Assembly: GCA_020630735.1 (NCBI GenBank)
Contig: JAHDIP010000003.1
Coordinates: forward strand, 1 to 64,000
Direction of reading: 5' to 3'
Origin: Saprospiraceae bacterium
GTDB lineage: Bacteria > Bacteroidota > Bacteroidia > Chitinophagales > Saprospiraceae
Length of the DNA stretch: 64,000 nucleotides
A program made the translations under genes and the position numbers. The notes under the pieces are model-generated. The model did not search any database. It had not been told where the DNA came from and saw only the letters and a program-made list of their open reading frames with translations. Shown piece by piece: positions 1 to 64,000 of the stretch; the first letter of the stretch is position 1; every line of letters begins with the position of its first letter.

Positions 1-2
1 GC

Positions 3-281
3 GAGTTTATAACGCCTTCTTTTCGTCAAACAAATTCTACTTTACTAAAAGCATCGATTTCTACTTATCCCAATCCAACTACTGATTGGTTAACTATCGA
101 TTGGAATTATTCAACTGATGTAACCGCAGAAATTAGAACTATAGATGGTAAGACACTTCAGTTAATTAATTTATCAGTTGGTAAAAATGAGATAGACTTA
201 CGTTCATTACCAAATGGTGTTTACTTTATTCATGTCTCAACTGCTGAAGAACAATTTATTCGTAAAGTGGTGAAGCAATAG
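3..281 (+). CDS. C-terminal end of a T9SS-exported protein (partial)
   Basis: The reading frame is open from the left edge (codons from base 3) to a TAG at 279-281, giving 92 residues of a protein whose start lies outside the window. It contains the hallmark YPNPTTDWLTI segment followed by short beta strands, an LPNGVYFIHV-type strand and a basic FIRKVVKQ end. This is the layout of the type A C-terminal sorting domain, which directs export through the type IX secretion system and is normally removed at the surface. The passenger domain, and so the function, cannot be seen. A long hairpin (311-378) follows the stop. Confidence 0.85.
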   Translation, partial: EFITPSFRQTNSTLLKASISTYPNPTTDWLTIDWNYSTDVTAEIRTIDGKTLQLINLSVGKNEIDLRSLPNGVYFIHVSTAEEQFIRKVVKQ

Positions 282-310
282 CATTGTTAATATAAATAAT
301 GGGAGAACAA

Positions 311-378
311 AAAGCGCTTCCCAATCAGATGTTTTTTGATTGAGAAATATAGTGTAACGAAGGATTGGGAAACGCTTT
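311..378 (+). terminator. Long imperfect hairpin after the T9SS gene
   Basis: AAAGCGCTTCCCAATC (311-326) is the near-perfect reverse complement of GATTGGGAAACGCTTT (363-378), with one mismatch and a 36-nt AT-rich loop. The outer flanks also pair loosely (GAACA upstream, TGTTC downstream), and a T-rich stretch follows at about 399-406. It probably ends transcription of the T9SS gene. Because it covers the TTG at 365, it argues that the AraC gene starts further downstream. Confidence 0.5.
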
Positions 379-439
379 TGATTGGAATCAATTGTTCTTT
401 TTTCTAAAACAATTTTGGTCTAAAAAAGCTTTAACGAAA

Positions 440-1342
440 ATGATCATGGAGTTTTTTAAAATGCAAAAGAATGAAATAGAAGAAAATAGTAAGGTAACTA
501 TTATGCCTAATAAAGTTTCTATTCTATGTTTTACATTAAAAATGAATCAATCGAAAACAATTGATCTTCGTTCTGAACAAAAACAAAATAGTTTTAATTT
601 ATTGATAGATACGAATAAAAATATATTGATAAGTTTAGTCAAAAATAAAAAAATAATATTCATTTATAAAAATGGACCTGAGAATGATTTAGTTAGTCGA
701 TCAAAAAGAGAAGAGGACTTTATTTTCGAAACTACGAATAAGCAAATAAGCATTCTTCAATTTACGACTGAAGTTTTAGAGGATTATATTCATGAAGGAG
801 ATGATTTAATGATAAAGTCTTTTCTACAAAAAAGTAAATTCGAATATATTTTTAATGATACTAGCTTAATGGCGAAAATGTATATTCAAAAGTTAAAGAA
901 AAATAAAGAGAAAAATATTTTTAATAATTTAACCTTACATGCCAATTGTTTAACCTTAATTTGCGAAAGTTTAAAGGTTGTTTATTCTGATTCTGCAAAG
1001 AAAGAACTTGGTGTAATTCCAAAAGTAGACTTGCAAAAAATTAATCTTGCAAACGAATACATCAATTTTAATATGGTAAAGCTTCCTACAATTAAAGAGA
1101 TAGCAAAGTACGTAGGACTTAGCGAAAGTAAACTTAAAAAACAGTTCAAAATAATTTATGGAAAAAGTATCTATCAATATGGTCAGTATTTAAGAGTAAA
1201 AGAAGCCCAGCGTTTGTTAAGTACAAAAAAATATAATGTTACAGAGGTAGCTCTGAAAGTTGGTTATACTAATATAACGCATTTTGCTAATGCTTTTAAA
1301 AAATATCATGGGATAAAACCAATTGAATATTTGAAACAATAA
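440..1342 (+). CDS. AraC-family transcriptional regulator
   Basis: About 300 residues. The last 100 form an AraC/XylS DNA-binding domain with two helix-turn-helix units: IKEIAKYVGLSESKLKKQFK is the first, and VTEVALKVGYTNITHFANAFKKYHG, the family signature, is the second. The N-terminal 190 residues are lysine-rich and match no sensor domain I recognise; there is no cupin signature and no membrane segment. The frame is open from TTG 365, but that codon lies in the hairpin at 311-378, so I prefer ATG 440 (ATG 446 and 461 are alternatives). It presumably controls nearby or distant genes in response to an unknown ligand. Family assignment is secure; the target is unknown. Confidence 0.85.
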   Translation: MIMEFFKMQKNEIEENSKVTIMPNKVSILCFTLKMNQSKTIDLRSEQKQNSFNLLIDTNKNILISLVKNKKIIFIYKNGPENDLVSRSKREEDFIFETTNKQISILQFTTEVLEDYIHEGDDLMIKSFLQKSKFEYIFNDTSLMAKMYIQKLKKNKEKNIFNNLTLHANCLTLICESLKVVYSDSAKKELGVIPKVDLQKINLANEYINFNMVKLPTIKEIAKYVGLSESKLKKQFKIIYGKSIYQYGQYLRVKEAQRLLSTKKYNVTEVALKVGYTNITHFANAFKKYHGIKPIEYLKQ

Positions 1343-1351
1343 CAATGTCTT

Positions 1352-1384
1352 TTCGGGCTGTGTATTAAGCTGTTCGGGCTGTGT
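1352..1384 (+). repeat. Two 12-bp direct repeats, 21-bp period
   Basis: TTCGGGCTGTGT occurs exactly at 1352-1363 and again at 1373-1384, immediately after the AraC stop codon. It could be a binding-site pair or a leftover of duplication; nothing else identifies it. Confidence 0.5.
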
Positions 1385-1498
1385 CATGTATTATAGTAAT
1401 TGTATATTTGTTTTGCATTTTCCCCATTCAATATAAGGTCATTATATTCTATACACTACTAGTGTTTAGTTTAAAGATCATCATTAGTAGCTTTAATC

Positions 1499-1534
1499 GT
1501 TTGGCAATCCGAAAACCATTTTGGCTTCAATATA
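1499..1534 (+). repeat. Dispersed 36-bp intergenic repeat, copy 1
   Basis: This begins with TTTGGCAATCCGAAAACCA and continues through TTTTGGCTTCAATATA. The copy at 49378-49413 matches at 32 of 36 positions, and a third copy at 52510-52560 is interrupted by about 14 bp. All three lie in non-coding DNA on the plus strand. No function is visible. Confidence 0.65.
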
Positions 1535-1659
1535 GAATGATATACTTTTAAAATTAGATCAATCTATTTTAAAACAATTTTTTGTTATTAAACCAAGTAA
1601 TGAAGAAAAATGATTTTCGTTTTTATCGTACAATTTAACTCTAATTTATGAGTTAGTGC

Positions 1660-2109
1660 ACTAGTTTGCCAAGCCAAAGGCATGGAGGCACAAAGAGTGC
1701 AGTTAAAAACGTAGTTAGTCTGGCTTGCACAATAATGAAAACTCTGGATGTTATGCTAGTTGTAACTTTTGAACAGCTCTCATTGGTGGAAATTTAACTT
1801 CGGCTCCAGAGAATTTGTTTATTCTTTTCATTGCCAGATTAGAAAACGAATCAACTACTAATTTAAACCCTATTGAGACAGGTCTCAGTCTTAAAGTATC
1901 ACCGAATCCATTTTCTAACATTTTCAATATTGATATAATTTTAGAAAATGAAGAAATCTATACAATTGAAGTTTTAGATTTTTCAGGAAGGTTACTGTAA
2001 CAAAAAGAAAGAGGAGGAAATAAAATTCTAGTAGATCTAGAGAATTAAATCTCCTTCAAGTTACAAATGCAAATGGATAAAAAAATACTAGAAAAATAAC
2101 GCAGTTATA
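1660..2109 (+). pseudogene. Decayed duplicate of the repeat/T9SS sorting-domain gene downstream
   Basis: Conceptual translation gives pieces that line up with the C-terminal third of the gene at 2152-3957. A segment reading NNENSGCYASCNF, a TGA stop and GGNLTSAPENLF precedes SLKVSPNPFSNIFNIDI, which matches VAPNPFSNAFNIEM in the intact gene. Further on, after another stop and a frame change, LLQVTNANG, a stop and TRKITQL match the intact gene's LLQITNEKG...TRKITQL end. At least three in-frame stops plus a frameshift rule out a working product. The longest open piece is only about 60 codons (1815-2000). It is most likely a tandem paralogue lost by mutation. Confidence 0.7.
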
Positions 2110-2151
2110 AAATTATTCTCAATCAATTTTTAAACATTAAATTTTTTTAAA

Positions 2152-3957
2152 ATGAAAAAAAATATCCTTTTATTTTTATTACCTTTTTTATTTTGCAATA
2201 ACTTTATACAAGCGCAAAACGGATGTGGACTTCCTACTGTTCAAGAGTTTGCAGGTTCTCAAATAATTGATTGTCCAATTAATTTATTATGTGGAGGGCA
2301 ATGTGCACCTGCTATAATTAATGGTAGTTTTGCTTGTGATTGTCTACTTGAATCTAATGGTGCACAGATTGCAAGTGGATTGTGTGTAATCGTTATTAAC
2401 TCAGATGCAACTACTTGTACTGATGATGGATGTGCTGAGATTGGAGGTGAATGTAATTTCGATGAATATGGGGCTTGCTATTGTAGATTACCTCCAGGCG
2501 AAACCCGTAATGCTTCCAATCGTTTAGGAGATTCCTTTACAACTGGTATTTTAAAGAAAGGGGGAGTAGATCATATCATCTCTGTTAGCCGTTTTAATGA
2601 AACTCTTAATCGGACTTGGTTCAAAACCTATGGTTCCACAGGTTATAACACAGGAAGAGGCATAGCCACAGATATTCAAGGACACAATGTTACTACTGGA
2701 GAAATGTCTAATACAGTGGATTTTGATACAGAGTCCTTCACTTCTTTTGGAGAACATGATATATTTATTGTCAAAAATGATGCGGATGGAAATGAACAAT
2801 GGGCAAGGCAGGCAGGAGGTACAGGAGTAGATGCAGGCCTTGATGTGATCATTGACGATGTAGGAAATAGCTATGTTGTAGGTCATTATAATGCAACAGC
2901 AAATTTTGATGGTATCTCTTTAGAACACGAGGGTATAGGTGGAAATGGTTTTGTTGCGAAGTATAATCCAAATGGAACAATCCAATGGGCGATTCCAATT
3001 AGTGGGAGCGGAGACGATCAGGTAAAGGCGATTACATTATCTGTTGATGGTCATTTGTATATAACTGGTTATTTTTCAGGGGTAACAACTCTAGGTGACT
3101 ACACATTGAATTCAGAAGGAGGGAAAAGTTTGTTTGTAGCGAAACTAACTGAAGAAGGAGAAATTCTCTGGGCAGAGAAGTACGAACACGAAATTGCCGA
3201 TGTAATTGGTAGTTCCCTAACAACAGATATTGCTAATAATGTAATTGTAGCAGGGGTGAAAAATAATCAAATGTTGGTGCTAAAGTACGGAGGAAATAAC
3301 GGTCAATTATTAAAAGAAAAATACGTTCAAAGTACAGGAGAATATTTTCATTTGATGGATATTACTAGTGTTGATGATAATGGTAATGTTCAAGTGATCG
3401 GTCATTTTACAGGAGATATTGTAATAGATGGTGAGCTGATTGAGAACATAGGTGCTCAAGATGTTTTCTTAGCAGAATTTACACCTAATTTAGACGTAGT
3501 ATGGGCAAGAGGAGAAGGTGGTACTTCGTTAGATTATGGTATTGGCATTGATAATGAAGGTACAGGTTATACCTCTTATGTCGGTTGTACATTTGGAACA
3601 TCTACTGTTGGAGGGATTACACAAGAAGGAGATAATATTGTTTATTTCCGTCGCTTTGATGATGAAACAGAAACGGTGTCTTTAGAGACAAAGAATGAAT
3701 TTGCAAGTCTAGTAGTTGCGCCGAATCCATTTTCGAATGCTTTCAATATCGAAATGAATACAAGTAACAACGAAGACCTAACAATTGACATTTTAGATCT
3801 TACAGGAAAAACGCTCTTTACTCAAAATACATCTATATCAAAAGGAACAAATTCAATTTCCGTTGATGTAGCAAACAAATTGAGTCAAGGTCTCTATCTA
3901 CTACAAATTACAAATGAAAAAGGACAACGAATTACTAGAAAAATAACACAGTTATAA
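2152..3957 (+). CDS. Secreted Cys-rich, SBBP-type repeat protein with T9SS sorting domain
   Basis: 601 residues. A Sec signal peptide (1-22, ending IQAQ) is followed by a Cys-rich segment (about 25-110, some 13 cysteines, likely disulfide-bonded outside the cell). Repeats of about 50 residues follow, of the type DIFIVKNDADGNEQWARQAGG, then GTG.D, D..GN.YV.G and FDG; this is the SBBP beta-propeller pattern. Residues about 520-601 are a type A T9SS sorting domain (VAPNPFSNAFNIEM and a TRKITQL end). The protein is therefore predicted to be surface-anchored or released. The ligand is unknown. A decayed paralogue lies directly upstream. Confidence 0.85.
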   Translation: MKKNILLFLLPFLFCNNFIQAQNGCGLPTVQEFAGSQIIDCPINLLCGGQCAPAIINGSFACDCLLESNGAQIASGLCVIVINSDATTCTDDGCAEIGGECNFDEYGACYCRLPPGETRNASNRLGDSFTTGILKKGGVDHIISVSRFNETLNRTWFKTYGSTGYNTGRGIATDIQGHNVTTGEMSNTVDFDTESFTSFGEHDIFIVKNDADGNEQWARQAGGTGVDAGLDVIIDDVGNSYVVGHYNATANFDGISLEHEGIGGNGFVAKYNPNGTIQWAIPISGSGDDQVKAITLSVDGHLYITGYFSGVTTLGDYTLNSEGGKSLFVAKLTEEGEILWAEKYEHEIADVIGSSLTTDIANNVIVAGVKNNQMLVLKYGGNNGQLLKEKYVQSTGEYFHLMDITSVDDNGNVQVIGHFTGDIVIDGELIENIGAQDVFLAEFTPNLDVVWARGEGGTSLDYGIGIDNEGTGYTSYVGCTFGTSTVGGITQEGDNIVYFRRFDDETETVSLETKNEFASLVVAPNPFSNAFNIEMNTSNNEDLTIDILDLTGKTLFTQNTSISKGTNSISVDVANKLSQGLYLLQITNEKGQRITRKITQL

Positions 3958-4017
3958 TCTTTAATCATCGAACCAGCCCAAGGTATTGTCTTTGCGCTGG
4001 TTCTAATTTGTATACCT

Positions 4018-4512
4018 ATGAAAAAAATGAAAGCAACTTTAATGTGTTTGTTCTTAGCATCAGGGAACACATTGTATAGCCAAAGTCTAGAACCTATTAT
4101 AGTAGCTCCTGCAGGTAATTATTTTGAGGCCACTGGTAGCGATTTAAGTTGGACCTTAGGCGGAAATTTTATACTAACATTAAAAACAGAAGAAGCTATT
4201 TTGACGCAAGGTTTTCACCAACCAATATATTTAATCACATCTATTGAAGAGAGTCTTGCTGTCGATTATAATCTTAAGGTTTATCCGAATCCAGTTATTG
4301 ATGAAATAACGATCAGTGGGATATTAAAAAGTCAAGAAAAAGTATTCATTCAATTAGTTGATGTCGAGGGAAAAATAGTAAGGAACTGGACGGACAAGAC
4401 ATTGCCGTTCAATGTATCGGGAGATGAATTTCCTTCAGGCACTTATTTTATAAGTGTTCTATTAGAGAAAGATAGAAGTGTTTTTAAAACATTTAAACTC
4501 GTGAAAATTTAA
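4018..4512 (+). CDS. Small secreted protein with T9SS sorting domain
   Basis: 164 residues: a signal peptide (1-22, ending LYSQ), a short conserved segment with SWTLGGNF and ILTQGFHQP, and a type A sorting domain from about residue 88 (LKVYPNPVIDEITISG to the end). Small proteins with this SW..G / LTQGFHQ segment and a C-terminal sorting domain occur widely in Bacteroidota, usually beside larger surface proteins. No enzymatic motif is present. It follows the SBBP-type gene by 60 bp on the same strand and precedes another exported protein, so the three may be expressed together. Function unknown. Confidence 0.8.
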   Translation: MKKMKATLMCLFLASGNTLYSQSLEPIIVAPAGNYFEATGSDLSWTLGGNFILTLKTEEAILTQGFHQPIYLITSIEESLAVDYNLKVYPNPVIDEITISGILKSQEKVFIQLVDVEGKIVRNWTDKTLPFNVSGDEFPSGTYFISVLLEKDRSVFKTFKLVKI

Positions 4513-4601
4513 CGAATAAAGTGGATCAAATAAAAAATTATTGTTCCATTAGTTTTAAAAAAAACTTCTGAAAATTACTTAAACTTTAAATGAATTCAAC
4601 C

Positions 4602-5795
4602 ATGAAAATAATAAATACAATATTTTTATTACTAAGCTTTAATATACTTATTGGCCAAGTTAGCCCAGGTTTTAATTATCAAGCTGTTGCTAGAGATGCT
4701 AGTGGCGAAATCTTGTCAGATCAAAATATTGGTTTACGAATCAAATTATTACAGGGAGGAATAGATGAGATTGAAGGAACTATCGTTTACACAAAATATT
4801 ATAGTGTTTTGACCAATCAATTTGGTTTGATTAATATAATGATTGATGATACTGATGTAATTTATGGTGCTTTATCAGGCTTGCAGTGGGGAAATAATGA
4901 TTTTTACCTCCAAGTAGAAATGGATATTAATGGAGGTACAGATTGCGACCAATTATCTGGTGGGGCAGACTGTACATTGATGGGCACTTCTAGAATAATG
5001 CCTGTGCCGATCGCAATGTATGCTCTAGAGGCTGGCTCTACTGAAGATGGGTGGCAAAGTTATGGAGATGGGATAAAATATGGAGAGGTAAGTATTGGTG
5101 TAGATGCTGCACATCAAATTGATGTAAAAGGAGTACTAAGGTTTGATACGCATGACGATGATACCCCAAATGGTGATCGGATTTATTTGACTACCCTTGG
5201 TGACCAAGGATCCAGAATTTCTCATACCCCAGGTTGGGTTATGGAATATAAAGCAGGCCCTGGAAGTGGTTCAGATGCAGGTCAACATAAATTTTATACA
5301 ACTTATAATGGTATTTATTCTAATAAATTGACTATTAAATCCAATGGTCATATTGGTCTTGGAGAGAATTATACTGATCCCAATGGACAATTTAGCATAC
5401 TAGGAGATAGCTTAAATGATTTTACCTTAAAAACATCTAATGATAATGCTAGACAGGGTATAGCATTTCAAAATTCAGGGAATTCTTATACTTGGAATAT
5501 CTTTCGGAGGACTAACTCTGCTTATACTGCTGACTTGGTTTTTGCGGGCAATTCTACATCGGATTCTGAAAATGATATTTCAGCGCTTAATCCTTATATG
5601 ATCATTAAAGCAGGAGGAAAAATAGGAATTGGAACAGAAGCTCCAGCAGCAAAACTACAAATCAAAAATGGTGATGTTTATTTGGAAGACATGAATAGTG
5701 GAATAATCATGACCTCTCCTAATGGAAATTGTTGGAGACTTACAATTAATGATGATGGAGATTTTGAAAAAGAAGCAATAACTTGTCCTAATTAA
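4602..5795 (+). CDS. Exported protein with N-terminal surface domain and tail-spike-like repeats
   Basis: 397 residues from ATG 4602, which gives a clean signal peptide ending LIGQ; an in-frame ATG at 4590 adds four residues. The FNYQAVARDASGEIL segment and the following 100 residues form an N-terminal domain common in Bacteroidota exported proteins. The later part (GHIGLGENYTDP, GGKIGIGTEAPAAKLQIKNGD) resembles the short G.VGIGT.P..KL.V repeats of trimeric tail-fibre and adhesin stalks. There is no T9SS sorting domain, so the export route past the inner membrane is unclear. A surface or adhesion role is inference. A strong bidirectional terminator follows. Confidence 0.75.
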   Translation: MKIINTIFLLLSFNILIGQVSPGFNYQAVARDASGEILSDQNIGLRIKLLQGGIDEIEGTIVYTKYYSVLTNQFGLINIMIDDTDVIYGALSGLQWGNNDFYLQVEMDINGGTDCDQLSGGADCTLMGTSRIMPVPIAMYALEAGSTEDGWQSYGDGIKYGEVSIGVDAAHQIDVKGVLRFDTHDDDTPNGDRIYLTTLGDQGSRISHTPGWVMEYKAGPGSGSDAGQHKFYTTYNGIYSNKLTIKSNGHIGLGENYTDPNGQFSILGDSLNDFTLKTSNDNARQGIAFQNSGNSYTWNIFRRTNSAYTADLVFAGNSTSDSENDISALNPYMIIKAGGKIGIGTEAPAAKLQIKNGDVYLEDMNSGIIMTSPNGNCWRLTINDDGDFEKEAITCPN

Positions 5796-5806
5796 TAGCA
5801 TCCACT

Positions 5807-5849
5807 AAAAAAAAACGGCTACCTCAACATTGAAGTAGCCGTTTTTTTA
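5807..5849. terminator. Bidirectional rho-independent terminator
   Basis: AAACGGCTAC (5813-5822) pairs perfectly with GTAGCCGTTT (5835-5844) around a 12-nt loop, with A-tract and T-tract on the two sides. It serves the converging genes ending at 5795 (+) and 5867 (-). Confidence 0.9.
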
Positions 5850-5866
5850 TGCGAAAGATATTGTCA

Positions 5867-8734
5867 TTAATTCAGATAATTATCTTTGAAAAATCCTCGA
5901 TAACCATCCAATGATTTATCCTTTAAGATTTGGCGGTAATTATGTTGAGTAACTAAGAAAACTTCGTAGCTATCATTATCGCCAAGAAATTTATCTTTGT
6001 TTCTACTAATTGCATCGTAGTACTTCATACCAATCTCTTTGGTCTTGAATCGACGAATAACTAAGATTGGCGTTTCTGTATCTGCACCAAGATAGATGTT
6101 CGAAATACGAAGCTTATCCAATTTGTTGAACTGGCGATTGTAGTCTGCAACTTTAGCTTTTGCATCCGTAAGCTTCATCGACTTTTGGTTGATCACAACG
6201 ATACAATAATGTACTCGTTCATCTTCTGTTTTGAACTTTCCAGTATTGCCTTTATTATCACCTAGACCCGAAGCAACTTTGCCACCAAGTAAACGAAGAA
6301 TTTCTTTAGCTCGTGTTTGCTCTTCCGTTTCAGGATACTTTGCAATCACTTCTTTTAGTGAAGATATATAAGCATCTTTACCTTGAAGATTACCTGTACA
6401 CATAGCATTAAGCAAATCAAATTTAGGCTTCAACTTATTTCCTTGACCAAAAAGCTCATCTACTTTAACGATTTTATCAGCAGCAGACTTGTAGTTGCCT
6501 TTTTCGAAAGAGATAAAAGTTTCTTGATAATATCTATTCAGTTTTTGGTCTTCTTCTTTACTTGCTTCTAAGAAATTAGGATCTTTAAGTACTCTTGCAT
6601 AAGTAGTATTTGGATACTCACCAACGATCTGATCAAAATATATTTTTGCTTTACTAGCGTTGTTTAAATCTGTATGAGCTAAGTATAAGAAATACCAAGC
6701 ATCTAACTCATTTTTATTTTTAGGAAAACGTTTCAACATACCGTCTTCTAGTACATCGACAGTTTTGTCATTACGTTGAAGTTGTTCTCTATACAAACGA
6801 CCAAGTGCCAATTGAGCATCGGCAATTTTTTGATTTGCTTTTGCTATTTCTTCGTCGGTAGTAGGAACATCTTTGAAAATTTCTTTTAGTTCATCATCCC
6901 CAACGGACTCTGAAACTTCTTCTACGATTTCGTCTGAAGTATCAATGTCGCTCGCACCACGTCTGTTTGATCGTCGCCAATTATCTTCTAATTTTCGAGT
7001 ACCCCAACGTTTTTCAAAATCTCTTTTTCCTTTTTTCAATGCTCGATCATTATACACAAAAAAGGTACTTGGAGTAGAACCACCACCTATAGATGGACGA
7101 TTGATACCGCCTACAAGAGGTCGTGATGAATTGATGGTTGCAGCACCTGCATTACCTTTATTTTTCGCTTTATCTCTTTCTTTTTTGATACGAGCAGCTA
7201 ACTGGCGTTTTTCTTTATCACTCAAATCATTAATAGCTAAAAGACTATCTTGTAATTGAATAATTTGGATGTTTTTAGCAATATCTGTTAAGCTATTATT
7301 ATAGCGAGTAATTTGTGTATGACGCTCGTCTGATTCGGGGAGCACTTGTAGTGTACTATCAAAATAGCTTTTAGCAAAAACAAATTGCTCATCTTCAAAA
7401 TAAAGATTAGCTAGTTGCAAATAAGACTCCGCTTTTTGAGCTTGATTTTGCGAGTTTTGAGCCAAGGATAATTTGAAGTTAGAAATAGCATCTTTTTTGT
7501 CGCCTGCTTTTAAAGCAACACCTGCCAAGGCGTAATAAATTTGATCTTTAAATTCTTTGTTCTTTTCATCTTTCAACATTTTTGTTAAACTCTTTGCTAC
7601 TTCTGCATCAGTAGATTTACCACTTTTCCAAGCACTTTGAGTCATGTTGAGACGAGAACTAAAGTCCATTTCATAAGTAGGCTTATATTTCAATGCCTTA
7701 TTGAAGTATTCGTACGCCTGATCGCCACGTCCTTGTTCTTGATGAATTTGACCTAAAATAAAAGCATAGCGAGCTTTATCTCTTCGTGTTTTAGAAAGTT
7801 CAATTGCCTTTTCTAAAGGAAGGACAGCTCTATCGTAATCTTTTTGGACAATATGATAATGAGCTCTTACAACTGCTAACTCTGCTTTTATATCTTTAAA
7901 AGTTTGTGGATCATTTTCTAATTCAGTGATAATGGTTTCGGCAGTATCATAATCATCACGTTCGATATATGTTCTAGCCAACCAAAGGCGCCCTTCTTGA
8001 TGAGCAGGGCGGTGCTTCAAGAAATAACTTTCTGGTTTTTCATCAGCTTCGTCTTTGACTACTTCTTTGGCTTTATTACTTGCTTTGTCTGTTGTTTTTT
8101 TAGAGGCACTTTTAGACTTACTCGAACTACTTTTTTTCTTCTTTTTGCTGCCAGGTTTTTTACGTTTTTTCTTTTTACGTTTTTTCTTCTTTTTTTTCTT
8201 CTTTTTGCTTGAAGAAGATTTTTTCTTTTTGCTGCTGCTACTCTTTTTGCCTTTTACCTTTCGTTTACCACTTTTCTTATCCTCTATAGCTTGAGGACTA
8301 AACTCTTGGTTCATATAAAGAAAAGTCTCTTCGGCAGATTCAAAATCTTGTTTGACATATTGCGCCTTTCCCAATAGCAAATAGCAGTCGTCTGTCCAAT
8401 CACTCTCACGGTGAAGAGAGACAACAATAGATACTTTTTTGATCGCTTCGTCCAAGCTACCAGCAACCGATTCAGGTTTGTCAGTGGCTCTATAGGGATA
8501 AAGCTCCAAAATTTGGTTGTAATTATCCTGATGGGCATCGTTTAACTTGGCAATACTCTCAGTTAATAGTACATTTGCATTGAAATAACCATTGTACTTT
8601 GCTGTGGTATTTTCGTAAACTTTGCCAATTGGCGATAAATCGTCTTTGTGCTTTTTGGTGGCACAAGCGGAAACAAAGAGTATAAGCAGTAAAAATAATA
8701 GTGCTTGACTTTTCTTTTTTAAACTAAATTGCAT
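5867..8734 (-). CDS. PorW/SprE-like TPR lipoprotein of the type IX secretion/gliding machinery
   Basis: 955 residues. A lipoprotein signal (VSAC, lipidated Cys24) is followed by the ENTTAKYNGYFNANVLL segment characteristic of SprE (Flavobacterium) and PorW (Porphyromonas), outer-membrane lipoproteins needed for T9SS function and gliding. TPR-type helices run through about 100-150 and 235-480; a second block (about 640-790) is followed by a C-terminal domain with the HYCIVVINQKSMKL and EVFLVTQHNYRQ strands. Odd: residues 153-227 are almost entirely Lys, Ser and Arg, splitting the TPR region. A perfect inverted repeat overlaps the start codon (8733-8752). Exported cargo genes lie next door. The family call is confident; the gene symbol is not asserted. 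Confidence 0.8.
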   Translation of the reverse strand: MQFSLKKKSQALLFLLLILFVSACATKKHKDDLSPIGKVYENTTAKYNGYFNANVLLTESIAKLNDAHQDNYNQILELYPYRATDKPESVAGSLDEAIKKVSIVVSLHRESDWTDDCYLLLGKAQYVKQDFESAEETFLYMNQEFSPQAIEDKKSGKRKVKGKKSSSSKKKKSSSSKKKKKKKKKRKKKKRKKPGSKKKKKSSSSKSKSASKKTTDKASNKAKEVVKDEADEKPESYFLKHRPAHQEGRLWLARTYIERDDYDTAETIITELENDPQTFKDIKAELAVVRAHYHIVQKDYDRAVLPLEKAIELSKTRRDKARYAFILGQIHQEQGRGDQAYEYFNKALKYKPTYEMDFSSRLNMTQSAWKSGKSTDAEVAKSLTKMLKDEKNKEFKDQIYYALAGVALKAGDKKDAISNFKLSLAQNSQNQAQKAESYLQLANLYFEDEQFVFAKSYFDSTLQVLPESDERHTQITRYNNSLTDIAKNIQIIQLQDSLLAINDLSDKEKRQLAARIKKERDKAKNKGNAGAATINSSRPLVGGINRPSIGGGSTPSTFFVYNDRALKKGKRDFEKRWGTRKLEDNWRRSNRRGASDIDTSDEIVEEVSESVGDDELKEIFKDVPTTDEEIAKANQKIADAQLALGRLYREQLQRNDKTVDVLEDGMLKRFPKNKNELDAWYFLYLAHTDLNNASKAKIYFDQIVGEYPNTTYARVLKDPNFLEASKEEDQKLNRYYQETFISFEKGNYKSAADKIVKVDELFGQGNKLKPKFDLLNAMCTGNLQGKDAYISSLKEVIAKYPETEEQTRAKEILRLLGGKVASGLGDNKGNTGKFKTEDERVHYCIVVINQKSMKLTDAKAKVADYNRQFNKLDKLRISNIYLGADTETPILVIRRFKTKEIGMKYYDAISRNKDKFLGDNDSYEVFLVTQHNYRQILKDKSLDGYRGFFKDNYLN
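8054..8278 (-). repeat. Low-complexity Lys/Ser/Arg-coding tract inside the PorW/SprE-like gene
   Basis: About 75 codons encode KKSSSSKKKK-type blocks and long lysine runs with a few arginines. On the plus strand this is a polypyrimidine stretch of CTTTTT units. It makes misleading hydrophobic open frames on the other strand and is prone to replication slippage. Confidence 0.9.
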
Positions 8735-8752
8735 TGTAAAAGCGTTTACAAT
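8733..8752. promoter_or_regulatory. Perfect inverted repeat overlapping the PorW/SprE-like start codon
   Basis: ATTGTAAA (8733-8740) and TTTACAAT (8745-8752) are exact reverse complements around AGCG. The start codon occupies 8732-8734 on the minus strand, so the palindrome lies right on the start. It could be an operator or an RNA hairpin that limits ribosome entry. Confidence 0.5.
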
Positions 8753-8971
8753 ATGAAATTTGGAAATAAGTAAAGCTTAAATTAAAAGGTTTTTGTATTT
8801 AAAATATAAAGAATACAGCAATCGTCTTTTAAAATGTTTGGGCTTTACTTTCGGTTTTATACTAAATCAGCCTAGATATTGTTTCAATTTAGAGTGATCT
8901 GCTTTAGTTTATAACTATATAATATAACTAAAAGGCTACAAATTTATTTTAATTTTTTCAAAAATAGTACA

Positions 8972-9862
8972 ATGCCTGCTGAAAATACAGATAAGAAGGG
9001 TTTATTGGAGCAAATGCGGCATGCTTACCGGTTGGTTGTGATGAATGACGAGACCTTTGAGGAAGTAGGCTCCTATAAATTATCTCTTCTAAATGTTTAC
9101 ATTTTATTAAGTACGATAGCAGTAATCGTAGCAATGATTGTTGTGTCTATCATTATTTTTACACCAGTAAAACGTTATATCCCTGGTTATGGAGATTTAA
9201 ATGAGCATAAGGAGTTGATGAGAATCAATGAAGAAATGGAAATAATGCGCAAAGAAGCAGAAATCCACAAGACTTATGCCGAAAGTGTTCGTAAAATGCT
9301 TGTCAACGATGTTGAGACGATACCAGAAGAAGTAAATGAAGAATATGTTATTCCAGATAGTTTGTTGAATGTACAGCGTATAGCAGAAGATGAAGAGCTA
9401 AGAAAGGAAGTCGAAATGAATGATATTGATGATGAAAAGGCACTTTTGTCAAAAGCTGCCAATGTTTCACTCAAAGAAGTCCCTTTAGAACAACTCTTTT
9501 TTATCCCTCCTTTAAAAGGTCAAATTAGTGCGGAGTATATGCTGAGTAAAAAACACTATGGAGTAGACGTGTTGGCACCCAAAAATACGCCAATAAAAGC
9601 CATTATGGATGGTTATGTAATTACATCTGATTGGACTGTAGAAACAGGCAATACCATAGCGATTCAGCATAGCAATAATATCATCTCTTTTTATAAGCAC
9701 AATTCTGCCCTACTTAAACCAATAGGAAGCTATGTGAAAGCAGGTGAAGCAGTAGCGATTATTGGCAACACAGGTACCTTATCTAATGGGCCTCACCTTC
9801 ATTTCGAGCTTTGGCACAAAGGAAAAACCGTAAATCCTGCAGACTATATTAATTTTGAGTAA
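8972..9862 (+). CDS. Membrane-anchored M23 (LytM) peptidase
   Basis: 296 residues: a cytoplasmic N-terminus, one membrane segment (about 38-63), a charged stretch rich in Glu and Lys (about 75-160, probably coiled coil) and a C-terminal M23 domain (about 185-296). The metal ligands are present: H195 and D199 in HxxxD, H243, and H275/H277 in HLHFE. M23 enzymes cut peptide cross-links in peptidoglycan; this one should act in the periplasm in cell-wall remodelling, as in the FtsX/YebA-type anchored endopeptidases. It is divergent from the PorW/SprE-like gene across a 237-bp gap. Substrate specificity is not visible. Confidence 0.85.
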   Translation: MPAENTDKKGLLEQMRHAYRLVVMNDETFEEVGSYKLSLLNVYILLSTIAVIVAMIVVSIIIFTPVKRYIPGYGDLNEHKELMRINEEMEIMRKEAEIHKTYAESVRKMLVNDVETIPEEVNEEYVIPDSLLNVQRIAEDEELRKEVEMNDIDDEKALLSKAANVSLKEVPLEQLFFIPPLKGQISAEYMLSKKHYGVDVLAPKNTPIKAIMDGYVITSDWTVETGNTIAIQHSNNIISFYKHNSALLKPIGSYVKAGEAVAIIGNTGTLSNGPHLHFELWHKGKTVNPADYINFE

Positions 9863-9865
9863 AAC

Positions 9866-9993
9866 TTTGAGTTTATACAGTTGGCATAAGCTCATATCAG
9901 TGGTACAAAAAACTAGGAATCATAAGGTTTTTCGACGAAGTATAAGCTCAAATTTACCAACCATAAATCGAGAAGTTATGATTCAATCACGAA
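9866..9993. repeat. Palindromic intergenic element, degenerate copy (F)
   Basis: The right half (TTTTTCGACGAA, then AAATCGAGAAGTTAT and ATTCAATCAC) aligns base for base in layout with the right half of the full copy at 58227-58393 (ATTTTCGACGAA, AAATCGGGAAGTTATTATTTGACCGTTAC). The left half keeps little more than GAGTTTATA. It fills most of the 9862-10167 gap. Confidence 0.5.
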
Positions 9994-10116
9994 TTAACTT
10001 CTAAAATGATTCTTCTTTGGACTTAAATTTGCCATATATCTGAATAGTTGGGACATAACAAAAGGATGTATAGTATAAAAATGTACTGTTTTATAGCATT
10101 TTACAATATAATAACT

Positions 10117-10124
10117 TATTTTTG
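10117..10124 (+). promoter_or_regulatory. Bacteroidota -7 box for the HAD gene
   Basis: TATTTTTG fits the Bacteroidota consensus TAnnTTTG and lies 43 nt before ATG 10167. No clear -33 element was seen. Confidence 0.5.
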
Positions 10125-10166
10125 TGGTTCTGCTTTTTTTTAAGAGAAGATAAAAATTATAGAAAC

Positions 10167-10595
10167 ATGGCTGATAAGCATGAGTTGAATAAGACATATA
10201 ATGAGAAGGGTGAAACAGTAAGCCCTATTCTTGCTGAAGATGTGAAAAACTTTCTTGTAGATATAGATGGTACTGTCTGCGATGATGTACCAAATGAAGA
10301 ACCTGAGCGTATGTCTACTTGCCTACCATACCCTGATGCTTTGAAAATGGTCAATAAATGGTATGACGAAGGTCATATTATCACATTTTTTACCTCTAGA
10401 ACGGAAGAACACCGCAGCATTACTGAGGCATGGCTTAAAAAACACAATTTTAAGTATCATGGTTTATTGATGAATAAGCCTAGAGGAGGTAACTATCACT
10501 GGATTGATAATCATATAGTGAAAGCGACTCGTTTTAAAGGGAAGTTTACAGATTTAGTGATTAAGACTAAAGCGATAGAGGTATTCAAATCGTAG
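10167..10595 (+). CDS. HAD-superfamily phosphatase-like protein
   Basis: 142 residues from ATG 10167; the frame is open to TTG 10122, but that overlaps the predicted -7 box. Motif I is present as LVDIDGTVCDD (D32 and D34, the nucleophile and general acid of HAD enzymes), then FFTSRTEEHR as motif II (Thr/Ser) and HWIDNHI near the expected motif IV position. It lacks a large cap domain, as in small HAD hydrolases acting on sugar or nucleotide phosphates or on larger substrates. The substrate is unknown. It stands alone, convergent with the epimerase-like gene 18 bp away. Confidence 0.7.
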   Translation: MADKHELNKTYNEKGETVSPILAEDVKNFLVDIDGTVCDDVPNEEPERMSTCLPYPDALKMVNKWYDEGHIITFFTSRTEEHRSITEAWLKKHNFKYHGLLMNKPRGGNYHWIDNHIVKATRFKGKFTDLVIKTKAIEVFKS

Positions 10596-10612
10596 TAAGA
10601 ACGAAAACATTC

Positions 10613-11527
10613 TTATATTTTTTTACTTAACAAGTCTTTTAGTGCTGGAATCAATTCGGGAAATTTGAATTGATAGCCTGCCTGTTGCAGTTTTGCTGCA
10701 GATAGTCTATTGCCATGCAATACAACATCTGCCATTTCTCCCATCGCTAAACGAAGTGCAGCAGCAGGAGCTGGAACAATCAGAGCAGCTATTCCTAGCG
10801 CTTTTTTTAGGTCATAGGTCATTTGTTTGTTGGAAACAGCATTAGGAGCTACAGCATTATAGATACCTTTATAATGCTCGTTTTCGATGCCAGCTACCAA
10901 CATAGAACAAAGGTCGTCAATATGTATCCAAGAAAAATATTGTTCACCATTACCAAAGTAAGCACCAACTCTAGTTTTAAACGATAGTAACATTTTCTCT
11001 AATGCACCTCCTTGGGTGGAAAGCACAATGCCAATTCGATATACAGCAATACGCGTATCAATAACAGACATTTCTTCGATTGCTTTTTCCCATTCAATAC
11101 ATGATTCTACTAGAAAACCTTTAGTACCAATAGGCGAGTCTTCTGTAAGTATTTCATCTCCTCTATTACCATAAATACCAATAGCTGCTGCAGAAAGGTA
11201 GGCTTTAGGTGTTTTTTGTAATTTCAGAAAAGTAGTCTTTAAAAGTTGATTACTTTTGACACGACTATCAATAATTAATTTTTTGCGACTAGCGGACCAT
11301 CGTTTATCTGCAATACCTGTACCAGCCAAGTTAATTACATAATCAGCTTGTTGAACCGCTTTTTCATCGATCAAACCTTGTTCTACATCCCATCGGTAAG
11401 CAGGAAACGTAGCATTGAGGTTTTCTCTTCGACTCAAATGTAATACATCATAGCTCTTTTCTTTGAGTAGCTTACTCAGACGTTTTCCAACTAAACCTGT
11501 TCCGCCTGCTATTAGTACTGTTGGCAT
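10613..11527 (-). CDS. TIGR01777-family epimerase-like protein (YfcH/SDR39U1 type)
   Basis: 304 residues. A Rossmann NAD(P)-binding motif opens the protein (VLIAGGTGLVGKRL). Further family markers are YVINLAGTGIADKRW, YLSAAAIGIYGNRGDE, ESCIEWEKAI and YFSWIHIDDL. These define the extended short-chain dehydrogenase group TIGR01777 (E. coli YfcH, human SDR39U1). The biochemical reaction of the family is poorly known, so I give no substrate. The final 50 residues contain the DUF1731-like LRLAMGEMADVVLHGNRLSAAKLQQAG segment, which completes the usual architecture. Likely a single-gene unit. Confidence 0.85.
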   Translation of the reverse strand: MPTVLIAGGTGLVGKRLSKLLKEKSYDVLHLSRRENLNATFPAYRWDVEQGLIDEKAVQQADYVINLAGTGIADKRWSASRKKLIIDSRVKSNQLLKTTFLKLQKTPKAYLSAAAIGIYGNRGDEILTEDSPIGTKGFLVESCIEWEKAIEEMSVIDTRIAVYRIGIVLSTQGGALEKMLLSFKTRVGAYFGNGEQYFSWIHIDDLCSMLVAGIENEHYKGIYNAVAPNAVSNKQMTYDLKKALGIAALIVPAPAAALRLAMGEMADVVLHGNRLSAAKLQQAGYQFKFPELIPALKDLLSKKI

Positions 11528-11690
11528 ATTCTTTTTTTATGTTACAAAAAAAAATTAAAATAGCGCTAACGTTTTTAATGATTAGTGTATTCCTATTATA
11601 GATACAAAGAGAATTAAAATTTGTTCAAAAAACAATAATGAATAGCGTAATAAGATTAGATGATGTAACTACTTGTGTTCAAAAAAAATG

Positions 11691-11698
11691 TACCTTTG
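11691..11698 (+). promoter_or_regulatory. -7 box of the peptide-transporter gene
   Basis: TACCTTTG matches TAnnTTTG and lies 47 nt before ATG 11745. A TTG sits upstream at 11673-11675. Its position supports ATG 11745 rather than the upstream TTG as translation start. Confidence 0.6.
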
Positions 11699-11744
11699 GG
11701 TAAACTTATTCTTTCTCAATAACTCACAAAACCTCCGTTTTATC

Positions 11745-13520
11745 ATGGACAAAAAATTATTTTTATTAGGTCAATTATGCCTCTTCTTTTTTTTATCTTT
11801 TACTAGTTGTACTGATGATACAAAAGGTGACGAAACAAAGAATGAAGCAACAACGCCTTGCAAAATTACAGCTCGAATTCCAGCAGATCCAGGCGGACTA
11901 AATCCTGTTTACTCTAGCTCGGGTTATTCTCGACAGATTCAACATGAAATCTTTTTACCTTTGATTGAGTTTGATCCTGATGATCTTAAAATGAAACCTG
12001 TTTTAGTAAAAACATTACCAGTTATTGAAGAAATTACAGAGGGAGAATTTAAAGGAGGTGTGAGTTACACTTATGAAATACACGAAGAAGCTGTATGGGA
12101 TAATGGCGAGCCTGTTACGGCACATGATTATGCTTTTACAGTTAAAATGGTTTTGAACCCAACAACAAATACGCCTGGATGGCGAGGCTACTTGTCTAAT
12201 ATAAGTGATGTGAAAATTGACCCAAACAATGATAAAAAGTTTGTCGTTTATATCAAAGAAGCATATATTCTAGCATTAGAAAGTACAGGGAATTGGTATG
12301 TGTATCCAGAGTACCATTATGATCCTAATAAGTTATTACGAAAATTTAATATCAAAGACTTTGCAGATGAGAAAAAAGCAAAAGAGATATCTGAAGATGA
12401 GGATATGAAAGCTTTTGTTGAGGAGTTTACAAAAGAAAAATATTTAGTAGATGAAAAAGAAATTGTAAGTTGCGGTCCGTATCGATTAGAAAAATGGGAG
12501 TCAGGTGTTCGTCTTGATTTGCGCAAAAAAGAAAACTGGTGGGGTAATGCATTGATGGACGATTATCCATTGCTAAGAGCTTATCCAGAAGAGCTTGTTT
12601 TTAAAGTTATTCCTGAACCTGCTACTGCTGTTGCAGAATTAAAAAATGGTGCGATTGATATTATGGCTGAAATTCCGCCAGAAATGTATACGGAATTAAA
12701 GGACAGTGATTTTGCCAAAGATAAATTAAATATCTCTACGGCTCCATTAATGAAATATTATTACATTGGGTTAAATAACAACTCTCCAAAATTAGAAGAT
12801 AAACGAGTGCGTAAAGCCTTGGCACATATTTTAGATTTGGATAAGGGGAAAGAAACGCTAATGAAAGGATTAGCGGATAGAGTTGTAGGTCCTGTACATC
12901 CATTAAAAAGTTATTATAATAGCTCTATACAACCTATTCCTTTTGATCTGGAAAAAGCGAAAAGTTTATTTGCTGAAGCGGGTTGGAAAGATACAAATGG
13001 CAATGGTATTTTGGATAAAAAGATAAATGGTAAATTGACTGAATTTATACTCAAAGCAGATATTACTAAAACGTCTTTATCAAGAGACATAGTTTTATTA
13101 CTTCAACAGAATGGAAAGAAAGTAGGTATAGAAGTTGAGTTGCTTAATAGAAATTTTACAGAAGTAGTAAAAGACCTTAAAGCAAGAAAATATGAACTCG
13201 TTATGCTTGCTGCTGTTCGCTCGCCTTCTGATGATGATTTTTATCAGTTTTGGCATACAAGCAGTGATACGCCTCGTGGATATAATCGAGTGAGCTTTGG
13301 TAATGCAACTTCTGATCAATTGATAGAAGATATTCGTAGAACACTAGACCCTGTAAAACGGAAAGATTTGTATTACGAATTTCAGGAAATTTTGCAAGAC
13401 GAACAGCCAGTTATTTTCCTCTATGCTCCTTTGGAACGTTTAGGGTACTCGAAAAGAATAAGCGGGAAAATCTCAGACATGCAACCAGGTTATTTCCCCG
13501 CAACTTTTAAGTGCAATTAA
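11745..13520 (+). CDS. ABC transporter substrate-binding lipoprotein, oligopeptide (OppA/DppA) type
   Basis: 591 residues from ATG 11745, which gives a lipoprotein signal (LSFTSC). The body is an SBP_bac_5 protein, the family that binds peptides or nickel for ABC importers: ARIPADPGGLNPVYSSSGYSR, the YTYEIHEEAVWDNGEPVTAHDYAFTVK signature, and later VRKALAHILDLD and GPVHPLKSYYN. It is lipid-anchored outside the inner membrane and should deliver substrate to the two permeases that follow (13749 and 15212). It is somewhat longer than classical OppA (about 540). The ligand is probably peptides, but the sequence cannot say. Confidence 0.88.
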   Translation: MDKKLFLLGQLCLFFFLSFTSCTDDTKGDETKNEATTPCKITARIPADPGGLNPVYSSSGYSRQIQHEIFLPLIEFDPDDLKMKPVLVKTLPVIEEITEGEFKGGVSYTYEIHEEAVWDNGEPVTAHDYAFTVKMVLNPTTNTPGWRGYLSNISDVKIDPNNDKKFVVYIKEAYILALESTGNWYVYPEYHYDPNKLLRKFNIKDFADEKKAKEISEDEDMKAFVEEFTKEKYLVDEKEIVSCGPYRLEKWESGVRLDLRKKENWWGNALMDDYPLLRAYPEELVFKVIPEPATAVAELKNGAIDIMAEIPPEMYTELKDSDFAKDKLNISTAPLMKYYYIGLNNNSPKLEDKRVRKALAHILDLDKGKETLMKGLADRVVGPVHPLKSYYNSSIQPIPFDLEKAKSLFAEAGWKDTNGNGILDKKINGKLTEFILKADITKTSLSRDIVLLLQQNGKKVGIEVELLNRNFTEVVKDLKARKYELVMLAAVRSPSDDDFYQFWHTSSDTPRGYNRVSFGNATSDQLIEDIRRTLDPVKRKDLYYEFQEILQDEQPVIFLYAPLERLGYSKRISGKISDMQPGYFPATFKCN

Positions 13521-13577
13521 ATAATGACTAAATAATTGATTTTTGAACGAAGCAAAAAAATAGAAAAGAATATACAA

Positions 13578-13610
13578 ATGAAGTAGTTACAATAATGTAG
13601 TCTACTTCAT
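13578..13610 (+). terminator. Hairpin after the binding-protein gene
   Basis: ATGAAGTAG (13578-13586) pairs exactly with CTACTTCAT (13602-13610), followed by a T-rich stretch. It is a weak terminator candidate that may reduce read-through into the permeases. Confidence 0.4.
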
Positions 13611-13618
13611 TTATGTTT

Positions 13619-13733
13619 AATAAGTAGCTCACAATAATTAATTGGGTAAATTTTAGGACGAAGATTTTTTTGAGGAAATATAGCGGAAAAAGATCGTTAT
13701 AAAATACCGAATTAATTGTGGTGCGCTACTTAA
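13619..13733. repeat. Palindromic intergenic element (copy A)
   Basis: TAAGTAGC (13621-13628) and GCTACTTA (13725-13732) form the ends. Inside, AATTAATTGGGTA on the left mirrors TACCGAATTAATT on the right. It resembles the element at 58227-58393 in its TTAAGTA-type ends and GGTATTTTA arm. It lies between the binding-protein and permease genes. Confidence 0.6.
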
Positions 13734-13748
13734 TATGACTTAACGTTT

Positions 13749-15206
13749 ATGCTAAAGTATATATTCAAACGTATTTTACTGTTTATTCCTTCATTGTTTA
13801 TCATATCACTATTTGTCTTTTGTCTAAGCAATTTTGTGGGAGGTAATATTTATGAGGATATTCCTGATGATCAGTTTAGAACCGAACATATACAAAGACG
13901 TGCTGCTAAATATAACTATGACAAGCCTAATTTTTATCTAAGCTTTACAGCAGCGGCATATCCTGATACACTTTATTTGGTACTAGAAAAAGACAAACGT
14001 AACACATTAAAACAGTTGATTGCTCAATATGGAAATTGGTCAGTCATTTCTTCTTACAAACAAGCAGTCGAAGCATTTATCTTTAAAGTCCATCCTGATA
14101 ATATTGTGGATCATTTTATTGACTCTAGCTCCCTAGATGCTCAAATAGAACTTTACCAAAACTTAACACAACTTCCCATTCTGTATGAAGATGAGGACAT
14201 CAGCGGACGACTTGAAAATATCCAGAAGTACTGCACCAATTATCCGAAATTAGATTCTTTTGTAAAACAAGAAAAAGAAAATTTACTAGCGAGTTATCAG
14301 AAAATTAAAACCGAATCAACAACAAACAAACTATATGTTCCAAGTTTACGCTGGAATGGAACAAGAAACCGTTATCATCATTGGGTAACTAATTTGTTGG
14401 GATTAAATGATCAGCTAGGATTTAAAAATACATTTCCATTTATAAACTGGCAACCAGATTTTGGTTATTCTCTGATAACAGGAAAGTCGGTGAATAAAAC
14501 TATTTCGGATGCTCTATTTTGGACTTTAATTCTTAATATTTCTGCGATCTTTTTGGCGTACATTATAGCGATACCTTTAGGCATTTTTTCAGCCGTAAAA
14601 AACAAAAGTAGATTAGATAAGGTACTAACTATTTTGGTTTTTATTTTATACTCCTTACCAGCTTTTTGGATAGCCATTTTATTAATTTCGTTTTTTACAA
14701 CTACAGAGTATTGTTCATGGTGTGATATTTTTCCTTCGTCTACCAGTTTTGGAGATTTACTTTCAGACCCATCTACATCTTGGTGGCATTATATTCCTAA
14801 GTTTATTTTGCCAATTATATGTTTGGTTTATCCGTCTTTAGCTATTATCTCTCGACAGATGAGAGGAGGAATGTTCGAAGTATTGCAACAAGATTATATC
14901 AAAACTGCTCGAGCAAAAGGATTGTCAGAAAGAAAAGTAATAGGTAAACACGCATTGCGAAATGGTGTCTTTCCAATCATAACATTATTGGCTGGTATTT
15001 TTCCAGCGGCAGTGGCTGGCTCGGTAGTTATCGAAAGAATTTTTGGTATACCAGGAATGGGGCGTTTATTACTCTTAAGTATTGATGGAGAAGACTGGCC
15101 GATTGTATATATTATACTTATGCTTGCTTCGGTTTTGACAATGGTAGGAATATTACTAGCGGATATTTTATATGCACTTGTTGATCCAAGAGTTTCATTT
15201 AAATAA
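13749..15206 (+). CDS. ABC transporter permease, OppB/DppB type
   Basis: 485 residues. An N-terminal membrane helix (about 5-28) is followed by a 200-residue extracytoplasmic insert, then five helices forming the BPD_transp_1 fold (about 250-485). The permease signature facing the ATPase is clear (DYIKTARAKGLSERKVIGKHALRN, then GSVVIERIFGIPGMG). Typical OppB proteins are about 310-340 residues, so the insert accounts for the extra length. It pairs with the next gene, whose start is 6 nt past this stop. No ATP-binding subunit is encoded in the window. Confidence 0.88.
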   Translation: MLKYIFKRILLFIPSLFIISLFVFCLSNFVGGNIYEDIPDDQFRTEHIQRRAAKYNYDKPNFYLSFTAAAYPDTLYLVLEKDKRNTLKQLIAQYGNWSVISSYKQAVEAFIFKVHPDNIVDHFIDSSSLDAQIELYQNLTQLPILYEDEDISGRLENIQKYCTNYPKLDSFVKQEKENLLASYQKIKTESTTNKLYVPSLRWNGTRNRYHHWVTNLLGLNDQLGFKNTFPFINWQPDFGYSLITGKSVNKTISDALFWTLILNISAIFLAYIIAIPLGIFSAVKNKSRLDKVLTILVFILYSLPAFWIAILLISFFTTTEYCSWCDIFPSSTSFGDLLSDPSTSWWHYIPKFILPIICLVYPSLAIISRQMRGGMFEVLQQDYIKTARAKGLSERKVIGKHALRNGVFPIITLLAGIFPAAVAGSVVIERIFGIPGMGRLLLLSIDGEDWPIVYIILMLASVLTMVGILLADILYALVDPRVSFK

Positions 15207-15211
15207 AAGAT

Positions 15212-16507
15212 ATGTTTTTTAGTAGGAAAAAAGAAGATCAACTGCTACATACTTTAGGGGCGCAGGGCGAAAACTATTGGCAAAAATTACGCCAGCGTTT
15301 TCGTAAAAATAAGCTAGCACTTTGGTCTACTCGTTTGCTATTCCTATTTATTTTTATAGCTGTATTTGCCGATTTCATTGCAAACGAAAAACCTATTTAT
15401 TACCAAAAAGATGGAGTGCATCATTTTCCGATCCTTGGAGATTACGCCACAGCCTTAGGACTTGCCGAAAGTAAAAAATATATTGATTGGCGAGAACTCA
15501 AAGCTGACGTGATTGTACGAGCACCGATTCCTTATTCTCATAATTCTATAGATCAAGGCAATAGTTATTTAGCACCAGCAGGCAATCAAAAAGTAAGTTC
15601 TAAACGGTATTGGCATTGGCTTGGTACACATTCACTTGGTAGAGATGTGGCCGCTGGTATGATAAGGGGAACCCGAGTAGCGTTGATAATTGGAATTTTG
15701 TCAATGGGAATTGCTACAATACTTGGTCTTTTTTTTGGAAGCTTAGCTGGCTATTTGGGAGATGATCGTTTAAAAGTATCAAGAATTCGTTTAATACTAA
15801 ATATAATGGCTTTTCCTTTTGCTGTATTTTATGCATTCGTGACTCGCTCCTATTTGTTAAGTCAAGCGAATTCTTTTTACACACAACTACTCATTAGTTT
15901 ATTGATATTTATAGCGATAATCTTTGCAGTTAATATAATTGCTACTGCACTAAAAAGAGTACCCTTTCTAGGCAAAAAGGTAACCATTGCTTTAGACCTA
16001 TTGATTATGCGTCTCATCGAAATTGTTAACTCCATTCCTGGTCTTTTATTAATCTTAGCCTTTATTGCAATAGTACCCAAACCATCTTTAATAAATATAA
16101 TGGTGTTTATTGGATTAATTCGATGGACAAGTATAGCAAGGTTTATTCGAGCAGAGTTATTGCGAATACGGAACTTAGAATACATGGAAGCAGCTCAAGC
16201 TTTAGGTTTTTCTGATTGGCGTATTATTCTAAAACATGCCATTCCTAATGCTTTGACTCCTGTATTGATCACAATTGCATTTGGTATTGCTTCTGCCATC
16301 TTAATAGAAGCCATACTTTCGTTCCTCGGAATTGGTACAAGCGCTGATAATGTAACTTGGGGATATTTAGTGAGTGAGGCTCGAGAATCGACTACTTACT
16401 GGTGGTTAGCTATTATTCCAGGCTTTGCCATATTTATTACAGTTACCCTCTTTAACCTGATAGGAGAGGGGCTAATGACTGCTTTAGATTCTAAACAAAT
16501 AGATTAA
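15212..16507 (+). CDS. ABC transporter permease, OppC/DppC type
   Basis: 431 residues. The N-terminal OppC_N helix (about 30-55) precedes an extended periplasmic segment (about 60-140, with HWLGTHSLGRDVAAGMIRGTRVAL, the family's GTD.LGRD-type motif, near its end). BPD_transp_1 helices follow, with a charged insertion between them and the EAA-like loop EYMEAAQALGFSDWRIILKH. It ends with the usual SFLGIGTSADNVTWGYLVSEAR segment. It forms the importer channel with the preceding permease, 6 nt upstream. It is longer than typical OppC (about 300) through added loops. Hairpin 16541-16571 lies downstream but lacks a clear T-tract. Confidence 0.88.
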   Translation: MFFSRKKEDQLLHTLGAQGENYWQKLRQRFRKNKLALWSTRLLFLFIFIAVFADFIANEKPIYYQKDGVHHFPILGDYATALGLAESKKYIDWRELKADVIVRAPIPYSHNSIDQGNSYLAPAGNQKVSSKRYWHWLGTHSLGRDVAAGMIRGTRVALIIGILSMGIATILGLFFGSLAGYLGDDRLKVSRIRLILNIMAFPFAVFYAFVTRSYLLSQANSFYTQLLISLLIFIAIIFAVNIIATALKRVPFLGKKVTIALDLLIMRLIEIVNSIPGLLLILAFIAIVPKPSLINIMVFIGLIRWTSIARFIRAELLRIRNLEYMEAAQALGFSDWRIILKHAIPNALTPVLITIAFGIASAILIEAILSFLGIGTSADNVTWGYLVSEARESTTYWWLAIIPGFAIFITVTLFNLIGEGLMTALDSKQID

Positions 16508-16554
16508 AAACAAATAATGAGTAAACAATTTGTTTAAATAAAATCCTGAAAACC

Positions 16555-16585
16555 TTTGTTTTTCTGGATTTGAGTGTTACCTTTG
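16555..16585 (+). promoter_or_regulatory. Orphan promoter-like sequence reading toward an antisense region
   Basis: TTTG (16555-16558) and TACCTTTG (16578-16585) are spaced by 19 nt, matching the Bacteroidota -33/-7 arrangement. The next plus-strand gene is almost 500 bp away, so a transcript would run antisense to the small lipoprotein gene at 16630-16833. Such matches also arise by chance in AT-rich DNA. Confidence 0.3.
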
Positions 16586-16629
16586 TTCCAGAAAGTAGTT
16601 ATAATAGATTTTTGCAAAAGAGCAAAAAA

Positions 16630-16833
16630 TTAGTTTTTACGTTTTTTTGAAGTCATATTTTTTGGAAAAAGACCAGATTTGCCTCGTTTTGTAGGCATAT
16701 TTCCTTTTTTATCTGCCTTTACAGATGCATTTTCTGTAGAAGGGCAACCAGTCTTTTTGCTACATGAAGTAAGAGATAAAGTGCTAAAAGTGAGGAATAA
16801 GCAGCAAGAAATTAGATAAATTAGCTTTTTCAT
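16630..16833 (-). CDS. Small predicted lipoprotein
   Basis: 67 residues with a lipoprotein signal peptide (hydrophobic 4-21, LTSC lipobox) and a short basic mature part containing GCPSTENASVKADKKGN, TKRGKSGLFPKNM and an SKKRKN end. There is no catalytic motif. The GCP and RGKSGLFPKN segments look conserved rather than random, which supports a real gene. It sits alone between the permease operon and HU on the opposite strand. Function unknown. Confidence 0.65.
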   Translation of the reverse strand: MKKLIYLISCCLFLTFSTLSLTSCSKKTGCPSTENASVKADKKGNMPTKRGKSGLFPKNMTSKKRKN

Positions 16834-17003
16834 TGAATATTTTTTTAAAATTTATCAGGCAATAAAGATGCCTGATAATGTGTATTTACAGAATAAATGT
16901 CTTTAAGAACGAAAAATACGCAAATTTTCATGTAATCTATGTAACAAAATGCTAGAACCCTAGTAAAAATAGGCAATAGCTCTTTTTTTTTATCCCAAAA
17001 AAC

Positions 17004-17034
17004 TTGTTTTTACAATAGTAAGAACATATTTTTG
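17004..17034 (+). promoter_or_regulatory. Promoter of the HU gene
   Basis: TTG (17004-17006) and TATTTTTG (17027-17034) are separated by 20 nt, a good fit to the Bacteroidota promoter. The start codon follows 40 nt after the -7 box. Confidence 0.65.
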
Positions 17035-17073
17035 TGCCACTTAATTTCAAATCAAATAATAAAATTTGTTAAC

Positions 17074-17346
17074 ATGAACAAAGGAGAATTAATCAACAGA
17101 GTAGCAGAAGATGCTAATTTAACAAAAGCTCAAGCTACTGAAGCTTTAAATGCTGTTCTGGGTTCTATTGAAGAATCTTTGAAAGATGGAAACAAAGTTA
17201 CGTTAGTAGGCTTTGGTACATTCTTAACTGCTGAGCGTAAAGCTCGTATGGGAAGAAACCCTCAAACTGGTGCTTCTATCCAAATCGCAGCAAAGAATGT
17301 TATTAAATTCAAGCCTGGTAAAGAATTAGTAAATTCTGTAAACTAA
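17074..17346 (+). CDS. HU/IHF-family DNA-binding protein
   Basis: 90 residues, the standard HU length, from ATG 17074. The upstream in-frame start at 17032 lies inside the predicted -7 box and is rejected. The sequence shows MNKGELINRVAEDANLTKAQA, the VTLVGFGTF strand and the RNPQTGASIQIAAKN loop of the DNA-embracing beta arms, then the VIKFKPGKELVNSVN end. HU bends and compacts DNA as a dimer. It is monocistronic with its own promoter and terminator. Whether it is the main HU or a paralogue cannot be told. Confidence 0.93.
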   Translation: MNKGELINRVAEDANLTKAQATEALNAVLGSIEESLKDGNKVTLVGFGTFLTAERKARMGRNPQTGASIQIAAKNVIKFKPGKELVNSVN

Positions 17347-17382
17347 TTTTAAATAGATAGCAGTATCTATCCCAATTCAAGA

Positions 17383-17416
17383 GGGCAGTCTAATTTTATA
17401 TTAGATTGCCCTTTTG
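17383..17416 (+). terminator. Terminator of the HU gene
   Basis: GGGCAGTCTAAT (17383-17394) pairs with ATTAGATTGCCC (17400-17411), with one G-U pair and a 5-nt loop, followed by TTTTG. Confidence 0.85.
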
Positions 17417-17498
17417 TCTTATACACCCTTCCTAAATCTTTCTTTTAAATTTATTAGAAAGATTAAATAACTTCCTCGTTTCTTATACACAAAATTTA

Positions 17499-17506
17499 TA
17501 CTTTTG
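17499..17506 (+). promoter_or_regulatory. Possible -7 box upstream of the transketolase genes
   Basis: TACTTTTG fits TAnnTTTG. A transcript from here would carry the palindromic element at 17512-17671 in its roughly 230-nt leader. Confidence 0.35.
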
Positions 17507-17511
17507 CGCTA

Positions 17512-17671
17512 AGGAATGAGTTAAAAATAAATTTACATTCTTGGCTTGATTATTTTGTATCTAACTTCGTTAAAAAGCCTCCTGATAGCTAAGCTATCAC
17601 TACGTTTTTTGCCTTGTTAATGACTAAATAATCTAATCCAAAGAATCGTAACTTATTTATACCTCATTCCT
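17512..17671. repeat. Palindromic intergenic element, full copy (B)
   Basis: The ends are AGGAATGAG and CTCATTCCT; the arms mirror each other imperfectly along about 70 bp (left TTAAAAATAAATTTACATTCTT, mirrored on the right by AAGAATCGTAACTTATTTATA). The centre is the perfect palindrome TGATAGCT-A-AGCTATCA (17583-17599). The same centre type occurs in the copy at 58227-58393. It fills the gap between HU and transketolase. Confidence 0.75.
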
Positions 17672-17735
17672 AGGCTATAAAGCCTTTGGAGAAAACAATT
17701 AATTTATCAACTCCTTTTAAAGTATACCAAATATA

Positions 17736-18578
17736 ATGGCAGATATCCAACAACTTGAAAAAATAGCTAGTCAGGTTCGTCGAGATATAGTGCGGCAAGT
17801 GCATTTTGCAACTTGTGGTCACCCTGGTGGTTCACTCGGTTGTGCAGATTTCTTGACGGCACTTTATTTTGAAATAATGAACCACAATCCCGAATTTAAT
17901 ATGTCGGGCAAAAACGAAGACGTTTTCTTTTTATCAAATGGTCATATCTCTCCACTTTGGTATAGTGTACTCGCTAGAAGTGGTTACTTCGAGGTTTCGG
18001 AGTTAGCTACTTTTCGAAAATTGAATTCTAGATTACAAGGACATCCAGCAACACACGAAGGCTTACCTGGTGTGCGTGTAGCTTCTGGTTCCTTAGGTCA
18101 GGGCTTATCTGTAGCAATAGGAGTGGCTCTAGCTAAAAAAATCAATGGTGACGATAGTTTAGTTTTTGCATTGACGGGTGATGGCGAGTTGCAAGAAGGT
18201 CAGATTTGGGAAGCGGCAATGTATGCTCCTCATAATAAGGTAGATAATCTAATCGTAACAGTAGATTGGAATGGACAACAAATAGATGGAGCAAATGATG
18301 ATGTGCTTACGTTAGGTGATTTGCCTTTAAAATGGAAAGCCTTTGGTTGGGAAGTATTGCAAATGAATGGTAATGATATGACGGAAGTGGTAGCTACCTT
18401 ACATGAAGCAAAGAAAAAAACTGGTCAAGGAAAACCAATCGTCATTTTAATGAAAACGGTAATGGGCTTTGGCGTTGACTTTATGATGCATACGCATAAA
18501 TGGCATGGTGTAGCTCCTAATGCAGAACAAACAGAAACGGCTTTGGCTCAACTGGAAGAAACCTTAGGCGATTTTTAA
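17736..18578 (+). CDS. Transketolase, N-terminal (TPP-binding) subunit
   Basis: 280 residues covering the pyrophosphate-binding half of transketolase: GHPGGSLGCADFLTALYF near residue 28, HPATHEGLPGVRVASGSLGQGLSVAIG, and the ThDP motif GDGELQEGQIWEAAMYAPH through DWNGQQIDG. It is cytoplasmic and belongs to the non-oxidative pentose phosphate pathway, moving two-carbon units between sugar phosphates. The second half is encoded by the next gene, 30 bp downstream, so the enzyme is split into two polypeptides, as in many bacteria and archaea. ATG 17736 fits the family's N-terminus. Confidence 0.92.
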   Translation: MADIQQLEKIASQVRRDIVRQVHFATCGHPGGSLGCADFLTALYFEIMNHNPEFNMSGKNEDVFFLSNGHISPLWYSVLARSGYFEVSELATFRKLNSRLQGHPATHEGLPGVRVASGSLGQGLSVAIGVALAKKINGDDSLVFALTGDGELQEGQIWEAAMYAPHNKVDNLIVTVDWNGQQIDGANDDVLTLGDLPLKWKAFGWEVLQMNGNDMTEVVATLHEAKKKTGQGKPIVILMKTVMGFGVDFMMHTHKWHGVAPNAEQTETALAQLEETLGDF

Positions 18579-18608
18579 AATCTATTTCGAAAAAAATAAA
18601 ACCATCAG

Positions 18609-19565
18609 ATGTTAGATAAATATGTAAGCACTGGTAAAAAGGCGACTCGAAATGGTTTCGGGGCAGGGCTCTATGAAATTGGTCAACAAAATGACGAAGT
18701 TGTTGCTTTGATTGCAGACCTTTTAGGTTCGCTAAAAATGCAACAATTTAAGGAAGCATTTCCTGAACGATTTTTTCAAATAGGTATAGCCGAAGCTAAT
18801 ATGATGGGGATTGCTGCTGGTTTAGCCACAGCAGGTAAAATCCCATATACAGGCACCTTTGCTAATTTCTCTACAGGCAGAGTATACGATCAAATTCGTC
18901 AGTCAATAGCTTATTCAGATAAAAATGTGAAAATTTGTGCCTCGCATGCAGGAGTAACTTTAGGAGAGGATGGTGCTACTCACCAAATATTGGAAGATAT
19001 CGGTATGATGAAAATGCTACCAGGTATGACGGTTATTAATCCTTGCGACTATAATCAAACCAAGGCAGCTACAATGGCAATTGCCGAGCATCATGGACCA
19101 GTCTATTTACGATTTGGTCGTCCAAGCTGGCCAATGTTTATTCCCGAAGATACTAAGTTTGAAATCGGAAAAGCTCTGCTATTAAATGAAGGAACAGATG
19201 TAAGTATTTTTGCAACAGGTCATCTAGTATGGATTGCTTTGGAGGCAGCTAGAGCATTAACGGCAGAAGGGGTAAGTTGTGAAGTAATAAATATTCATAC
19301 CATTAAACCTTTGGATAATGAAGCAATTCTCGATTCTGTTTCTAAAACTAAATGTGTCGTAACTGCTGAAGAACATCAACGAAATGGAGGCTTAGGCGAT
19401 AGTATTGCCCAATTATTAGCCCAACACCAGCCAGCTCCAATGGAGTATGTAGCAGTCAATGATTCTTTCGGTGAAAGTGGAACCCCAATGGAATTGTTAG
19501 ACAAATATGGTCTTGGCACAAAAGATGTAATTAATGCAGTAAAGAATGTTTTAAAACGCAAATAA
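18609..19565 (+). CDS. Transketolase, C-terminal (pyrimidine-binding) subunit
   Basis: 318 residues: the Pyr domain ([48 protein letters not shown] with the essential Glu of IAEANM), [21 protein letters not shown], and the C-terminal transketolase domain ([41 protein letters not shown]). It combines with the preceding 280-residue subunit to form the active site at their interface. Co-transcribed with it. Confidence 0.92.
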
Positions 19566-19583
19566 TAGACCTTAATCTCTGTA

Positions 19584-19632
19584 TTAAGTAATGGTCGAAA
19601 AATACGGAACTTATTTTTCGAGCATTACTTAA
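19584..19632. repeat. Palindromic intergenic element, short copy (C)
   Basis: The 21-bp arm TTAAGTAATG-G-TCGAAAAATA (19584-19604) is the reverse complement of 19612-19632 apart from the central base, with a 7-nt loop. It looks like the two termini of the larger element without its interior. It lies just after the transketolase stop and could also end transcription. The remaining 200 bp before the next gene show no recognised riboswitch. Confidence 0.7.
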
Positions 19633-19837
19633 ATTAAATAAGAAACGATCATGATTTTATTTAAAAATTATGAGAGAGTAGAGTCTTAAGATTAATTATA
19701 CAAGGATCTAATTAAAAGCTAAACCAAATCTACTGTCGTTGACTTGGTGGGTCGAAAGCTACTCATTGGATCATTCCAATTGATTCGATGAGTTAAAACA
19801 GCGAAGAGGATTTTAGCGAACAGTAAATTTTAAACAC

Positions 19838-20983
19838 ATGAAAATAGGAACAAAAGTAATTCATGCAGGTATAGAACCTGATCCGAGTACTGGAGCAATT
19901 ATGACTCCGATTTACCAAACGTCTACTTATGTTCAAGCTGAACCAGGTAAGCACAAAGGGTACGAATATGCGCGAACTCAAAACCCAACGAGAAATGCAC
20001 TCGAAAAAAATCTAGCAGCCCTGGAAAACGGAACTAATGCTATTTGTTTCGGTAGTGGTCTTGCTGCAATGGATGCTATTCTTAAGCTATTGAACCCTGG
20101 TGATGAGATCATTTCGACTAACGATCTCTATGGTGGATCATATCGTTTAATGACAAAAATTTATGCTCGATATGGAATCAAATCACACTTTGTGAGTATG
20201 AATGATCCATCTTCGTTGAAGAAACATATTAACGAAAATACAAAGTTGATTTGGATAGAGACACCTACTAATCCAATGTTGAACATTGTAGATATTACGA
20301 AGGTGTGTAAAATTGCCAAACAGCATAATGTGTTAACTTGTGTGGATAATACCTTTGCATCGCCTTATTTACAAACACCACTTGATATGGGAGCTGATCT
20401 TGTTTTGCATTCAGCGACTAAATATCTGGGAGGACACTCTGATGTCGTACTTGGGGCTGTAGTTGTAAAATCTGATGAATTAGCAGAGAAATTGCATTTT
20501 ATTCAAAATGCTTCTGGAGCAATACCTGGACCTCAAGATTGCTTTCTGATTTTGAGAGGAATCAAAACTTTACATATTCGAGTGGAACGTGCGTGTAAAA
20601 ATGCGAAACAAGTTGCGAAGTTTTTACAAACACATCCAAAGACAAAGAATGTTTATTATCCAGGATTTAAGACACATCCTAATCATAAAATCGCCAAAAA
20701 ACAAATGCGTGATTTTGGCGGAATGGTTTCGTTTGACTTACAAGATGATTCGTTTAAAATGGCAAAAAAAGTATTGAGTAATACCAAGTACTTTTCATTA
20801 GCAGAATCATTGGGTGGTGTAGAATCACTCATCGGACATCCTGCAAGTATGACACATGCTTCTATTCCAAAAGCAGAACGCTTAAAGGTTGGATTGACCG
20901 ATTCGCTTATTCGTCTTAGTGTAGGAATCGAAGATATCGATGATTTACTCGAAGACCTAGAACAAGCTCTGACAAATATTTAG
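19838..20983 (+). CDS. Cystathionine gamma-synthase/gamma-lyase family PLP enzyme
   Basis: 381 residues, the usual length for the Cys/Met-metabolism PLP family. Visible motifs are [44 protein letters not shown]-like [45 protein letters not shown] with the PLP-binding Lys195, and the [20 protein letters not shown] signature. Members either make cystathionine from an O-acyl-homoserine and cysteine or break it down to cysteine. The motifs do not separate these activities reliably, so both remain possible. It stands alone with a strong terminator. Confidence 0.88.
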
Positions 20984-21017
20984 AATTCAATACGTTTTTT
21001 AACGTTTAAAATAAACT

Positions 21018-21046
21018 AAAAGCCCAGTTCTGCTGGGCTTTTTTTA
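21018..21046. terminator. Rho-independent terminator
   Basis: AGCCCAG (21021-21027) and CTGGGCT (21033-21039) pair around TTCTG, with A residues before and TTTTTTT after. Confidence 0.9.
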
Positions 21047-21170
21047 TGCCCTGAATAAAGTTTAAGCAATTTTTTAAAAAATATTTTCCTCTTTTTATGG
21101 AATCGATATCTTTTCTGCGTCTTTATAAGTGAACGACATATTATTCGTTTATAAATCAAAAATAGAAAAG

Positions 21171-21872
21171 ATGGAAAAGTATACAAGAGACAATTTAACA
21201 ATTAAGGCTTGGGCAGAAGAAGACCGACCTAGAGAAAAATTAATTCTTAAAGGAAAGAAAAGTTTATCTGATGCAGAACTATTAGCAATACTACTAGGCT
21301 CAGGCTCAAGGGAAGAAACAGCAGTGGGCTTATCTCAACGAATACTGAAAAGTGCTGATAATAACTTAAATGAATTAGGCAAGTGTACTGTAAAAGAATT
21401 GACAAGATTTAAAGGAATAGGAGAGGCAAAAGCTATAACGATAGTAGCAGCGCTGGAACTAGGTCGACGACGCCAACTTTCTGATATCAAAGAACGAATA
21501 CAAGTACGAAGTAGTCAAGATGCATATAAAGCGATTGCCCCAATATTAGTTGACTTACCGCATGAAGAATTTTGGATATTATTGCTCAATCGTTCCAATC
21601 GAATTATGTGCCGAGAGCGTATTAGCATTGGCGGGGTATCTGGTACAGTAGTAGATGCCAAATTGATCTACAAAAAAGCCTTAGAAAACCTTGCCTCGGC
21701 TATTATTCTCTGTCATAATCATCCTTCAGGAAACTTGAAACCAAGTCAAGCAGATATTGATATCACTCGAAAACTTAAGCAAGCAGGAAAAACATTAGAC
21801 ATTGATGTATTGGATCACCTAATAATAGCTGAAGGTGGCTTCTATAGTTTTGCAGATGAAGGATTAATGTAA
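21171..21872 (+). CDS. radC: RadC-family JAB/MPN domain protein
   Basis: 233 residues from ATG 21171; a GTG at 21129 would add 14 residues that do not match the family. The N-terminal UPF0758 helix-hairpin-helix part (KAWAEEDRPREKL, LSDAELLAILLGSG, LTRFKGIGEAKAITIVAALELGRR) leads into the JAB domain with the metal motif HNHPSGNLKPSQAD. Despite its name, RadC has no proven DNA-repair role. It is cytoplasmic. An ABC exporter follows after 55 bp, but that gene has its own -7 box. Confidence 0.93.
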   Translation: MEKYTRDNLTIKAWAEEDRPREKLILKGKKSLSDAELLAILLGSGSREETAVGLSQRILKSADNNLNELGKCTVKELTRFKGIGEAKAITIVAALELGRRRQLSDIKERIQVRSSQDAYKAIAPILVDLPHEEFWILLLNRSNRIMCRERISIGGVSGTVVDAKLIYKKALENLASAIILCHNHPSGNLKPSQADIDITRKLKQAGKTLDIDVLDHLIIAEGGFYSFADEGLM

Positions 21873-21883
21873 ATATAAAAACT

Positions 21884-21891
21884 TACCTTTG
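21884..21891 (+). promoter_or_regulatory. -7 box of the ABC exporter gene
   Basis: TACCTTTG lies 37 nt before ATG 21928 and fits TAnnTTTG. It suggests expression independent of radC. Confidence 0.55.
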
Positions 21892-21927
21892 TGAACTTCC
21901 AATAAAGCGAATTGTTGAATAGTATAA

Positions 21928-23688
21928 ATGAGTGAAAATAAAAACAAATTTGATTACGTAATACTAAAACGAGTATTAGCCCTAGCTATACCTTATCGAC
22001 TCATCTTTATAGTTGCAGCTGTTATTGCTATAATATCTGCACCTCTAGCGACACTTCGACCTTACCTAATTAATGTAATGGTTGATGATTATATTTTTGT
22101 AAACGATATTGATGGCCTGACTCTTATGGCATTCATTCTGTTTGGGGTGTTAATAGTAGAGGTGATTTTGAGATATATTTTTATATACATTACAGGCTTG
22201 CTTGGACAGTCAGTAATTAGAGATTTAAGAGTAAAGGTTTTTAATCATATTTCAAGTCTACAATTAACACATTTTGATCGTACACCAATTGGAACTTCGA
22301 CAACTCGAACTATCAATGATATTGAAACGATAAATACGGTTTTTTCTCAAGGTGTTATTACAATCGTCGCAGATATTTTGACGTTGTTTGCTGTTTTTGC
22401 GATTATGCTGTATACGAGTTGGAAGCTAACATTAGTTTGTCTAACCGTCTTACCTTTGCTAATTATAGCTAGTTATATTTTTAAAGAAAAAGTAAAAGCA
22501 TCTTACCAAGTTGTACGGAGCCAAATTTCAAAAATGAATGCTTTTTTGCAAGAGCGAATTACTGGTATGCGTATCGTTCAAATTTTTAATGCAGAAGAAC
22601 AAGAAGCAAAAAAATTCAAAGAAATAAATAGAGAATATACTAGAGCTAATTTAAATTCTATTTTATACTATGCTGTCTTTTTTCCTGTGGTTGAAATTAT
22701 CTCTGCCTCAGCTTTAGGACTAATGGTCTGGTGGGGAGCAAGAGGAGTTATTGGTGGCGAAGTGACTTTAGGAGCATTAGTTGCTTTCCCGATATATTTG
22801 TCGATGCTTTTTCGACCAATTCGAATGTTGGCAGATAAGTTCAATACTTTACAAATGGGATTGGTAGCAGCTGAACGAGTCTTTGATACTTTAGACACAG
22901 ACAAGAAAATCGAAAATAAGGGAACATTAAAACCAACAAAACTAAAAGGAGAAGTTGAGTTTAAAAATGTAACGTTCGCTTATATTGCTAGAGAGTATAT
23001 TCTAAAAGATATAAGTTTTAAAATTAATGCAGGCGAAACACTTGCCATTGTCGGTAGCACAGGATCTGGTAAAACAACCATCATCAATATACTCAATCGG
23101 TTTTATGAATTGAACAAAGGTGATATTTTTATTGATGGAACAAGTATAACCGACTACGAATTATATGAATTTAGAAAATGCTTAGCGGTTGTATTACAAG
23201 ATGTATTTTTATTTTCTGGTACCGTACTCGAAAACATTACATTACGTGACGAACGCTTTACAAAAGAACAAGTTATTGAAGCAGCCAAGATAATCGGTGC
23301 ACACGAATTCATCGAACGATTACCTGGAGCTTATGATTATCAAGTGATGGAGCGTGGGGCTACACTCTCTATGGGACAGCGACAGCTTATCTCCTTTGTT
23401 CGGGCTTTAGTTTTCGATCCCGACATCCTCATTTTGGACGAAGCAACTTCTTCTATTGATCCCGAAACAGAAAGTGTTATTCAATACGCCATTGAGAAGT
23501 TAATCGCAAAACGTACATCTATAATCATTGCTCATCGCTTATCGACTATTCGACATGCCGATAATATTTTGGTGTTAGACAAAGGCGAAATAGCAGAATT
23601 TGGTCCTCATTCCGAGTTAGTTCAATTAGAAAATGGCCACTATAAAGAATTGTATGAAATGCAATTTCAACAAATGACCAGTACTTAG
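21928..23688 (+). CDS. ABC exporter (MsbA-like half-transporter)
   Basis: 586 residues. Six membrane helices fill residues about 15-310 (ABC_membrane domain). The nucleotide-binding domain follows: Walker A GSTGSGKTT (about 375), Q-loop VLQDVFLFSGT, the variant signature TLSMGQRQ (usually LSGGQ), Walker B DPDILILDEATSSID and the switch His in IIIAHRLSTI. Such homodimeric exporters move lipids, drugs or peptides from the inner leaflet outward. The Met in place of the first Gly of LSGGQ also occurs in other Bacteroidota exporters. The cargo cannot be deduced. Confidence 0.9.
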   Translation: MSENKNKFDYVILKRVLALAIPYRLIFIVAAVIAIISAPLATLRPYLINVMVDDYIFVNDIDGLTLMAFILFGVLIVEVILRYIFIYITGLLGQSVIRDLRVKVFNHISSLQLTHFDRTPIGTSTTRTINDIETINTVFSQGVITIVADILTLFAVFAIMLYTSWKLTLVCLTVLPLLIIASYIFKEKVKASYQVVRSQISKMNAFLQERITGMRIVQIFNAEEQEAKKFKEINREYTRANLNSILYYAVFFPVVEIISASALGLMVWWGARGVIGGEVTLGALVAFPIYLSMLFRPIRMLADKFNTLQMGLVAAERVFDTLDTDKKIENKGTLKPTKLKGEVEFKNVTFAYIAREYILKDISFKINAGETLAIVGSTGSGKTTIINILNRFYELNKGDIFIDGTSITDYELYEFRKCLAVVLQDVFLFSGTVLENITLRDERFTKEQVIEAAKIIGAHEFIERLPGAYDYQVMERGATLSMGQRQLISFVRALVFDPDILILDEATSSIDPETESVIQYAIEKLIAKRTSIIIAHRLSTIRHADNILVLDKGEIAEFGPHSELVQLENGHYKELYEMQFQQMTST

Positions 23689-23896
23689 AAAGTAGACTAT
23701 ATTTGAAAATTTTGCGAACGGATTTTTATACCAACCTCAAATTCTTCAATCCTTGAAACGTAGGAAGCATAAATTATTCATAATCATTTTTTTTGATTAT
23801 AGTATTTCTACCAAATGAAAATTTAAAAGATTCTTTTAGAAATAGAAAAGACTAAATTTCTTTTATTTATTCTGTAGATTTATTAAAAATAAAACA

Positions 23897-26800
23897 ATGA
23901 TCAAATCTTTTATACTCAACTATAGGTTTGTTTTTTGCAATATATTCAGCTTATTACTATTGATTAATCTTCCTACAAAAGCGCAAACCTTTGAAGTCTC
24001 AATTGCACAGCAAATCAATGGAAGCATCGACCGTGTAGCGGAGAATATTTATGAAATACCAATTCGTCTTCGCATTGCCAATGATGGAAATACAGATGCC
24101 ACGGATCTAAAAATCAATAGTGATATTGCAGATGATTTTGGACTTGATCCTATCGCCGTTAGTGTTGTTAGTCCTCCCGAAATTGTATGGATTACTAGTG
24201 GGTCAAATGTACAGTTGAATCCGACATATGCTGCTAAGCATCTTTATGCTGGTATTTTGGATACCGTTGGCAATCATTTTGCAGCAGGAGGGAAGCTAAC
24301 GATTCAATATCGAGTACGAGTAAATTTTGGCGAATGTTATGGTAAGTTTTATACTCAATCTAAATTATCAGCTACATCTGAAGAAGGGCTTGTCGAATTT
24401 GACCTTAGTGATGATGGTAAGGAGTGGGATGAAGATAAAACGGATAATCTTATTGGTAATGGATTAACGGAAGATGATCCTTCCTTGATCTTTATAGAAC
24501 AAGCTACTCATATTGCTGTGGCACTCGATATAAATGGCACAGTAGAGCAGCAAGGTAATAGTACAACATATTTAGTACCGATGAGAATTCGTTTGCAAAA
24601 TATGGGACAAAGTGAAATTGTACAGCTTTCTTTATTGGATGATTTACAAAGGCACTTTAAGGTCCGAGCAGAAGACATTCAAATTATTAGTGGCTATCCT
24701 CAACTTGTGTGGTCAAGTTCAGGTTCTTCACTTACGATTAATACCAACTTTACAGGAAGTTCTCCAAATCATAACCTTCTTACGACAGCTCCAGTTTCGC
24801 TTGCTTCTATGGCAAAGGCTACCATTCAGTTAAATGCACTCATTGATTTTGGAACGACAAAAGGAATCTTTTATAATCAAATTGAAGCCTACTCAGTTGA
24901 TGAAAGCGGTAGGGTAGATCGTGACTTAAGTGATGCAGGAAAAGTTTGGGATGAAGATATAAATGATGCTAAACCAGGAAGTGGAAACAATGAAAATGAC
25001 ATTACGATAATAAACTTGAATAGAAATACACATGTTGGATTAGCACAACAAATCAATGGTACGATAACTCAAGTAAATGGTACTCAATATCGTTTTCCTA
25101 TTCGATTTCGACTAAAAAATATGGGTAGTACAGATCTTGTAAAATTATCTATTATTAATAATCTGAGTCAAAACTTAGATGTACCTCCTACTGCCATCAA
25201 TTTAAATAGTTTTCCTGAATTGATTTGGTTAACAACTGGATCAACATTGAATCTTAATACTGCTTATGATGGCGGTACAAATTCTATGCTTTTACAAGAA
25301 AATGGTAATCTCTTAAAAGCTGGGCATAATGCAACAATCCAACTAGATGTAACTGTAGATTTCGGTATCAATTATGGCGAATATGAAAACGCAGCCATAG
25401 TCATTGCCGAAGATGCGAATGGTAACGTTATTGCTGATTTTAGTGACGAAGGAAAATTATGGGATGAAAACCCAAATGATAATAATTTAGGAGATGGAGT
25501 TGCCGAAAATGATCCGACAATAATCAAGCTGGGTGATGCACCGAGTAGTAAACCTAATATCCTATTTATAGTCATTGATGATATTAATAACTATACTGGA
25601 ACTTTTGGTGGACATCCTAATGCTTATACTCCAAATATTGACAACTTGGCAAGTGAATCAATGATTTTTACTAATGCACAAACCAATGCTGTTTTTTGTA
25701 ATCCTTCTCGTATTAGTATGCTTACGGGCTTAAAACCGTCTTCCTCTGGTATCGTTGATAATGGTGATTATTATTATGACTGGCGAGCGGTGATGAATGC
25801 CGATACCTCTATTGCGACTCAAAACTATGGACCGAATTCAGGAAATATTCAAACGATTTATGAAGCATTAGAAAATGAGTATTACATGGCTTATTCTGGG
25901 AAAATTTATCATGGTGCAGGTCAACTAGATCCTATTGCTTGGGATGATTATCGACCATGGATAAATTATTTAACCATCTCTGGTATCCAAAATCATCCTG
26001 TAAATGGTTTAGTCGATTATACAAAAGATAGTAATAGAAATCTTGATTGGGGAGCGGTAGAAGATGCTGAAAAAGCAACAGCACCAGGTACATACTTTAC
26101 AGAAGAAGATACAGAAGATTATATCATTACTCAAAATGCCTTGGAAATTATTAACAACTTACCGACTACTGATCCATTCTTTTTAAGCGTTGGTTTTATC
26201 CGACCGCATTTGCCCTTGTATGTTCCACAACGAGTTATTGATTTATTCAAAGATAGTTTAGATACTTTTGATCACATTGCATTGCCTCAATATTTAGAGA
26301 ATGATCAAGATGATACTGTTTATAAAACGAATAGTGTGCACAAGACTAATGTTTTTGATTATCCTGAACGTTGGAAATCTTTAATTGCTCATGCATTAGC
26401 TTCTGGAACTTGGATAGATGAATATATAGGTTCGATTATTCAAACACTAAAGGCTAGAAACTTATATGACAATACGATTATAATTTTGACTAGTGATCAC
26501 GGTTATGCTTTTGGAGAAAAACAACATATGAAAAAAGGAGCTTTATGGCGAGAAGCTTGTGATATTCCACTTATCATCAAAGCACCTACGATTACAACGG
26601 CTGGTTCTTCTACAGATGAGGTGGTTAGTTTGATTGATTTGTTTCCAACAATAATGGAATTAAGCGACCAAAAAATGCCTGATGATTTGCCAAGAGATGG
26701 AAGGAGTTTAGTGCCTCTTTTAAAGAACCCATCTAGACCTTGGCCTTGGTTAGCTTCTATAGATTTTTATGATAAAAAACATGATTACTTAGCGAAAGGC

Positions 26801-27340
26801 TTACGTAGCAAAAACAAAACATTTAAGTATCATTATATTTATAAAGAAGAAAAACCTTGCTTTAATGCAGAATTGTATGATTTAGAAAACGATCCTTTTG
26901 AGTGGTATAATTTACTCTCAGGAGTACATCGAAATCCTGAGTTGCATGCGACAGAAAAAAAAGAACTAGAAAAAATAATTGCTGGTCAACTCATTCCAAA
27001 TAAGGCTCCTTCGACTTTCAACAAACTCATCAAAGTCAATAACCTGACTCAACAGCATACGATCAAACTAGTCGGAGAAGATAGCAATAAGGACTTTTTA
27101 CTTTTTGAAATCGAAAGCCTTCCTCTTTATGGAAAGTTATATGAAAGTATTGATGGTACTATCATCGGAAATGAAATTTTGAATACACACTCAATCATTC
27201 CCAATGAAGCAGGATCAATCGCTTATCTTATTTACGAACCTGATCCTTCTTTTTCTACTGAACTTACAGATGTCTTTACTTTTACCGTTACTGACGGTAG
27301 TACTAAGGACAGAGGAATTACATTGATTCAATATGAATAG
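23897..27340 (+). CDS. Giant exported sulfatase: three DUF11-like repeats, sulfatase and cadherin-like domain
   Basis: 1147 residues. After a signal peptide (to about 30, ending TKAQ) come three similar segments of about 170 residues (33-205, 206-375, 376-545). Each opens with a QQINGSI- or DINGTV-type strand and ends DLSD.GK.WDED.ND. The sulfatase domain (about 552-990) starts KPNILFIVIDDI and has CNPSR with C601, the residue matured to formylglycine, and a SDHGYAFGEKQHMKKG metal/substrate segment; it resembles iduronate-sulfatase-like S1 sulfatases. About 1035-1147 resembles a cadherin-like repeat. There is no T9SS sorting domain. It probably removes sulfate from marine polysaccharide or host glycans; this is inference. 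Confidence 0.85.
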   Translation: MIKSFILNYRFVFCNIFSLLLLINLPTKAQTFEVSIAQQINGSIDRVAENIYEIPIRLRIANDGNTDATDLKINSDIADDFGLDPIAVSVVSPPEIVWITSGSNVQLNPTYAAKHLYAGILDTVGNHFAAGGKLTIQYRVRVNFGECYGKFYTQSKLSATSEEGLVEFDLSDDGKEWDEDKTDNLIGNGLTEDDPSLIFIEQATHIAVALDINGTVEQQGNSTTYLVPMRIRLQNMGQSEIVQLSLLDDLQRHFKVRAEDIQIISGYPQLVWSSSGSSLTINTNFTGSSPNHNLLTTAPVSLASMAKATIQLNALIDFGTTKGIFYNQIEAYSVDESGRVDRDLSDAGKVWDEDINDAKPGSGNNENDITIINLNRNTHVGLAQQINGTITQVNGTQYRFPIRFRLKNMGSTDLVKLSIINNLSQNLDVPPTAINLNSFPELIWLTTGSTLNLNTAYDGGTNSMLLQENGNLLKAGHNATIQLDVTVDFGINYGEYENAAIVIAEDANGNVIADFSDEGKLWDENPNDNNLGDGVAENDPTIIKLGDAPSSKPNILFIVIDDINNYTGTFGGHPNAYTPNIDNLASESMIFTNAQTNAVFCNPSRISMLTGLKPSSSGIVDNGDYYYDWRAVMNADTSIATQNYGPNSGNIQTIYEALENEYYMAYSGKIYHGAGQLDPIAWDDYRPWINYLTISGIQNHPVNGLVDYTKDSNRNLDWGAVEDAEKATAPGTYFTEEDTEDYIITQNALEIINNLPTTDPFFLSVGFIRPHLPLYVPQRVIDLFKDSLDTFDHIALPQYLENDQDDTVYKTNSVHKTNVFDYPERWKSLIAHALASGTWIDEYIGSIIQTLKARNLYDNTIIILTSDHGYAFGEKQHMKKGALWREACDIPLIIKAPTITTAGSSTDEVVSLIDLFPTIMELSDQKMPDDLPRDGRSLVPLLKNPSRPWPWLASIDFYDKKHDYLAKGLRSKNKTFKYHYIYKEEKPCFNAELYDLENDPFEWYNLLSGVHRNPELHATEKKELEKIIAGQLIPNKAPSTFNKLIKVNNLTQQHTIKLVGEDSNKDFLLFEIESLPLYGKLYESIDGTIIGNEILNTHSIIPNEAGSIAYLIYEPDPSFSTELTDVFTFTVTDGSTKDRGITLIQYE

Positions 27341-27569
27341 GTAGCCTGAAATTTAAAAATAAAACACTAAATTCATTACTTTACAGCCAGTTATGTATGG
27401 TCGAACACTAGTTGATCTTATTTAGATGATCATTTTTTTATACGAAGTGCCTGATTAGTCGACTTTTCATCCCTTTAAATCAGATTTTTAATCAATACTC
27501 GTCTATACAATTAGCTAATGTGCTAACAATTGTTTAATTTTAATTGTTGTAATTAATAAAACGTAATAA

Positions 27570-28055
27570 ATGACAAACAGACGTAAAATAGACGTAAACC
27601 CCTTTAACTCTATAACAACCATCATTATGTTGGTGCTGTTTTTTGCAGCACTTATTTTCTTGATCAAAGGCATTTTCCAAATCATGGCATTTGTAGCGCC
27701 TGCTTTATTGATCGGAGCATTGATAGTTGATTATAAAGTAGTGGTAAGTTACGGTAAAATGCTTTTCAATTTATTGAAGAGTAATATCTTAATGGGTATT
27801 GGTGCTGTCTTTTTAACCGTAGTTGCTTTTCCTGTAGTAGCAGCGTTTTTGCTTGGTAAGGCTTTGTTTAAAAAGAAAGTAAATCAAATTCGTCAGGATA
27901 TGGAGACGAAAACGCAAGGCGAGTATGCGGAATTTGAAGAAATGGAAAGTGAAATAAAGCGTGTAGAATTACCGCCAGTGCCTAAGCGTCAAAAAGAAAA
28001 GCAAAAACTCAAAGAGACTCGAAACGATTATGAAAATCTTTTTGATGATATTTAA
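27570..28055 (+). CDS. Conserved membrane protein of unknown function
   Basis: 161 residues. Three hydrophobic stretches (about 15-35, 38-52 and 71-97) precede a highly charged cytoplasmic tail rich in Glu, Lys and Arg (about 105-161). No catalytic motif is visible. It is followed after 15 bp by a glycosyltransferase and then by the LRR protein, so the three may form an operon. I do not recognise the family. The 230 bp upstream hold no clear promoter or repeat. Confidence 0.6.
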   Translation: MTNRRKIDVNPFNSITTIIMLVLFFAALIFLIKGIFQIMAFVAPALLIGALIVDYKVVVSYGKMLFNLLKSNILMGIGAVFLTVVAFPVVAAFLLGKALFKKKVNQIRQDMETKTQGEYAEFEEMESEIKRVELPPVPKRQKEKQKLKETRNDYENLFDDI

Positions 28056-28070
28056 TACACTTTTGACACA

Positions 28071-29246
28071 GTGTATTTAACCTCATCATTATTTAGTTTG
28101 GGATTATTATACCTTTCGTTTTCGGGAATACTTTGCTTGTACTATATCTACATCATCGGAAGATATATAGAAGGTTGGAGTGCACTTCCCCAATGGTTTG
28201 TCCCACAAAGTTTTAGGGCTAGCCAAAAGGTAAGTATTCTTGTACCTGCTCGAAATGAAGAAGATTATATAGCTGCCTGTATACAATCTATTCTTCATCA
28301 AAACTATCCAGCACATTTAATCGAAGTAGTAGTCATCGACGATCATTCTACCGATGCTACTGTTTCCATTATTCAAGGCATTAATGATGTGAGAGTGAAG
28401 GTCTTGCATTTGGCTGATTTCATAGAAGAATCATCTAGTAGCTCTTTCAAGAAAAGAGCTATCGAAACAGGAATGCAAGCCGCAACGGGTTCATTAATTT
28501 TGACTACAGATGCAGATTGTATTGTCAAAGAAAATTGGTTGTCATTGATTACTTCTTTCTATGAATACAATAATCTGAAATTTGTAGCAGCACCAGTTAA
28601 TTTTTTCAAAGAGAAAAACCTGTTGGAAAAATTTCAGTCGCTCGATTTTTTAGGAATGATGTGTGTAACAGGCGCAGGGATTCATCGCCGATTTATGAAT
28701 ATGTGTAATGGCGCAAATTTAGCTTATTCGAAAGAAACGTTTTACGAAGTAAATGGCTTTGAAGGAATTGATCAAGTCGCTTCGGGAGATGATATGTTGC
28801 TAATGCAAAAGATTGCAAAACGGTTTCCAGACCAAATTGGATATTTGAAAAATAACGAAGCAACAGTTTGCACAGAAGCGAAACCGACTTTGAAAACGTT
28901 TACTGATCAACGGATAAGATGGGCTTCAAAATCGAATGCATACAAAGAATGGAAAGTGACCTTTATATTGGCAATGGTTTTCTTTTTTTGTTGTAACATT
29001 ATTTTGAGTTTTTTATTAATTCCTTTTGTTGGTTGGACGATGTTTTGGCTTTTTGGAATACAAGTCCTTATTAAAGGAGTTATGGATTTTTTCTTTTTAC
29101 GAATGATGTGTCATTTTTTTGATCGAAAGGATCTTATGCGTGTTTTTTTGCCAAGTCTTTTTATGCACATTGTATACATTGCAATAATTGGCACTATGGG
29201 AAATCTAGTTAAAGAATATGAATGGAAGGGGAGAAAAACCACTTAA
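28071..29246 (+). CDS. Membrane-bound family 2 glycosyltransferase
   Basis: 391 residues starting at GTG 28071, the only start that includes the first membrane helix (about 5-28). The GT2 catalytic domain (about 48-280) shows VSILVPARNEEDYI, VVVIDDHSTDAT, TTDADCIV (DxD), SGDDMLLMQ and QRIRWASK (QxxRW), the set found in processive or lipid-linked glycosyltransferases. About three helices follow (300-380). It should use a nucleotide sugar on the cytoplasmic face to build a lipid- or polysaccharide-linked glycan. The LRR gene starts 10 bp later. Confidence 0.88.
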   Translation: MYLTSSLFSLGLLYLSFSGILCLYYIYIIGRYIEGWSALPQWFVPQSFRASQKVSILVPARNEEDYIAACIQSILHQNYPAHLIEVVVIDDHSTDATVSIIQGINDVRVKVLHLADFIEESSSSSFKKRAIETGMQAATGSLILTTDADCIVKENWLSLITSFYEYNNLKFVAAPVNFFKEKNLLEKFQSLDFLGMMCVTGAGIHRRFMNMCNGANLAYSKETFYEVNGFEGIDQVASGDDMLLMQKIAKRFPDQIGYLKNNEATVCTEAKPTLKTFTDQRIRWASKSNAYKEWKVTFILAMVFFFCCNIILSFLLIPFVGWTMFWLFGIQVLIKGVMDFFFLRMMCHFFDRKDLMRVFLPSLFMHIVYIAIIGTMGNLVKEYEWKGRKTT

Positions 29247-29256
29247 AAAATAACTA

Positions 29257-31275
29257 GTGAAAGCATACAATTTAGAATCTGCCATTGCTAATCCATACAA
29301 AACAACGGTCTTGTATTTGCATGGATTATTGCTGGAGGAAATTCCCGAAGAAGTATTTCTATTGCCTAATCTCCAGCGCTTAGAAATTTCTGGAAACAAG
29401 CTAACCGCTGTTTCAAAACAAGTATTAGAACTCGATCAGTTAGAAGCTATTGTGATAGCTGACAATGAGTTTGCCACTTTCCCAACTATATTATTAGACT
29501 TGCCTAAGTTAAAATATATTGATTGTAGCCACAATAAATTATCAGAACTTCCTGCTGCATTAGCAAGCAAAACAACTATTGAGTATCTCGACTGCTCGCA
29601 TAATCAATTAGCTGAATTACCGGAGTGGATTGGGGTGTTGAGAAAACTACAGGTAATTAATTTTAGTCATAACCAATTACGGAAATTGCCTAAGAGTATT
29701 TCGGGTTTAGTTGATTTAGAAACGGGCGACTTTTCGTACAATAAAATAAAACGATTGCCAGTAGGAATTGGTAATAGTAAAAAATTGAAACAATTAAAGA
29801 TTTCCTTTAATCAACTAAACCATTTACCAGAAAGTATAGGCAATTGCACACAGCTTGTCCGCCTTCAATTGCATTCTAATCTTCTGAAAAATATTCCATC
29901 AACAATTGGTAATTGTATCAACATAACGCTACTAGATTTAAGTAGAAATAAATTAGAGCAGTTACCAGAAAGTATTGGGCAATTAGAGAAAATAGATCGT
30001 TTATTTTTAGATAAAAATAAGTTAAAAAGTCTACCTGATAGTGTTTGCAAATTTAGAACGCTTCGACAGTTTTTGGTGAGTTATAACGAATTGGAACGAT
30101 TGCCAAGCGGAGTTAAAGAATGGACTTATATAGAAAAAATAGACCTCAAAGAAAACGATCTTATAGAATTACCAAAGGAGTTTTCAAAACTAAAAATGCT
30201 ACGTTTTTTAAACATAGAAAAAAATAAGCTGAGATACCTTCCTGATGATATTGGTCAATTGAAAGAATTAGTTGAGTTGAATTGCAGTCAGAATAAATTG
30301 GATAAAATTCCTTCTTCTATTCAATATTTGAAAAAACTAAAAATACTAACCTTATCATCCAATCCGCTAAACTATTTTCCATCAGAAATTTTAAGTCTTG
30401 ATCAGTTGGAATATATTCGAGGCTTTGAAAAAATATATTCTACAAAGGAGCGAAGCAAGCTCAAACAGTTTTTGAAATTGTGTAAAAACAAAAACATTAA
30501 AGACGAGTACCGGTTACTTTTTTATGAATTGATGAGAGGCAAAACAGCAGCCTTTGATGTTTTACCAAATAAGTTGCTATTCAAAGCGTTATCATTAAAA
30601 CTAAAAATAGATATTCATGCCTTAGGATTGATTTTAGGAAAATACAAAACGGCATTATTGGAGAAACCGCTAAAAAAAGGAATCACTATAACCACACTAG
30701 GTCGTATGCATCAATCCAAAACGATGTTAATAAAACGATTGGCTGCTGCAGGTATAGAGTATTCAAAAAATACGAATAGTACTGTTTCTCATGTAGTATT
30801 GGGACTAAATCCTAGTCGATATGATGCAGCTATAGAAAGTGATGTTGTTTATTTATCCGAGCAAGAATTACATCAATACCTAGTCGAACAGGAACAGCAA
30901 AATATTTTTAAAGAAACAGATATTGACAAAATAAATCAACTCAAGCGCTTATTATTGAGTGACGAAACAGCTGATCATGAAATCGCTTTAGGAATTTTGA
31001 AGCAGAGAGGGCTATTACCTTCACTTTATACAAGTTTATTGATTGCCCATAAGATAACTGAAGATCTAGCAATCAAAAAAGAAACGAAAAAACTGTTAAC
31101 CCTAAATGTTTCTGCTCGTTCCCTAGCGGTGATGACAGCAATGCGTTGGTCAAGTTTATTAAAGCAGAAAAATGTAGAAGATAAACTGACAAAACTATTT
31201 GATCAAACTGATTTTGATGCACAAGAAATTATACAATTCATACAAATGGAATTATTGAGAATAGATAAGGATTAA
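29257..31275 (+). CDS. Leucine-rich repeat protein with a BRCT-like domain
   Basis: 672 residues from GTG 29257; no ATG lies near the conserved start. Residues about 18-390 hold some 16 LRRs of the 23-residue type (LP.SIG.L..L..L.L..N.L). There is no signal peptide, so the protein is likely cytoplasmic. About 475-547 reads like a BRCT or NAD-ligase-type module (GITITTLGRMHQSKTMLIKR, AAAGIEYSKNTNSTVSHVVLG, then VVYLSEQELHQYL). The final 120 residues are helical, perhaps HEAT-like (DHEIALGILKQRG). It closes the operon begun by the membrane protein and glycosyltransferase. The BRCT call rests on pattern reading, not a search. Confidence 0.78.
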   Translation: MKAYNLESAIANPYKTTVLYLHGLLLEEIPEEVFLLPNLQRLEISGNKLTAVSKQVLELDQLEAIVIADNEFATFPTILLDLPKLKYIDCSHNKLSELPAALASKTTIEYLDCSHNQLAELPEWIGVLRKLQVINFSHNQLRKLPKSISGLVDLETGDFSYNKIKRLPVGIGNSKKLKQLKISFNQLNHLPESIGNCTQLVRLQLHSNLLKNIPSTIGNCINITLLDLSRNKLEQLPESIGQLEKIDRLFLDKNKLKSLPDSVCKFRTLRQFLVSYNELERLPSGVKEWTYIEKIDLKENDLIELPKEFSKLKMLRFLNIEKNKLRYLPDDIGQLKELVELNCSQNKLDKIPSSIQYLKKLKILTLSSNPLNYFPSEILSLDQLEYIRGFEKIYSTKERSKLKQFLKLCKNKNIKDEYRLLFYELMRGKTAAFDVLPNKLLFKALSLKLKIDIHALGLILGKYKTALLEKPLKKGITITTLGRMHQSKTMLIKRLAAAGIEYSKNTNSTVSHVVLGLNPSRYDAAIESDVVYLSEQELHQYLVEQEQQNIFKETDIDKINQLKRLLLSDETADHEIALGILKQRGLLPSLYTSLLIAHKITEDLAIKKETKKLLTLNVSARSLAVMTAMRWSSLLKQKNVEDKLTKLFDQTDFDAQEIIQFIQMELLRIDKD

Positions 31276-31297
31276 TAATTATTAATGAACCAAAAAA

Positions 31298-31330
31298 AAT
31301 CCCCACTCTGAAAACCAGAGTGGGGATTTT
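31298..31330. terminator. Bidirectional terminator between the LRR gene and gyrB
   Basis: CCCCACTCTG (31301-31310) and CAGAGTGGGG (31316-31325) pair perfectly around AAAAC, with an A-tract before and a T-tract after. It serves both converging genes. Confidence 0.92.
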
Positions 31331-31350
31331 AATATTTTGAAAAGCTAGAT

Positions 31351-33327
31351 TTAGCTATCTACATTTGCATATTTAGCATTCGCTTCGATGAAAGCTCTAC
31401 GAGGAGGAACTTCATCACCCATTAGCATAGAGAATACACGATCAGCTTCTACAGCATCTTCAATCGTTACTTGTCTAAGCGTACGAGCAGCAGGGTCCAT
31501 TGTTGTTTCCCAAAGCTGGTCAGCATTCATCTCCCCAAGTCCCTTATATCGCTGTGTCTTTACAGAGGTATCATTTTCTCCATTAGAGTAAGCATTAATA
31601 GCTTCTTGGCGTTCGTCTTCATCCCAGCAATAGCGGAATTGCTTACCTTTCTTTACCATGTAAAGAGGTGGAGCCGCAATATAGATATAGCCATTTTCGA
31701 TTAGCGGCTTCATGTAGCGGAAGAAGAAAGTAAGAATTAGTGTAACGATGTGGCTACCATCAACATCGGCATCACACATGATGACTATTTTGTGATAACG
31801 CAATTTTTCGATATTCAAATGGCGATCGCCTTCTTTTTCTTCGATGCTTACACCAAGAGCTGTAAACATATTTTTGATTTCTTCATTTTCGTAGATGCGG
31901 TGTTCCATTGCTTTTTCTACATTAAGAATTTTACCACGTAATGGCAAAATAGCTTGGAACATACGATCACGACCTTGTTTTGCCGTACCACCTGCCGAGT
32001 CACCCTCAACCAAGAATATTTCAGATTCATCAGGCACTTTAGAAGAACAATCTGATAGTTTACCAGGAAGACCGCTACCCGTTAGTACATTTTTACGTTG
32101 TACCATTTCACGAGCTTTACGAGCAGCATGACGAGCAGTAGCCGCAAGAATAACTTTATCAATTATTCGGCGTGCAATTTTTGGGTTTTCCTCCAAGTAA
32201 TGTTTTAGAGCCTCACCAACACAACGAGAAACGATACCCGTTACTTCCGAGTTACCTAATTCTCCTTTCGTTTGTCCCTTAAACTGAGGTTCAGGAACTT
32301 TTACAGAAACAACAGATGTAAGACCTTCTCTAAAATCTTCACTAGAGACTTTAAACTTTAGTTTGTTAAACAAACCATTATCCTTAGCATATTTATCAAA
32401 CTCTCGATTGACAGCTCTTCTAAAACCACTTACGTGTGTTCCACCTTCACGAGTATTGATATTGTTTACATAAGAATGAATATTTTCAGAATAAGAAGTA
32501 TTGTATTGCATAGCAACTTCTACTTCTACATTATCTTCTCTATTTTTTACATGGATAGGATGCTCAATAAGTTTCGTCTTAGACTCGTCTAAATACGTTA
32601 CAAATTCAGAAAGACCACCTTCTGAGTAGAAAGTTTCCTTTTTAAACTCTTCGCCTTCTTCTCCTTTTTGGCGCTCATCAACTAAGGTTAGGTATAAACC
32701 ACTATTTAGAAAAGCCAATTCTCGCATACGAGCAGCAAGCGTTTCATATTTATACTCTAATGTTTCGAATACCGTTTGATCTGGCTTAAATGTAATGGTT
32801 GTACCATTGGAGGTAGATTGACCAACTTCAAGTACTTCTGTTGTTGGTTTACCTTCAGCGTATTCCTGTGTAAAGATTTTTCCTTCTCTATGCACCTCTG
32901 CTTTGAGGTAAGAAGAAAGTGCATTTACACAAGACACCCCAACACCGTGTAGTCCACCAGATACTTTGTAGGTATCTTTATCGAACTTACCACCTGCGTG
33001 CAAGACAGTCATTACGACCTCTAGAGCAGATTTTTGGAGTTTTTCGTGCATCCCTGTTGGTATACCACGACCATTATCTTTTACAGAGATAGAATTGTCT
33101 TTGTGGATGATCGTATCGATGTGTGTAGCATGTCCTGCTAAGTGTTCATCAATAGAGTTATCAACCACTTCCCAAACAAGATGATGTAGCCCTTTTGAGT
33201 CGGTGCTACCAATGTACATACCAGGTCTTTTTCGGACAGCTTCTAGCCCTTCGAGTGCTTGAATATTATTCGCACTATAGTTGCCGGTATTTGCTTTTTT
33301 ATTTTGTGTTTCTTCAACTGATTCCAT
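31351..33327 (-). CDS. gyrB: DNA gyrase subunit B
   Basis: 658 residues. The GHKL ATPase part shows EVVDNSIDE, DNGRGIP, LHAGGKFDKDTYKVSGGLHGVG and the QTKGELGN loop. The TOPRIM part has EGDSAGGTAKQGRD, PLRGKILNVEKA and DADVDGSHI. The C-terminus has QRYKGLGEMNADQLWETTMDP. Length and motifs fit GyrB of Bacteroidota; ParE is less likely given the GyrB-like PLRGK/DADVDG context. It binds GyrA (not in the window) to introduce negative supercoils using ATP. ATG 33327 lies 5 nt after a TATATTTG -7 box, so the mRNA may be leaderless. Confidence 0.92.
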   Translation of the reverse strand: MESVEETQNKKANTGNYSANNIQALEGLEAVRKRPGMYIGSTDSKGLHHLVWEVVDNSIDEHLAGHATHIDTIIHKDNSISVKDNGRGIPTGMHEKLQKSALEVVMTVLHAGGKFDKDTYKVSGGLHGVGVSCVNALSSYLKAEVHREGKIFTQEYAEGKPTTEVLEVGQSTSNGTTITFKPDQTVFETLEYKYETLAARMRELAFLNSGLYLTLVDERQKGEEGEEFKKETFYSEGGLSEFVTYLDESKTKLIEHPIHVKNREDNVEVEVAMQYNTSYSENIHSYVNNINTREGGTHVSGFRRAVNREFDKYAKDNGLFNKLKFKVSSEDFREGLTSVVSVKVPEPQFKGQTKGELGNSEVTGIVSRCVGEALKHYLEENPKIARRIIDKVILAATARHAARKAREMVQRKNVLTGSGLPGKLSDCSSKVPDESEIFLVEGDSAGGTAKQGRDRMFQAILPLRGKILNVEKAMEHRIYENEEIKNMFTALGVSIEEKEGDRHLNIEKLRYHKIVIMCDADVDGSHIVTLILTFFFRYMKPLIENGYIYIAAPPLYMVKKGKQFRYCWDEDERQEAINAYSNGENDTSVKTQRYKGLGEMNADQLWETTMDPAARTLRQVTIEDAVEADRVFSMLMGDEVPPRRAFIEANAKYANVDS

Positions 33328-33331
33328 GCTA

Positions 33332-33339
33332 CAAATATA
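33332..33339 (-). promoter_or_regulatory. -7 box immediately before gyrB
   Basis: Read on the minus strand, TATATTTG ends 5 nt before the gyrB ATG, which places the expected transcription start at or beside the start codon. Confidence 0.5.
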
Positions 33340-33512
33340 CGAAAAAATAATGGGTTAATAAAGACAGAAAAGCTTGTTTTTCAGTATTTTATTGCTTTTT
33401 TTAGGTGTAAAAAATGATTTTTCAGAAAGAAAGCCGATTGCCAAATTTTTTAATGCATTTTTACGTCTTTTTTTACTAAAATTTCATTCTTGTTTGATAT
33501 AAAAGATAAATG

Positions 33513-33545
33513 TTTGTTTTTACTAGAATAGCTTGATTATCTTTG
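33513..33545 (+). promoter_or_regulatory. Promoter of the sensor kinase gene
   Basis: TTTG (33513-33516), a 21-nt spacer and TATCTTTG (33538-33545) fit the Bacteroidota pattern. The ATG at 33552 is only 7 nt past the box, predicting a very short or absent leader. Confidence 0.5.
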
Positions 33546-33551
33546 TAGAAG

Positions 33552-36431
33552 ATGCATTATTTCAGAAATAAAAATACTCCTAGTTATAGATCTCCTCTAT
33601 TATCAGTTTTTTGTTTTCTTTGCTGCTTTTGTAGCAGCTTAGAAAGTCAAACTTATGCCTTTCAATATTATACAGTTGAGGACGGTTTGCCAAGCTCCTT
33701 TTTATACGATATTGCTCAAGATAAAGAGGGCTACCTGTGGATAAGTACAGAAGAAGGATTATGTAAGTTTGATGGTCATCGGTTTTTATTATCTCCTATT
33801 TCTGAAGTAACTAAAGACGAAATAGTAGACATTGTTATTGATTCTAAAAATAGACTATGGATGACTTCTATTTCGACAGCCGTTTGGTGTTATGATCATG
33901 GCAAAATCTATAGTTTTGATCCCCTCGATGATACCGAATCGTACTATTACCTTAGTACTTATGAAGATAATTTGGGGAATATGTGGTTTTTACATAAGGC
34001 TGGAGTATCTGTCATTAAAGAGAAAAATGACAAGTTAGAATTGATGAAACTTGATTTGCCTTCTGGAAAGGGAGGCAGCATTTTTCTTCCTTCTGATAGT
34101 GATACTATTCATATTTATAATAGAAATGTTCTTACTTCAATATATGATTATAAAATAGTAGATAAGACCTCTTTGCTGCAAGATACAGGAAATAGACATA
34201 TTAGAGGATCAGTTAAATACAAAGATGAAGTGCTGATAGCAGATGATGAAATGATTTATTCGTATTCCTTTAAGACCAATAAATTAACTGAACGATTTGG
34301 TGAATTCAATGCTTTTTTTAAACCGCATATTACATACATCTATGTTGATAAAAAAGACCGCTTATGGATAAGTACTAGAGATGGTTTGTTATTAATCCAA
34401 GAGAATGAAAATGGAGAGTCAAGTTTACAACAATTTTTGAAAGGTGTTGTAGCTGGTGTTATTATGGAAGATGATGATGGAACATATTGGATAACGACTC
34501 AACATAAAGGACTTACCTCTTTACCTGCAACTAACTTAGGTGTCTTTCTTGATGAGACTAAAAACAACCACGTTACTGCAGTTATTACGAATAGTAAAGG
34601 AGAAATAGTTATAGGGTTTAATAATAATTGGTTGAATATTTTAGATAAAAACGGAACAATCATTTCATCTCAAAAGGTAAATAAATCAAATCAATATATT
34701 TACGATTTATTGTTAGATGAAGATGAAAAAATTTGTGTTTTTGGGTCAAGTGGATTTCAAGGAATTGATAATGATTTACAATTGAAAAATGAATCTTTTA
34801 AAGTAGCACGTTTTGGTGAAGACAATACTATTTGGGTAGGTTCTGGTCAAACTGCTTCTTTATTTGATGGGAAAGACTATTCTATTTTGTTATGGAGGCG
34901 TACCTATGCCGTTTATCCACTCGGAAAAAGGGAAGCTTTTTTGGGAACTATAGATGGTTTGTACCACTACAAAAACGGTAATGTTGAGCTAACGAAAGAC
35001 TCCCTATTGCAACAAGATATAAGAGATATCGAACAAGATGAAACTGGAGCTTTCTGGTTTGTTACTCAAGGAAATGGAGTGTTCGTGTACAAAGAGGGAA
35101 AAATCATAAAACATTTTACAAAAAACAATGGCTTAGCGAGTAATAAAATCAAAAAAATAGTATTAACAAAAGACTATGCTTGGGTCGCCTCTAACCAAGG
35201 AATTGATCGAATTGCTTTTTCGAATGACGAAATCAAAAATATCAATAATGACTATGGCTTACCTTCTAATGAAGTAAATTACTTGCATACAAACAACAAT
35301 AAAATTTATGCAGGGACAAGCAATGGTCTAGTGGTTTTTGATACAGATTTACCTTTTCAGTATAGTTTGCCTAGCTTACAATTTACGTCTATAAAAATTG
35401 CAGAAAGAGATACGGTTATACAATCTGATTACAAATTAGCACATAACGATAACAATATCAAAATCCAGTTTACAGGTATTATTTACAAACATGAAGAAAG
35501 TGTACGGTACAAATATCAGATGGAAGGGGTAGACGAAGACTGGATAGAAACTGACCTTAATTTGGCTCAATACCCATCACTTAGAACTGGTGAATATAAA
35601 TTTAAAGTGAAGGCGAGAACAAAATATTCTGAATGGACAGAGGAAAAAGTGATTCACTTTGAAATCGAAAAAGCGTATTATGAAACGTGGTCCTTTTATG
35701 CGATCTTATTTCTAACGTTTTTATTATTAGGTGCTTTTATGACTTGGAGGATTATTCAGTATAACAATAAGCAAGTACTTATTCAGAAAAAAATTAAAGA
35801 ATCTCAGCTTACTGCTTTACGTGCCCAAATGAATCCTCACTTTATGTTTAATGCGCTTAACTCTATTCAGGAGTTTATTATACAAGAAGATAAACGCTCT
35901 GCAAATCGTTATTTGTCAAAATTTTCGATGCTTATGCGAAATATTCTTAATATGTCTGACAAAAATGAAATTAGTCTCGATACTGAAATTAAGTCATTAA
36001 AGTTGTATCTTAGTCTCGAAGCACTTCGGTTTGAAGATAATTTTGAATATGAAATTGAAATAGGAGAAGTTATCGATACAGAACAAAGTTATATTCCTTC
36101 GATGCTCATTCAACCTTATGTCGAAAATGCAATTAAGCATGGACTACTGCATAAAAAAGGCTTAAGAAAACTACATATTTCTTTTGATAAAAAAGAAGAC
36201 ACCTTGATATGCGAAGTTGACGATAATGGAATTGGTAGAAAAAAATCGAAGCAAATACAAGAAAATAATGTAAAAGTATATGAATCCAAAGCGATGAGTT
36301 TGACAAAAGAACGCCTAGAATTATTAAATTCAACTAGAAAAGACAAATTAGGTGTAAATATTGTTGATAAAGTGAATGAAAGAGGAAATGCAATGGGTAC
36401 TAAAGTCATCCTTCATATTAATCTAAAATAG
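33552..36431 (+). CDS. Two-component-propeller sensor histidine kinase (LytS/YehU type)
   Basis: 959 residues. A signal-like N-terminus (hydrophobic about 18-33) leads to a large periplasmic sensor made of Reg_prop strands (DIAQDKEGYLWISTEEGLCKFDG; later LWISTRDGLL, AWVASNQGIDRI and IYAGTSNGLVVFD) that form beta propellers. A Y_Y_Y domain (about 610-705) and one membrane helix (about 716-738) follow. The cytoplasmic kinase has the LytS-type phospho-acceptor His763 in LRAQMNPHFMFNALNSIQEFI, plus PSMLIQPYVENAIKHGLLHK and DDNGIGRKKS for ATP binding. It phosphorylates the LytTR regulator encoded 25 bp downstream. The stimulus is unknown. Confidence 0.92.
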   Translation: MHYFRNKNTPSYRSPLLSVFCFLCCFCSSLESQTYAFQYYTVEDGLPSSFLYDIAQDKEGYLWISTEEGLCKFDGHRFLLSPISEVTKDEIVDIVIDSKNRLWMTSISTAVWCYDHGKIYSFDPLDDTESYYYLSTYEDNLGNMWFLHKAGVSVIKEKNDKLELMKLDLPSGKGGSIFLPSDSDTIHIYNRNVLTSIYDYKIVDKTSLLQDTGNRHIRGSVKYKDEVLIADDEMIYSYSFKTNKLTERFGEFNAFFKPHITYIYVDKKDRLWISTRDGLLLIQENENGESSLQQFLKGVVAGVIMEDDDGTYWITTQHKGLTSLPATNLGVFLDETKNNHVTAVITNSKGEIVIGFNNNWLNILDKNGTIISSQKVNKSNQYIYDLLLDEDEKICVFGSSGFQGIDNDLQLKNESFKVARFGEDNTIWVGSGQTASLFDGKDYSILLWRRTYAVYPLGKREAFLGTIDGLYHYKNGNVELTKDSLLQQDIRDIEQDETGAFWFVTQGNGVFVYKEGKIIKHFTKNNGLASNKIKKIVLTKDYAWVASNQGIDRIAFSNDEIKNINNDYGLPSNEVNYLHTNNNKIYAGTSNGLVVFDTDLPFQYSLPSLQFTSIKIAERDTVIQSDYKLAHNDNNIKIQFTGIIYKHEESVRYKYQMEGVDEDWIETDLNLAQYPSLRTGEYKFKVKARTKYSEWTEEKVIHFEIEKAYYETWSFYAILFLTFLLLGAFMTWRIIQYNNKQVLIQKKIKESQLTALRAQMNPHFMFNALNSIQEFIIQEDKRSANRYLSKFSMLMRNILNMSDKNEISLDTEIKSLKLYLSLEALRFEDNFEYEIEIGEVIDTEQSYIPSMLIQPYVENAIKHGLLHKKGLRKLHISFDKKEDTLICEVDDNGIGRKKSKQIQENNVKVYESKAMSLTKERLELLNSTRKDKLGVNIVDKVNERGNAMGTKVILHINLK

Positions 36432-36455
36432 CTTATAACAAATCTAATTATTCTA

Positions 36456-37205
36456 ATGCTAAAAGCAGTAATCATAGACGATGAAACTAAAGGACGTAGT
36501 ATCCTAAGGCGACTGCTAGAAGAATATTGTAAAAATGTAGTTGTTCTTGGAGAAGCAGAAGATGTTCTTTCTGGGGTAAAGGTTATCAATATGTATAGTC
36601 CTGATATTGTGTTTTTAGATATAGAAATGCCTAATTATTCGGGCTTCAAATTAATTGATTTTTTTGGTAGTTATAACTTTGAAGTGGTCTTTACAACGGC
36701 TTACGCCAAATATGCTATGCAAGCTTTTAAGGTTTCGGCGGCAGGCTATTTACTCAAACCTATTGATATAGACGAATTACTCAAAATTATTGCTAGAGTA
36801 GAGCGCACTAAAGCTTTTGTAATTAACAAAAATCAAGCTAAAACAGGTCAAAAAACAATCCTTTCTTCTGATGAAAATAGAGTCGTATTACCTGCCGCAG
36901 ATGAACTAATTTACCTCTATCTTGACCAAATTTATTACCTCGAATCTGATGGGAGATTTACCAATATAGTGCTCAAAGATACAAGTAAAGTCAAGACAAC
37001 AAAGAGCCTAAAAGAGTGCCAACAACTTTTTTCGAATTTAGCTTTTATCCGCATACATCGTTCCTACATGATCAATTTGGCTTACATCAAACGATTTAAT
37101 AGAGGTAGAGATAGTTTTGTGCTAATGGATAATGGAAATAGAGTAGATGTTGGCAAAAATTATAAAGAAGAACTAACCGAAGTAATTTCTTTTTTTCTGA
37201 AATAA
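36456..37205 (+). CDS. LytTR-type response regulator
   Basis: 249 residues. The receiver domain (1-120) has acidic residues D8/D9, the phosphorylation site Asp55 in IVFLDIEMP, the conserved Thr in FTTAY and Lys in LLKPID. The LytTR DNA-binding domain (about 145-245) includes IYYLESDGRFTNIVLKD, FIRIHRSYMINLAYIKRF and NGNRVDVGKNYKEEL. It is the partner of the upstream kinase and probably activates genes by binding direct repeats. Confidence 0.93.
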   Translation: MLKAVIIDDETKGRSILRRLLEEYCKNVVVLGEAEDVLSGVKVINMYSPDIVFLDIEMPNYSGFKLIDFFGSYNFEVVFTTAYAKYAMQAFKVSAAGYLLKPIDIDELLKIIARVERTKAFVINKNQAKTGQKTILSSDENRVVLPAADELIYLYLDQIYYLESDGRFTNIVLKDTSKVKTTKSLKECQQLFSNLAFIRIHRSYMINLAYIKRFNRGRDSFVLMDNGNRVDVGKNYKEELTEVISFFLK

Positions 37206-37409
37206 ACCTATCTTTTTTCGGTGTCAGTCTGCAAATATATATCGATAATCATTTTTGTAATGATGGAAATACAACTTAATTAGTCGCTAATGGTTCAATA
37301 TTAGGCTGTTCAATATTTATAAAATCAAATGCTCTTAAAAAAATAGAAATTAATTGTGCAAATGATTATCAAATGATCGTTTTCAATAAAGATGAAAAAG
37401 AAAAGTAAG
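37206..37409 (+). pseudogene. Possible gene remnant in the 37205-37666 gap
   Basis: One plus-strand frame reads IYIDNHFCNDGNTT, a stop, LVANGSILGCSIFIKSN, ALKKIEINCANDYQMIVFN and KDEKEK, ending in TAA at 37407-37409. The composition looks like old coding sequence, but there is no start and an internal stop. I recognise no family. The rest of the gap (37410-37635) holds an inverted repeat and no gene. Confidence 0.3.
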
Positions 37410-37537
37410 CAGCCAAGAGTAAATCAGGAGAAGTAAACAAGTTCTTTTGATAGAATAGTACGGGACTGTTCTTACCTTTTAGCAGCTATAAATCGTTTTG
37501 TCCTAATGTGGGATTTTGAACAGCCTATGGTTCAATA
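37291..37537. repeat. Inverted-repeat unit flanked by 10-bp direct repeats
   Basis: TAGGCTGTTCAA (37302-37313) and TTGAACAGCCTA (37516-37527) are exact inverted repeats. Just outside them, TGGTTCAATA occurs at 37291-37300 and at 37528-37537. This is the layout of a small non-autonomous insertion with target duplication, or the scar of one. No transposase is visible inside. Confidence 0.5.
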
Positions 37538-37635
37538 CTTTAACTTAGCCAAAAACCTAAGCATTCGTTGCACTAAAACCTCGACATACAGTAAAAATGA
37601 ATGCAAAAGAACTACAATGGTTTGATTGAAAATAA

Positions 37636-37643
37636 TATTTTTG
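37636..37643 (+). promoter_or_regulatory. -7 box of tsaE
   Basis: TATTTTTG fits TAnnTTTG and lies 23 nt before ATG 37666. Confidence 0.5.
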
Positions 37644-37665
37644 CAGCGTAAAATAAATAATTAGA

Positions 37666-38094
37666 ATGGAAACCATTATAGAGACAATAGCAGACTTAGA
37701 GTCACTTGTAGAAAAATTGCTAGCCTATGCTAATGGGCGTAAAAAAATGCTTTTCTATGGCGAAATAGGAGCAGGAAAAACAACCTTTATTCAGGCATTT
37801 TGCCGTCATTTTACCGTTAACGAATCTGTTACAAGTCCCACGTATTCATTGATAAATGAGTACAGCTATTTAGATGAAAAAACAAATAAAGAAGCATTTA
37901 TCTATCACATGGATCTCTATCGGCTAAAGGAAGAGAGAGAAGCACTAGATATAGGTATAGAAGATTATTTGTACAATTCAGCCTACTGCCTCATCGAATG
38001 GCCTGAAGTAATAGAGCATTTACTTCCTGAAGAAGCAGTTAAAATAAAAGTCGAAATACTTGAAAATTCAGCAAGAAAAGTTATATTTTTGTGA
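37666..38094 (+). CDS. tsaE: tRNA threonylcarbamoyladenosine biosynthesis ATPase TsaE
   Basis: 142 residues, the family's usual size. Walker A is GEIGAGKTTF near residue 31, followed by TSPTYSLINEY (switch region), HMDLYRL and LIEWPEVIEHLLP, the standard TsaE motif set. TsaE works with TsaB and TsaD in the cytoplasm to make the t6A modification at position 37 of ANN-decoding tRNAs. The gene is essential in most bacteria. Alanine dehydrogenase follows after a 195-bp gap that can fold into a pseudoknot. Confidence 0.92.
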   Translation: METIIETIADLESLVEKLLAYANGRKKMLFYGEIGAGKTTFIQAFCRHFTVNESVTSPTYSLINEYSYLDEKTNKEAFIYHMDLYRLKEEREALDIGIEDYLYNSAYCLIEWPEVIEHLLPEEAVKIKVEILENSARKVIFL

Positions 38095-38132
38095 ACTTAT
38101 GTTAGAAACAATCCAAATCTTTGATTTTCTGA

Positions 38133-38200
38133 CAGATAACTTGTATTATTATAGGATAATCCTGCGACAAAACGGATGATTGTTATCTGAATTGGGCAGG
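38133..38200 (+). other. Possible pseudoknotted leader upstream of alanine dehydrogenase
   Basis: CAGATAAC (38133-38140) pairs with GTTATCTG (38182-38189), while CCTGC (38161-38165) pairs with GCAGG (38196-38200). The pairs interleave as in an H-type pseudoknot, and a T-rich run follows. It lies 90 bp before ATG 38290. It could be a terminator of tsaE or a leader RNA of the dehydrogenase gene; no known riboswitch is recognised. Confidence 0.3.
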
Positions 38201-38289
38201 TTTTTATTTTTTAATAACAAACTACAATAACCTAACAATAATTATAGATCTATATTGTAGTGTTAAAAGTTTATTGGCAAAGCAACCGT

Positions 38290-39519
38290 ATGAGTGACAA
38301 GAAGAAGCGAATTCCAATTCCTAAGGTCTTTACTGAAGGCCAGTACCAAACTCAAGTTGAAATGCTGCAAGTGCAGCGCAAGCCTAACAAGCTTTATATA
38401 GGCATTCCAAAAGAAACGACTTTACAGGAAAACAGAGTAGCATTAGTACCATCTGCTGTTGCTTCTCTTATTGGTCATGGTCATCGTGTAGTAGTGGAAA
38501 AAGAAGCTGGAAAAAAAGCTAACTATACCGACCATAGATATTCAGAAGTGGGTGCTGATATTGCTTATAGCAAGGAACAAGTTTACAAAGCAGATATTAT
38601 TATAAAGGTAGCTCCTCCGACATTAGAAGAACTAGATCACTTTAGACCTAATCAAATTCTAATTTCGCCTCTACACATACCAATCATAACGGCGGAGTAT
38701 ATCAATCGCCTTCGTCAAAAAAGAGTCATTGCCTTAGCAATGGAATATATCAAAGACGAAATCGGTACATTCCCTATTGTTCGTATTATGAGCGAAATGG
38801 CAGGGCTTAGTTCTATGCTTACTGCTGCCGAATTGATGACAAGTTCTAGTGGTGGAAAAGGTGTTTTGCTTGGTGGAATTTCAGGAGTCCCTTCAGCAAA
38901 AGTCGTAATATTAGGTGCTGGTGTCGTTGCTGAATTTGCAACAAGAACAGCTATAGGTCTTGGTGCTGATATTCGTGTTTTTGATAATAATATTTATAAA
39001 TTAATGCGACTTCAAAACCAAGTAGGTCGTCAGTTAAATACATCTTCACTCAATCCTATCCAACTCAAAAAAGAGTTATTAAATGCAGATGTTGTTATTG
39101 GTGCCATACATTCTCAAAGTGGTCGTGCTCCAATTTTAGTTAGCGAAGACATCGTTTCAGAAATGAAGCCAGGTGCTGTTATTATTGATGTAAGTATCGA
39201 TCAAGGTGGTTGTTTCGAAACGTCGGAAGTAACCACACACGACCGACCAACTTTTGTCAAATACGATGTTATACATTATTGTGTACCTAATATCGCATCT
39301 AGAGTAGCTCGTACAGCATCTATTGCCGTTAGTAACATTCTTACACCGATTTTATTAAAAGCAAGTGATACAGGAAGTATTCAAAACTTAATTCACGAAG
39401 ACTTAGGCTTGCGAAATGGCGTTTATACCTACAAAGGTTGTTTAACAAACGAATACCTAGGGCGTCGTTTCAAAATCAAATCCACTAGCTTAGATTTATT
39501 AATCACATCTAACTTATAA
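38290..39519 (+). CDS. Alanine dehydrogenase
   Basis: 409 residues from ATG 38290; GTG 38260 would add ten residues. AlaDh/PNT family: IGIPKETTLQENRVALVPSAV, VVVEKEAGKKANYTDHRY, an NAD-binding Rossmann segment (VVILGAGVVAEFATRTAIGLGADIRVFD), then VIIDVSIDQGGCFETS and a CVPNIASRVARTASIA-type end. It interconverts L-alanine and pyruvate with NADH and ammonia in the cytoplasm. It is longer than classical Ald (about 370) by an N-terminal 35-residue extension and altered ends. The related transhydrogenase alpha subunit would have a membrane part or partner, neither of which is here. Confidence 0.83.
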   Translation: MSDKKKRIPIPKVFTEGQYQTQVEMLQVQRKPNKLYIGIPKETTLQENRVALVPSAVASLIGHGHRVVVEKEAGKKANYTDHRYSEVGADIAYSKEQVYKADIIIKVAPPTLEELDHFRPNQILISPLHIPIITAEYINRLRQKRVIALAMEYIKDEIGTFPIVRIMSEMAGLSSMLTAAELMTSSSGGKGVLLGGISGVPSAKVVILGAGVVAEFATRTAIGLGADIRVFDNNIYKLMRLQNQVGRQLNTSSLNPIQLKKELLNADVVIGAIHSQSGRAPILVSEDIVSEMKPGAVIIDVSIDQGGCFETSEVTTHDRPTFVKYDVIHYCVPNIASRVARTASIAVSNILTPILLKASDTGSIQNLIHEDLGLRNGVYTYKGCLTNEYLGRRFKIKSTSLDLLITSNL

Positions 39520-39642
39520 ATTATATTTCTATTCTTTTTGTTATTGCTTTAAAATCGTTTCCTTATTTTTTAGAATATTTGTATCTTTAAGAAGATACTA
39601 ATTATCGTATTACTTAAACAAAGAGCAAAAAACAGCATAGCA

Positions 39643-41838
39643 ATGGAGCGATTGATTCTTTTCTTTTTACTACTTATTTCCACCTCTTTTCTTTCGGCAC
39701 AAGACACCATGCGGGTTACGCATTGTACGGCAATTGCAAAAAATGCTAATGTAGAAAATATTTACATTGACGATTATAATGACAAATGGGTAGCTTCTCA
39801 AGATGGTCTATATAAACTTTATTCTGCCGATAATGCTCAAAAAGCATCTTTAGACAGAGATCAATTTTCCTTACTTCGCCAAAAAGATGGAAATGCCTTT
39901 CTCAATCTTGATAAAGAATTATTAAAAAATATTAATCTCGATAACTTAACGACTACCTTTTACGACCAAACCCTAAAAGATTTATGGGTAGGAACAGTCG
40001 ATTCTGGCTTATACCAAATAAAAATAGCGACGGGAAAAATAGAACGTTATCATACAGGAAATTCTAAATTAAAATCGAATAAAATCAATGCTATTCATAT
40101 TGATAAATGGGATAGAAGATGGGTTGCTACCGATGTTGGTATTTGGTACAAGAACGGAAGTAAAGAATCTCTGTATGAGAAAGATTATAGAATGGTAGGT
40201 ATTGCAGAGTTAGGATTTGATGTTTGGTTGATGAGTGTCGAAGGAATTTTATGGAAAGTAAATGATAAAAACAGATGGTTTCCTGGAGATGTTGATCTAA
40301 GTCTAGCCGTCGGAAATATCAAAGATATGGCTTTCGATAAAGAAGGTTACTTGTGGATTGCCTCCGAAGTAATTACTCGCTATGCTATCGTTGAAGACAT
40401 CGTAGAAGTGTTCGAAGAAAAGCACGGATTTACGAGTAAAAATGTAAGTTGTATAGAGGTAGATACTGAAGGGTCAGCTTGGATAGGAACTAAGGATAAA
40501 GGTATTTATAGAATAGAAGGAATGTCTGCTTTAGCCATTACCTGCAAAGTAGAACAAGGCTTAGGTTGTAATGATACCGAAAACAAAGGTGCACTTAAAG
40601 TAGAAGTTGAAGGCGGTCGACCACCATATAAGTATAAGTGGGATAATAAAGCCTGCAAAGGCGAGAATCCTCAAGGACTTGGTGCAGGTTTATATTCTGT
40701 TGTTGTATCTGATGCAACAGGGCAATCAAGAACAGCTAGTGCCGTCATCGAAGATGCAAAAATGGAACTTAAAGCATATATGGATAAGGCGGAAAGTTTG
40801 CCAAATGCCAGTGATGGTGTAGCGAGTATAGATGTAAAAGGTGGTACAGCGGGCTATACCTACCGTTGGGATAATGGTGAAACAACAATTACTGCAACCA
40901 AACTAAGTGGCGGCAAACATAGCGTAACTGTTACTGATAAAATGGATTGTATCGCAAGTACCACTATTGAAATTCCTGCTGGTAAGGAGCCTGAAATTCC
41001 TACCTTGGTCATTAGCGTAAAACAATCTGGAGATTTGAACTGTGCAACAGATAAAGATGGTCAAATAGAGATTAGTGTAGAAGGAGGAAAAGAACCATAT
41101 AAATACCAATGGAGTAACGGGTTAGCAGGTGAAGATAAAATTGAAAATATCGGTGCTGGAAAATACATGGTAACGGTTTCAGATGCTGCAGGTAATCAAG
41201 AAGTTAAAACAATTGAGTTTGAAGCGCCAGAACCACTTATCGCAAAGGCCGTAGAAGACGAACCTGCTACACGAGAAAATGATAAAGATGGAGTTGCCTC
41301 TGTAAGTGTCAAAGGAGGTGCAGGTGATTACTCCTATCTTTGGGATAATGGCGAACGATCTGCTACTGCTTCTCGTCTTGAAATGGGCGATCATACCGTT
41401 ACGATAACAGATAGAAATAAATGTGAAACAACTACAAGTATTTTTGTCGATAAACGGATTATTCCAGCCCTTACTGTCAAGACATTAAGTGAAGGCCAAA
41501 CCATTCGATTGGATCAATTATTCTTCGAAGCCGATAGTACACAGGTGTTGACTGCATCGGAACCAATGTTGAAAGAAGTAGTTCGCTTCTTAAAGAAAAA
41601 TCCTAACGTGGCTATCGAAGTAGGAGGACATACAAATAATATTCCAAAGCATGAATATTGTGATCGTTTATCTTCTGCTCGTGCCAAAGCTGTAGCTGAT
41701 TTTTTGACTGACTATGGTGTAGATGGCAGTCGTGTTTTCTACAAAGGCTATGGCAAACGTAAACCGATATCAGATAACCGTACCGCCGCCGGACGGAAGA
41801 AAAATCAACGGGTGGAGATTAAAATATTAAGTTTGTGA
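39643..41838 (+). CDS. Surface fusion: propeller domain, four SprB-type repeats and OmpA domain
   Basis: 731 residues. After a signal peptide (1-19, ending LSAQ), residues about 30-295 carry Reg_prop strands (VENIYIDDYNDKWVASQDGLYKL, DKWDRRWVATDVGIW, WIGTKDKGIYRI). Four SprB/PKD-like repeats of about 75 residues follow (about 301-605), each with a GG..PYKYKWDN / YTYRWDNGE core ending VTVTD. The C-terminal OmpA-like domain (about 620-731) has FFEADSTQ, VEVGGHTN-type EVGGHTNNI and LSSARAKAVADFLTDYGVD, and should bind peptidoglycan. The protein is likely in the outer membrane or periplasm; a gliding or adhesion role is inferred from the SprB repeats. A strong hairpin follows. Confidence 0.85.
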   Translation: MERLILFFLLLISTSFLSAQDTMRVTHCTAIAKNANVENIYIDDYNDKWVASQDGLYKLYSADNAQKASLDRDQFSLLRQKDGNAFLNLDKELLKNINLDNLTTTFYDQTLKDLWVGTVDSGLYQIKIATGKIERYHTGNSKLKSNKINAIHIDKWDRRWVATDVGIWYKNGSKESLYEKDYRMVGIAELGFDVWLMSVEGILWKVNDKNRWFPGDVDLSLAVGNIKDMAFDKEGYLWIASEVITRYAIVEDIVEVFEEKHGFTSKNVSCIEVDTEGSAWIGTKDKGIYRIEGMSALAITCKVEQGLGCNDTENKGALKVEVEGGRPPYKYKWDNKACKGENPQGLGAGLYSVVVSDATGQSRTASAVIEDAKMELKAYMDKAESLPNASDGVASIDVKGGTAGYTYRWDNGETTITATKLSGGKHSVTVTDKMDCIASTTIEIPAGKEPEIPTLVISVKQSGDLNCATDKDGQIEISVEGGKEPYKYQWSNGLAGEDKIENIGAGKYMVTVSDAAGNQEVKTIEFEAPEPLIAKAVEDEPATRENDKDGVASVSVKGGAGDYSYLWDNGERSATASRLEMGDHTVTITDRNKCETTTSIFVDKRIIPALTVKTLSEGQTIRLDQLFFEADSTQVLTASEPMLKEVVRFLKKNPNVAIEVGGHTNNIPKHEYCDRLSSARAKAVADFLTDYGVDGSRVFYKGYGKRKPISDNRTAAGRKKNQRVEIKILSL

Positions 41839-41863
41839 CGTAACAGTTGTACCTTAAAGAACT

Positions 41864-41905
41864 AAAAAAATGGAAAATCAGTATCAATTGGTTTTCCATT
41901 TTTTG
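41864..41905 (+). terminator. Terminator after the propeller-SprB-OmpA gene
   Basis: AAATGGAAAA (41868-41877) and TTTTCCATTT (41892-41901) pair perfectly with a 14-nt loop and flanking A and T tracts. Confidence 0.85.
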
Positions 41906-42042
41906 ATGAAAAGATCGACTAAAATCTCATTTCGCAGTTAATTGAGTAGTTTTTATGCAACTTCTTTGTATAATAATTAAGGAATAAAGATTATATGTTG
42001 TAATTTTAAAAAAATGAAAACAAATTTTTAGATTGCAAGCGT

Positions 42043-44349
42043 ATGGGAAAAAAGAAAAAGCTACTCAACGATAAGGAAATCCAGCAAATCGAAAACGAAC
42101 ACCTGTTCGAACGTCGCCAAAAATTATATGGCAATAAAGATGCTGCCTGTCTGGATAAAACACGCTTTGGTATCGCTATGTCAGGTGGCGGTATTCGTTC
42201 AGCTACTATCAATTTGGGCATACTCAAAACACTTAATAAATTTGGTGTATTGAAACGAGCAGACTATATCTCTACCGTGTCTGGCGGAGGCTATACTGGT
42301 GCGTATATTCAAGCGATGTTAAAAAATGAAGGAGATACTAAAAAGTTATTTGCTGAAAAAGACATCGACTATATGCGCTCAAGAGGAGAGTATATGGTGC
42401 CTGGTACTGGCTGGAGAAAGATGTGGAGTCAACTGCTTTTACTAATAGGTTTTATCATTAGTTTATTGATGAGTTGGATTAGTCCGATGATTGTAATTCT
42501 TCTTTTCTATGGAGCCTACCATATGATTAGTACGATCTTAAATATCAATAGTAGTCTAGGAGAAAGCATTTTGTCTAGCATGTATTTTTGGGGCTTTGTT
42601 ATTATGATGGGGACCTTTACTTTGCACTTTTTTGGTAATGTCTGGAAAAATTTTGACCTCCATATTTCTGCATGGTTCAATCGAATAGAAGCGGCTCTTA
42701 TCGGAATAGGTATTGCGGTTTTTCTAGCAATGCTTGTAGCGAATCTTAATGTCGAAAGTTTTAATTTTGATATCAATCCTTATCACTTTCTAGTTGCTTT
42801 AGGCCTAATTTTTTTAGGTTTTTTTACCAATCCAAATGCGACTAGTTTTCATCGTTATTATCGCAAACAATTGGCAGATGCTTTTTTACATCATGCCGAT
42901 GGGTATAAAAATGTTGCCCTAAAAGATTTGTTTAATACCAAAAGTACGAAGGTGAATGATTACCTAGCACCTTATCCGATCATCAATACTTGTTTGAATT
43001 TGCAAGGAACAAATGATGACAAATTTAAAGGTGCTAAGGCGAATGATTACTTTATGTTGTCACCATTATTTTGTGGTTCAAAATTAACAGGCTATGTTTC
43101 TACTGCTGATACCCAAAACTATAAACAGATGACCTTGCCAGCTGCTGTTACGATTTCAGCAGCAGCGGTAAACCCTGGAATGGGAAATTATTCGAATAAA
43201 CTATTGAGTATTTTTACAACTATCTTTAATGCACGACTAGGATTTTGGACATTAAATCCATTGCGTAAAGACAAGGTGAAACCATATATCTGGTGGCCTC
43301 AATATTTTTTCTACGAGTTGTTTTCAAAAATTGGAACAGACAACGATATGCTCAATATTTCGGATGGCGGTCATATCGAAAACTTAGGAGTGTATGAATT
43401 GCTCCGTCGAAACTGTAAATTGATTATTTCAGTAGATGCAGGTGCCGATCCTTCTTTTGATTTTGCTGATTTAGAAAACCTCACCGTTCGTGCAAGAAAC
43501 GAATTAGGACTAGATATTCGTTTCCGTGAAGATCAAGTGCCAGAAGATATTATTCGTCCTCGGCCTTCTCATGGCTATTCCGAAAAACGTTTTGCGATCG
43601 CTGATGTTTACCAACTTTGGGAAGAAATAGAAATAGAATATGGCGATAACGATAAGCTGATCGTATTGATTAATTATGGTGTAATTGACGATGAAGAAGA
43701 CCAAGAGCAAACAACGAAACGAATCATGGCGGCTGTTGAAAAAACGATTGAACAAGAAGTGGAGGAGGCCGAGACAGTAAAAGAAATAATGGAAGAATAC
43801 ATCGAATGGATCGTTGCCGAAAAAGTAGAACAACGAATGAAGGTGAGCACCTTAGTTTATGTCAAATCATCAGTTACTGCACCAGAAGGTAAACCATTTA
43901 TTTTTGATAAAGATAGTTTGGAATACGGTACCTATAAATATAAAATTTATCATCCATCTTTTCCTCACGAACCAACTTCTGATCAGTTTTTCGATCCGAT
44001 TCAGTGGGAGTCTTACTTTAAGCTAGGACAATTTATCGGGGCAGAGGTAGTAGGCGATGATGCATTAGATGCCTTCTACGAAAAAGAAGAAAATTTAAAA
44101 CAAATCGCAATCGAAGAATTAATGGATCACTTCGATTATGGTGTGCCAATATTTGAAGATACCGACTCTGGATTTGAAACCTACAAACCCGACGAAAGTA
44201 CACTGGAAACATTTAATCCCAAAGCGGGTACTACTGTTCCTGAAATGGGCGAGCCTACCGCCAAACCTAAAGCCATTAAAGATGAAACGGAAGAAGGAAA
44301 AGATGTAGATAAAGTAGCAGTAGGAGAAGAAGTACGTTACAAAATGTAG
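42043..44349 (+). CDS. Patatin-like phospholipase with internal membrane segments
   Basis: 768 residues. The oxyanion motif GGGIRSA (about 47) and a nucleophile elbow STVSGGGY (Ser80; the leading Gly of GxSxG is Thr) begin the domain. About four hydrophobic helices (130-255) interrupt it, and it resumes with the catalytic Asp441 in DGGHIENLGVYELLRR. This is the large patatin subtype that carries membrane helices between the two halves of the active site. It should hydrolyse acyl chains from membrane lipids. The last 150 residues are acidic with an extended tail (about 700-768). There is no signal peptide, so the site is probably the inner membrane. The drug/metabolite transporter follows after 28 bp. 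Confidence 0.83.
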   Translation: MGKKKKLLNDKEIQQIENEHLFERRQKLYGNKDAACLDKTRFGIAMSGGGIRSATINLGILKTLNKFGVLKRADYISTVSGGGYTGAYIQAMLKNEGDTKKLFAEKDIDYMRSRGEYMVPGTGWRKMWSQLLLLIGFIISLLMSWISPMIVILLFYGAYHMISTILNINSSLGESILSSMYFWGFVIMMGTFTLHFFGNVWKNFDLHISAWFNRIEAALIGIGIAVFLAMLVANLNVESFNFDINPYHFLVALGLIFLGFFTNPNATSFHRYYRKQLADAFLHHADGYKNVALKDLFNTKSTKVNDYLAPYPIINTCLNLQGTNDDKFKGAKANDYFMLSPLFCGSKLTGYVSTADTQNYKQMTLPAAVTISAAAVNPGMGNYSNKLLSIFTTIFNARLGFWTLNPLRKDKVKPYIWWPQYFFYELFSKIGTDNDMLNISDGGHIENLGVYELLRRNCKLIISVDAGADPSFDFADLENLTVRARNELGLDIRFREDQVPEDIIRPRPSHGYSEKRFAIADVYQLWEEIEIEYGDNDKLIVLINYGVIDDEEDQEQTTKRIMAAVEKTIEQEVEEAETVKEIMEEYIEWIVAEKVEQRMKVSTLVYVKSSVTAPEGKPFIFDKDSLEYGTYKYKIYHPSFPHEPTSDQFFDPIQWESYFKLGQFIGAEVVGDDALDAFYEKEENLKQIAIEELMDHFDYGVPIFEDTDSGFETYKPDESTLETFNPKAGTTVPEMGEPTAKPKAIKDETEEGKDVDKVAVGEEVRYKM

Positions 44350-44377
44350 TAGAGCGAATTAAAATGTTTGAGTATAG

Positions 44378-45220
44378 ATGGGACAAAAGGCGATTTATGC
44401 TGTAGTACTTGCTGCCGTAATTGCAGGAACGAATGGTTTGATGATTAAGTACATGACAAGCATGACGCCTACTGCTATTGCTTGGCTTCGAGCAACGATT
44501 CCAGCTACCTTGCTTACTATTTGGATGCTGAAAAATAAGATTCAATTTTTTAGAGGCAATTCCAAAAAAATGTTACTGGCATCGGGCATCAATGCTGCTC
44601 GAATGTATTTTTACCTCATTGCCTTTACCTTTACTTCTATTGGCAATGCCGTTATTATTTTTTACTCTTGGCCTATTTTTGTAGCGATACTAGGCGTCCT
44701 TTTCTTAAAAGAGAAAATGACCAAGTATCAAATTGCCTTATTATTTTTAGCCTTTCTTGGATTGATCATTGCCTATTCTCATAAGACCTTTAGTTTTGAA
44801 GATCGTGACTTTATAGGCATGTTAGCTGCACTTTTATCCGCAATAGGCTATGCGATTACTGTAATCATTTTTAAAACAGAAACGAATAACTATGATAGAA
44901 ATGAAATCATTTTCTATCAAAATTTTGCAGGTGTATTAGTCTTTTTTCCCTTCTTTTTTATGAACGCAGCTACAGCAGAAATATCACATCTTGGTATGGG
45001 TATCGTCTATGGTATTCTGACAGGGATTGTGGTCTACAACTTATTTTTTTATGGACTTAAATACCTGAAAGCAGGTACCGCTTCATCACTTATGTACATG
45101 GAGGTTGTAAGTTCCATTATTTTAGGGATCCTTGTTTTAAACGAATCCTTCAATCTGACGATGATAATAGGTGGGAGCTTTATTGTACTTAGTAGTTTTT
45201 TACTCACTCGATCAAAGTAA
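44378..45220 (+). CDS. EamA/DMT-superfamily transporter
   Basis: 280 residues with ten predicted membrane helices in two EamA repeats (about 5-135 and 147-278), each with the usual pattern (AVIAGTNGLMIKYMTSMTPTAIAWLRATIPA near the start; GIVYGILTGIVVYNLFFYGLKYLKAGTASSLMYMEVV near the end). Members export or import amino acids, nucleotides or drugs across the inner membrane. The substrate is not deducible. It lies 28 bp after the patatin gene and is probably co-transcribed. Confidence 0.88.
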   Translation: MGQKAIYAVVLAAVIAGTNGLMIKYMTSMTPTAIAWLRATIPATLLTIWMLKNKIQFFRGNSKKMLLASGINAARMYFYLIAFTFTSIGNAVIIFYSWPIFVAILGVLFLKEKMTKYQIALLFLAFLGLIIAYSHKTFSFEDRDFIGMLAALLSAIGYAITVIIFKTETNNYDRNEIIFYQNFAGVLVFFPFFFMNAATAEISHLGMGIVYGILTGIVVYNLFFYGLKYLKAGTASSLMYMEVVSSIILGILVLNESFNLTMIIGGSFIVLSSFLLTRSK

Positions 45221-45348
45221 ATAATTTATCCTTTTAGACCTTTCAGGCCAACTCTAGTAAATTACAAATTTCTTTCTTAAAAAAATCTCAAAAAAAAGTT
45301 CTTGAATTAATTCATTGATAATCAATTGTTAACGGTGTTTGAAACTAT

Positions 45349-45410
45349 ATAGTAGTAGGTATAAACTTACTACTATGTATTGCATAGTACTGTATTTTTT
45401 TATACCTTTG
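45349..45410 (+). promoter_or_regulatory. PadR-gene promoter embedded in nested palindromes
   Basis: A -33 TTG (45380-45382), a 20-nt spacer and TACCTTTG (45403-45410) form a good promoter for the PadR gene. Two overlapping palindromes cover its upstream part: ATAGTAGTA (45349-45357) with TACTACTAT (45368-45376), and TACTATG (45371-45377) with CATAGTA (45383-45389). The second is centred on the -33 TTG. PadR regulators usually bind such dyads near their own gene, so autoregulation is likely. Confidence 0.6.
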
Positions 45411-45414
45411 AATT

Positions 45415-45762
45415 ATGAAGTTGGAAAATACAAGGGCGCAAATGAGAAAAGGGGTATTAGAAATGTGCATCTTATCCATCATATCAGAACAGGAAGCATA
45501 TCCATCAGATATCATTAAGAAGTTGAAAGAAGTAGAGTTGATAGTGGTAGAAGGCACATTATATCCCTTACTTACACGCTTAAAAAATGCTGGCTTATTA
45601 CATTATAATTGGAAGGAGTCCACTTCAGGACCTCCCCGAAAGTACTATCACATTACAGAAGAGGGCAAAGCGTTTTTGACAGGATTGATGGGCACTTGGG
45701 AACAATTATTACATGCAGTAACACAGGCAACCAAAAATATAACGGATAAAAAAACGAAGTAA
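45415..45762 (+). CDS. PadR-family transcriptional regulator
   Basis: 115 residues, a minimal PadR winged helix: MRKGVLEMCILSIISEQEAYPSDIIKKL, the VVEGTLYPLLTRLKNAGLL recognition part, GPPRKYYHITEEGKAFL (wing) and a C-terminal dimerisation helix. It is cytoplasmic and commonly represses its own operon. ATG 45415 is 5 nt past the -7 box, so translation may begin on a leaderless mRNA. The PspC gene follows after 98 bp, a pairing seen in many Bacteroidota. A palindromic element begins at its stop codon. Confidence 0.9.
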   Translation: MKLENTRAQMRKGVLEMCILSIISEQEAYPSDIIKKLKEVELIVVEGTLYPLLTRLKNAGLLHYNWKESTSGPPRKYYHITEEGKAFLTGLMGTWEQLLHAVTQATKNITDKKTK

Positions 45763-45820
45763 GGAATGAGTGAAAAATTATCGACTATAGATCGATAACT
45801 TATTATCTGACCATTCCTAT
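45761..45820. repeat. Palindromic intergenic element, short copy (D)
   Basis: The outer ends AGGAATG (45762-45768) and CATTCCT (45812-45818) and the inner stem TTATCGA (45778-45784) / TCGATAA (45792-45798) form one long imperfect hairpin. The ends match those of the copy at 17512-17671. It begins inside the PadR stop codon and separates padR from the PspC gene. Confidence 0.65.
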
Positions 45821-45860
45821 ATAATCCTTTTTTAGCGAAACGGAATAAAATAATTTACCA

Positions 45861-46550
45861 ATGAAGAAGGTATTCAATATTAACTTAGGAGGCTACCCAT
45901 TTACCATTGATGATGATGCATACGAACATCTCAATAGTTATCTGAAAACGATTCATAACCATTTCAAACAATCGGAAGGGTACGAAGAAATCACTTCGGA
46001 TATCGAAGGGCGAATGGCAGAGCTTTTTGAAGAACGCTTAGAAGGGCGTACCATTATTACGATGAAAGATGTAAATGCGGCAATCTCAATAATGGGAACA
46101 CCTGAAGATTTTGGTGCCGAGCCTATTGCTGAAGAAGTGAATAATGATACCGAAAAAATAAAAGAGACAAAAAAAGGCAAACGTTTATATCGAAATATGG
46201 ATGATGAAGTAGTCTCTGGCGTTTGTTCAGGTATTGCCGCATACTTTGGCGTGAGCGATCCATTATGGATTCGCTTAGTCTTCATTATTTTAGTGGCGAG
46301 TTCTGTAGGTTTTATTATTCCGTTGTATCTTATTCTTTGGGCCGTGTTGCCAAAAGCAGAAACGGCTGCTGACCGATTAGCGATGCAAGGCAAACCAATC
46401 AATGTTTCTAACATTGCTAAAACAGTAGAGGAAGAAGTAGAACATATCTCTGGAAAAATTTCAGAGCTAAGCGAAGAATTTAAGTCAAAAAAAAAAGTTT
46501 TGGCGGAACTAAAGGAAAAAACGCCCTTTCCAAAGGGGTATCTTTCTTAG
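45861..46550 (+). CDS. PspC-domain protein, N-terminal part (before a frameshift)
   Basis: 229 residues as read. The first 95 are an N-terminal domain usual for Bacteroidota PspC proteins (MKKVFNINLGGYPFTIDDDAY, SDIEGRMAELFEERL, VNAAISIMGTPEDFG). The PspC domain (about 110-172) has LYRNMDDEVVSGVCSGIAAYFG, DPLWIRLVFI and a membrane helix. At an A10 run (46487-46496) the frame should move by -1; without that the product ends after a few unrelated residues (PFPKGYLS). With the shift it continues into the membrane and C-terminal part at 46496-48004. PspC proteins are linked to envelope stress; the role here is inference. Confidence 0.8.
   Translation: MKKVFNINLGGYPFTIDDDAYEHLNSYLKTIHNHFKQSEGYEEITSDIEGRMAELFEERLEGRTIITMKDVNAAISIMGTPEDFGAEPIAEEVNNDTEKIKETKKGKRLYRNMDDEVVSGVCSGIAAYFGVSDPLWIRLVFIILVASSVGFIIPLYLILWAVLPKAETAADRLAMQGKPINVSNIAKTVEEEVEHISGKISELSEEFKSKKKVLAELKEKTPFPKGYLS
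46487..46496 (+). other. A10 homopolymer at the frameshift of the PspC gene
   Basis: Ten consecutive A residues contain the slippery motif A-AAA-AAA followed by G. The upstream frame and the downstream coding frame differ by -1, so re-reading one A, or one extra A in the DNA, would restore a single open reading frame of about 715 codons. Confidence 0.75.
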
Positions 46551-48004
46551 GTCGTATCTTTTCATACCTCATTCGGTTTGTAAATCTTATTTGGAAACCC
46601 ATAATTTTATTTATAGCATTACTACTGATTATTGGTTTAGCTCTTACATGGGTTTCACTGATAATCAGTTTTGTCTTTGCCCTTCCATTAGCCAATTATA
46701 TAGCTGTCGGTTCCAAGTGGGTTACGATATTAGGAGCTATTAGTCTTTTTATAAGCGTTGGCATCCCTCTTTTAGCACTTATCTTTTTCTGTATTCGTAT
46801 CATTTTTGGTTATCGTATAGGGCGTTATATTAATGCAGGTATGTGGTCATTTTGGTTGGTAAATTTAATTACTTGTATCGTAGTTGGTGCAATGCTTGGT
46901 CGTCAATTTAATCAAGGTTCAAGAATTGATTCTGACGTTGATTTATCAGAAATCACTTCCGACACAATAAATATCTTTGTCGAAGAAGATCAATTTAGCG
47001 AAGCGATTACAATCGGAGATTTACGAATCAATGACGAATCATTAATCGTAAATAAAGTTAGATTGAATATCAAGAAAAGTAAAACGCCAGACTTTAAGTT
47101 AACTCAAAGAACACGCTCTAGAGGTAAGTCGCAACAAGAAGCTTCTCAACTCGCAAAAACGGTTAATTATGACTACAAGATCGAATCGAATACACTAAAT
47201 TTTCCTGCGAATTTTATGTTGTTGAAAGGTGAAAAATGGAGAGGACAAAATGTAGAGTTTATCTTAGAAGTGCCTGAAGGAAAAACAATTAAACTTAATA
47301 AGCATGCCTCTTACAGTCTTAATAATTTTGATTATGCTGAAAACAACCGCACACCTTGGCGATACAACGAAAACCAATGGCAAATGGGAAGCGAAGGTAT
47401 GACTTGCCTTGACTGTCCTAAGCCTACAGACTTAGATGCTTTTTATGACTTCAGCGATTTTGAAAATCTAAGTATTGATGGAAAAATGAAAGTGTATGTT
47501 GATAGAGGAGACTATAAAATTCGCTTATCTGGAAAAGATCGTTACAAAGATAAAGTCGATTTTTTCAAAGTTGGTAAAACTTTAAATGTAACAACTGAAT
47601 TAGATCATTCTAGAGATATTAGCCTCTATGTTACGATGCCTTCTTTAAAAGGATTTACGAGTGATGAGACCGAAGATATCCGAATAAGAGGCTTTAAAGA
47701 AAAAACGATGTCGATTAGAAATGAAGGTCGCCAAGATATAAAAGCCCATATCGAAGTAGATTCTTTGTTGCTAAGTCTTCGTGGATCGCAGGAAGTAGAT
47801 GTTAAAGGAGTAGGAAAATACCTAAGAGCGGATTTGAAAAAAGGAGCTGATCTGGATGCCGAACATTTTGAAGTACAACACGCAAAAATTGTAGCAGAAA
47901 GAAGAAGCAACATCAATGTTGCTGTTACCGAAACACTTCAACAGACTTTAGACGAAGATGCAAAAATTTCAGTCGATGGCGATCCTGTAATTATAGAAAA
48001 TTAA
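46496..48004 (+). CDS. PspC-domain protein, C-terminal part (after the frameshift)
   Basis: Read in the -1 frame from the A10 run, this gives about 500 further residues. About four membrane helices come first (KGVSFLGRIFSYLIRFVNLIWKP, IILFIALLLIIGLALTWV, a third with ISLFISVGIPLLALIFF and a fourth after ATG 46841). A soluble C-terminal half follows (DLSEITSDTINIFVEEDQFSE to the end), with repetitive beta strands like the DUF2807/GIN adhesin fold (SLRGSQEVDVKGVGKYLRADLKKGADLDAEHF). There is no start codon between 46496 and 46841, and ATG 46841 would begin inside the membrane region. Independent translation is therefore unlikely to give the proper protein. Confidence 0.72.
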   Translation, partial: SFGGTKGKNALSKGVSFLGRIFSYLIRFVNLIWKPIILFIALLLIIGLALTWVSLIISFVFALPLANYIAVGSKWVTILGAISLFISVGIPLLALIFFCIRIIFGYRIGRYINAGMWSFWLVNLITCIVVGAMLGRQFNQGSRIDSDVDLSEITSDTINIFVEEDQFSEAITIGDLRINDESLIVNKVRLNIKKSKTPDFKLTQRTRSRGKSQQEASQLAKTVNYDYKIESNTLNFPANFMLLKGEKWRGQNVEFILEVPEGKTIKLNKHASYSLNNFDYAENNRTPWRYNENQWQMGSEGMTCLDCPKPTDLDAFYDFSDFENLSIDGKMKVYVDRGDYKIRLSGKDRYKDKVDFFKVGKTLNVTTELDHSRDISLYVTMPSLKGFTSDETEDIRIRGFKEKTMSIRNEGRQDIKAHIEVDSLLLSLRGSQEVDVKGVGKYLRADLKKGADLDAEHFEVQHAKIVAERRSNINVAVTETLQQTLDEDAKISVDGDPVIIEN

Positions 48005-48036
48005 TTTTTTCAGACGAATTTAAAAGGGATTCAAAA

Positions 48037-49293
48037 ATGAAAAAAGCGATTAAATATTCAGCAGCACTAATTCTATTTTTGGTTGTAGGCTTTGTATGTT
48101 TCCTTATTTATGAAACCCAAGATCAAATAAATGCAACAAATGAAAATATCGAAGCCATTTTAGAAAAGTTTCATAATGAAGAAAGACTAGCTGGCTTTGC
48201 CGTTTCTGTTTTTTCAAAAGATTCAATCATCTACATGAACGGATTTGGGCATTCAAACAAACATAAAAACGTACCTTACACAATAAATACGCAGCAGTAT
48301 ATTGCTTCCATTTCAAAAACGACTATTGGAATAGCAGTAATGAAAGCCAAAGAATTGGACTTACTAAATTTAGACGATCCCATTAACAAATACTTACCAT
48401 TTGAAGTAGTCAACCCTAATCATACAAATGTAGATATTACAATAAGACATTTGGCCACACATACTTCTTCTTTAGATTATAATGAACAAGTAGTAGAATC
48501 TCTTTATGTGAAAGAAATAGATAAGGATAAATCTCTAGCATCGTTCATGAAAAATTATTTTGATCAAAAACTACATGGTGATGTAATGTTTACATCTGAT
48601 CAACCAGGGACAAATTATAATTATTCCAACATAGGATCAGGTTTGGTTGCATATATCATTGAAGTGGTGTCTGGCATGACTTATTCAGATTTTACACAGA
48701 AATATATATTCGAACCACTTAATTTACACAACACCTTTTGGTTTCAGTCAGTAGCAGATAGTTTACAATATTCTAAGTACTATGAAGTTGCTAACGATTC
48801 TATTAAAGAAGTCCATACAGAGGGAGTAAAACTATATCCTTGTAGAGATTTAATAACAGACATCAAAGATTTAACAACCTACTGCCAATCTATTATCGCA
48901 AAAGATCCTAAAGTTTTAACGAAGAGTTCTTATGATGAATTATTAAAACCACAATTATCCAATTCTGTTACAAATCAAGGTGAAGATAATAGTGGACTAT
49001 TCATTCAAATAGATAGAAACCAATATGGAATTATGTACCAACTTAAAGGGCATACTGGGGCAGATAATTGTATTAATAGTATAATGCTTTTTGACCCAGT
49101 TACCGAATTGGGCTATATTTTTGTGGGCAATACAGGTCAGACCCCAAAAAGCAAAGTTAATCACATTCTAATTTATAGAGCATTGGTTAGTTTAGGAGAT
49201 CATTATATTCTTGAAAATCCCAAACGAACTAAAATAGGAAATGCTACGTTTAAATTTTATAATTATTATAGCAGAGTTAGCGCATTTTTCTAG
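48037..49293 (+). CDS. Serine hydrolase, beta-lactamase/class C-like family
   Basis: 418 residues. An N-terminal membrane anchor or signal (about 7-28) precedes a beta-lactamase-type domain: S91-I-S-K94 (SxxK nucleophile motif), Y196-S-N198 (YxN motif) and GHTGAD (KTG equivalent). Short conserved pieces such as LDDPINKYLPFEV and IRHLATHTSSL support the family, which includes D-alanyl carboxypeptidases, esterases and class C enzymes. It acts outside the cytoplasm; the substrate is not known, and antibiotic resistance should not be assumed. It is 33 bp after the PspC gene. Hairpin 49317-49342 follows. Confidence 0.85.
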   Translation: MKKAIKYSAALILFLVVGFVCFLIYETQDQINATNENIEAILEKFHNEERLAGFAVSVFSKDSIIYMNGFGHSNKHKNVPYTINTQQYIASISKTTIGIAVMKAKELDLLNLDDPINKYLPFEVVNPNHTNVDITIRHLATHTSSLDYNEQVVESLYVKEIDKDKSLASFMKNYFDQKLHGDVMFTSDQPGTNYNYSNIGSGLVAYIIEVVSGMTYSDFTQKYIFEPLNLHNTFWFQSVADSLQYSKYYEVANDSIKEVHTEGVKLYPCRDLITDIKDLTTYCQSIIAKDPKVLTKSSYDELLKPQLSNSVTNQGEDNSGLFIQIDRNQYGIMYQLKGHTGADNCINSIMLFDPVTELGYIFVGNTGQTPKSKVNHILIYRALVSLGDHYILENPKRTKIGNATFKFYNYYSRVSAFF

Positions 49294-49316
49294 AAAATAT
49301 CAGTATCGTATATTCG

Positions 49317-49342
49317 CATTTGGTAGCTTTTGTTGCCAAATG
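49317..49342 (+). terminator. Hairpin after the serine hydrolase gene
   Basis: CATTTGG (49317-49323) pairs with CCAAATG (49336-49342) around 12 nt and is followed by TTTAAAA. It is a weak terminator. Confidence 0.4.
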
Positions 49343-49377
49343 TTTAAAACTATTGTTTGATTTTAGGTACTTTGAAC

Positions 49378-49413
49378 GTTTGACAATCCGAAAACCACTT
49401 TGGTTTCAGTATA
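49378..49413 (+). repeat. Dispersed 36-bp intergenic repeat, copy 2
   Basis: This copy begins GTTTGACAATCCGAAAACCA and matches 1499-1534 at 32 of 36 positions. It is intergenic, just before the end of the 49426 gene. Confidence 0.65.
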
Positions 49414-49425
49414 CAAATCCAGCCA

Positions 49426-49938
49426 TTAATTTCTTTCTTGTTTTTCTACTAATAATAATTGTTTATTATAGGCTTCAATTCTGGCATTAGCATGATTATC
49501 TACTAATAAAATAACTACCATCATCGCAATGGTTGTGGTGCTAATTGCTCGCCAAATGGGTTTGTCAATAAAAATAATTAACAACGCAGCAACTATAATA
49601 ATGAGTGGAATGATTTTGAAAACTATGGTGCTATACTCTCCCATAGATTTTTCGGTTCGGATTATTTCCGATTTTACAAAAGCGGAGGCATCACTATTGT
49701 AAGCTATTGTAAAGCTAGTAACTCTTGATTTATTGGTGAAAAATATTCCAATCCCTACAGCCAAAAGTAAAATGCCTGCGACTAAGGTCGGGTATATGAA
49801 TGCCTTAGCGAGTTCGGTTTTTCCCATTTGCCAAAACCCTATACTTGCCAACACAAATAGAACTCCGAAAAAGATGAAAAATTGTGATGAAAAAACTTCG
49901 GCTTTTGCCCATTCAGTGGCTGTTTTTAATATTTCCAT
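49426..49938 (-). CDS. Four-helix membrane protein of unknown function
   Basis: 170 residues with hydrophobic helices at about 19-36, 46-68, 106-124 and 131-147. A conserved-looking segment TEWAKAEVFSSQFFIFFG opens the protein, and a charged cytoplasmic end closes it. No motif points to catalysis or transport. It lies 30 bp downstream of the AraC-type gene on the same strand and is probably co-transcribed. I have seen similar small membrane proteins in flavobacterial accessory blocks but cannot name the family. Confidence 0.65.
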   Translation of the reverse strand: MEILKTATEWAKAEVFSSQFFIFFGVLFVLASIGFWQMGKTELAKAFIYPTLVAGILLLAVGIGIFFTNKSRVTSFTIAYNSDASAFVKSEIIRTEKSMGEYSTIVFKIIPLIIIVAALLIIFIDKPIWRAISTTTIAMMVVILLVDNHANARIEAYNKQLLLVEKQERN

Positions 49939-49968
49939 ATCTTTAGGTTTATAGATTTTATTTGGAAT

Positions 49969-50799
49969 TTATTCCTTATCCTGTTGTTGATTATTTTTTA
50001 TAGTACTAGGGCTGTAACCAAACGCTTTTTTAAATGCAAATGAAAAATGCGAGAGGTTCTCAAAACCTACTGAATGATATACGTCAGTGATCTTCTGGTT
50101 TTCAGCCGTGATTTTATGATGCGCTAGGTTCAATCTTTTTTCAGTGAGCCATTTTCCAGGTGTATTCTTAAATGTTTTTTTAAAATCTGATTTAAATGTT
50201 GTTAGACTTCTACCTGTCAAAAAAGCGAATCTTTCCAACGGAAGATTATACATAAAATGTTCTTCCATATATTTTTCAAGGTCTATTTTTCCCACCTCGT
50301 TAAATGTGCCTAAAATGGAGCTTACTCTTTTATCTACGGCATCAATGATGGTTAGTATTTCTTGTGTTTTAATAGCAACGATGTCATCGGGAAGTTCATC
50401 TTGCATTTCAAAGTAAGGCAATAGAGAACCAAAAAAACTATCCAATAATGGATGCGACTTTATAGGTCTTTGTTTCGAAATATTTTCTGTCCAAGTTTCT
50501 AATATGGTATGGTTTAGATAAAATTCCCGTAATTGCTGTTCTGGAAGAAGCATCGACATGCATTTGAATGGTTTTCCGTCAATAGGTGTTTTTACGCTTC
50601 GAGATAACTGATTTTTGGGTACCAAAATAGTATCACCTGCAACAAAAGTCAAGGTGTTTTTTCCATAAGATAAGGTTAGTTTACCCGAAAAAATATAAGC
50701 TACAACATGCTGTGGGAAAATATTTTCCCAAGTAAATTGTTTGTCTATCGTGCTGGTCAAAAAAACCTTGCCTTTATCTATCGTGTTTGGAAGTTTCAT
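49969..50799 (-). CDS. AraC-family transcriptional regulator (cupin-type)
   Basis: 276 residues. The N-terminal half looks like an AraC cupin sensor (ENIFPQHVVAYIFSGKLTLSYG, TFVAGDTILVPKNQLS). The C-terminal HTH_18 domain contains KWLTEKRLNLAHHKI and the second-helix signature VYHSVGFENLSHFSFAFKKAFGYSPS. It probably governs neighbouring accessory genes such as the SDR upstream. ATG 50799 lies 5 nt after a -7 box on this strand, so the mRNA may lack a leader. Confidence 0.88.
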   Translation of the reverse strand: MKLPNTIDKGKVFLTSTIDKQFTWENIFPQHVVAYIFSGKLTLSYGKNTLTFVAGDTILVPKNQLSRSVKTPIDGKPFKCMSMLLPEQQLREFYLNHTILETWTENISKQRPIKSHPLLDSFFGSLLPYFEMQDELPDDIVAIKTQEILTIIDAVDKRVSSILGTFNEVGKIDLEKYMEEHFMYNLPLERFAFLTGRSLTTFKSDFKKTFKNTPGKWLTEKRLNLAHHKITAENQKITDVYHSVGFENLSHFSFAFKKAFGYSPSTIKNNQQQDKE

Positions 50800-50803
50800 T
50801 TAA

Positions 50804-50811
50804 CAAAAATA
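50804..50811 (-). promoter_or_regulatory. -7 box immediately before the AraC-type gene
   Basis: TATTTTTG on the minus strand ends 5 nt before ATG 50799, the same spacing as at gyrB and padR. Confidence 0.45.
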
Positions 50812-50890
50812 TTAATAATTATTGAGCAGCTCCTATATACATTCCGTTATAATTAATAGGAGGCGGCAAAAAATCCTACTAATTATTTGC

Positions 50891-51004
50891 TTAAAATCGA
50901 ATTTTTGTGCCTGTCAGCCCTGCTCGCTTTCGCAATACATCAATAACTGTTTCATCGTGGCGTGGTTCAAATTCGAATGCTTGACCGTTGATCGTTGTTT
51001 TCAT
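50891..51004 (-). pseudogene. Truncated [2Fe-2S] oxidoreductase small-subunit gene
   Basis: The 37-codon frame begins MKTTINGQAFEFEPRHDETV and continues IDVLRKRAGLTGTKIRF before TAA. This is the N-terminal segment of the small [2Fe-2S] subunit of molybdenum hydroxylases (isoquinoline 1-oxidoreductase/xanthine dehydrogenase type). There the text normally runs GLTGTK..CG.G.CGACTV, supplying the cluster cysteines. All of those are missing, so the piece cannot bind a cluster. It sits 30 bp past the SDR gene on the same strand, as a leftover of a lost operon. Confidence 0.7.
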
Positions 51005-51033
51005 TAATATTCTATCTTTGAATGTTTTTTAAC

Positions 51034-51981
51034 TTATAACTGAAATTTTTGCCCTGTTTGATTTTCTGAAATCGTCCATAATTTTTCCATGATTGTTTTG
51101 TCTTGAACAAAAGGTTCCAACTTACATTCGCCAACTGGCCCCGTCCAATACATTCTTCCAGTAGGACCATAATAAGCCTTCTGATCTAGTCCATCTTCTG
51201 TGGCACACATCACTTCAGGGTATGCCCCTTTTTCAGCCGATTGAACGATGGGTAATGATGACATGATCGACCACATAACCCTAGTGATTAAAGGAGAATC
51301 TTTTCTGATCAATGATGTTTTAGAAGCACCTGGATGACATACATAAGCCTTTACTTCTTTATTGGTTCTTTTTATCCGATTTTGTAATTCGTAGGCAAAC
51401 ATCATCTGAGCCAATTTACTATGGCAATAGGTATTATTAGGATGGTAGTTTTTGTCGAAGTTCATGTCTTCAAACTGTATGGTTTTCAATCCCATTTTAT
51501 ACCCTTCACTTGCAACCACTACGATTCTTCCTTTCGATTGAGCCACTTTATCAAATAGGAGATTGACTAATAAAAAATGTCCGTAATGATTAATCCCCAA
51601 ATTACGTTCAAAACCATCTGAGGTGAAATTCTGTTTTGCTATTTGTGCTACAGCGGCATTACATATCAAGGCATCAATATTAGGTATCTTTTCATTTACC
51701 TCTTTTCCAGCATTGCGTACAGAAGAAAGCTCTGCCAAATCCATTTTGATGAAGGAAACTTTAGCATCTGACCCAAATTGTCCTTTAAGGTCATCGATTG
51801 CTTTATTCGATTTTTTTTCATTTCGGTTAAGCATAACAACTTGAGCCCCTTTATTTAGTAAAATTTTGCTAGCTTCAAAACCTGCTCCTGTGTTTGCTCC
51901 TGTTATTACATAGGTTTTACCATTTAAATTTCCTATTCTTTCTGGAGTCCACCCTTGTTTGCCAAATTTATTTTTTTCCAT
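51034..51981 (-). CDS. Short-chain dehydrogenase/reductase
   Basis: 315 residues, the long retinol-dehydrogenase/protochlorophyllide-reductase-like type. It has the cofactor motif TGANTGAGFEASK (TGxxxGxG), VMLNRNEKKSNKAI (the Arg suggests NADP), ICNAAVA (NNAG equivalent), the catalytic YCHSK (YxxxK) and a downstream CHPGASKTSL segment. It probably reduces or oxidises a carbonyl or alcohol on a small hydrophobic substrate. The neighbours (a remnant of a molybdenum hydroxylase, an AraC regulator) suggest an acquired catabolic or detoxification block. The substrate is unknown. Confidence 0.88.
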   Translation of the reverse strand: MEKNKFGKQGWTPERIGNLNGKTYVITGANTGAGFEASKILLNKGAQVVMLNRNEKKSNKAIDDLKGQFGSDAKVSFIKMDLAELSSVRNAGKEVNEKIPNIDALICNAAVAQIAKQNFTSDGFERNLGINHYGHFLLVNLLFDKVAQSKGRIVVVASEGYKMGLKTIQFEDMNFDKNYHPNNTYCHSKLAQMMFAYELQNRIKRTNKEVKAYVCHPGASKTSLIRKDSPLITRVMWSIMSSLPIVQSAEKGAYPEVMCATEDGLDQKAYYGPTGRMYWTGPVGECKLEPFVQDKTIMEKLWTISENQTGQKFQL

Positions 51982-52509
51982 TTCTATTTAATTTTACTTT
52001 TTGTCTGTAAATTGAATTGTTTTCATATTACTAACTGTCCATATTAACATGGGCATCGTTCATCATTTATTTAGCCCAGTAGTCCTTGTTCGACTTTAGG
52101 ATTGCATGGTTGGGATTTATTTTTTGCTGTGGTAAGAGTAGAGTAGGATGCGTGTCTTTTCGGTTCTTAGTCTCATAATTATCTTTTTTTAGTCCTTGCT
52201 AAATCAAATAAGCTTCGATTAATTTTGTGTAAAGATATTGTGAAATTAAGAAATTAACTTTGTTTAAAGGTCGATATTTGTTTGTTTAAAAGTTGGGACG
52301 TTTTTTTTTGATTTGGAAGGTTTGGCTGTTTTATCTACTGATATTGGGGTTTGGAGCTAATTGTTTGAAAAAACATTTTGTGTTCAGCATATAACAACAT
52401 TACGGCTAAGAAGTATATCACTACAAAAAGAAAATTTAATGGTATCTTTAGCAAGAAGCTAAAAGCTAGAAAAGCAAGTACCTTATCCACGAATGTCATT
52501 AACTTAAGA
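51982..52509. other. Long intergenic region without a supported gene
   Basis: About 530 bp upstream of the SDR gene. It is AT-rich with no convincing reading frame, terminator or -7 box near either gene; a dispersed repeat copy follows at 52510. Confidence 0.6.
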
Positions 52510-52560
52510 GTTTGGCAATCCGATTTTTTTTTGGTGAAAAACCATTTTGATTTCAGAATA
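52510..52560 (+). repeat. Dispersed intergenic repeat, copy 3 (interrupted)
   Basis: GTTTGGCAATCCGA (52510-52523) is followed by about 14 extra T/G-rich bases, then AAAACCATTTTGATTTCAG. It matches the copies at 1499 and 49378. Confidence 0.55.
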
Positions 52561-52610
52561 CTATCAATGAATCTATTCATTGAACCCCTCATAGTCATGT
52601 TACTTTCCAG

Positions 52611-53267
52611 CTATCTTACCCCAACCATTTTTATGGCATTAAAAAAGGCATTCAATTTTTGTCTGTCTACTTTTTTATTTGTTTGTACACCACTACAAAG
52701 GTCAACACCGAAAGGTTGAACTTGATCGATTGCTTGAGCGATATTCGATGCATTCAAACCACCAGCAAGATAAACGGGTACATCAACAGCTTGAACAATT
52801 CTTTTACTAATGGTCCAATTGTGTACTTTACCTGTTCCACCCAATTGTTTGATTGCTAAATTGGGATTTCCAGAATCAAGTAAAAGGGCATCGACATAAG
52901 GAGCCATATTTACAGCTTCTTCAATCGTCCATTCATCTAAAACATGGATAACAGGAATAATCTTAATGTCAGGAAGTACATTTTTTAAATCTATTGTAGT
53001 ACCTAGAGAAATACGGTCTACAATTTGAATACAAGTAGTCTTCGTTTTTTTATGGTGAGCAACAATATCTTCAACAGTAGTTTCGGAAGTCAACAAGAAT
53101 GACTCAATATGAGAAGGGATGGAAGTAGCAATAGTTGCAATTTGTTCATCCGAAATAATACCAGGACCGCTTGGCATATGGCCGACTAAACCTATAGCTG
53201 TAGCACCATGTTGGATAACTAAGTTAGCCTCCTCTGTTGTTTGTATACAACAAATTTTTACTTTCAT
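52611..53267 (-). CDS. TrpF-like phosphoribosylanthranilate isomerase family protein
   Basis: 218 residues, a TIM barrel of the PRAI family: VKICCIQTTEEANLVIQHGATAIGLVG at the start, the catalytic-type Cys in KIC, Asp in DALLLDS, and the C-terminal phosphate-binding part VPVYLAGGLNASNIAQAI ... GVDLCSGV. TrpF converts phosphoribosylanthranilate in tryptophan synthesis. This copy stands alone, away from any trp gene. It deviates in the usual KICG and SPR motifs (KICCIQ; SGPG), so it may act on another substrate. ATG 53267 starts right at the barrel. Confidence 0.75.
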   Translation of the reverse strand: MKVKICCIQTTEEANLVIQHGATAIGLVGHMPSGPGIISDEQIATIATSIPSHIESFLLTSETTVEDIVAHHKKTKTTCIQIVDRISLGTTIDLKNVLPDIKIIPVIHVLDEWTIEEAVNMAPYVDALLLDSGNPNLAIKQLGGTGKVHNWTISKRIVQAVDVPVYLAGGLNASNIAQAIDQVQPFGVDLCSGVQTNKKVDRQKLNAFFNAIKMVGVR

Positions 53268-53481
53268 GTGTAGTGTTTTCTATATAGTTAGCTTTAGTCT
53301 AAGATTGCCACTTAAAGCTAAAACCAAATGTCTGCTTTTAATAAGTACCTAACTTAGAGGTCTAGAAAATACTAAACAACTGCTTAGGTAGATGAATCTA
53401 AGTTTTCTAAGTATGATGTTTTAAAAGGGGTTGCTCCTAGGGTGTGTGTTAAAATGCTTTTTTATAGATTATAAAAATACT

Positions 53482-53489
53482 TACATTTG
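53482..53489 (+). promoter_or_regulatory. -7 box of the cNMP-binding/AlbA_2 gene
   Basis: TACATTTG matches TAnnTTTG and lies 34 nt before ATG 53523. Confidence 0.55.
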
Positions 53490-53522
53490 TAGTAAGAACG
53501 CATTATTTAAAAATTTGTAACA

Positions 53523-54443
53523 ATGGAGAACAAGAGGACAAACGAATTTAAGAAAAAAATTGCAGAAGCGCTAAAGACAAACGATTTTTTTAAAAATTTA
53601 AATGACCCAGAGCTTGAAGAATTGTCTGGTATTGCTAGAATCAAAGAATATCAAAAAGGTGAAGTTGTCTTTTCTGAAGCTCAACAATCGCATTATTTAT
53701 TTTTAGTGGATAAAGGTTCTTTTATTTTACAGCTAAAGAGTAGCGACTATAAAGTATTCGAAAAAGGAGAATTGTTTGGAGAAATAGGTATCATCAATAA
53801 TGCTGTTCGTTCGGGGACCGTTCGAGCTCGTGAGCACTCAACAACCATAGAGTTTTGTGGAAATCAGTTATTTCAAGAAGAATTTATTAATCCTGCTTTG
53901 GCACTAAAAATAACACGAGCACTAGCTAAAAAAATTACCAATTACCTCAAAACTAGGGAGCAAGTTTCTACTGCCGAAATGATTGAACATGGCGAAGACG
54001 AATTTATAGAATTCAAATCTTCTATTCGGTATAATGTCAAAGCGCAACGCAATGATAAAGCAATAGAAATGGCATCCATCAAAACAATAGCTGCCTTTCT
54101 CAACTCTAGTGGAGGTACTTTGCTTATTGGTGTCAAAGATGACGGAACAATTCTTGGTGTTGAACAAGATGGTTTTGCAAACGAAGATAAATATTTACTT
54201 CATTTGACCAATCTTATCAAAGATAGAATAGGACCACTTTTTATCGAATTTGTTCACTTCGATTTTGTTGGTCAAGATGGCAAATCTTTCCTACGTGTAG
54301 ACTGCGAACCTGCTACCACGCCTGCGTATGTAAAAGACGGCGAAGACGATCACTTCTATATTCGTACTGGTCCAGCCACAACCAATCTACGTCTCAGCAA
54401 AGTCTACGATTATATCCTCAAACGTTTTGTGATGGTTAACTAA
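53523..54443 (+). CDS. Fusion of cyclic-nucleotide-binding domain and AlbA_2 (Schlafen) domain
   Basis: 306 residues. About 15-140 is a CRP-like cNMP-binding barrel (FFKNLNDPELEELSGIARIKEYQKGEVVF, KGELFGEIGIINNAVRSGTVRAREHS, the phosphate-binding cassette region GEIG.....R). About 157-290 is an AlbA_2/Schlafen-type domain (EDEFIEFKSSIR, IKTIAAFLNSSGGTLLIGVKDDGTILGV, YIRTGPATTNL). No helix-turn-helix follows the sensor, unlike CRP. The AlbA_2 half can bind nucleic acid or act as a nuclease in other proteins. It is cytoplasmic and lies directly upstream of the RNA ligase/HD-Pnk pair, separated by 168 bp with a separate -7 box. Confidence 0.82.
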   Translation: MENKRTNEFKKKIAEALKTNDFFKNLNDPELEELSGIARIKEYQKGEVVFSEAQQSHYLFLVDKGSFILQLKSSDYKVFEKGELFGEIGIINNAVRSGTVRAREHSTTIEFCGNQLFQEEFINPALALKITRALAKKITNYLKTREQVSTAEMIEHGEDEFIEFKSSIRYNVKAQRNDKAIEMASIKTIAAFLNSSGGTLLIGVKDDGTILGVEQDGFANEDKYLLHLTNLIKDRIGPLFIEFVHFDFVGQDGKSFLRVDCEPATTPAYVKDGEDDHFYIRTGPATTNLRLSKVYDYILKRFVMVN

Positions 54444-54537
54444 CTTTCAAAAAAAACAAGTTATATGGAACTAAGGAAAGCCTTTTGAGGTTATTCCATC
54501 ATTCCACATTTAAAGATAAACGTCATGTAATTTTGTA

Positions 54538-54545
54538 CATACATA
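54538..54545 (+). promoter_or_regulatory. -7 box of the RNA-repair operon
   Basis: TAATTTTG fits TAnnTTTG. The predicted leader of about 60 nt contains the hairpin at 54561-54581. Confidence 0.4.
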
Positions 54546-54560
54546 CCAACCTTTTATAAC

Positions 54561-54581
54561 ACCTATCGGTTCTCGATAGGT
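54561..54581 (+). promoter_or_regulatory. Hairpin in the leader of the RNA ligase gene
   Basis: ACCTATCG (54561-54568) pairs exactly with CGATAGGT (54574-54581) around GTTCT, 29 nt before ATG 54611. A T-run follows at about 54591. It could be an attenuator, a protein-binding site or the terminator of the gene upstream. Confidence 0.5.
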
Positions 54582-54610
54582 AAATTATCTTTTTTATAAA
54601 AAAATAAATC

Positions 54611-55309
54611 ATGAGTTTATCACGAAAGTACGGGCGTACTTTTCACTATCCCTTTTCGCCTGGTACTACGAGTGACGACCGCATCAATCATAGTTATTGG
54701 GATGATGTTAGTCAGATCAAAGAAGTAGTACATACCGAAAAGCTAGATGGTGAAAATACTTGTCTCAATCAATACGGCGTATTTGCACGATCGCATGCAG
54801 CACCTACCCGCCACCCTTGGGCTAATTACCTCAAGGAACGATGGGAGTTGTTAAAAAACGACTTAGGTGATTTAGAAATATTCGGAGAAAACCTTTACGC
54901 CATTCACTCCATACAGTATACCAATATCGAACAGCATTTTTATGTATTCGGTATTCGAGAGTTTGACAAATGGTTATCTTGGGACGAAGTAAAATTTTAT
55001 GCAGCAATGCTCGATTTTCCAACCGTGCCCGAACTAGCTTTTGTCGAACCATTAGATCAAGAAAATTTTGAGGAAGAAACCTTAAGTATTGTACAACGAG
55101 TTAGCACCTTTCAATCTATTGATCCATTTGAACAAAAAGAATGTTCAATGGAAGGCATTGTTTCTCGAAATGCAGCAGCATACACTGTCGAAGATTTTAA
55201 GAAAAATGTATTCAAATACGTCCGAAAAGATCATGTCAAAACAGATGAACATTGGACAAGGAATTGGAAACGGGCGGCACTAACCTGGGAAAAATCATGT
55301 GGCAAATAA
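54611..55309 (+). CDS. ATP-dependent RNA ligase (T4 Rnl2-like nucleotidyltransferase)
   Basis: 232 residues. The covalent nucleotidyltransferase motif I is EKLDGENT with the adenylated Lys44. Motif III-like LEIFGENLYAIHSIQY, motif IV SMEGIVSRN and motif V-like NVFKYVRKDHVKTDEHW follow. This set marks the RNA ligase family, which joins 5'-phosphate to 3'-OH ends using ATP. It is short, with no separate C-terminal domain. The next gene, an HD-Pnk, overlaps it by 13 bp and would prepare the ends. Together they form a plausible RNA-sealing pair. The natural substrate, perhaps cleaved tRNA, is inference. Confidence 0.83.
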   Translation: MSLSRKYGRTFHYPFSPGTTSDDRINHSYWDDVSQIKEVVHTEKLDGENTCLNQYGVFARSHAAPTRHPWANYLKERWELLKNDLGDLEIFGENLYAIHSIQYTNIEQHFYVFGIREFDKWLSWDEVKFYAAMLDFPTVPELAFVEPLDQENFEEETLSIVQRVSTFQSIDPFEQKECSMEGIVSRNAAAYTVEDFKKNVFKYVRKDHVKTDEHWTRNWKRAALTWEKSCGK

Positions 55310-56406
55310 ATGAACAACTAGACTGGGAATCTCTTCAAAATAGATTTGGATGGATTCAAGATATGGAAGGTGTTCCTCAAGATAAAATTTATCATGAGGA
55401 AGGTGATGTTGCTGTACATACAGAAATGGTGTTGAATGCTTTATTAGGTTTAGAAGAATTTCAGGCATTATCAGAGCAAGAACAACAGGTCTTGATCGCA
55501 GCAGCTTTATTGCATGATGTTGAAAAACGTTCTACAACAGTAATCGAAGAAGACGGTCGAATTTCATCAAAAGGGCATGCTCGAAAAGGAGAATATACCG
55601 CACGTTCTATTTTGTATGAAAATTTAGCTACACCATTTTACATCAAAGAAGCCATTGCCAAATTAGTCCGTCACCATGGCTTACCAATTTGGATTTTAGA
55701 GAAACCTGATCCACAGAAGGCATTGTTGAAAGCAAGTTTGGAGGTGGATACTAAACTCCTTACGATATTGGCTAAAGCCGATATACTTGGTCGAATTTGT
55801 GCAGACCAAAAAGAACAATTGTATCGGGTAGCATTATTTGAAGAATTTTGTAAGGAACATGACTGCTTCGGAAAGGCTAGAACTTTTCCATCAGATATGG
55901 CACGTTTTGTTTATTTTCAAAAAACAGATAGTTCCCCCGATTATGTTCCTTTTGAAAAGGACATCTTTGAAGTAGTAATCATGTCTGCTATTCCAGGTTC
56001 TGGCAAAGACACCTACATCAAAACGCACTACAAGGATTGGCCCGTTGTTTCCTTAGATGATATTCGACGAAAGTGGAAGATTAGCCCAACAGATAAAAAG
56101 GCGAATGGGAGAGTAGTTCAAGAAGCAAAAGAACAGGCTAGAGTTTTTCTTCGAGCTAAAAAATCGTTCATTTGGAATGCTACAAATATTACTCGTACCA
56201 TGCGTCAACAACTGATTGACTTATTTTATACCTACAAGGCAAAAGTGAGAATCGTTTACATCGAAGTACCGTACAAGCAATTATTAATTCAAAATCAAAA
56301 CAGAAATTATCCCGTTCCTGTAAAGGTCTTGAATAAAATGATTACCAAATTAGAAATCCCTGCTCATTGGGAAGCTCCCATTGTTGAGTATAGGTACACA
56401 GATTAA
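55297..56406 (+). CDS. HD-Pnk: HD phosphohydrolase fused to polynucleotide kinase
   Basis: 369 residues from ATG 55297, overlapping the ligase stop by 13 bp; ATG 55252 is possible but would overlap by 58. The HD domain (about 1-200) has VHTEMVLNALLG, ALLHDVEKRST (H73-D74) and HARKGEYTARSI/VRHHGLPIW. The kinase domain (about 223-369) starts with the P-loop IPGSGKDT (Lys237), then VVSLDDIRRKW and NATNITRTMRQQLIDLF. The same arrangement is known from HD-Pnk of Runella slithyformis, which removes 2',3'-cyclic phosphates and phosphorylates 5'-OH ends. It therefore heals broken RNA ends for the ligase. Confidence 0.87.
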   Translation: MWQINEQLDWESLQNRFGWIQDMEGVPQDKIYHEEGDVAVHTEMVLNALLGLEEFQALSEQEQQVLIAAALLHDVEKRSTTVIEEDGRISSKGHARKGEYTARSILYENLATPFYIKEAIAKLVRHHGLPIWILEKPDPQKALLKASLEVDTKLLTILAKADILGRICADQKEQLYRVALFEEFCKEHDCFGKARTFPSDMARFVYFQKTDSSPDYVPFEKDIFEVVIMSAIPGSGKDTYIKTHYKDWPVVSLDDIRRKWKISPTDKKANGRVVQEAKEQARVFLRAKKSFIWNATNITRTMRQQLIDLFYTYKAKVRIVYIEVPYKQLLIQNQNRNYPVPVKVLNKMITKLEIPAHWEAPIVEYRYTD

Positions 56407-56533
56407 GCAGATAATAAAGCGGATTTATACGGATTCTTTATGCTTATGTATGAACAATCCGTATATATCTGTTATACATTCTGTTCAAACCTGTGTTATT
56501 AATAAACAGCTTCCTTATATTGTAAGGAATGCT

Positions 56534-56541
56534 TACCTTTG
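56534..56541 (+). promoter_or_regulatory. -7 box of prfC
   Basis: TACCTTTG lies 27 nt before ATG 56568. Confidence 0.55.
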
Positions 56542-56567
56542 CACGTCAATTCAGATAAATTGAAATA

Positions 56568-58148
56568 ATGAGTATACTTAAAGAAATAGAGAAGCGTAAA
56601 ACCTTTGGAATTATCAGTCACCCAGATGCGGGGAAAACGACATTAACCGAAAAGTTACTCCTTTTTGGTGGTGCGATACAGGTAGCTGGGGCGGTAAAGT
56701 CGAACAAGATTAAGCGAAGTGCTACATCTGATTTTATGGAAATAGAACGACAGCGTGGTATCTCCGTAGCAACTTCTGTAATGGCTTTCGAATATCGGGG
56801 GATGAAAATCAATATTTTGGATACGCCTGGTCACCAAGATTTTGCAGAAGATACCTACCGTACCCTTACAGCAGTAGATAGCGTAATCGTGGTAATTGAT
56901 GTGGCGAAAGGGGTGGAGATTCAGACAGAAAAACTGGTAAGTGTTTGTCGAATGCGGAATACGCCGATTATTGTTTTTATCAATAAGTTGGATCGTGAAG
57001 GAAAAGATGGATTCGATCTGATAGACGAAGTGGAACAAAAATTAGGTATAAAAGTACGTCCATTGAGTTGGCCTATCGGAATGGGACAGCGTTTTAAAGG
57101 AGTATACAATTTGTACGAAAAAAAGATATGTTTATTTAACCCACATGGAAAACAAACAGAAGAAGACACAATAGAAATTAGCGATTTATCGGATGAACGC
57201 CTAGATGAATTGGTTGGCGAAGCTGCTGCAAATGAGTTGCGAGAAGAAGTTAATTTGATCGAAGAGGTTTATGATACCTTTGATCCAGAAGTATATAAAA
57301 AAGGAGAAATTTCTCCTGTCTTTTTTGGCTCGGCTTTGAATAATTTTGGAGTGAAAGAAATGCTTGATTGTTTTGTGGAGATTGCACCAAATCCATTGCC
57401 ACGTATTACAGAAGAACGTATCGTCGATCCAGAAGAAGATAAGTTTGCTGGCTTTGTGTTTAAAATCCATGCAAATATGGATCCGAAGCACCGAGACCGT
57501 ATAGCTTTCTTACGAGTCTGTTCAGGAAAGTTTGAACGAAATACCAATTACTTGCATGTTCGTCAAAACCGTAAAATGAAGTTCTCTAATCCAACTGCAT
57601 TTATGGCTTCCAAAAAATCAGTTATTGATGAAGCTTACCCAGGAGATATTGTGGGTTTGTATGATTCAGGAAACTTTAAAATTGGTGATACGGTTACAGC
57701 AGGAGAAATTTTGCATTTTAAAGGTATACCAAGTTTTTCACCAGAACAATTCCGATATGTTACCAATGCTGACCCGATGAAATCGAAGCAGTTAGCCAAA
57801 GGTTTGGAACAACTCATGGACGAAGGGGTAGCACAGTTATTTACCAAAGAATTAAACAATCGAAAAATTATTGGAACAGTTGGAGCCTTACAATTTGAAG
57901 TGATCCAATATCGGTTGAAAAATGAGTATGGTGCGTCGTGTACGTATGAACACCTAAATTTGCACAAAGCTTGTTGGGTAAGTTGTGATGATCCTGAAGA
58001 ACTAAAAGCTTTTCGTACTCGTCGAAAAAGAGATTTAGCTTTAGACAAATATGGTCAACTTGTTTTCTTAGCAGAGTCTGCTTGGGCAATGAAAATGGTG
58101 CAAGATAATTTCCCTAAAATTCAATTGCACTTTAAGTCAGAGTTTTAA
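56568..58148 (+). CDS. prfC: Peptide chain release factor 3
   Basis: 526 residues, the normal RF3 length. The GTPase domain shows IISHPDAGKTTLTEKLLLFGGAIQ (P-loop), RQRGISVATSVM (switch I), DTPGHQDFAEDTYRTL (G3) and NKLDREGKD (G4). RF3-type domains II and III follow (FFGSALNNFGVKEMLD; FVFKIHANMDPKHRDRIAFLR; the VGALQFEVIQYRLKNEY end). It recycles RF1 and RF2 from ribosomes after termination and helps quality control. It has its own promoter 150 bp past HD-Pnk. The identification is secure. Confidence 0.95.
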   Translation: MSILKEIEKRKTFGIISHPDAGKTTLTEKLLLFGGAIQVAGAVKSNKIKRSATSDFMEIERQRGISVATSVMAFEYRGMKINILDTPGHQDFAEDTYRTLTAVDSVIVVIDVAKGVEIQTEKLVSVCRMRNTPIIVFINKLDREGKDGFDLIDEVEQKLGIKVRPLSWPIGMGQRFKGVYNLYEKKICLFNPHGKQTEEDTIEISDLSDERLDELVGEAAANELREEVNLIEEVYDTFDPEVYKKGEISPVFFGSALNNFGVKEMLDCFVEIAPNPLPRITEERIVDPEEDKFAGFVFKIHANMDPKHRDRIAFLRVCSGKFERNTNYLHVRQNRKMKFSNPTAFMASKKSVIDEAYPGDIVGLYDSGNFKIGDTVTAGEILHFKGIPSFSPEQFRYVTNADPMKSKQLAKGLEQLMDEGVAQLFTKELNNRKIIGTVGALQFEVIQYRLKNEYGASCTYEHLNLHKACWVSCDDPEELKAFRTRRKRDLALDKYGQLVFLAESAWAMKMVQDNFPKIQLHFKSEF

Positions 58149-58226
58149 GCAATTAAAATGTAAATGAAAGTTAAAATGAACATGGAGTAGAAGGTAGAAT
58201 AGGTAGAAGATAAAGTTGTCTTAATA

Positions 58227-58393
58227 TTAAGTAACGGGTAAAAAATAAGTTCCGCATTTTGGCTATAGAATTTTTGAGTTTAGATAAGGAGAAAAACGCA
58301 GTGATAGCCCAGCTATCACGAGTATTTTCGACGAAATATTAACTCTAAAATACCAGCCACAAATCGGGAAGTTATTATTTGACCGTTACTAAG
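58227..58393. repeat. Palindromic intergenic element, full copy (E)
   Basis: The ends are TTAAGTAACGGGTAAA and GACCGTTACTAA. Arms of about 70 bp mirror each other imperfectly around the perfect centre GTGATAGC-CCA-GCTATCAC (58301-58319). Related copies are at 9866, 13619, 17512, 19584 and 45761. Confidence 0.75.
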
Positions 58394-58526
58394 GATGTTT
58401 CTTTAAAGAAAGGACTGTCGGAAAATGCAATTGACAAATAGATGAAAATAACTAAATTTTGTAAACAGTATTATAAAGTAGACGTATTAAGTAGCGGGAA
58501 GCTTGGACAAATACTAAAGCGTAGGC

Positions 58527-58609
58527 TTGATTCGATGAATCAAAGAGCGATTAAAGTTTATTTGTTCTAGCGTTTTTTTTTCTTTTTTTTGGCGATGAAA
58601 AAAAAGAAA
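58527..58609. repeat. Two further hairpins in the prfC-glyS gap
   Basis: TTGATTC-GAT-GAATCAA (58527-58543) is a perfect small hairpin. TTTCTTTTTTTT (58579-58590) pairs perfectly with AAAAAAAAGAAA (58598-58609). A GC-rich segment with AGCCGGCT follows. The 630-bp gap contains this, element E and no supported gene. Confidence 0.6.
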
Positions 58610-58778
58610 GCCTAGCCGGCTTGAGGCGGATACCAAGAGTTTTAAAACGAATACTAATATTTATAATTGAAAATGGATTGATGCGTTTAGTATAGAAGGA
58701 AAAATTTACCCCTTAGAACAGAACGATTTTTCAAGAAAACACGTATAAAGTAAAACACAATCATAAAAAATAGAAATT

Positions 58779-60347
58779 ATGTCTAAACAAGACGATAAAT
58801 TTAAGCAGTTAGTCTCCCATTGTAAGGAGTACGGTTTTATTTTTCAATCAAGTGAAATATATGATGGATTGAGTGCCGCTTACGATTATGGTCCTTATGG
58901 TGTCGAACTAAAAAATAATATCAAATCGTACTGGTGGAAATCAATGGTATTGATGCACCAAAATATTGTAGGTTTAGATGCTGCCATTTTTATGGAACCT
59001 CGTACCTGGAAAGCTTCTGGTCACGTTGATGCGTTTAATGATCCGATGATTGATAATAAGGATTCTAAAAAACGTTACCGTGCTGATGTATTGGTCGAGA
59101 ACTATATAGATAAAATTGAAGGAAAAATCAATAAAGAGATCACGAAAGCTAAAAAGCGTTTTGGTGATGCCTTCAATGAAGAAGAGTTTCGCTCGACCAA
59201 TCAACGGGTGTTGAATAATCAGGAAAAGATGGATACCATTGCAAAGCGTTTGGCTAATGGTATGCGTGATAACAATCTTGCTGATGTAAAAGCATTGATC
59301 GAAGAATTAGAAATTGCTTGCCCAGTAAGTGGTTCTCGAAATTGGACAGAAGTGCGTCAATTTAATTTGATGTTTTCTACGCAGTTGGGTAATATTTCGG
59401 GCGAGGCAGGTAAGCTTTATCTTCGCCCAGAAACGGCGCAAGGTATTTTTGTCAATTTTTTGAATGTACAAAAAAGCACACGCCAAAAAATTCCGTTTGG
59501 TATTGCACAGATTGGTAAGGCATTCAGAAACGAGATTGTTGCCCGACAGTTTATTTTCCGTATGCGTGAGTTTGAACAAATGGAAATGCAATTTTTTGTT
59601 CAGCCTGGTGAAGAAATGAAATGGTACAAGTACTGGAAAGATGCTCGTATGAAATGGCACCAAGCAATTGGTACACCTGCGGACAAGCTTCGTTTCCACG
59701 ACCACGATAATTTAGCGCATTATGCGAATGCAGCAGTTGACATTCAATTTGATTTTCCTTTTGGTTTCAAAGAATTAGAAGGTATTCACTCTCGTACCGA
59801 TTTTGACTTGACGCAACACCAAGAACTTTCTGGTAGAAAACTTCAATACTTCGATCCAGAGCGAGAAGAAAGTTATGTGCCTTATGTAGTGGAAACATCT
59901 ATTGGTTGCGACCGAATGTTCTTGGCTGTTATGAGTCAAGCATTACAGGAAGAAGTAGTACCTGATGCAAAAGGAAATGATTCGACCAGAACAGTTCTAA
60001 AGATTCATCCAGCTTTAGCACCAGTGAAGTGTACTGTTCTACCATTAGTTAAAAACAAAGAGGTATTGACGACTAAAGCTAAAGAAATATTTAATCAATT
60101 AAAGTTCTCCTTCAATTGTCAGTATGATGAGAAAGATGCGATTGGTCGTCGTTACCGTCGTCAAGATGCAATTGGTACACCGTATTGTATTACGGTTGAC
60201 TTTGATACCTTAGAAGATAATACCGTTACGATTAGAGATAGAGATACCTTGAAACAGGAGCGTATTTCGATTTCTGAAATAGAAAATATTGTAAAAGAGA
60301 AGATAGATATGAAGCAATTGTTTCACGAAACAGAAACGGTAGCTTAA
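58779..60347 (+). CDS. glyS: Glycyl-tRNA synthetase (homodimeric class II)
   Basis: 522 residues. The class II core includes the N-terminal segment GFIFQSSEIYDGLSAAYDYGPYGVELKNNIK, motif 2 (GKAFRNEIVARQFIFRMREFEQMEMQFF), GIHSRTDFDLTQHQ and motif 3-like SIGCDRMFLAVM. The anticodon-binding domain at the end starts LAPVKCTVLPLVKNKE. It charges tRNA-Gly in the cytoplasm. This is the alpha2 form (glyQS-type single chain), normal for Bacteroidota. A 22-bp terminator hairpin follows. Confidence 0.95.
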   Translation: MSKQDDKFKQLVSHCKEYGFIFQSSEIYDGLSAAYDYGPYGVELKNNIKSYWWKSMVLMHQNIVGLDAAIFMEPRTWKASGHVDAFNDPMIDNKDSKKRYRADVLVENYIDKIEGKINKEITKAKKRFGDAFNEEEFRSTNQRVLNNQEKMDTIAKRLANGMRDNNLADVKALIEELEIACPVSGSRNWTEVRQFNLMFSTQLGNISGEAGKLYLRPETAQGIFVNFLNVQKSTRQKIPFGIAQIGKAFRNEIVARQFIFRMREFEQMEMQFFVQPGEEMKWYKYWKDARMKWHQAIGTPADKLRFHDHDNLAHYANAAVDIQFDFPFGFKELEGIHSRTDFDLTQHQELSGRKLQYFDPEREESYVPYVVETSIGCDRMFLAVMSQALQEEVVPDAKGNDSTRTVLKIHPALAPVKCTVLPLVKNKEVLTTKAKEIFNQLKFSFNCQYDEKDAIGRRYRRQDAIGTPYCITVDFDTLEDNTVTIRDRDTLKQERISISEIENIVKEKIDMKQLFHETETVA

Positions 60348-60360
60348 TCAAATCGAAAGT

Positions 60361-60408
60361 AGAAAAAGAAAACCCGCTTGGAGCAATCCAAGCGGGTTTT
60401 CTTTTTCT
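60361..60408. terminator. Very strong bidirectional terminator
   Basis: A perfect 22-bp stem (60361-60382 with 60387-60408) has a GCAA tetraloop. Its core is CCCGCTTGGA/TCCAAGCGGG with A- and T-rich outer arms. It separates glyS from the opposing gene at 60430. Confidence 0.95.
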
Positions 60409-60429
60409 ATCATTACAGTAAATAAAATT

Positions 60430-61158
60430 CTAAGTTGTTTTTGCACGCTCAATTTTATTAAGCAGTAAAGCTGCTTTCATCATAAAGTCTTCACGGTGTT
60501 GCATAAATTCTTCATGTACAACTAAAAGACGAACAGCATCTTCAGCAGCTGTTTTCGGTCTGATTTGTTTTGCAGCGATAGGGTGCAAACGATAATCAAG
60601 GTTATTAGACGAAACATAAGAACCATCAAAACGATAATTGGTAATGACGGACAACTTATTTAGAGAAAATAAGTAGTTTGTTTCTTGAGTGATATCCTTC
60701 TGAATGTCATTGATATGAATTCGTCTAAAGTCGACACCCATTTTTTCACACAAGAAAATATCACGTTTACCATCAAATGTTACTAAATCACGGATATCGT
60801 ATTTGCGAATATTTTTGTTGAAAAAATTACTTAAGTAACGTTTTGTGCCTCCGACTCTGTAGTAGAGATCTCCAAGTGGACGTTCGTCTAAGCGAAACTC
60901 TGGGTCATACTTGTTTTTTCTCATACTTCTCAGATTTACGACTTCTCTTACACGTTCTGTCGTATTTCCAAGGTCATCGATTTTTGAGTATACATTGACG
61001 ATATCAACGTCAACATTATTTGGGGTACTTTCAAGAAAAATTCGTCTGGTTCTTGGTTCATAAACAAGTAGAGAAGCCTCACTGATCACATAAAAATTAG
61101 GAGGACCACCATAGATGTTACCGTACTTGAGTTCCAGAAAAGCAATGTTGTTATTCAC
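60430..61158 (-). CDS. Conserved protein of unknown function, possibly exonuclease-like
   Basis: 242 residues, no signal peptide or membrane helix, so cytoplasmic. The spacing of FLELKYGNIYGGPP at the start, LVTFDGKRDIFLC in the middle (about 133-145) and TAAEDAVRLLVVHEEF near the end (about 208-223) resembles the three acidic motifs of DEDD 3'-5' exonucleases. The first motif has Glu where Asp is usual, and I cannot confirm the fold. It has its own -7 box 88 nt upstream (61246-61253). Likely a real, conserved gene. Confidence 0.65.
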   Translation of the reverse strand: MNNNIAFLELKYGNIYGGPPNFYVISEASLLVYEPRTRRIFLESTPNNVDVDIVNVYSKIDDLGNTTERVREVVNLRSMRKNKYDPEFRLDERPLGDLYYRVGGTKRYLSNFFNKNIRKYDIRDLVTFDGKRDIFLCEKMGVDFRRIHINDIQKDITQETNYLFSLNKLSVITNYRFDGSYVSSNNLDYRLHPIAAKQIRPKTAAEDAVRLLVVHEEFMQHREDFMMKAALLLNKIERAKTT

Positions 61159-61245
61159 GACCTGACATTAATAGTTGAAAAAAAGGGTTTTACTATATTT
61201 TGGCTTTTAAGCCTACTAATTCTATTTTTTGACGTATTCAAAGGG

Positions 61246-61253
61246 CAAAGGTA
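61246..61253 (-). promoter_or_regulatory. -7 box of the 242-residue gene
   Basis: TACCTTTG on the minus strand fits TAnnTTTG and gives a leader of about 80 nt before ATG 61158. The rest of the 61159-61457 gap holds nothing I can identify. Confidence 0.4.
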
Positions 61254-61457
61254 TCAAACTTAATAGCAATCTGTAACTATTGTGTTTGATTTTTTTATAA
61301 AAAAATGATTCATTACATCCTCATCTTCGATCAAATATCCAATAATATCGCCATTTTTTCAAAATACAGCGCGTAAAATAATAAAAATCAGCGATTAAAA
61401 GATAATATGTATCTGTATATCTCTAATTGGTAGACCAATTATGATGATTAACAAGGA

Positions 61458-62561
61458 TTAGTCAATTAAAAATCGACCGTTTTCGTATATTTTTTCATCA
61501 TCTGCATATATTTCGCCACCATTTTTCATGTTTCCAATCATATCCCAATGGATAGAAGATTCGTTTTTTCCGCCCGTTTGAAGATACGATTGTCCGATTG
61601 CCATATGAATCGTACCGCCAATCTTTTCATCAAAAAGTATATTCTTAGTAAAGGTATTGATATTATAATTGGTACCGATAGCTGCTTCACCAAATCTTCG
61701 TGTTCCTTTGATTTTGAAGATCTTATTGAGAAAGTCTTGTCCTCTTTTGGCTTCCCATTTTTCTATATACCCATTTTTGACCCATAATGTTACACCTTCC
61801 ACTTCTTGTCCCATATAAACTGCAGGAAAAGAAAAGTTGACCACCCCATTTACTGAGTTTTCAACAGGTGAAGTATATACTTCGCCAGATGGCATATTGG
61901 TTTGACCATCAGAGTTGATCCAAGTACGTTTTTTGGTTGAGAAAGAAATATCGATACCATCTCCTTTATATTGTACTTTATTTCTAGAGTTTAAGAGGTC
62001 TACAATTTTTTGCTGCGACTTTCTAACATCTAACCACTTTTGAATCGGATTTTTCGAAAACAAATTGCAAGCACCATAAACAAATTGCTCATATTCTTCG
62101 AGAGACATTCCTGCATTTTGAGCTGCCGCTAGAGTCGGGTACTGGCAAAGGTTTCGTTTGAGGTCTCGTGTAGCTGTTCGTTTAAAATACGTTTTGGAAA
62201 TACTACTTTGAGCCTGCGACGCTATTTTTACTTTAGAAGCGTCAAGGCCATTTTGTCCTTTTAGGTTGAACGGTGCACGTATGTATAAGTAGGCATCAAA
62301 TTCCTCCATTGCTTTTTTATAAAGAGGAGATATTTGCTTTAATTGTTTTTTGCCTGCTTCTGTGTAAAATATTCGTTCTTTCTCTCTAAAACTCAGATCG
62401 GTTTCTACTAGAAGAGCTCCTGCTTTGAGTGCTTCACGATAGACCTCTCTTACTAGTGGCTCTGCCAATGTTGTTGTTTTGACAAATAGCCGATCACCTT
62501 TTTTGATTTCAAGGCAATAGCGCACTAACAATTCGGCGTATTTAGAAAGTATACTTTTCAT
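61458..62561 (-). CDS. M29-family aminopeptidase (AmpS/PepS type)
   Basis: 367 residues from ATG 62561; the frame continues upstream to 62594 but the family begins at the MKSILSKYAELLVRYCLEIKKGD segment. Motifs of thermophilic-type aminopeptidase M29 are visible: VKTTTLAEPLVREVYREALKAGA, FPAVYMGQEVEGVTLWVKNGYIEKWEA, FGEAAIGTNYNINTFTKNILFDEKIGGTIHMAIGQSY and SIHWDMIGNMKNGGEIYADDE. These carry the two-metal ligands (E, H, D). It is cytoplasmic and trims N-terminal residues from peptides. A hairpin array lies between it and hflX. Confidence 0.9.
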   Translation of the reverse strand: MKSILSKYAELLVRYCLEIKKGDRLFVKTTTLAEPLVREVYREALKAGALLVETDLSFREKERIFYTEAGKKQLKQISPLYKKAMEEFDAYLYIRAPFNLKGQNGLDASKVKIASQAQSSISKTYFKRTATRDLKRNLCQYPTLAAAQNAGMSLEEYEQFVYGACNLFSKNPIQKWLDVRKSQQKIVDLLNSRNKVQYKGDGIDISFSTKKRTWINSDGQTNMPSGEVYTSPVENSVNGVVNFSFPAVYMGQEVEGVTLWVKNGYIEKWEAKRGQDFLNKIFKIKGTRRFGEAAIGTNYNINTFTKNILFDEKIGGTIHMAIGQSYLQTGGKNESSIHWDMIGNMKNGGEIYADDEKIYENGRFLID

Positions 62562-62763
62562 TTGTTTAAAATTTACTTTAAGTCCAAAAAGCAACCCAAT
62601 CTGCTAAGCGTAGTTTGCAACTACGCTTGACTATTTCGCTGTTTCTAACAGCACCTTTAGCACGATGCTAAAAGAATGATTCGTTTTAATCATTCCTTTG
62701 TGTGCCTGCCTGTCGCAGACAGGTTTAAGGCTTAATCATGGACGTTTCATTTGTTTAAAATTT
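62556..62763. repeat. 19-bp direct repeats flanking a four-hairpin array
   Basis: TTTCATTTGTTTAAAATTT occurs exactly at 62556-62574 and at 62745-62763. Between them are four perfect hairpins: 62606-62628 (10-bp stem AAGCGTAGTT), 62656-62672 (7-bp TTTAGCA), 62674-62695 (8-bp GAATGATT) and 62709-62723 (6-bp CCTGTC, with an outer GCCT/AGGC pair). The left repeat includes the start codon of the aminopeptidase gene, so the right one duplicates its leader and ATG. Confidence 0.75.
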
Positions 62764-62768
62764 TTGTC

Positions 62769-63986
62769 TTACCAGTGCTTTGGACGATATGGGTAACGGA
62801 CTTCGTACAAACCTCTAACCAAATTTGTCAATTCTGTTCTAAGACCATCCATGTTCTCTTTGTTTAGGGCAGAAACAAAAACATTATCATGCTCATATTC
62901 ATTTTTTAAGCGACTTTTTAAGTCTTGCTCTATTTCTGCTTTTGTTTCATCGTCTAAGTACTTATCAAAGTAGCGTTCACGATAAAGGTCAATTTTGTTA
63001 AACACAAAAATGGTCGGCTTTTCTATAGCGTCTAAATCTTTAAGTGTTTTGTTGACCGTTTTTATTTGATCCTCATATTGTGGATGCGCAATATCGACAA
63101 CATGTACCAGCAAATCACTTTCACGAACTTCATCGAGTGTAGATTTAAAACTTTCGACTAAGTGATGCGGTAGTTTTCGAATGAAACCAACCGTATCAGA
63201 TAAGAGAAAAGGCATTGCATCGAATACTACTTTACGTACAGTTGTGTCAAGAGTTGCAAATAGTTTGTCTTCTGCAAAAACTTCTGACTTACTGATGATA
63301 TTCATCAAAGTCGATTTTCCAACATTGGTATAACCAACTAAGGCTACTCTGATGAGCTCGCCTCTATTTTTTCGACGTGTTCTATTTTGTAAGTCAATTT
63401 TATCTAACTTCTTTTTGAGTAAAGAAATTTTATCACGAATAATACGTCTATCCGTCTCGATTTCTGTTTCTCCAGGTCCTCTCATCCCGATACCACCACG
63501 CTGACGTTCAAGGTGCGTCCACAGACCACGAAGTCGAGGAAGCATATATTGCATTTGAGCCAATTCTACTTGTGTTTTTGCTTGAGCCGTTTGTGCCCTA
63601 CTAGCAAAAATATCAAGTATTAAGCTACTTCGGTCAATAATTTTGACTTTCAGAATTTCTTCAATGATACTTACCTGTTTACCTGTAAGATCGTCATCAA
63701 AGATGGCAAGGTTAATATCTTCGTGTGATTCGATGTATTCTCTGATTTCTTCCATCTTACCAGAACCAACAAAGGTACGTCTATCAGGATGTTGAAGTTT
63801 TTGAGTAAAACGTTTTACTGTTTTTGCTCCAGCAGTTGCTGCCAAAAACTCTAGTTCATCCAAATATTCTGCAACGCTTTCTTCAGATTGCGTACTTGTA
63901 ATGACACCGATAATAACGGCACTTTCAATTTTCTTTTTTAGGCCTTTTTTTTCTTTTTCGCCTAAGTTCCATTCATTATTATTCAT
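62769..63986 (-). CDS. hflX: GTPase HflX
   Basis: 405 residues. The HflX N-terminal domain (VIIGVITS, FLAATAGAKTVKRFTQKLQHPDRRTFVGSGKMEEI, LAIFDDDLTGKQ) is followed by a coiled-coil linker (RGPGETEIETDRRIIRDKISLLKKKL). The G domain has ALVGYTNVGKSTLMN (P-loop), LFATLDTTVRK (switch I), LLSDTVGFIRKLPHHLVESFKSTLDEV and FVFNKIDL. HflX splits stalled or hibernating ribosomes, notably after heat stress. ATG 63986 lies 15 bp from the window edge, so its promoter is not visible. Confidence 0.95.
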   Translation of the reverse strand: MNNNEWNLGEKEKKGLKKKIESAVIIGVITSTQSEESVAEYLDELEFLAATAGAKTVKRFTQKLQHPDRRTFVGSGKMEEIREYIESHEDINLAIFDDDLTGKQVSIIEEILKVKIIDRSSLILDIFASRAQTAQAKTQVELAQMQYMLPRLRGLWTHLERQRGGIGMRGPGETEIETDRRIIRDKISLLKKKLDKIDLQNRTRRKNRGELIRVALVGYTNVGKSTLMNIISKSEVFAEDKLFATLDTTVRKVVFDAMPFLLSDTVGFIRKLPHHLVESFKSTLDEVRESDLLVHVVDIAHPQYEDQIKTVNKTLKDLDAIEKPTIFVFNKIDLYRERYFDKYLDDETKAEIEQDLKSRLKNEYEHDNVFVSALNKENMDGLRTELTNLVRGLYEVRYPYRPKHW

Positions 63987-64000
63987 AAGTGTATTTTCTC

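Follow-up and report, generated by a model that had tools for sequence, protein, structure and literature searches.

Organization of the PspC locus

The window, a 64,000-nucleotide stretch of a Saprospiraceae bacterium contig, carries a PadR-type regulator gene followed by a PspC gene whose coding sequence is divided between two reading frames at a run of ten adenines. The features of the locus are as follows.

45415-45762, + strand: PadR-type regulator gene directly 5' of the PspC gene (PF03551, E 1.6e-20)
45861-46550, + strand: predicted short product of 229 aa, with HAAS-like N domain, PspC domain and long C-terminal helix
46179-46358, + strand: PspC domain PF04024, residues 107-166 (Pfam E 6.5e-20)
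46487-46496, + strand: A10 slippery run, end of the common coding part, in the register TC(A AAA AAA AAA) GTT
46497-46550, + strand: tail and stop of the 0 frame, for the case without a slip
46496-48004, + strand: downstream half, -1 frame, which would be joined to the N half by one extra A in the mRNA or by a -1 ribosomal slip
46511-46909, + strand: LiaI-LiaF-TM_PspC membrane region PF22571 (Pfam E 2.4e-11)
47036-47422, + strand: Toast-rack_PspC-Cterm PF22744 (Pfam E 1e-29)
47456-47986, + strand: DUF2807 / head GIN domain PF10988 (Pfam E 8e-22)

The frame that starts at 45861 reads TCA AAA AAA AAA GTT across the run and terminates at a TAG codon (46548-46550). The -1 frame continues uninterrupted from the run until its stop at 48002-48004, and its earliest ATG, GTG or TTG is found at 46841, after 114 codons without a start. 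The original prediction had proposed that a run of ten A at 46487-46496 splits the PspC gene into two coding halves, offset by -1, that meet at the run. Both points were confirmed: ten adenines were counted at exactly these positions, and Pfam domains were detected on both sides, PspC in the upstream frame and TM/Toastrack/DUF2807 in the downstream one. A gene of the serine beta-lactamase family (PF00144; 48037-49293 of the window, same strand) lies directly 3'.

Pfam searches placed the PadR gene next to the PspC/Toastrack gene, the arrangement that defines the HAAS-PadR-PspC-Toastrack module, and the locus appears to be the PadR/HAAS/PspC/Toastrack stress module of Ravi et al. 2024 (PMC11237479). 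The PadR-type regulator is the probable partner of the HAAS domain. An N-terminal HAAS match (PF22564) was obtained in 15 of 32 homologues (best E 8.7e-9), that of the window protein being weak (E 0.075), and a Foldseek comparison of the N-terminal model with the PDB gave no significant match (best E 0.88). In a model of residues 1-208 (pTM 0.46; overall arrangement uncertain), a helix spanning residues 182-207 ends just before the run, and the site would therefore lie at a domain hinge.

Conservation of the run among homologues

The frame relation of the two halves and the maximal length of the A run where they meet were measured in 151 homologous loci, mostly of Saprospiraceae, taken from whole genomes within the order, with one genome per species. 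The halves are in frame in 98 genes, while the downstream half lies in the -1 frame, as here, in 50 and in the +1 frame in 3; because the loci are related by descent, these counts, and those that follow, are not independent. Comparison of the locus in relatives, which the original prediction had suggested, showed that 112 of the 151 loci carry A9-A12 at the equivalent position: each of the 53 split genes does so, as do 59 unsplit genes. Across all genes with the run it falls at residue 201-236 (median 214). The length distribution is discontinuous: 59 in-frame genes carry A9, A10 or A11 and the remaining 39 carry A7 or less, A8 being found in none. The run is conserved, with a threshold of at least nine adenines. 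The 39 homologues (of 151) that have no run of nine or more would appear to get by with the long form only, which counts against the slippage reading.

Named records with the run belong to Saprospiraceae and include the type strain and isolate Lewinella cohaerens DSM 23179 (A9, split); one split gene comes from a single-contig genome of 7.5 Mb (G085). The idea that the site is a general trait of Bacteroidota was rejected, as the homologues from Flavobacteria and other Bacteroidota are, isolated cases apart, mostly plain in-frame fusions with no A9 at residue 201-236. PspC genes of the Flavobacteria type (L239-L266) have an in-frame A8-A9 at a conserved NIEKK motif, at about residue 183, with no length threshold. 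In one split relative (L058) the upstream (0) frame ends at a TAA stop made by the A11 run itself. This gene misfits the slippage reading, since slippage would apparently not rescue it, and it may represent an error or a decaying copy.

The original prediction also held that a true A11 would remove the anomaly. This did not stand: in-frame relatives with A11 have the same device, so a true A11 in the window genome would not abolish the site.

Nucleotides rather than peptide are preserved at the site

Away from the junction, the coding sequence of the same genes amounts to 303 kb and contains no A run longer than 8, a length reached four times. Lysine codons are AAA in 70% of cases, and AAA-AAA-AAA encodes none of the 22 Lys-Lys-Lys stretches outside the junction. 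The run is present in 22 genes with a GC content of at least 50%. Moreover, 11 genes retain A9-A10 while coding for two lysines only (for example GAA AAA AAA AGC), and so it is the nucleotides, not the peptide, that are preserved. A need for Lys-Lys-Lys at the peptide level was rejected on these grounds, with AAA used exclusively at the site versus 0/22 elsewhere and the 11 two-lysine genes in addition.

Runs of ten adenines are scarce in the window's own genome, with 71 overlapping matches on both strands of 6.6 Mb, and of the 30 that we examined, most are not within long open frames or sit at their edges. One in-frame A10 (L296; G000:C125, around 6877) occurs within an open frame of 956 aa, with what seems to be the last part of an adenylation domain on one side and a membrane segment on the other; it is possibly a second slippage gene.

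Selection on the downstream half and switching of registers

Between pairs of split genes, the downstream half gave dN/dS values of 0.05-0.22 where dS could be estimated, and pairs of unsplit genes behaved alike. By this measure, purifying selection of the type expected of translated sequence acts on the downstream half when the gene is split. In the split relatives the distance from the run to the nearest start in the downstream frame has a median of 40 codons for any start and 60 for ATG. Given this selection and the distance of the start codons, translation of the downstream half most likely continues from that of the first.

On a tree of the 151 proteins, a quick tree with many weak deep forks, a minimum of 13 gains or losses of the run and 21 changes of register is required, and among genes with the run a minimum of 16 switches between in-frame and out-of-frame. 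All three registers occur within a single genus (g84). The two out-of-frame registers stand at 50:3, for which a binomial test that ignores ancestry gives p 5.5e-12. The stop of the 0 frame in split genes is mostly found 21-22 codons past the start of the run. When one A was added to in-frame genes with the run, a stop followed within 10 codons in 95% of them, versus 36% for the in-frame genes that lack it and 53% when positions were chosen at random, these groups not being matched for ancestry.

Related lineages also contain stand-alone short HAAS-PspC genes of about 204-216 aa accompanied by PadR, which often end in SKKK and have no downstream half (L180, L185, L190, L195, L248 and others); PadR-like open reading frames lie 5' of these loci. 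The short form can therefore stand by itself.

Which process would join the two halves

The site brings together a homopolymer of at least nine, conservation beyond the needs of protein or composition, and coding sequence under selection on both sides of a point where a slip restores the frame. The conserved slippery site in this membrane-stress sensor is real and, we consider, very probably programmed. The reading we favour, with a probability of roughly 70%, is programmed transcriptional slippage of the dnaX/tssM type, by which a single gene would give two proteins, one short and one long. In many bacteria slippage by RNA polymerase is seen once a run reaches about nine A's (Baranov et al. 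2005, PMC1088944), and the minimum of nine at the PspC site matches this length and points to RNA polymerase. Its main rival, which we regard as unlikely, is programmed -1 ribosomal frameshifting (or sliding of ribosomes on AAA lysine codons) at A_AAA_AAA on a homogeneous mRNA. Every run of nine or more contains this heptamer in frame, so a ribosomal -1 slip would yield the same two products, and in E. coli reporters the frameshifting frequency was 10% on A7, 40% on A9 and 63% on A11 (PMC3711429). The 50:3 bias is likewise consistent with it, and cannot separate one added A from a ribosomal -1 slip, because either rescues the favoured register. However, ribosomes slip already on A_AAA_AAG or A7 (PMC3711429), and split genes with A8 or less are absent; in addition, three genes require the opposite shift. 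Nor were the usual stimulators apparent. An SD-like motif near the run was found in 14 of the 53 split genes versus 21 of 53 for a control stretch, and RNA structure up- or downstream of the run showed no excess over control stretches. The hairpin CCCTT-TCCA-AAGGG is present at 46524-46537, with an unremarkable local fold (z -0.42) and no enrichment of structure in relatives; the original prediction was right to dismiss it, and a hairpin or SD stimulator was rejected. The heptamer that it had put forward for a ribosomal slip is a possible site, with the minimum of nine A and the absence of stimulators favouring RNA polymerase.

The original prediction had also left room for a contingency switch and for a sequencing error. 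Replication slippage toggling the long form between cells would suit the mutability of A9-A12 runs, the register changes on the tree (at least 21) and the variation within one genus. Such a DNA-level locus is nevertheless quite improbable, since both out-of-frame registers would be OFF and should be about equally frequent, yet they stand at 50:3, and since different genera retain the off-2 A10 state together with a downstream half under strong selection. Still less credible is an error of assembly or sequencing in a plain fusion gene that is truly in frame. Homopolymers are error-prone and in-frame relatives exist, but 53 split genes from independent assemblies, among them the L. cohaerens isolate and the single-contig genome, share one site and the 50:3 register, and an error leaves the conserved run in the 59 in-frame genes unexplained. 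With the run in more than 100 independent assemblies, error was rejected as a general explanation. The downstream half might instead be translated alone, as a second gene, or be decaying as a pseudogene. The ATG at 46841 could begin a protein of 387 aa, and stand-alone short genes do occur; this too is very improbable, as such a start would cost most of the membrane region, a conserved start is absent among the split relatives, and purifying selection covers the whole downstream half. Of the options originally listed, programmed slippage has strong support from conservation, codon choice, the length threshold of the run and purifying selection on the half that follows it.

Proposed mechanism

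Under programmed transcriptional slippage, the A10 run would be where transcripts slip, at the hinge of a gene for an envelope-stress sensor (PadR plus HAAS-PspC-TM-Toastrack-DUF2807). RNA polymerase would realign on runs of A9 or longer and produce a mixed pool of mRNAs. The templated message with ten A would give the 229-aa HAAS-PspC protein, ending no more than about 20 codons past the run, and messages with one extra A (or two fewer) would give a full protein of about 710 aa with the membrane, Toastrack and GIN domains. In sister species with an in-frame gene the roles would be reversed, the long form coming from the templated mRNA and the short form from the slipped one. Since the site would work in reverse in these species, both forms would be made whatever the register.

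We infer that the slip takes place during transcription, that the cell makes both proteins and that their ratio is of importance; the short HAAS-PspC protein might, for example, tune PadR signalling by the long sensor. More tentatively, the whole family could constitute a dual-output stress sensor in which polymerase slippage sets the ratio of short regulator to long sensor independently of the DNA register, a generalization that we put forward with considerable reserve. If it were true, conditions that alter polymerase slippage would feed directly into PadR-controlled envelope stress signalling.

Comparison with known systems

To our knowledge, there are few examples of conserved slippage in ordinary chromosomal genes beyond IS elements, dnaX and secretion genes. 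The PspC case extends over dozens of genera, concerns a signalling protein and involves switching between in-frame and out-of-frame genes. Because of this switching, automated annotation likely labels many such genes as pseudogenes or errors. A literature search found nothing linking PspC to slippage or programmed frameshifting; the survey by Sharma et al. (2011) of bacterial genes that are disrupted, and the supplements of papers, lay outside this search, and an earlier mention of a PspC cluster is possible.

In E. coli dnaX, a -1 ribosomal frameshift takes place on A_AAA_AAG, where A6G suffices and SD and stem-loop stimulators are used. The PspC gene resembles it in its prediction of two proteins per gene and differs from it in the minimum of A9 and in stimulators that are not enriched.

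The domains of the locus, the N-terminal one being HAAS-like, and its 5' PadR gene are those of the HAAS-PadR/PspC/Toastrack envelope stress modules, and the frame shifting and two isoforms predicted here for PspC are not mentioned in the passages compared here (Ravi et al. 2024, PMC11237479). The present analysis offers testable isoforms for a module so far defined mainly computationally.

A closer parallel is dnaX of Thermus thermophilus, whose A9 is a proven transcriptional slippage site according to its citation in PMC1088944 and PMC3711429; two-ORF dnaX genes with A9-A10 are also known (PMC3711429). As in these genes, the PspC site consists of A9-A10 on the sense strand at a domain hinge, with a predicted short and long product, and in-frame and out-of-frame registers are found among relatives. 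The same device is present in dnaX of this lineage: dnaX of the window's own genome (L267, G000:C198) has A9 at residue 379, A9-A10 occurs at about residue 372-442 there and in nearly all readable relatives (L300-L327), and two relatives (L316, L319) have a dnaX whose reading frame is split immediately past A10. Unlike the dnaX clamp loader, PspC is a membrane stress sensor, its site is mostly restricted to Saprospiraceae and its products are predicted from our analysis.

The closest worked example is tssM1 of Citrobacter rodentium, where an A11 run undergoes about 20% transcriptional slippage and an extra A restores the C-terminal domain (PMC4256274). SD motif and RNA structure are lacking in both cases, and in tssM1, as predicted for PspC, a membrane protein is truncated past a stretch of A, one more A brings back the C-terminal part, and two length variants result. 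Conservation of the PspC site extends over dozens of genera, in contrast to the tssM1 site, which stands almost alone among tssM1 homologues. The PspC site probably joins the dual-output genes of the dnaX/tssM kind as an additional case.
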